Below, in pieces: positions 1 to 12,196 of a stretch of 12,196 nucleotides of DNA. Source of the stretch: a bacterium (lineage in GTDB: Bacteria; Pseudomonadota; Gammaproteobacteria; Burkholderiales; Thiobacteraceae); contig DAIAMA010000017.1 of the NCBI GenBank assembly GCA_027438535.1, positions 1-12,196 of the forward strand. The letters are read 5' to 3'. The number at the start of each line of letters is the position of its first letter. The stretch's first letter is position 1. The position numbers and the translations under genes were made by a program. Under the pieces are notes generated by a model. The model saw only the letters and a list, made by a program, of their open reading frames with translations. It was not told the DNA's origin and searched no databases.

Positions 1-50
1 ACAGCCGGGTATGAAATCAAGCAGGCAAGTTAACCAAAGGAAAGAAAAAG

Positions 51-500
51 ATGAAAGCAATTTTGTTAGGATTGTTCATAATGGCTATTTCGTGGAACAG
101 TGGCGCAAACGAGGATGGTATGCAAGATAAGGCAAGCAACTTTGGTTTTCAGGAAACGCAAGCGCGCTTGGAAAGCGCGCTGAAAGAGAAGGGGTTGACC
201 TTGTTCGCCAAGATCGACCACGCAGATGGCGCGCAGAAAGCCGGCCTGAGCATGCGGCCCGCCACGGTAACGATTTTCGGCAACCCGAAAGGCGGTACGC
301 CGTTCATGGTGGCCGCGCCTAAATCCGCTATCGACTTTCCGCTCAAAGCACTGGTGTGGGAAAACGCCGAGGGAAAAGTGTTCGTGAGCTACAACACGCT
401 GGACTACATTGTGCATCGCCACGACATTATCGGAGAGGATGCGCTAGCGAAGAAGCTGGATGGTTTGCTGGACGCGATTGCCAAGGCGGCAACCGAATAG
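51..500 (+). CDS. Exported DUF302 family protein
   Basis: This 149-residue protein matches the DUF302 family, whose biochemical role is not established. It starts with a lysine followed by a hydrophobic stretch (about residues 3-14) and a small-residue region near NSGA, which reads as a Sec signal peptide cleaved around residue 19. The body carries the family pattern: a repeated-helix start (ETQARLESAL), then KGLTLFAKIDHADGA, then the strand TVTIFGNPKGGTPFM. The mature protein is therefore probably periplasmic. An AAAGGAAAG ribosome site lies a few bases before the ATG, which supports this start. The stop is TAG. The gene converges on the E2-E3 gene across a shared hairpin. Bases 1-33 are open in frame 1 and end in TAA, so they could be the tail of an upstream gene, but too little is present to say. 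The family call is confident; function is unknown. Confidence 0.88.
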   Translation: MKAILLGLFIMAISWNSGANEDGMQDKASNFGFQETQARLESALKEKGLTLFAKIDHADGAQKAGLSMRPATVTIFGNPKGGTPFMVAAPKSAIDFPLKALVWENAEGKVFVSYNTLDYIVHRHDIIGEDALAKKLDGLLDAIAKAATE

Positions 501-527
501 ACGCGGTCATTCCATCGTGTTTTAAAC

Positions 528-557
528 GGCGCCGCCCCTATCACGGCGGGCGGTGCC
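528..557. terminator. Bidirectional hairpin terminator between convergent genes
   Basis: A 10-base stem (528-537 with 548-557, one G-T wobble) encloses a 10-base loop. It has TTTTAAAC on the left and TTATTT on the right, so each strand has a T-rich or A-rich flank. It fills the gap between the DUF302 stop at 500 and the E2-E3 stop codon, where both transcription units should end. The role is inferred from structure and position. Confidence 0.65.
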
Positions 558-3521
558 TTATTTGACTTTCGCCGTGCGGCGCAGCCGTGCCAGCAAGCGC
601 CGCGCCAATTCGCCGAACAATTCGGTCTGCGTCGGATGCGGGAAGATGGCTTCGGCGACTTGGGTCAGCGTCATGCCGCCCGAGACCATCATCACCGCCG
701 CGCCGATCAGCGTGTCGGTGTGATCGGCCAGGAAGTGCACGCCGATGATTTTTTGCGTGGCCTTGTCCGCGACCAGTTTGATCATGCCGGTGGTTTCTAA
801 AGCGATCATGGCTTTGGCGTCGATGCTCATCGGCATTTTCACTTCGGCGGCGTCGATGCCTTTGGCTTTCGCTTGCGCCACGGAGAGGCCGACAAAGCCC
901 GCTTCTGGGCGGCTGAAAGTGACGCCGCAATCGATGTCTTGATTGTAGTTGCGCGCATGACCGATGAGATTGGAAGCGGCGACGCGGCCCTGGGTGGCTG
1001 CGGTGTGTGCCAGCATGTAGCCGCCGACCACATCGCCCACCGCGTAAATATGCGGGGTGCTGGTGCGGCCGCTAGCGTCGGCTTTGATCGCCGCGCCGTC
1101 GAGCGCGACGCCGGTTTTGTCTAAATTAAGTTTGCTGGTATCGGGGCGCTTGCCGGTGGCCATGAGCACGTAATCGCAGGCGTATTCTTGCGCCTTGCCT
1201 TCCGTGTCCGTGTATTTGATCGCCATCTTGCCGGGCTTGCCGGAAATCTCGGTGATCTTGGCGGAGGTGACGACCGGAAATTCCGCCGTCAGCACGGCGG
1301 TGAGTTGCTTGGCGATTTCTTCCTCGATCTCGGCCAGAATGCGGTCCTTGGCTTCGAGCATCAGAATATCCGCGCCGAAGTCGCGCCAGATTTGCGCCAT
1401 CTCGACGCCGATCACGCCGCCGCCGATGATGCCGAGTTTTTTCGGCGGTTTGGGTAAACTCCAAATCGTATCGGAGGTGAGCACGCCGCCGCTGAGCACG
1501 CCTTCTTTTGCGCCGGGAATCGGCGGTACGAAGGGCGGGGCGCCGATGGCAATCACCGCCGCGCCGAAAGTCATGCGATAGGCTTCGCCCTGGGCGGGTT
1601 TGATTTCGGCGGTGTGCGCATCGACGAAAGATGCGAAACCTTCGCGCACGTCTATCTTCACGCCCTTATCGGTTTTCAGCGCCAGCTCGCCGCGCGTTTG
1701 CAGAATATTTTTGCGATGCGCTTCCAGCGCTTCCCATATCATCTTCGGTTTGTCGGTGCCGCTCACGCCTTTGGCGGCATCGTGTGCGCGGTCGCGGATG
1801 ATATCCGCCGCGTGGCGCCAGGCCTTGGAGGGAATGCAGCCGCGCCATAAGCATTCGCCGCCGGGTAGGGGGGCGTTGTTGATCATGGCAACTTTGATGC
1901 CATGGTCAGCGAGATCGCGCGCGCAATCTTCGCCGCCGGGACCGCCGCCGATGACCAACACTTGTACATCCCAGTTGCCTTCGGGAATGGGGGACATGGG
2001 TACGCTCTCCGCGTTGCTTAGCCAGGTTTCGGGGTTTTCGATCGTCTGTTTCAGATCGACTAAATAGGACGCCACATCCGCGCCATTCAGCACGCGATGA
2101 TCGGCGGTGATGGTGAAAGGCGTACCGTGCGGGCCATTAGCGGCAATCGCTAGGATCGCCGCGATGCCGGGCGTGGGGATGGCGGTGAAATGCGTGATGC
2201 CGTACATGCCCATATTGGAAATGGTGAATGTCGGATTGGCGAACTCGGCGGGCACCAGTTTGCGTACGCGGGCGCGCGGCACGAGATTATTCCATTCCGC
2301 TTGCAGCGCTTCGAGGTCTTTGCCGCCGATATCGTGCAGGATAGGCACGACCAAACCGCCATCGTCGCTTTTCACGGCGACACCGAAGTTGTGCTCGGTG
2401 CGTTCGATAAGTTTATCGACGGGCTGGTAGGCCCAATTCATGCGCGGATATTTTTGCATCGCCACCGAACAGGCTTTGGCGATGGCCACCGTCACCGAGA
2501 TTTTGCGCGCTTTCGCGCTCGCGGTGAGTTTGGCGGTGTCGATGTTCATGGTAGCGTCGAAAGTCGGCAGCGTGAGCGAGGCTGCCATGGCGTGCGACAC
2601 GGCCTTCTCCATGGAGCTCATGGCGCGGCCTTGGCCGGGCACATCGACTTGCGGCAGGCTATGCGCGACATCGGCCATGCTCGGGCGGGCGCGCTGCACG
2701 TCGGCGGCGACAATCACGCCTTCCGGCCCGCTGCCGGCGATGCCGCCGATATCCACGCCCAATTGCCCGGCGAGTTTGCGCGCATAGGGCGAGGCTTTGC
2801 GCCCGGCGGCGCGCGCGACGGGTTTAGCACTGCTTAGCGCCGGTAGCGGCGCGGCTTTGGGTGCGGGGGCCGCGGCGGGTTTGCCGTGCGAAGCCGGCAA
2901 TTTGTGATGCACATCGGTGACTTTATGTTCGGTGGTGATGGTCACGGCGGTATCCACCACTTTGCTCGCATCGCTCACGATAAAAGCCATCGGGTGGCCG
3001 ACCTCGACCACGCTGCCGACATCGGCCAGCGGGCCGGACAGAAAACCTTCGTGGAATACTTCCACATCCATGATGGCTTTATCGGTCTCGACCGTGGCGA
3101 CGATGTCGCCGCGCTTGATGACGCCGCCCATTTCTTTTTCCCAGGTCACGACCACGCCCTCGGTCATGGTGTCGGAGAGTTGCGGCATAACCACGGCGAT
3201 ACCGGCGTGATGCGGAATCATCTCGGACGGCGCTTGCTCGGTGACGACTTCATTTTGCGCGATGGCGAGATCGCCCGGCGTATCGGTGATATAGCCGAGC
3301 GCGGCGGCTACCGGCACGGTGCTGCCAATTTCCGCCAGCGGCCCCGCCAGATAGCCGGCCTTGAAGACTTCCACATCCATGATGGCCTTGTCGGTCTCGA
3401 CCGTGGCCACGATATCGCCGCGCTCCACGCGGTCGCCGGGCTGCTTTTCCCACGTCACCAATACCCCTTCGGTCATGGTGTCGGAGAGTTGCGGCATGGT
3501 GATGACGTAATGTGAACTCAT
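558..3521 (-). CDS. Pyruvate dehydrogenase E2-E3 fusion: dihydrolipoyl acetyltransferase plus dihydrolipoamide dehydrogenase
   Basis: One 987-residue polypeptide carries two enzymes of the pyruvate dehydrogenase complex. Domains in order: lipoyl domain 1 (about 5-79, ETDKA with lipoyl Lys45), lipoyl domain 2 (about 108-182, Lys148), an Ala/Pro-rich linker (about 205-240), a peripheral-subunit-binding domain (about 241-276, ASPYARKLA), and the E2 catalytic domain (about 297-500, active-site His475 in ADHRVLNG). E3 follows from about 517, with FAD motif GGGPGG (525-530), redox pair Cys557/Cys562 (ECLWRGCIPSK), NAD motif GIIGGGVIG (697-705), FAD motif YAVGDV (826-831), and the His962-Glu967 dyad in HPTQTE. 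All E3 catalytic residues are present. The E2 motif has Asn479 where most E2s have Asp. The E2 core reads most like the cyanobacterial/plastid type (HNFGVAVKSDDGGLVVPIL). The order E1 beta then E2-E3, 82 bases apart, supports a pyruvate complex; another 2-oxoacid substrate cannot be excluded. An AAAAGG site precedes the ATG. Confidence 0.9.
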   Translation of the reverse strand: MSSHYVITMPQLSDTMTEGVLVTWEKQPGDRVERGDIVATVETDKAIMDVEVFKAGYLAGPLAEIGSTVPVAAALGYITDTPGDLAIAQNEVVTEQAPSEMIPHHAGIAVVMPQLSDTMTEGVVVTWEKEMGGVIKRGDIVATVETDKAIMDVEVFHEGFLSGPLADVGSVVEVGHPMAFIVSDASKVVDTAVTITTEHKVTDVHHKLPASHGKPAAAPAPKAAPLPALSSAKPVARAAGRKASPYARKLAGQLGVDIGGIAGSGPEGVIVAADVQRARPSMADVAHSLPQVDVPGQGRAMSSMEKAVSHAMAASLTLPTFDATMNIDTAKLTASAKARKISVTVAIAKACSVAMQKYPRMNWAYQPVDKLIERTEHNFGVAVKSDDGGLVVPILHDIGGKDLEALQAEWNNLVPRARVRKLVPAEFANPTFTISNMGMYGITHFTAIPTPGIAAILAIAANGPHGTPFTITADHRVLNGADVASYLVDLKQTIENPETWLSNAESVPMSPIPEGNWDVQVLVIGGGPGGEDCARDLADHGIKVAMINNAPLPGGECLWRGCIPSKAWRHAADIIRDRAHDAAKGVSGTDKPKMIWEALEAHRKNILQTRGELALKTDKGVKIDVREGFASFVDAHTAEIKPAQGEAYRMTFGAAVIAIGAPPFVPPIPGAKEGVLSGGVLTSDTIWSLPKPPKKLGIIGGGVIGVEMAQIWRDFGADILMLEAKDRILAEIEEEIAKQLTAVLTAEFPVVTSAKITEISGKPGKMAIKYTDTEGKAQEYACDYVLMATGKRPDTSKLNLDKTGVALDGAAIKADASGRTSTPHIYAVGDVVGGYMLAHTAATQGRVAASNLIGHARNYNQDIDCGVTFSRPEAGFVGLSVAQAKAKGIDAAEVKMPMSIDAKAMIALETTGMIKLVADKATQKIIGVHFLADHTDTLIGAAVMMVSGGMTLTQVAEAIFPHPTQTELFGELARRLLARLRRTAKVK
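2976..3509 (-). repeat. Tandem lipoyl-domain duplication inside the E2-E3 gene
   Basis: The two lipoyl-domain coding segments (about 3285-3509 and 2976-3200) repeat with a 309-base offset. The best-preserved stretches at DNA level are 3061-3114 and 3370-3423, which encode the lipoyl-lysine region and differ at only a few, mostly third-codon, positions. This indicates a fairly recent internal duplication or gene conversion between the domains. Confidence 0.8.
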
Positions 3522-3539
3522 CGTTTGAAACCTTTTTTT

Positions 3540-3599
3540 CTAACCACGGGGAGCACGGAGTACACGGGGATATCTAAGCAATGCCGTTCCCGCGGTTAA
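3540..3599. repeat. Short palindromic element with period-9 CACGG repeats
   Basis: This lies in the 82-base gap between E1 beta and E2-E3. Three 9-base units run head to tail at 3545-3571: CACGGGGAG, CACGGAGTA, CACGGGGAT. The ends are an imperfect inverted repeat (CTAACCACGGGGA at 3540-3552 and TTCCCGCGGTTAA at 3587-3599). Unit length and base pattern match the larger element at 4610-4731, so I read both as members of one dispersed family. Whether it is mobile or structural is unknown. Confidence 0.6.
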
Positions 3600-3603
3600 T
3601 GCA

Positions 3604-4587
3604 TTAAGCTTTTCCGAACAGCTTCAATACCGCGTTGACCACGTCTTCGTGGTCGGGAATCGCGGCCATTTCCAGCTTGTGATTATAGGGTTGCGGCACC
3701 AGCGCCGAATGCACGCGCAGCGGCGCGGCATCCAGATCGAAGAAGCATTCTTCGTTGATGATGGCCATGACCTCGGAACCGACGCCGCACGGCGCTTCGT
3801 CTTCTTCGGCGATCACCGCGCGGTGGGTTTTGGATACGGACTTCTTGATACCCGCGCGGTCGAGCGGGGAGAGCGCATACAGATCCACCACTTCGGCGCT
3901 GATATGGTATTGCGTGGAAAGAATTTCCGCCGCTTTCAGACACCAATGCACCGAGATGTTGTAGCCGAATAGCGTGACATCGGTACCGGCGCGCGCGATC
4001 TCGGAGCCTTCCAGCGGGTGAAAATATTCGCCATCCGGCACCTCGCCCTTCATGTTGTACATGAGCTCGTGTTCGTAGAGGAACACCGGGTCGTCCGAAC
4101 GCACCGCGGATTTGAGCAGGCCATACGCTTGTTTGGGATTGGAGGGCGTCACTACGCGTAAGCCCGCCACCCCCATGAATACTTTTTCCATGCGCGCCGA
4201 GTGTTGCGCGCCTAATTGATGCGCGCTGCCGCCGGGGGAACGGAACACGACCGGGGCGGTGAGTTGGCCGCCCGACATATAGCGCACCTTGGCGGCGGAG
4301 TTGAACATCTGATCCATGGCCAGCCACGCAAAGTTGACCGACATGATTTCGATAATCGGGCGCACACCCAAGAACGACGCGCCGATGCCCAGGCCGGTAT
4401 AACTGTTTTCAGAAATCGGCGTATCCATCACGCGCAGCGGGCCGTATTTTTCATACAAGCCCTTGGTGGCCTTGTAGGTGCCGCCGGCCACGCCGATGTC
4501 CTCGCCCATGCAGATCACCAGCGGGTCGCGCGCCATTTCTTCGTCGTGCGCGCGTTGCAGCGCTTCCCAATACATCATTTCAGCCAT
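3604..4587 (-). CDS. pdhB: Pyruvate dehydrogenase E1 component, beta subunit
   Basis: This 327-residue protein is the usual length for the beta subunit of heterotetrameric (alpha2beta2) 2-oxoacid dehydrogenase E1. With the alpha subunit it performs thiamine-diphosphate-dependent decarboxylation of pyruvate and acetylates the E2 lipoyl group. Visible family features: MGEDIGVAGGTYKAT (about 27-41), DTPISE with Glu60 at the position that activates the thiamine ring, NFAWLAMDQMFNSAAK, the AQHSARME region, VVTPSNPKQAYGLLKSA, and a C-terminal transketolase-like domain (about 200-320). An AAAGGA ribosome site precedes the ATG. The next gene downstream is the E2-E3 fusion; the next gene upstream is ppnP-like, so no E1 alpha is adjacent, which is odd because alpha and beta are normally neighbours. 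The symbol is by family; acetoin dehydrogenase (acoB) or a branched-chain enzyme are alternatives. Confidence 0.9.
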   Translation of the reverse strand: MAEMMYWEALQRAHDEEMARDPLVICMGEDIGVAGGTYKATKGLYEKYGPLRVMDTPISENSYTGLGIGASFLGVRPIIEIMSVNFAWLAMDQMFNSAAKVRYMSGGQLTAPVVFRSPGGSAHQLGAQHSARMEKVFMGVAGLRVVTPSNPKQAYGLLKSAVRSDDPVFLYEHELMYNMKGEVPDGEYFHPLEGSEIARAGTDVTLFGYNISVHWCLKAAEILSTQYHISAEVVDLYALSPLDRAGIKKSVSKTHRAVIAEEDEAPCGVGSEVMAIINEECFFDLDAAPLRVHSALVPQPYNHKLEMAAIPDHEDVVNAVLKLFGKA

Positions 4588-4609
4588 GATTGAATCCTTT
4601 CAAATCTTT

Positions 4610-4731
4610 GCCACAGAGCACACAGAGATCACAGAGAAAAAACAGCAAGGTGTCGATCTTGTCGCATATAAGCAAGGCGCATGTTGGTCGCCAACCGACG
4701 AAATCTCCGTGTTCTCTGTGAGCTCTGTGGC
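4610..4731. repeat. MITE-like inverted-repeat element, about 122 bp
   Basis: The 28-base arms at 4610-4637 and 4704-4731 are inverted copies that match at 25 of 28 positions. Each arm consists of CACAGAG units with a 9-base period (left arm CACAGAGCA, CACAGAGAT, CACAGAGAA). The 66-base centre contains a smaller hairpin, GTTGG-TCG-CCAAC. Together with the ppnP 3' end and the E1 beta leader it fills the gap between those two genes. Similar CACAGAG/CACGGAG intergenic repeats occur in many environmental proteobacteria, as I recall; no transposase is present here. Confidence 0.7.
4666..4694 (-). promoter_or_regulatory. Candidate sigma70-like promoter for E1 beta, inside the repeat element
   Basis: On the minus strand TTGGCG (4689-4694) is followed after 17 bases by TTATAT (4666-4671), about 80 bases before the E1 beta ATG. 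The boxes are only partial matches, but this is the best pair I see in the gap. If real, the inverted-repeat element supplies the promoter of the pyruvate dehydrogenase genes. Confidence 0.3.
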
Positions 4732-4751
4732 TTGCAATTGCACTTTTGCGG

Positions 4752-5063
4752 TCATTTAAAATGGCAAACGTAATCGAGCGTTTCGACGGTTTCGATATCG
4801 AAGCTGCTATTGCCGGGCACGCTGAAGGTCTGCCCAGCCGAATAGGTTTTCCATTCATTGCTGCCCGCGAGCTTGACCTTGCACGTCCCGCCGTTGATTT
4901 CCATTTCTTCCGGCGCACCGGTATTGAAGGTGAGTTTGCTCGGGAAGATCACGCCACAGGTTTTTTTCGAGCCATCCGGAAACAACACGGTGTGCGAGAC
5001 GCATTTGCCGTCGAAGAACAGATTAGCTTTCTTGACGACGCTGACGTTATCGAATTGAGTCAT
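4752..5063 (-). CDS. ppnP: Pyrimidine/purine nucleoside phosphorylase (PpnP/YaiE, DUF1255)
   Basis: This 103-residue protein belongs to the small cupin-fold DUF1255 family. The E. coli member YaiE/PpnP phosphorolyses several nucleosides to base plus pentose 1-phosphate. The family signature is clear: [17 protein letters not shown] near the start, [20 protein letters not shown] in the middle, and [17 protein letters not shown] towards the C-terminus. Length is close to the E. coli protein (about 94). The start at 5063 is chosen because homology begins at MTQFDNV and AAAGGGAA lies just upstream; the frame stays open further back, but that part overlaps argG and has no family resemblance. It sits 10 bases after the argG stop, so it is probably the last gene of the arginine operon. 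Its link to arginine synthesis is not obvious. Confidence 0.88.
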
Positions 5064-5073
5064 GGTATTCCCT

Positions 5074-6291
5074 TTAGCGATGTTTGCGTTTCGCCGCGAT
5101 GCGCATGCGCAGCGCGTTGAGTTTAATAAATCCGCCGGCATCGGCCTGGTTGTAGGCGCCTTGGTCATCCTCGAAGGTGGCGATGGTTGGATCGAACAAG
5201 GAATCGGTCTTGGATTCGCGGCCCACCACCGTGACATTGCCTTTATAGAGCTTGATCCGTACCCAGCCGTTCACGCTTTCCTGCGTATGATCGATCAGCA
5301 CTTGCAAGGCAGCGCGTTCCGGGCTCCACCAATAACCATTGTAGATTAGCGCGGCATAGCGCGGCATCAGGTCGTCCTTGAGGTGCGCCACTTCGCGGTC
5401 GAGCGTGATGGATTCGATGGCGCGATGCGCTTTCAGCATAATCGTGCCGCCGGGGGTTTCGTAGCAGCCACGGGATTTCATGCCGACGTAGCGGTTTTCC
5501 ACCAGATCCAGGCGGCCGACGCCATGCTTGCCGCCGAGGCGGTTGAGTTCCGCTAGCACTTGCGGCGGCGTCATGCGCTGGCTATTCACCGCGATAATAT
5601 CGCCGTGCGCAAATTCGAGTTCCAGATATTCCGGCACATCGGGAGCTTGCTCCGGCGCGACGGTCCAGCGCCACATGTCTGCTTCCGGTTCCACCGCCGG
5701 GTCTTCCAGTGCGCGGCCTTCGTAGGAAATGTGCAGCAGATTGGCATCCATGCTGTAGGGGCTACCACCCGCTTTGTGCTTCATCTCGACCGGAATGCCG
5801 TGCTGTGCCGCATAAGCGAGTAATTTTTCGCGCGAGAGCAAATCCCACTCGCGCCACGGCGCGATGATTTTAATATCGGGATTAAGGGCATACGCGCCGA
5901 GTTCAAAACGCACTTGGTCGTTGCCTTTGCCGGTGGCGCCATGGGCGATGGCGCCGGCACCGGTCATGCGCGCGATTTCGATCAAGCGTTTGGCGATCAG
6001 CGGGCGCGCGATCGAGGTGCCGAGCAGGTATTCGCCTTCGTACACGGTATTGGCGCGGAACATCGGGAACACGAAGTCGCGCACGAATTCTTCGCGCAAG
6101 TCATCGATGAAAATTTCTTTTACGCCGAATTGCAGGGCCTTGGCGCGCGCCGGCTCGAGCTCCTCGCCTTGGCCGATATCGGCGGTGAAGGTCACGACTT
6201 CGCACCGATAGGTGTCTTGCAGCCATTTCAGAATGACCGAGGTATCCAGCCCGCCGGAGTAGGCGAGCACGACTTTTTCGATATCGCTCAC
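5074..6291 (-). CDS. argG: Argininosuccinate synthase
   Basis: This 405-residue enzyme joins citrulline and aspartate using ATP to give argininosuccinate, the penultimate step of arginine synthesis. The N-terminal ATP-pyrophosphatase loop SGGLDTS is at residues 12-18. Further family stretches are [12 protein letters not shown] (about 34-45), [13 protein letters not shown] (about 91-103), [15 protein letters not shown], and the [20 protein letters not shown] region. Length is typical of the roughly 400-residue class. The start codon is GTG: codon 1 reads GTG AGC GAT ATC, with a GAGGAAAC ribosome site just upstream. It lies 22 bases after the DUF2283 stop and 10 bases before ppnP, in the argD-argF-DUF2283-argG-ppnP series, so joint transcription is likely. 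Confidence 0.97.
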
Positions 6292-6313
6292 AATGTTTCC
6301 TCGTTACCTGGCG

Positions 6314-6541
6314 CTAGTGGGCGGCGCCTGTCACGGCATGCACTTCACCGGGGAAGTTGCCCACGCGCAAGAGATCCAAATTCGTTTGTTTGCTCGCGTG
6401 CTCGATCTCGATGCCGACCACGCGGCCGTCCTCGGAGAGATTCAGCACCACGCCGGCATGCGCTTCCCAGGCTTGCGTAGCGTTCTCCGGAGAGAGTTCG
6501 ATGTAGAGCGTGTCCATGTCTTTAAAGTAGGCGATATTCAT
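6314..6541 (-). CDS. DUF2283 family small protein in the arginine operon
   Basis: This 75-residue protein has the DUF2283 pattern: MNIAYFKDMDTLYIELS at the N-terminus, then GVVLNLSEDGRVVGIEIEHASK (GVxLxxxEDGxVVGIEIxxAS). The family has no established biochemical role. The start at 6541 is set by homology and by the ATGA overlap: its ATG overlaps the argF TGA by four bases, so translation is probably coupled to argF. The open frame extends further upstream, but that part lies inside argF and is not family-like. The stop is TAG, 22 bases before the argG GTG. DUF2283 genes are not usual members of arginine operons as far as I know. Confidence 0.85.
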   Translation of the reverse strand: MNIAYFKDMDTLYIELSPENATQAWEAHAGVVLNLSEDGRVVGIEIEHASKQTNLDLLRVGNFPGEVHAVTGAAH

Positions 6542-7455
6542 TCGATGCGCCCCAATAGTAAATACTCCAACAAGGCTTTTTGCACGTGCAGCCGATTCTC
6601 GGCTTCTTCCCATACCACGCTATGCGGGCCGTCGATCACTTCCGCCGCGACTTCTTCGCCGCGATGCGCGGGCAGGCAGTGCATGAATAGCGCATCGGGT
6701 TTGGCCACCGCCATCATGTCGGTATCCACTTGCCAATCGGCGAAGTCGCGCTTGCGCTCTTCGTTTTCGGCTTCGAAGCCCATACTGGTCCAGACGTCGG
6801 TAGTGACCAGATCGGCGCCTCGCGCCGCCCGCATCGGATCGGCGAATTCTTCGTAGTGGTCGGTGCCGTACAATCCGGCGCGCTCCGGCTCCACTTCATA
6901 ACCGGGCGGGGTGGAGACGTGCACATTGAAATCGAACACCTCGGCCGCTTGCAACCAGGTGTTGCACACGTTGTTGGAATCGCCGATCCATGCCACGGTC
7001 TTGCCTTGAATGCTGCCGCGCTGTTCAATGTAAGTGTAGATGTCGGCGAGAATCTGGCAGGGATGATATTCGTTGGTGAGGCCGTTGATCACCGGTACCC
7101 GCGAGTGGCGCGCGAAACGTTCGATGATTTCTTGCTCGAAGGTGCGGATCATCACCACGTCCGACATGCGCGAGATGACTTGCGCCGCGTCTTCCACCGG
7201 CTCGCCGCGGCCGAGTTGCGAATCGCGCGTATTGAGATAGATCGCCGAGCCGCCCAACTGCTGCATGCCGGCTTCGAACGACAGCCGGGTGCGGGTCGAG
7301 GCTTTTTCGAAAATCATCACCAGAGTGCGATCGGCCAGCGGCCAGTAGCGCCGATATGCCTTGAATTCGTTTTTGATCCAGCGCGTGCGCGCGAACACAT
7401 AGTCCAATTCGTCGCGCGTCAGATCGTTGAACCGCAGGAAATGTTTAATCGGCAT
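6538..7455 (-). CDS. argF: Ornithine carbamoyltransferase
   Basis: This 305-residue enzyme condenses ornithine and carbamoyl phosphate to citrulline. The carbamoyl-phosphate loop STRTR is at residues 53-57, HPCQ at 131-134, DVWTSMG at about 220-226, and the ornithine-site HCLPAHRGEE at about 259-268. Length is typical of the biosynthetic form. The start at 7455 (MPIKHFLRFNDLT) fits the family N-terminus; the frame is open about 57 codons further upstream but that part overlaps argD. The ATG follows the argD TAA by two bases with no good ribosome site, so expression probably depends on translational coupling to argD. Its stop overlaps the DUF2283 start by four bases. Confidence 0.97.
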   Translation of the reverse strand: MPIKHFLRFNDLTRDELDYVFARTRWIKNEFKAYRRYWPLADRTLVMIFEKASTRTRLSFEAGMQQLGGSAIYLNTRDSQLGRGEPVEDAAQVISRMSDVVMIRTFEQEIIERFARHSRVPVINGLTNEYHPCQILADIYTYIEQRGSIQGKTVAWIGDSNNVCNTWLQAAEVFDFNVHVSTPPGYEVEPERAGLYGTDHYEEFADPMRAARGADLVTTDVWTSMGFEAENEERKRDFADWQVDTDMMAVAKPDALFMHCLPAHRGEEVAAEVIDGPHSVVWEEAENRLHVQKALLEYLLLGRIE

Positions 7456-7457
7456 GA

Positions 7458-8636
7458 TTAGGCGGCTTGGGCCAGAAATTCCCGTACCAGCGGTACTACG
7501 CCGGCAACGAGTTGCCCCGCTTCTTGCGCGTTCATGATGAGCGGCGGCAGCAAGCGGATGACTTTGTCCGAGGTGACGTTGATGAGCAGCCCTTGCGCCA
7601 ACGCGCGCCGGACCAGCTCGCCGCATGCGCGGTCGAGTTCTATACCGATCATCAAGCCATCGCCGCGAATCTGCACCACGCCCGGCACGTTGGCGAGTGC
7701 TTGTTTGAGGCTATCGACGATCAGATTGCCGATACGGATGGCGTTTTCGCGCAATTTTTCTTGTTCGATCGTCTCCAAGGTGGTGAGCGCGGCGCTGCAT
7801 GCCAGCGGATTGCCGCCGAAGGTGGAACCGTGATTGCCGGGCTTGAAAATCTCCGCCGCCGGGCCGCGCGCAAGACAAGCGCCGATCGGCATGCCGCTAC
7901 CCAAGCCTTTAGCCAGCGTCATCACGTCGGGTTTGATTGCCGTGTGCTGATGCGCGAACCAAGTGCCGGTGCGGCCAATGCCGCTTTGCACTTCGTCCAG
8001 CATGAACAGCCAGCCATGCTCGTCGCAAATCTGGCGTAAGCCGGCCAGGTAGGCCGCATCCGGAATATTGATGCCGCCTTCGCCTTGCACCGGCTCCACC
8101 AGCACGGCGACGATGTTTTGATTGTGCGCGCCGACTTGGCGTACCGCTTCCAAATCGTTGAACGGCACACGCACGAATCCGGCGAGCAAGGGCTCGAATC
8201 CGGCTTGCACTTTGCGGCTGCCAGTTGCGGTCAGGGTTGCCATGGTGCGGCCGTGAAAGCTTTTTTCCATGACCACGATGGTCGGCACCTCAATGCTTTG
8301 TTGGTGGCCGAATAAACGCGCGAGCTTGATCGCGGCTTCATTCGCCTCGCAGCCGGAATTGCAGAAGAAGACCTTGTCCATGCCGGCCAGATCGCACAGT
8401 TTGAGCGCGAGTTTTTCCTGCAAAGCCACTTCATACAGATTGGAAGTGTGGATCAGCGTTTTGGCTTGCTCGCATAAGACTTGGGTCAGCTTGGGATGCG
8501 CGTGTCCCAAGGTATTGACCGCGACGCCGGCCACGCCATCCAAATAGCGCTTGCCGCTGGTGTCCCATAGCCAAACGCCTTCGCCGTGCGTGAAGGCGAC
8601 TGGGAGCCGAGAATAGGTCTGCATTAAATGTGACAT
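7458..8636 (-). CDS. argD: Acetylornithine aminotransferase (class III, PLP)
   Basis: This 392-residue enzyme transfers an amino group from glutamate to N-acetylglutamate 5-semialdehyde to give acetylornithine; some members also serve lysine synthesis. Family features: NSGCEANEAAIKLAR, KSFHGRTMATLTATG, VEPVQGEGGI, the cofactor Asp in MLDEVQSGIGRTG, and the PLP-binding lysine in TLAKGLGSGMPIGA (Lys243 from this start), then HGSTFGGNPL. I chose the ATG at 8636 (MSHLMQTYSRLPV); a GTG at 8645 and an ATG at 8624 are possible, and none has a convincing ribosome site. It is the first gene of the arginine operon, just downstream of a hairpin at 8665-8693. Confidence 0.96.
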   Translation of the reverse strand: MSHLMQTYSRLPVAFTHGEGVWLWDTSGKRYLDGVAGVAVNTLGHAHPKLTQVLCEQAKTLIHTSNLYEVALQEKLALKLCDLAGMDKVFFCNSGCEANEAAIKLARLFGHQQSIEVPTIVVMEKSFHGRTMATLTATGSRKVQAGFEPLLAGFVRVPFNDLEAVRQVGAHNQNIVAVLVEPVQGEGGINIPDAAYLAGLRQICDEHGWLFMLDEVQSGIGRTGTWFAHQHTAIKPDVMTLAKGLGSGMPIGACLARGPAAEIFKPGNHGSTFGGNPLACSAALTTLETIEQEKLRENAIRIGNLIVDSLKQALANVPGVVQIRGDGLMIGIELDRACGELVRRALAQGLLINVTSDKVIRLLPPLIMNAQEAGQLVAGVVPLVREFLAQAA

Positions 8637-8664
8637 AGTGAGCACAAATTCGGTAAATAGAAAT

Positions 8665-8693
8665 GCACACGGCGGCTAGATGCCGCCGTGTGC
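8665..8693 (-). terminator. Hairpin, probable terminator of the PuuD-like gene
   Basis: A perfect 12-base stem (8665-8676 with 8682-8693, GCACACGGCGGC) closes on a 5-base loop. On the minus strand it is followed by ATTTCTATTTA, a loose T-rich tail. It lies 28 bases after the PuuD-like stop and 28 bases before the argD ATG. It could end the upstream unit, or sit in the argD leader if the argD promoter is upstream of it. Confidence 0.65.
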
Positions 8694-8708
8694 CCGCACA
8701 AGGTGCTT

Positions 8709-8714
8709 AGTATA
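8709..8714 (-). promoter_or_regulatory. Possible -10 box for the arginine operon
   Basis: TATACT on the minus strand, just after the PuuD-like stop, is a good -10 match, but no clear -35 box lies 16-18 bases upstream. A transcript from here would begin about 65-70 bases before argD and would include the hairpin at 8665-8693. Confidence 0.25.
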
Positions 8715-8720
8715 AAGGTT

Positions 8721-9197
8721 TTAGAAGCCGTGCACACCCACACCCATACAGAACAGCATGGGGATAGACAGCATCGTATTGGTGCGCGAAGCAAGGAAAG
8801 CGACGCGGCGCGCCTTGGCTTTTTCCGCATCCGTGGCGGGCACCATACCGAGAATTTTCTTCTGGTTAGGCCAAATCAGCACCCACACATTGAACAGCAT
8901 GATGGTGCCGAGCCAAGCGCCGATGCCGATAAAGGCGACACTGGCTTGCAAGGTGAACGCAGGCACGAAGCGCGGGCCGAGCAATGCCGCGCCGGCGAGC
9001 CACGTCACCACGGCGGCCCAGCGGAAGAACAGTAGCGCGCGCGGCGCGACATGTTTGGTGATGCCGGCACCGGTGCCGTCTTCGGCGGCGGCTTTGAGCG
9101 CGGCCACTTGCACGAAGTTGAAGTAATACAACAGGCCGATCCACATCACGCCGGCCATAAAGTGAATCCAACGAAAAATCGCCATCGAATGTTCCAT
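8721..9197 (-). CDS. Four-span membrane protein resembling the PuuD (urate hydroxylase) N-terminal domain
   Basis: This 158-residue protein has four hydrophobic segments (about 8-31, 54-74, 84-109 and 139-157), so it is an inner-membrane protein. Conserved-looking stretches, FRWIHFMAGVMWIGLLYYFNFVQV, the MLFNVWVLIWPNQKKILG loop and ASRTNTMLSIPMLFCMGVG, recall the membrane domain of PuuD-type urate hydroxylases. Bona fide PuuD is much longer and ends in a cytochrome c domain; here there is no CXXCH and no soluble domain, so urate oxidation should not be assumed. His12 and His49 could serve a haem or metal, but that is a guess. It starts three bases after the stop of the 33-residue gene, whose end provides AAGGGG as ribosome site, so the two are very probably one operon. 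Confidence 0.8.
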   Translation of the reverse strand: MEHSMAIFRWIHFMAGVMWIGLLYYFNFVQVAALKAAAEDGTGAGITKHVAPRALLFFRWAAVVTWLAGAALLGPRFVPAFTLQASVAFIGIGAWLGTIMLFNVWVLIWPNQKKILGMVPATDAEKAKARRVAFLASRTNTMLSIPMLFCMGVGVHGF

Positions 9198-9200
9198 GAA

Positions 9201-9302
9201 TTACCCCTTAATCAGAAAGTTAGTGGCAAAGACATATAAGACGATGGTCAGGATCAGGCCGGAAATGACCGTCCCCCATAGGGAGTCCAAGGGGTTTTTC
9301 AT
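9201..9302 (-). CDS. 33-residue single-span membrane peptide
   Basis: This small gene encodes MKNPLDSLWGTVISG followed by a hydrophobic stretch and ends in NFLIKG and TAA. Residues about 9-31 form one membrane span. The start is strongly supported by AAGGAGG (9309-9315) six bases before the ATG, the best ribosome site in the window. The stop lies three bases before the ATG of the PuuD-like gene, so the two are almost certainly co-translated and may form a complex. I do not recognise the family. Its size and position recall small accessory subunits of membrane oxidoreductases, which is inference only. Confidence 0.75.
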   Translation of the reverse strand: MKNPLDSLWGTVISGLILTIVLYVFATNFLIKG

Positions 9303-9596
9303 GCGGTTCCTCCTTCAATAGCGTGTTGGTTTAAGATAAAGGTGTAGCGAGAAAGTCGGATATTTTTAGCGAAACTGCCCGCCGCTGCAAGGGGAAAATA
9401 TCCCTAGTGAAAACATTGGCTTGCATGAATAGCCGATTTCCCGAGCATTATTCGAGTGTTAGCGAAATTAGATGAAACTTTATTCAAACGGCGGCGTCAC
9501 AACAAGGGCATTATATTACCTCAAGCTCTCCCAAGCTTTGCCGCAATTACTATATGTCCAGTGCGCGGGGCGTTTTTTTACGGATTATAAAATCCA
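9303..9596. other. Divergent intergenic region, no gene seen
   Basis: These 294 bases lie between the small membrane gene (minus) and the DUF3579 gene (plus) and are more AT-rich than the genes. They should hold both promoters. Visible items are the nine-base word TTAGCGAAA at 9366-9374 and again at 9459-9467, a short direct repeat CAAGCT (at 9522 and 9532), a T7 run at 9573-9579, and TATAAA at 9586-9591. I see no tRNA and no ORF with a family match. An open frame from 9472 runs on into DUF3579 in another frame and looks spurious. Confidence 0.5.
9363..9390 (-). promoter_or_regulatory. Candidate promoter for the small membrane gene and PuuD-like operon
   Basis: On the minus strand TTGCAG (9385-9390) is followed after 16 bases by TAAAAA (9363-9368). 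The -35 match is good and the -10 match is fair. It would leave a leader of about 55 bases before the AGGAGG site. This is a weak prediction. Confidence 0.3.
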
Positions 9597-9935
9597 ATGG
9601 ATATCTCTTCTCAAGACATTATTATCAAGGGTATTACCAAAGCCGGCCGGCCCTTTCGGCCCAGCGATTGGGCGGAACGTCTATCGAGTGTGCTATCAAC
9701 CTTCGGCGCGGATAACCGGATGAGTTATTCGCCCTACGTGCGGCCGGTGACCCTAGATGGCGTCAAGTGTGTCGTGGTGGACAAAAAGCTAGAAGAAGTA
9801 GAAGCCCGGGCCTACCGCTTTCTAGTTGGCTTTGCCCAGGATAATGACTTGCAACTGGAAGAGGGTGCGGCTTGGGTAAACGCGCATCAAGAAACGGCGG
9901 GTGCCCAACAAGACACGGCGGTCGTCGCGAGTTGA
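9597..9935 (+). CDS. DUF3579 family protein
   Basis: This 112-residue protein matches DUF3579, a family found largely in betaproteobacteria with no assigned function. The pattern is IIIKGITKAGRPFRPSDWAERL (about 8-29), then RMSYSPYVRPVTLDGVKCVVV (about 41-61) and EARAYRFLVGFAQDNDLQLEEG. It has no signal peptide or membrane span, so it is probably cytoplasmic. An in-frame TAA at 9588-9590 rules out an earlier start, and the family homology begins within ten residues of this ATG, so the start is secure although no Shine-Dalgarno site precedes it. The C-terminal 20 residues (Gln/Ala-rich) are probably disordered. It ends 25 bases from the convergent rpsT. The nearby arginine and rpsT genes agree with the usual betaproteobacterial setting. 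Confidence 0.87.
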   Translation: MDISSQDIIIKGITKAGRPFRPSDWAERLSSVLSTFGADNRMSYSPYVRPVTLDGVKCVVVDKKLEEVEARAYRFLVGFAQDNDLQLEEGAAWVNAHQETAGAQQDTAVVAS

Positions 9936-9960
9936 CGCCCCCGGCCTTGAGCGCGGGCAA

Positions 9961-10224
9961 TTAAGCCAGTGCTTTAACTTGCGCGGACAAGCGGCTCTTA
10001 TGACGAGCCGCTTTGTTTTTGTGGATGATTTTCTTGTCCGCGATGCGGTCGATCACGCCGATCGATTCTTGATAAACCTTCTGCGCCACGGTTTTATCCC
10101 CCGCGCCAATGGCTTTTTGCACCTTCTTGATCGCGGTGCGCAACTCCGAGCGCAAGCTGGCATTGTGCATATTTTGCTTGATCGATTGCCGCGCGCGCTT
10201 CCTGGCTTGTATCGTATTGGCCAT
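9961..10224 (-). CDS. rpsT: 30S ribosomal protein S20
   Basis: This 87-residue, highly basic protein is ribosomal protein S20, which binds 16S rRNA early in 30S assembly. The N-terminus [18 protein letters not shown] and the middle [15 protein letters not shown] are the family hallmarks, as is the C-terminal [13 protein letters not shown]. Length is normal. Translation starts at ATG with AAGGAG (10231-10236) six bases upstream, unlike the rare UUG start of E. coli rpsT. It is a single-gene unit with its own promoter at 10266-10294, divergent from murJ. I see no obvious terminator in the 25 bases before DUF3579. Confidence 0.98.
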
Positions 10225-10265
10225 AACAAACTCCTTAAACCCTTTGGAAATAGCGAAAACCCGCC

Positions 10266-10294
10266 ATTCTAAGCGGCATTCTTCCCTTTGGCAA
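10266..10294 (-). promoter_or_regulatory. rpsT promoter (sigma70 type)
   Basis: On the minus strand TTGCCA (10289-10294) is separated by exactly 17 bases from TAGAAT (10266-10271), about 40 bases before the rpsT ATG. The bases after the -10 box are GGCGGG, a GC-rich discriminator of the kind seen at stringently controlled ribosomal promoters. Confidence 0.7.
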
Positions 10295-10404
10295 TGACTG
10301 GCGTTGCATCATGGCTAGGATACCGGCCCTGGCGGTAAATGCTGATGCGCTGCCCAAAACCCGAAATCATCCAGTTAAAAATCCGTTATACCAATCCTAG
10401 CGTT

Positions 10405-10410
10405 TATAAT
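10405..10410 (+). promoter_or_regulatory. Consensus -10 box for murJ
   Basis: TATAAT lies 40 bases before the murJ ATG and is a perfect -10 match. No good -35 box is present at the usual distance (10382-10387 reads TCCGTT), so this promoter may need an activator or be weak. The rest of the 226-base rpsT-murJ gap shows no gene. Confidence 0.45.
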
Positions 10411-10450
10411 CGGCGCGGTTCCTGGGACTTCAATCTATGCACGGTATGCC

Positions 10451-11992
10451 ATGAATTTACTCAAAGCGCTCGCGACCATGAGCGCCATGACGCTACTCTC
10501 GCGCATCTTGGGTTTCGTGCGCGATACGGTGATCGCGCGCGTTTTTGGCGCGGGGCTGATGACCGATGCGTTTTTCGTCGCGTTCAAGATTCCGAACCTA
10601 TTGCGCCGTCTATTCGCCGAAGGCGCTTTTTCGCAGGCTTTCGTGCCGATTCTGGGCGAGTACAAGGCCAAGCGCAGTTTCAACGAGACGCATCAACTGA
10701 TCGACGATGTGGCCGGCTTGCTCGGCCTGGCGCTGTTTATCGTGACGTTGATCGGTGTGATAGCGGCACCGGTTGTCATTTATCTCAGCGCGCCCGGCTT
10801 CTCGGCCGATGCGCAGAAATTCGATGTCACGGTGACCCTGCTGCGCATTATTTTTCCGTATATCTTTTTTATTTCCCTGGTCGCTTTCGCGGGTGGCATT
10901 CTCAATACCTATAGTCGATTCTGGGTGCCGGCCTTCACGCCGGTGCTGTTGAATCTTTCCATGATCGCCGGCGCCTTGTGGCTCGCGCCGCACGTCCACC
11001 CGCCGGTGCTGGCGCTCGCGTGGTCGGTGGCGCTGGGCGGCGTGTTGCAGCTCGCTTTCCAAGTGCCATTTCTGCTCAGGCTCAAATTGCTGCCGCGTTT
11101 CCGGCTGAATTTTCACGATGCCGGGGTGTGGCGTATCTTGCGTCTGATGGGCCCCGCGCTATTCGGCGTGTCGATTAGCCAAATCTCGCTGCTGATCAAT
11201 ACGATTTTTGCATCGTTTTTAGTGACCGGCAGCGTGACATGGCTGTATTACGCGGATCGCTTGATGGAATTTCCTACCGCTTTGCTCGGCGTGGCCTAGG
11301 GCACGACTCTGTTGCCTAGTTTATCCAAGCATTACGCCGACGCGTCGCACGAAGAATATTCCAAGCTGCTGGATTGGGGCTTGCGGCTTACGCTCTTGCT
11401 CGCGTTGCCGGCGGCGCTGGCTCTGGCGCTGCTCGCGGTGCCCTTGATCGCGACACTCTTTTATTATGGCAAATTCACCGCGCACGATTTGTTCATGACG
11501 CGCGAAGCGCTGATGGCCTATAGCCTCGGCCTGCTCGGGTTGATCATGGTGAAAATCCTCGCCCCCGGTTTCTATGCGCGGCAAAATATCCGCACGCCGG
11601 TAAAAATCGCCGTGGCCACGCTGTTCGCCACGCAACTCATGAACCTGGCTTTCGTTTGGCAGCTCAAGCATGCCGGGCTTGCGCTCTCGATCGGCTTGGG
11701 CGCGTGCTTGAATGCGAGTTTGCTGTTGTATCACTTGCGCAAGGCGGGGGTGTATGCGCCACAGCCGGGCTGGTATGTTTTTTTTCTCAAAGTGGCGGCC
11801 GCCTTGGTGTTGATGGGGGCCGCATTGCTTTGGGCGATGGGAGATGCGCAGGCTTGGCTGCAGATGCGCGCCGGGGAGAAGGTAGGGCATCTGGCGGTGC
11901 TGGTGGCGATTGGCGCGGGCGTTTATTTCGTCACGCTCTACGTGCTGGGGCTGCGGCTGCGTCATTTCGTGAAACGCGGCGCGCCGGAATAG
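10451..11992 (+). pseudogene. murJ: Lipid II flippase MurJ, interrupted by in-frame TAG at codon 283
   Basis: The frame from 10451 to 11992 spans 514 codons including the final stop and reads as a full-length MurJ (MviN), the MOP-superfamily transporter that moves lipid II across the inner membrane for peptidoglycan synthesis. Residues shown to matter in E. coli MurJ fall at the same numbers: Arg18, Arg24, Asp39, Arg52 and Arg270. Codon 283 (11297-11299) is TAG, in the stretch LLGVA-stop-GTTLLPSLSKHYA, where homologues have LLGVALGT. Homology continues without frameshift to a normal C-terminus, with many further hydrophobic spans. TTG to TAG is a single change. Translation stopping here would give about 282 residues and lose roughly the last six of 14 spans. 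A TTG at 11312 could restart the second half, but without a visible ribosome site. The options are true nonsense mutation, readthrough or sequence error. The stop at 11990 is also TAG. Confidence 0.85.
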
Positions 11993-12006
11993 CGCCACGC
12001 GTTTCA
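11970..12006 (+). terminator. GC-rich hairpin across the murJ stop codon
   Basis: TGAAACGCG (11970-11978) pairs with CGCGTTTCA (11998-12006), and GCGC (11979-11982) pairs with GCGC (11992-11995), leaving a two-base bulge and a nine-base loop that contains most of the TAG stop. No T-run follows, so it may be a weak or factor-assisted terminator, or an mRNA 3' stabiliser ahead of ribF. Confidence 0.4.
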
Positions 12007-12064
12007 CGCCACGCCTTCCGGCCCGCTAGAAGCCGCGCGGCTAAACCGCTAGAATCCAACGCTT

Positions 12065-12196
12065 ATGTTTAGTTTATTGAATTTGAATCCCGCGCTCGCC
12101 AGGGGCGCGCTCCCTTGCGCCGTAACCATCGGCAATTTCGATGGCGTACACCGCGGGCACCAGGCCATGCTCGCACGCTTAAAAATGGCCGCGGCG
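12065..12196 (+). CDS. ribF: Riboflavin kinase/FAD synthetase RibF, N-terminal fragment
   Basis: The last 44 codons of the window open with MFSLLNLNPALARGAL and contain CAVTIGNFDGVHRGHQAML, the nucleotide-binding start of the FAD synthetase domain of bifunctional RibF (G-N-F-D-G-V-H-x-G-H). The enzyme converts riboflavin to FMN and FMN to FAD. The gene runs off the right edge. The ATG at 12065 has no strong ribosome site; TAGAAT at 12050-12055 could be a -10 box. A perfect 12-base palindrome (AGCCGCGCGGCT, 12031-12042) lies between two copies of CCGCTAGAA (12023-12031 and 12046-12054). The order rpsT, murJ, ribF is common in beta- and gammaproteobacteria and supports the call. Confidence 0.92.
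   Translation, partial: MFSLLNLNPALARGALPCAVTIGNFDGVHRGHQAMLARLKMAAA

Follow-up and report, generated by a model that had tools for sequence, protein, structure and literature searches.

Known MurJ proteins and interrupted reading frames

MurJ, the lipid II flippase of the MOP superfamily (Pfam PF03023), has an N-lobe of transmembrane helices 1-6, a C-lobe of helices 7-12 and two last helices, 13 and 14, as laid out in the accessible part of PMC6465408. In the available excerpts of two further papers, MurJ is required in E. coli and H. pylori Wzk can substitute for it (PMC4990322), and a B. subtilis strain can live without any of its four MurJ homologues (PMC12096821). The first-pass annotation of the DNA studied here called MurJ usually essential, which these excerpts bear out for E. 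coli and not for every bacterium. Two other kinds of system resemble an interrupted murJ: isolated premature stops in draft genomes, which stem from error or from a strain pseudogene, and amber recoding or suppression, where an in-frame TAG stands at a codon that is sense in relatives. The literature was searched for murJ nonsense mutations and for metagenome assemblies with premature stops, and nothing useful came of it.

We analyzed a window, i.e. the whole stretch of DNA under study (12,196 nucleotides, contig C88), from the draft genome (GCA_027438535.1) of a betaproteobacterium of the Thiobacteraceae, to all appearances uncultured, with 1,748,319 bases in 497 contigs ranging down to 500 bases; the draft is 66.15% complete and 1.72% contaminated. 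Its murJ is alignable over about 509 residues with the solved MurJ chains 6cc4 and 7waw (PDB), which we take to be E. coli MurJ, and codon 283 aligns without gaps to their residue 283. It differs from the known family in carrying a TAG at residue 283 and a threonine at residue 286. The lone stop, the conserved frame, the fragmentary assembly and the adjoining second anomaly liken it to the isolated stops of draft genomes. Amber recoding or suppression has the in-frame TAG in common with it; here, in contrast, TAG is an ordinary terminator, and the 12 tRNAs found include no suppressor.

A murJ frame interrupted once

The murJ reading frame occupies 10451..11992 on the plus strand (513 codons and a terminal TAG). 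In frame with its ATG at 10451, a TAG stands at codon 283 (11297..11299, plus strand), a column occupied by Leu in all 120 of the closest homologous proteins listed, of 7,999 scored; three codons away, codon 286 (11306..11308, plus strand) encodes Thr where the same 120 all have Ile. Both departures had been pointed out in the first-pass annotation, and its description of the frame as unbroken on either side also holds, the remainder being open to a second TAG at 11990..11992 that lies at most 2 residues from the end of the orthologue in the congener G003. The 282-residue N-terminal piece (10451..11299, plus strand) matches positions 1-252 of the 451-position PF03023 profile, and the 226-residue C-terminal piece, taken from the first downstream TTG (11312..11992, plus strand), matches positions 258-441 in register. 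Counted across the stop, the whole frame scores 469.2 bits (E 4.8e-141) over positions 1-441 of 451, above the curated cut-off of the family and with near-full coverage of the domain; as assembled, the TAG at codon 283 breaks what would otherwise be an uninterrupted frame of about 512 codons. Arg18, Arg24, Asp39, Arg52 and Arg270, presumably the conserved residues of MurJ (the list combines that annotation with general knowledge), are all present in the translation.

Given the lobe layout in the available text of PMC6465408, a product that stops after residue 282 should be without the final two helices and the greater part of the C-lobe, and we infer that a MurJ cut at this point would be inactive. 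The TAG region (11296-11300) has a 5-bp inverted match with CCTAG at 11315-11319, and the predicted RNA fold places the TAG in a 5-bp stem with this downstream element. Since the RNA around the TAG is not more stable than its shuffles (z -0.26), nothing is made of the stem.

Elsewhere in the window, a 987-residue ORF (558-3521, minus strand) combines two lipoyl domains, an E3-binding domain, a 2-oxoacid dehydrogenase acyltransferase and a pyridine-nucleotide disulphide oxidoreductase; going by the domain matches, we read the acyltransferase as a putative E2 and the oxidoreductase as a putative E3 of the dihydrolipoyl dehydrogenase kind. Upstream of this fusion lies a transketolase-like gene (3604-4587), by our own reading of E1-beta type. 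A 158-residue protein (8721-9197, minus strand) matches the Urate_ox_N domain family, with its best stretch at profile positions 168-235 of 295.

Codons 283 and 286 among relatives

At the DNA level, 115 aligned murJ loci were reduced to 108 by removing two that belong to the window itself and another five with less than 60% identity; some of the 108 may duplicate one genome. None of them has a stop at column 283 (Leu in 100, Ile in 8) and none has Thr at column 286 (Ile in 92, Val in 16). A survey of 60 genomes, with the source included and one main murJ copy taken per genome, provided the comparison with close relatives that had been proposed as a check, and the main copy is free of stops in 59 of the 59 other genomes. 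In an order-level survey, 391 of 399 genomes have a murJ, and the best-scoring matches listed are all stop-free; because these are the best-scoring matches only, with the window's own murJ among the lower-scoring ones outside them and the argG control under the same limit, this survey is not used as a rate and the 59 of 59 are used instead.

The nearest protein, P0001, is identical at 263 of 282 residues before the stop and at 210 of 230 after it. A truncated MurJ twin was sought in the protein database, and nothing closer than 83% appeared among the matches listed; this is weak evidence, the database being clustered at 90% so that truncated and intact versions could hide in the P0001 cluster (92% identical, 7 members). 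Ranked by the N-terminal part of murJ, the nearest 80 named loci reach 78% identity at best and come mostly from drafts of uncultured Betaproteobacteria and Nitrosomonadales. A murJ 73-76% identical to that of the window also occurs in two drafts titled Bordetella parapertussis (L064, L070) and in one titled Chitinophaga pinensis (L041), names that look misassigned. The congener G006 carries, at C16:80622-81908, a second, divergent MurJ-like copy with an internal TGA and TAG, perhaps a decaying paralogue.

We also considered how the two anomalies lie with respect to one another. Of the 197 near-invariant columns of murJ (those conserved in at least 99% of the 120 homologues), only 283 and 286 are altered in the window. 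Two near-invariant columns chosen at random lie within three codons of each other in 280 of 19,306 pairs (1.45%), a figure that was worked out post hoc, once the 283/286 pair was known. As far as the alignment can tell, this proximity speaks for a single local fault rather than for mutations that arose independently. The count of two is itself not unusual, as at least two deviations at near-invariant columns occur in 16 of the 120 homologues, and when the comparison is confined to nine close relatives, 9 of 317 invariant columns differ in the window.

Selection on either side of the stop

Ratios of dN/dS were obtained for the window against the congeners G003, G007, G002 and G006, with four pairs of intact congeners as the reference. 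Over codons 1-282 the window gives 0.042-0.107 and the intact pairs 0.041-0.061; over codons 287-511 the respective ranges are 0.094-0.149 and 0.065-0.133, all of these ratios being rough because dS is about 0.9 or higher in most pairs. In some pairs the window is somewhat raised on either side of the stop. Since the values behind the stop are close to those of intact congeners, the downstream part of murJ is, to judge from these ratios, under purifying selection much as in its intact relatives and shows no decay of its own.

TAG as a terminator, tRNAs and release factors

Among 81 orthologous 3' ends examined between the source draft and G003, 74 are equal in length within 2 residues, and these terminate in TAA (36), TGA (25) or TAG (13, with that of murJ among them). 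TAG is thus an ordinary stop, and global recoding is ruled out. The same had been argued beforehand from two genes of the window that end in TAG, DUF302 (ending at 500) and DUF2283 (minus strand, ending at 6314); both ends are as described, and murJ's own TAG terminator had gone unmentioned. Amber recoding would make TAG rare or absent as a terminator and scatter many in-frame TAGs through the genes, and here only the stop in murJ is convincing out of 16 flagged.

No tRNA with a CUA anticodon, as a suppressor would require, is among the 12 tRNAs found in the roughly 66% complete assembly. No RF-1-domain match was detected in the source assembly either, and each of seven congeners has three (in G004, a single gene broken across contigs may account for two of them). 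At 66% completeness, the chance of missing every one of them would be about 4% by our estimate if losses are independent, which is somewhat unlikely. RF1 and release factor 2 are members of one family. The absence is probably a gap in the assembly, since release factor 2 would have gone too, yet TGA and TAG both terminate genes here.

Error level of the draft

The error survey covered 77 of the 497 contigs of the source draft, G000 (509,872 bases, including 8,842 N), which were set against ORFs drawn from 61 G003 pieces (832,377 bases). It flagged 16 stops in 32,074 aligned residues, of which that in murJ alone is convincing: it falls at position 287 of 515 in this comparison, with 261 of 286 residues identical before it and 202 of 228 after. 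The other 15 were set aside, eight (five in L214, one in L143 and two at the start of argG) because they lie under a stop-free, well-matching frame of another gene, and the rest because they are at most 8 residues from the end of an alignment. Two frameshifts were flagged, and the one in L202 (about 1098-1103), a shift against the G003 orthologue, stands; the one in L138 falls, by our own reading, at the boundary between two genes that both lie on the opposite strand. The reverse comparison, of G000 ORFs on G003 (31,708 residues), flagged 4 stops and 2 frameshifts, and one of these stops, 63 of 407 residues in, lies under another frame. With one convincing stop and one standing frameshift in the compared contigs, the source draft is free of widespread error, which neither proves nor excludes an error at murJ. 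A gene in L214 matches its G003 counterpart from residue 65 on only; its abrupt start at base 694, with no run of N, may be a misjoin or a rearrangement.

Candidate backup flippases

The first-pass annotation had suggested looking for amj or a second murJ, and the search for a backup flippase covered MurJ and Amj. Neither by profile nor by DNA (where 40 of 57 candidates were scored) did the incomplete source assembly yield a second or strain-variant MurJ. No Amj (PF10997) is present in this assembly or in any of 8 genus genomes, with control matches recovered in B. subtilis, so Amj is ruled out as a backup in the genus. About a third of the genome is unassembled, and a backup transporter could therefore be missed.

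Origin of the stop

We consider it probable that the TAG at codon 283 is a local error of the draft sequence in an otherwise intact murJ, and this is the likeliest account. Faulty reads or faulty assembly, at a place where coverage was thin or strains were mixed, would have yielded the TAG, and the Thr at codon 286 would most likely belong to the same fault, which would then span codons 283-286; the organism would make an ordinary full-length MurJ, and we infer that its cells are without the stop. The fragmentary draft, the clustering of the two anomalies, the constraint behind the stop, the 59 stop-free relatives and the ordinary use of TAG all argue for an error, as do the lack of a second MurJ in the assembly and of Amj in the genus. 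Against it, the draft is not generally error-ridden, two deviations are not unusual, nine deviations appear when close relatives alone are compared, the clustering figure is post hoc, and dN/dS is somewhat raised before the stop too. A genuine and very recent nonsense allele, carried by the sampled strain or by a minority of the population, ranks next, and we regard it as unlikely. Such an allele would cut MurJ within the C-lobe and would either be lost by selection or be tolerated through another lipid II transporter. The TAG is present in the assembled sequence of a draft with few other true stops, MurJ is dispensable in some bacteria according to the available excerpts (PMC4990322, PMC12096821), and a backup may sit in the unassembled third of the genome; the searches for Amj and a second MurJ point the other way, however, as does the absence of any decay peculiar to the downstream part, and one fresh mutation would not be expected to leave another invariant column altered at a distance of three codons. 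Among the four explanations originally listed (sequence error, a nonsense mutation tolerated through a flippase such as Amj, suppressor read-through and a restart), sequence error is accordingly the best supported, and an Amj backup finds no support.

It is improbable that the stop is real and that the lineage lives with it, whether through a two-piece MurJ restarting at TTG 11312 or through read-through of this one TAG while TAG elsewhere terminates. Termination at the TAG followed by a restart, with the halves assembling into a flippase, strikes us as very improbable: the frame does resume at a TTG 12 bases past the stop, behind a weak AGGG, and both halves are conserved and in register with the profile, but the break at residue 283 would fall inside the C-lobe rather than at a lobe boundary (as placed on the layout in the accessible part of PMC6465408), none of the 59 main copies in relatives is split, and the local RNA does not exceed its shuffles in stability. 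The restart is thus possible on paper, with nothing positive for it. Insertion of an amino acid at codon 283 by a suppressor tRNA or programmed read-through, giving full-length MurJ, is more doubtful still. Purifying selection downstream would fit it, and so would the missing RF-1-domain matches, for which incompleteness is the simpler reason; it is at odds with the TAG ends of 13 of the 74 length-matched orthologues, murJ included, with the lack of a CUA anticodon among the 12 tRNAs found, with the want of any other convincing read-through stop in the aligned residues and with the lack of a notably stable RNA structure. Neither of these two models has positive evidence beyond downstream conservation.

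Implications

The evidence on the murJ stop speaks for an error confined to this part of the sequence, or for a single mutation of very recent date, rather than for new biology. If it is an error, the locus serves as a caution only: one stop codon inside a usually essential gene says little about biology when the draft is fragmentary. If the TAG is real, a betaproteobacterium, Gram-negative and without Amj, would be living with a MurJ that is truncated or split, which would bear on how far lipid II transport needs MurJ.
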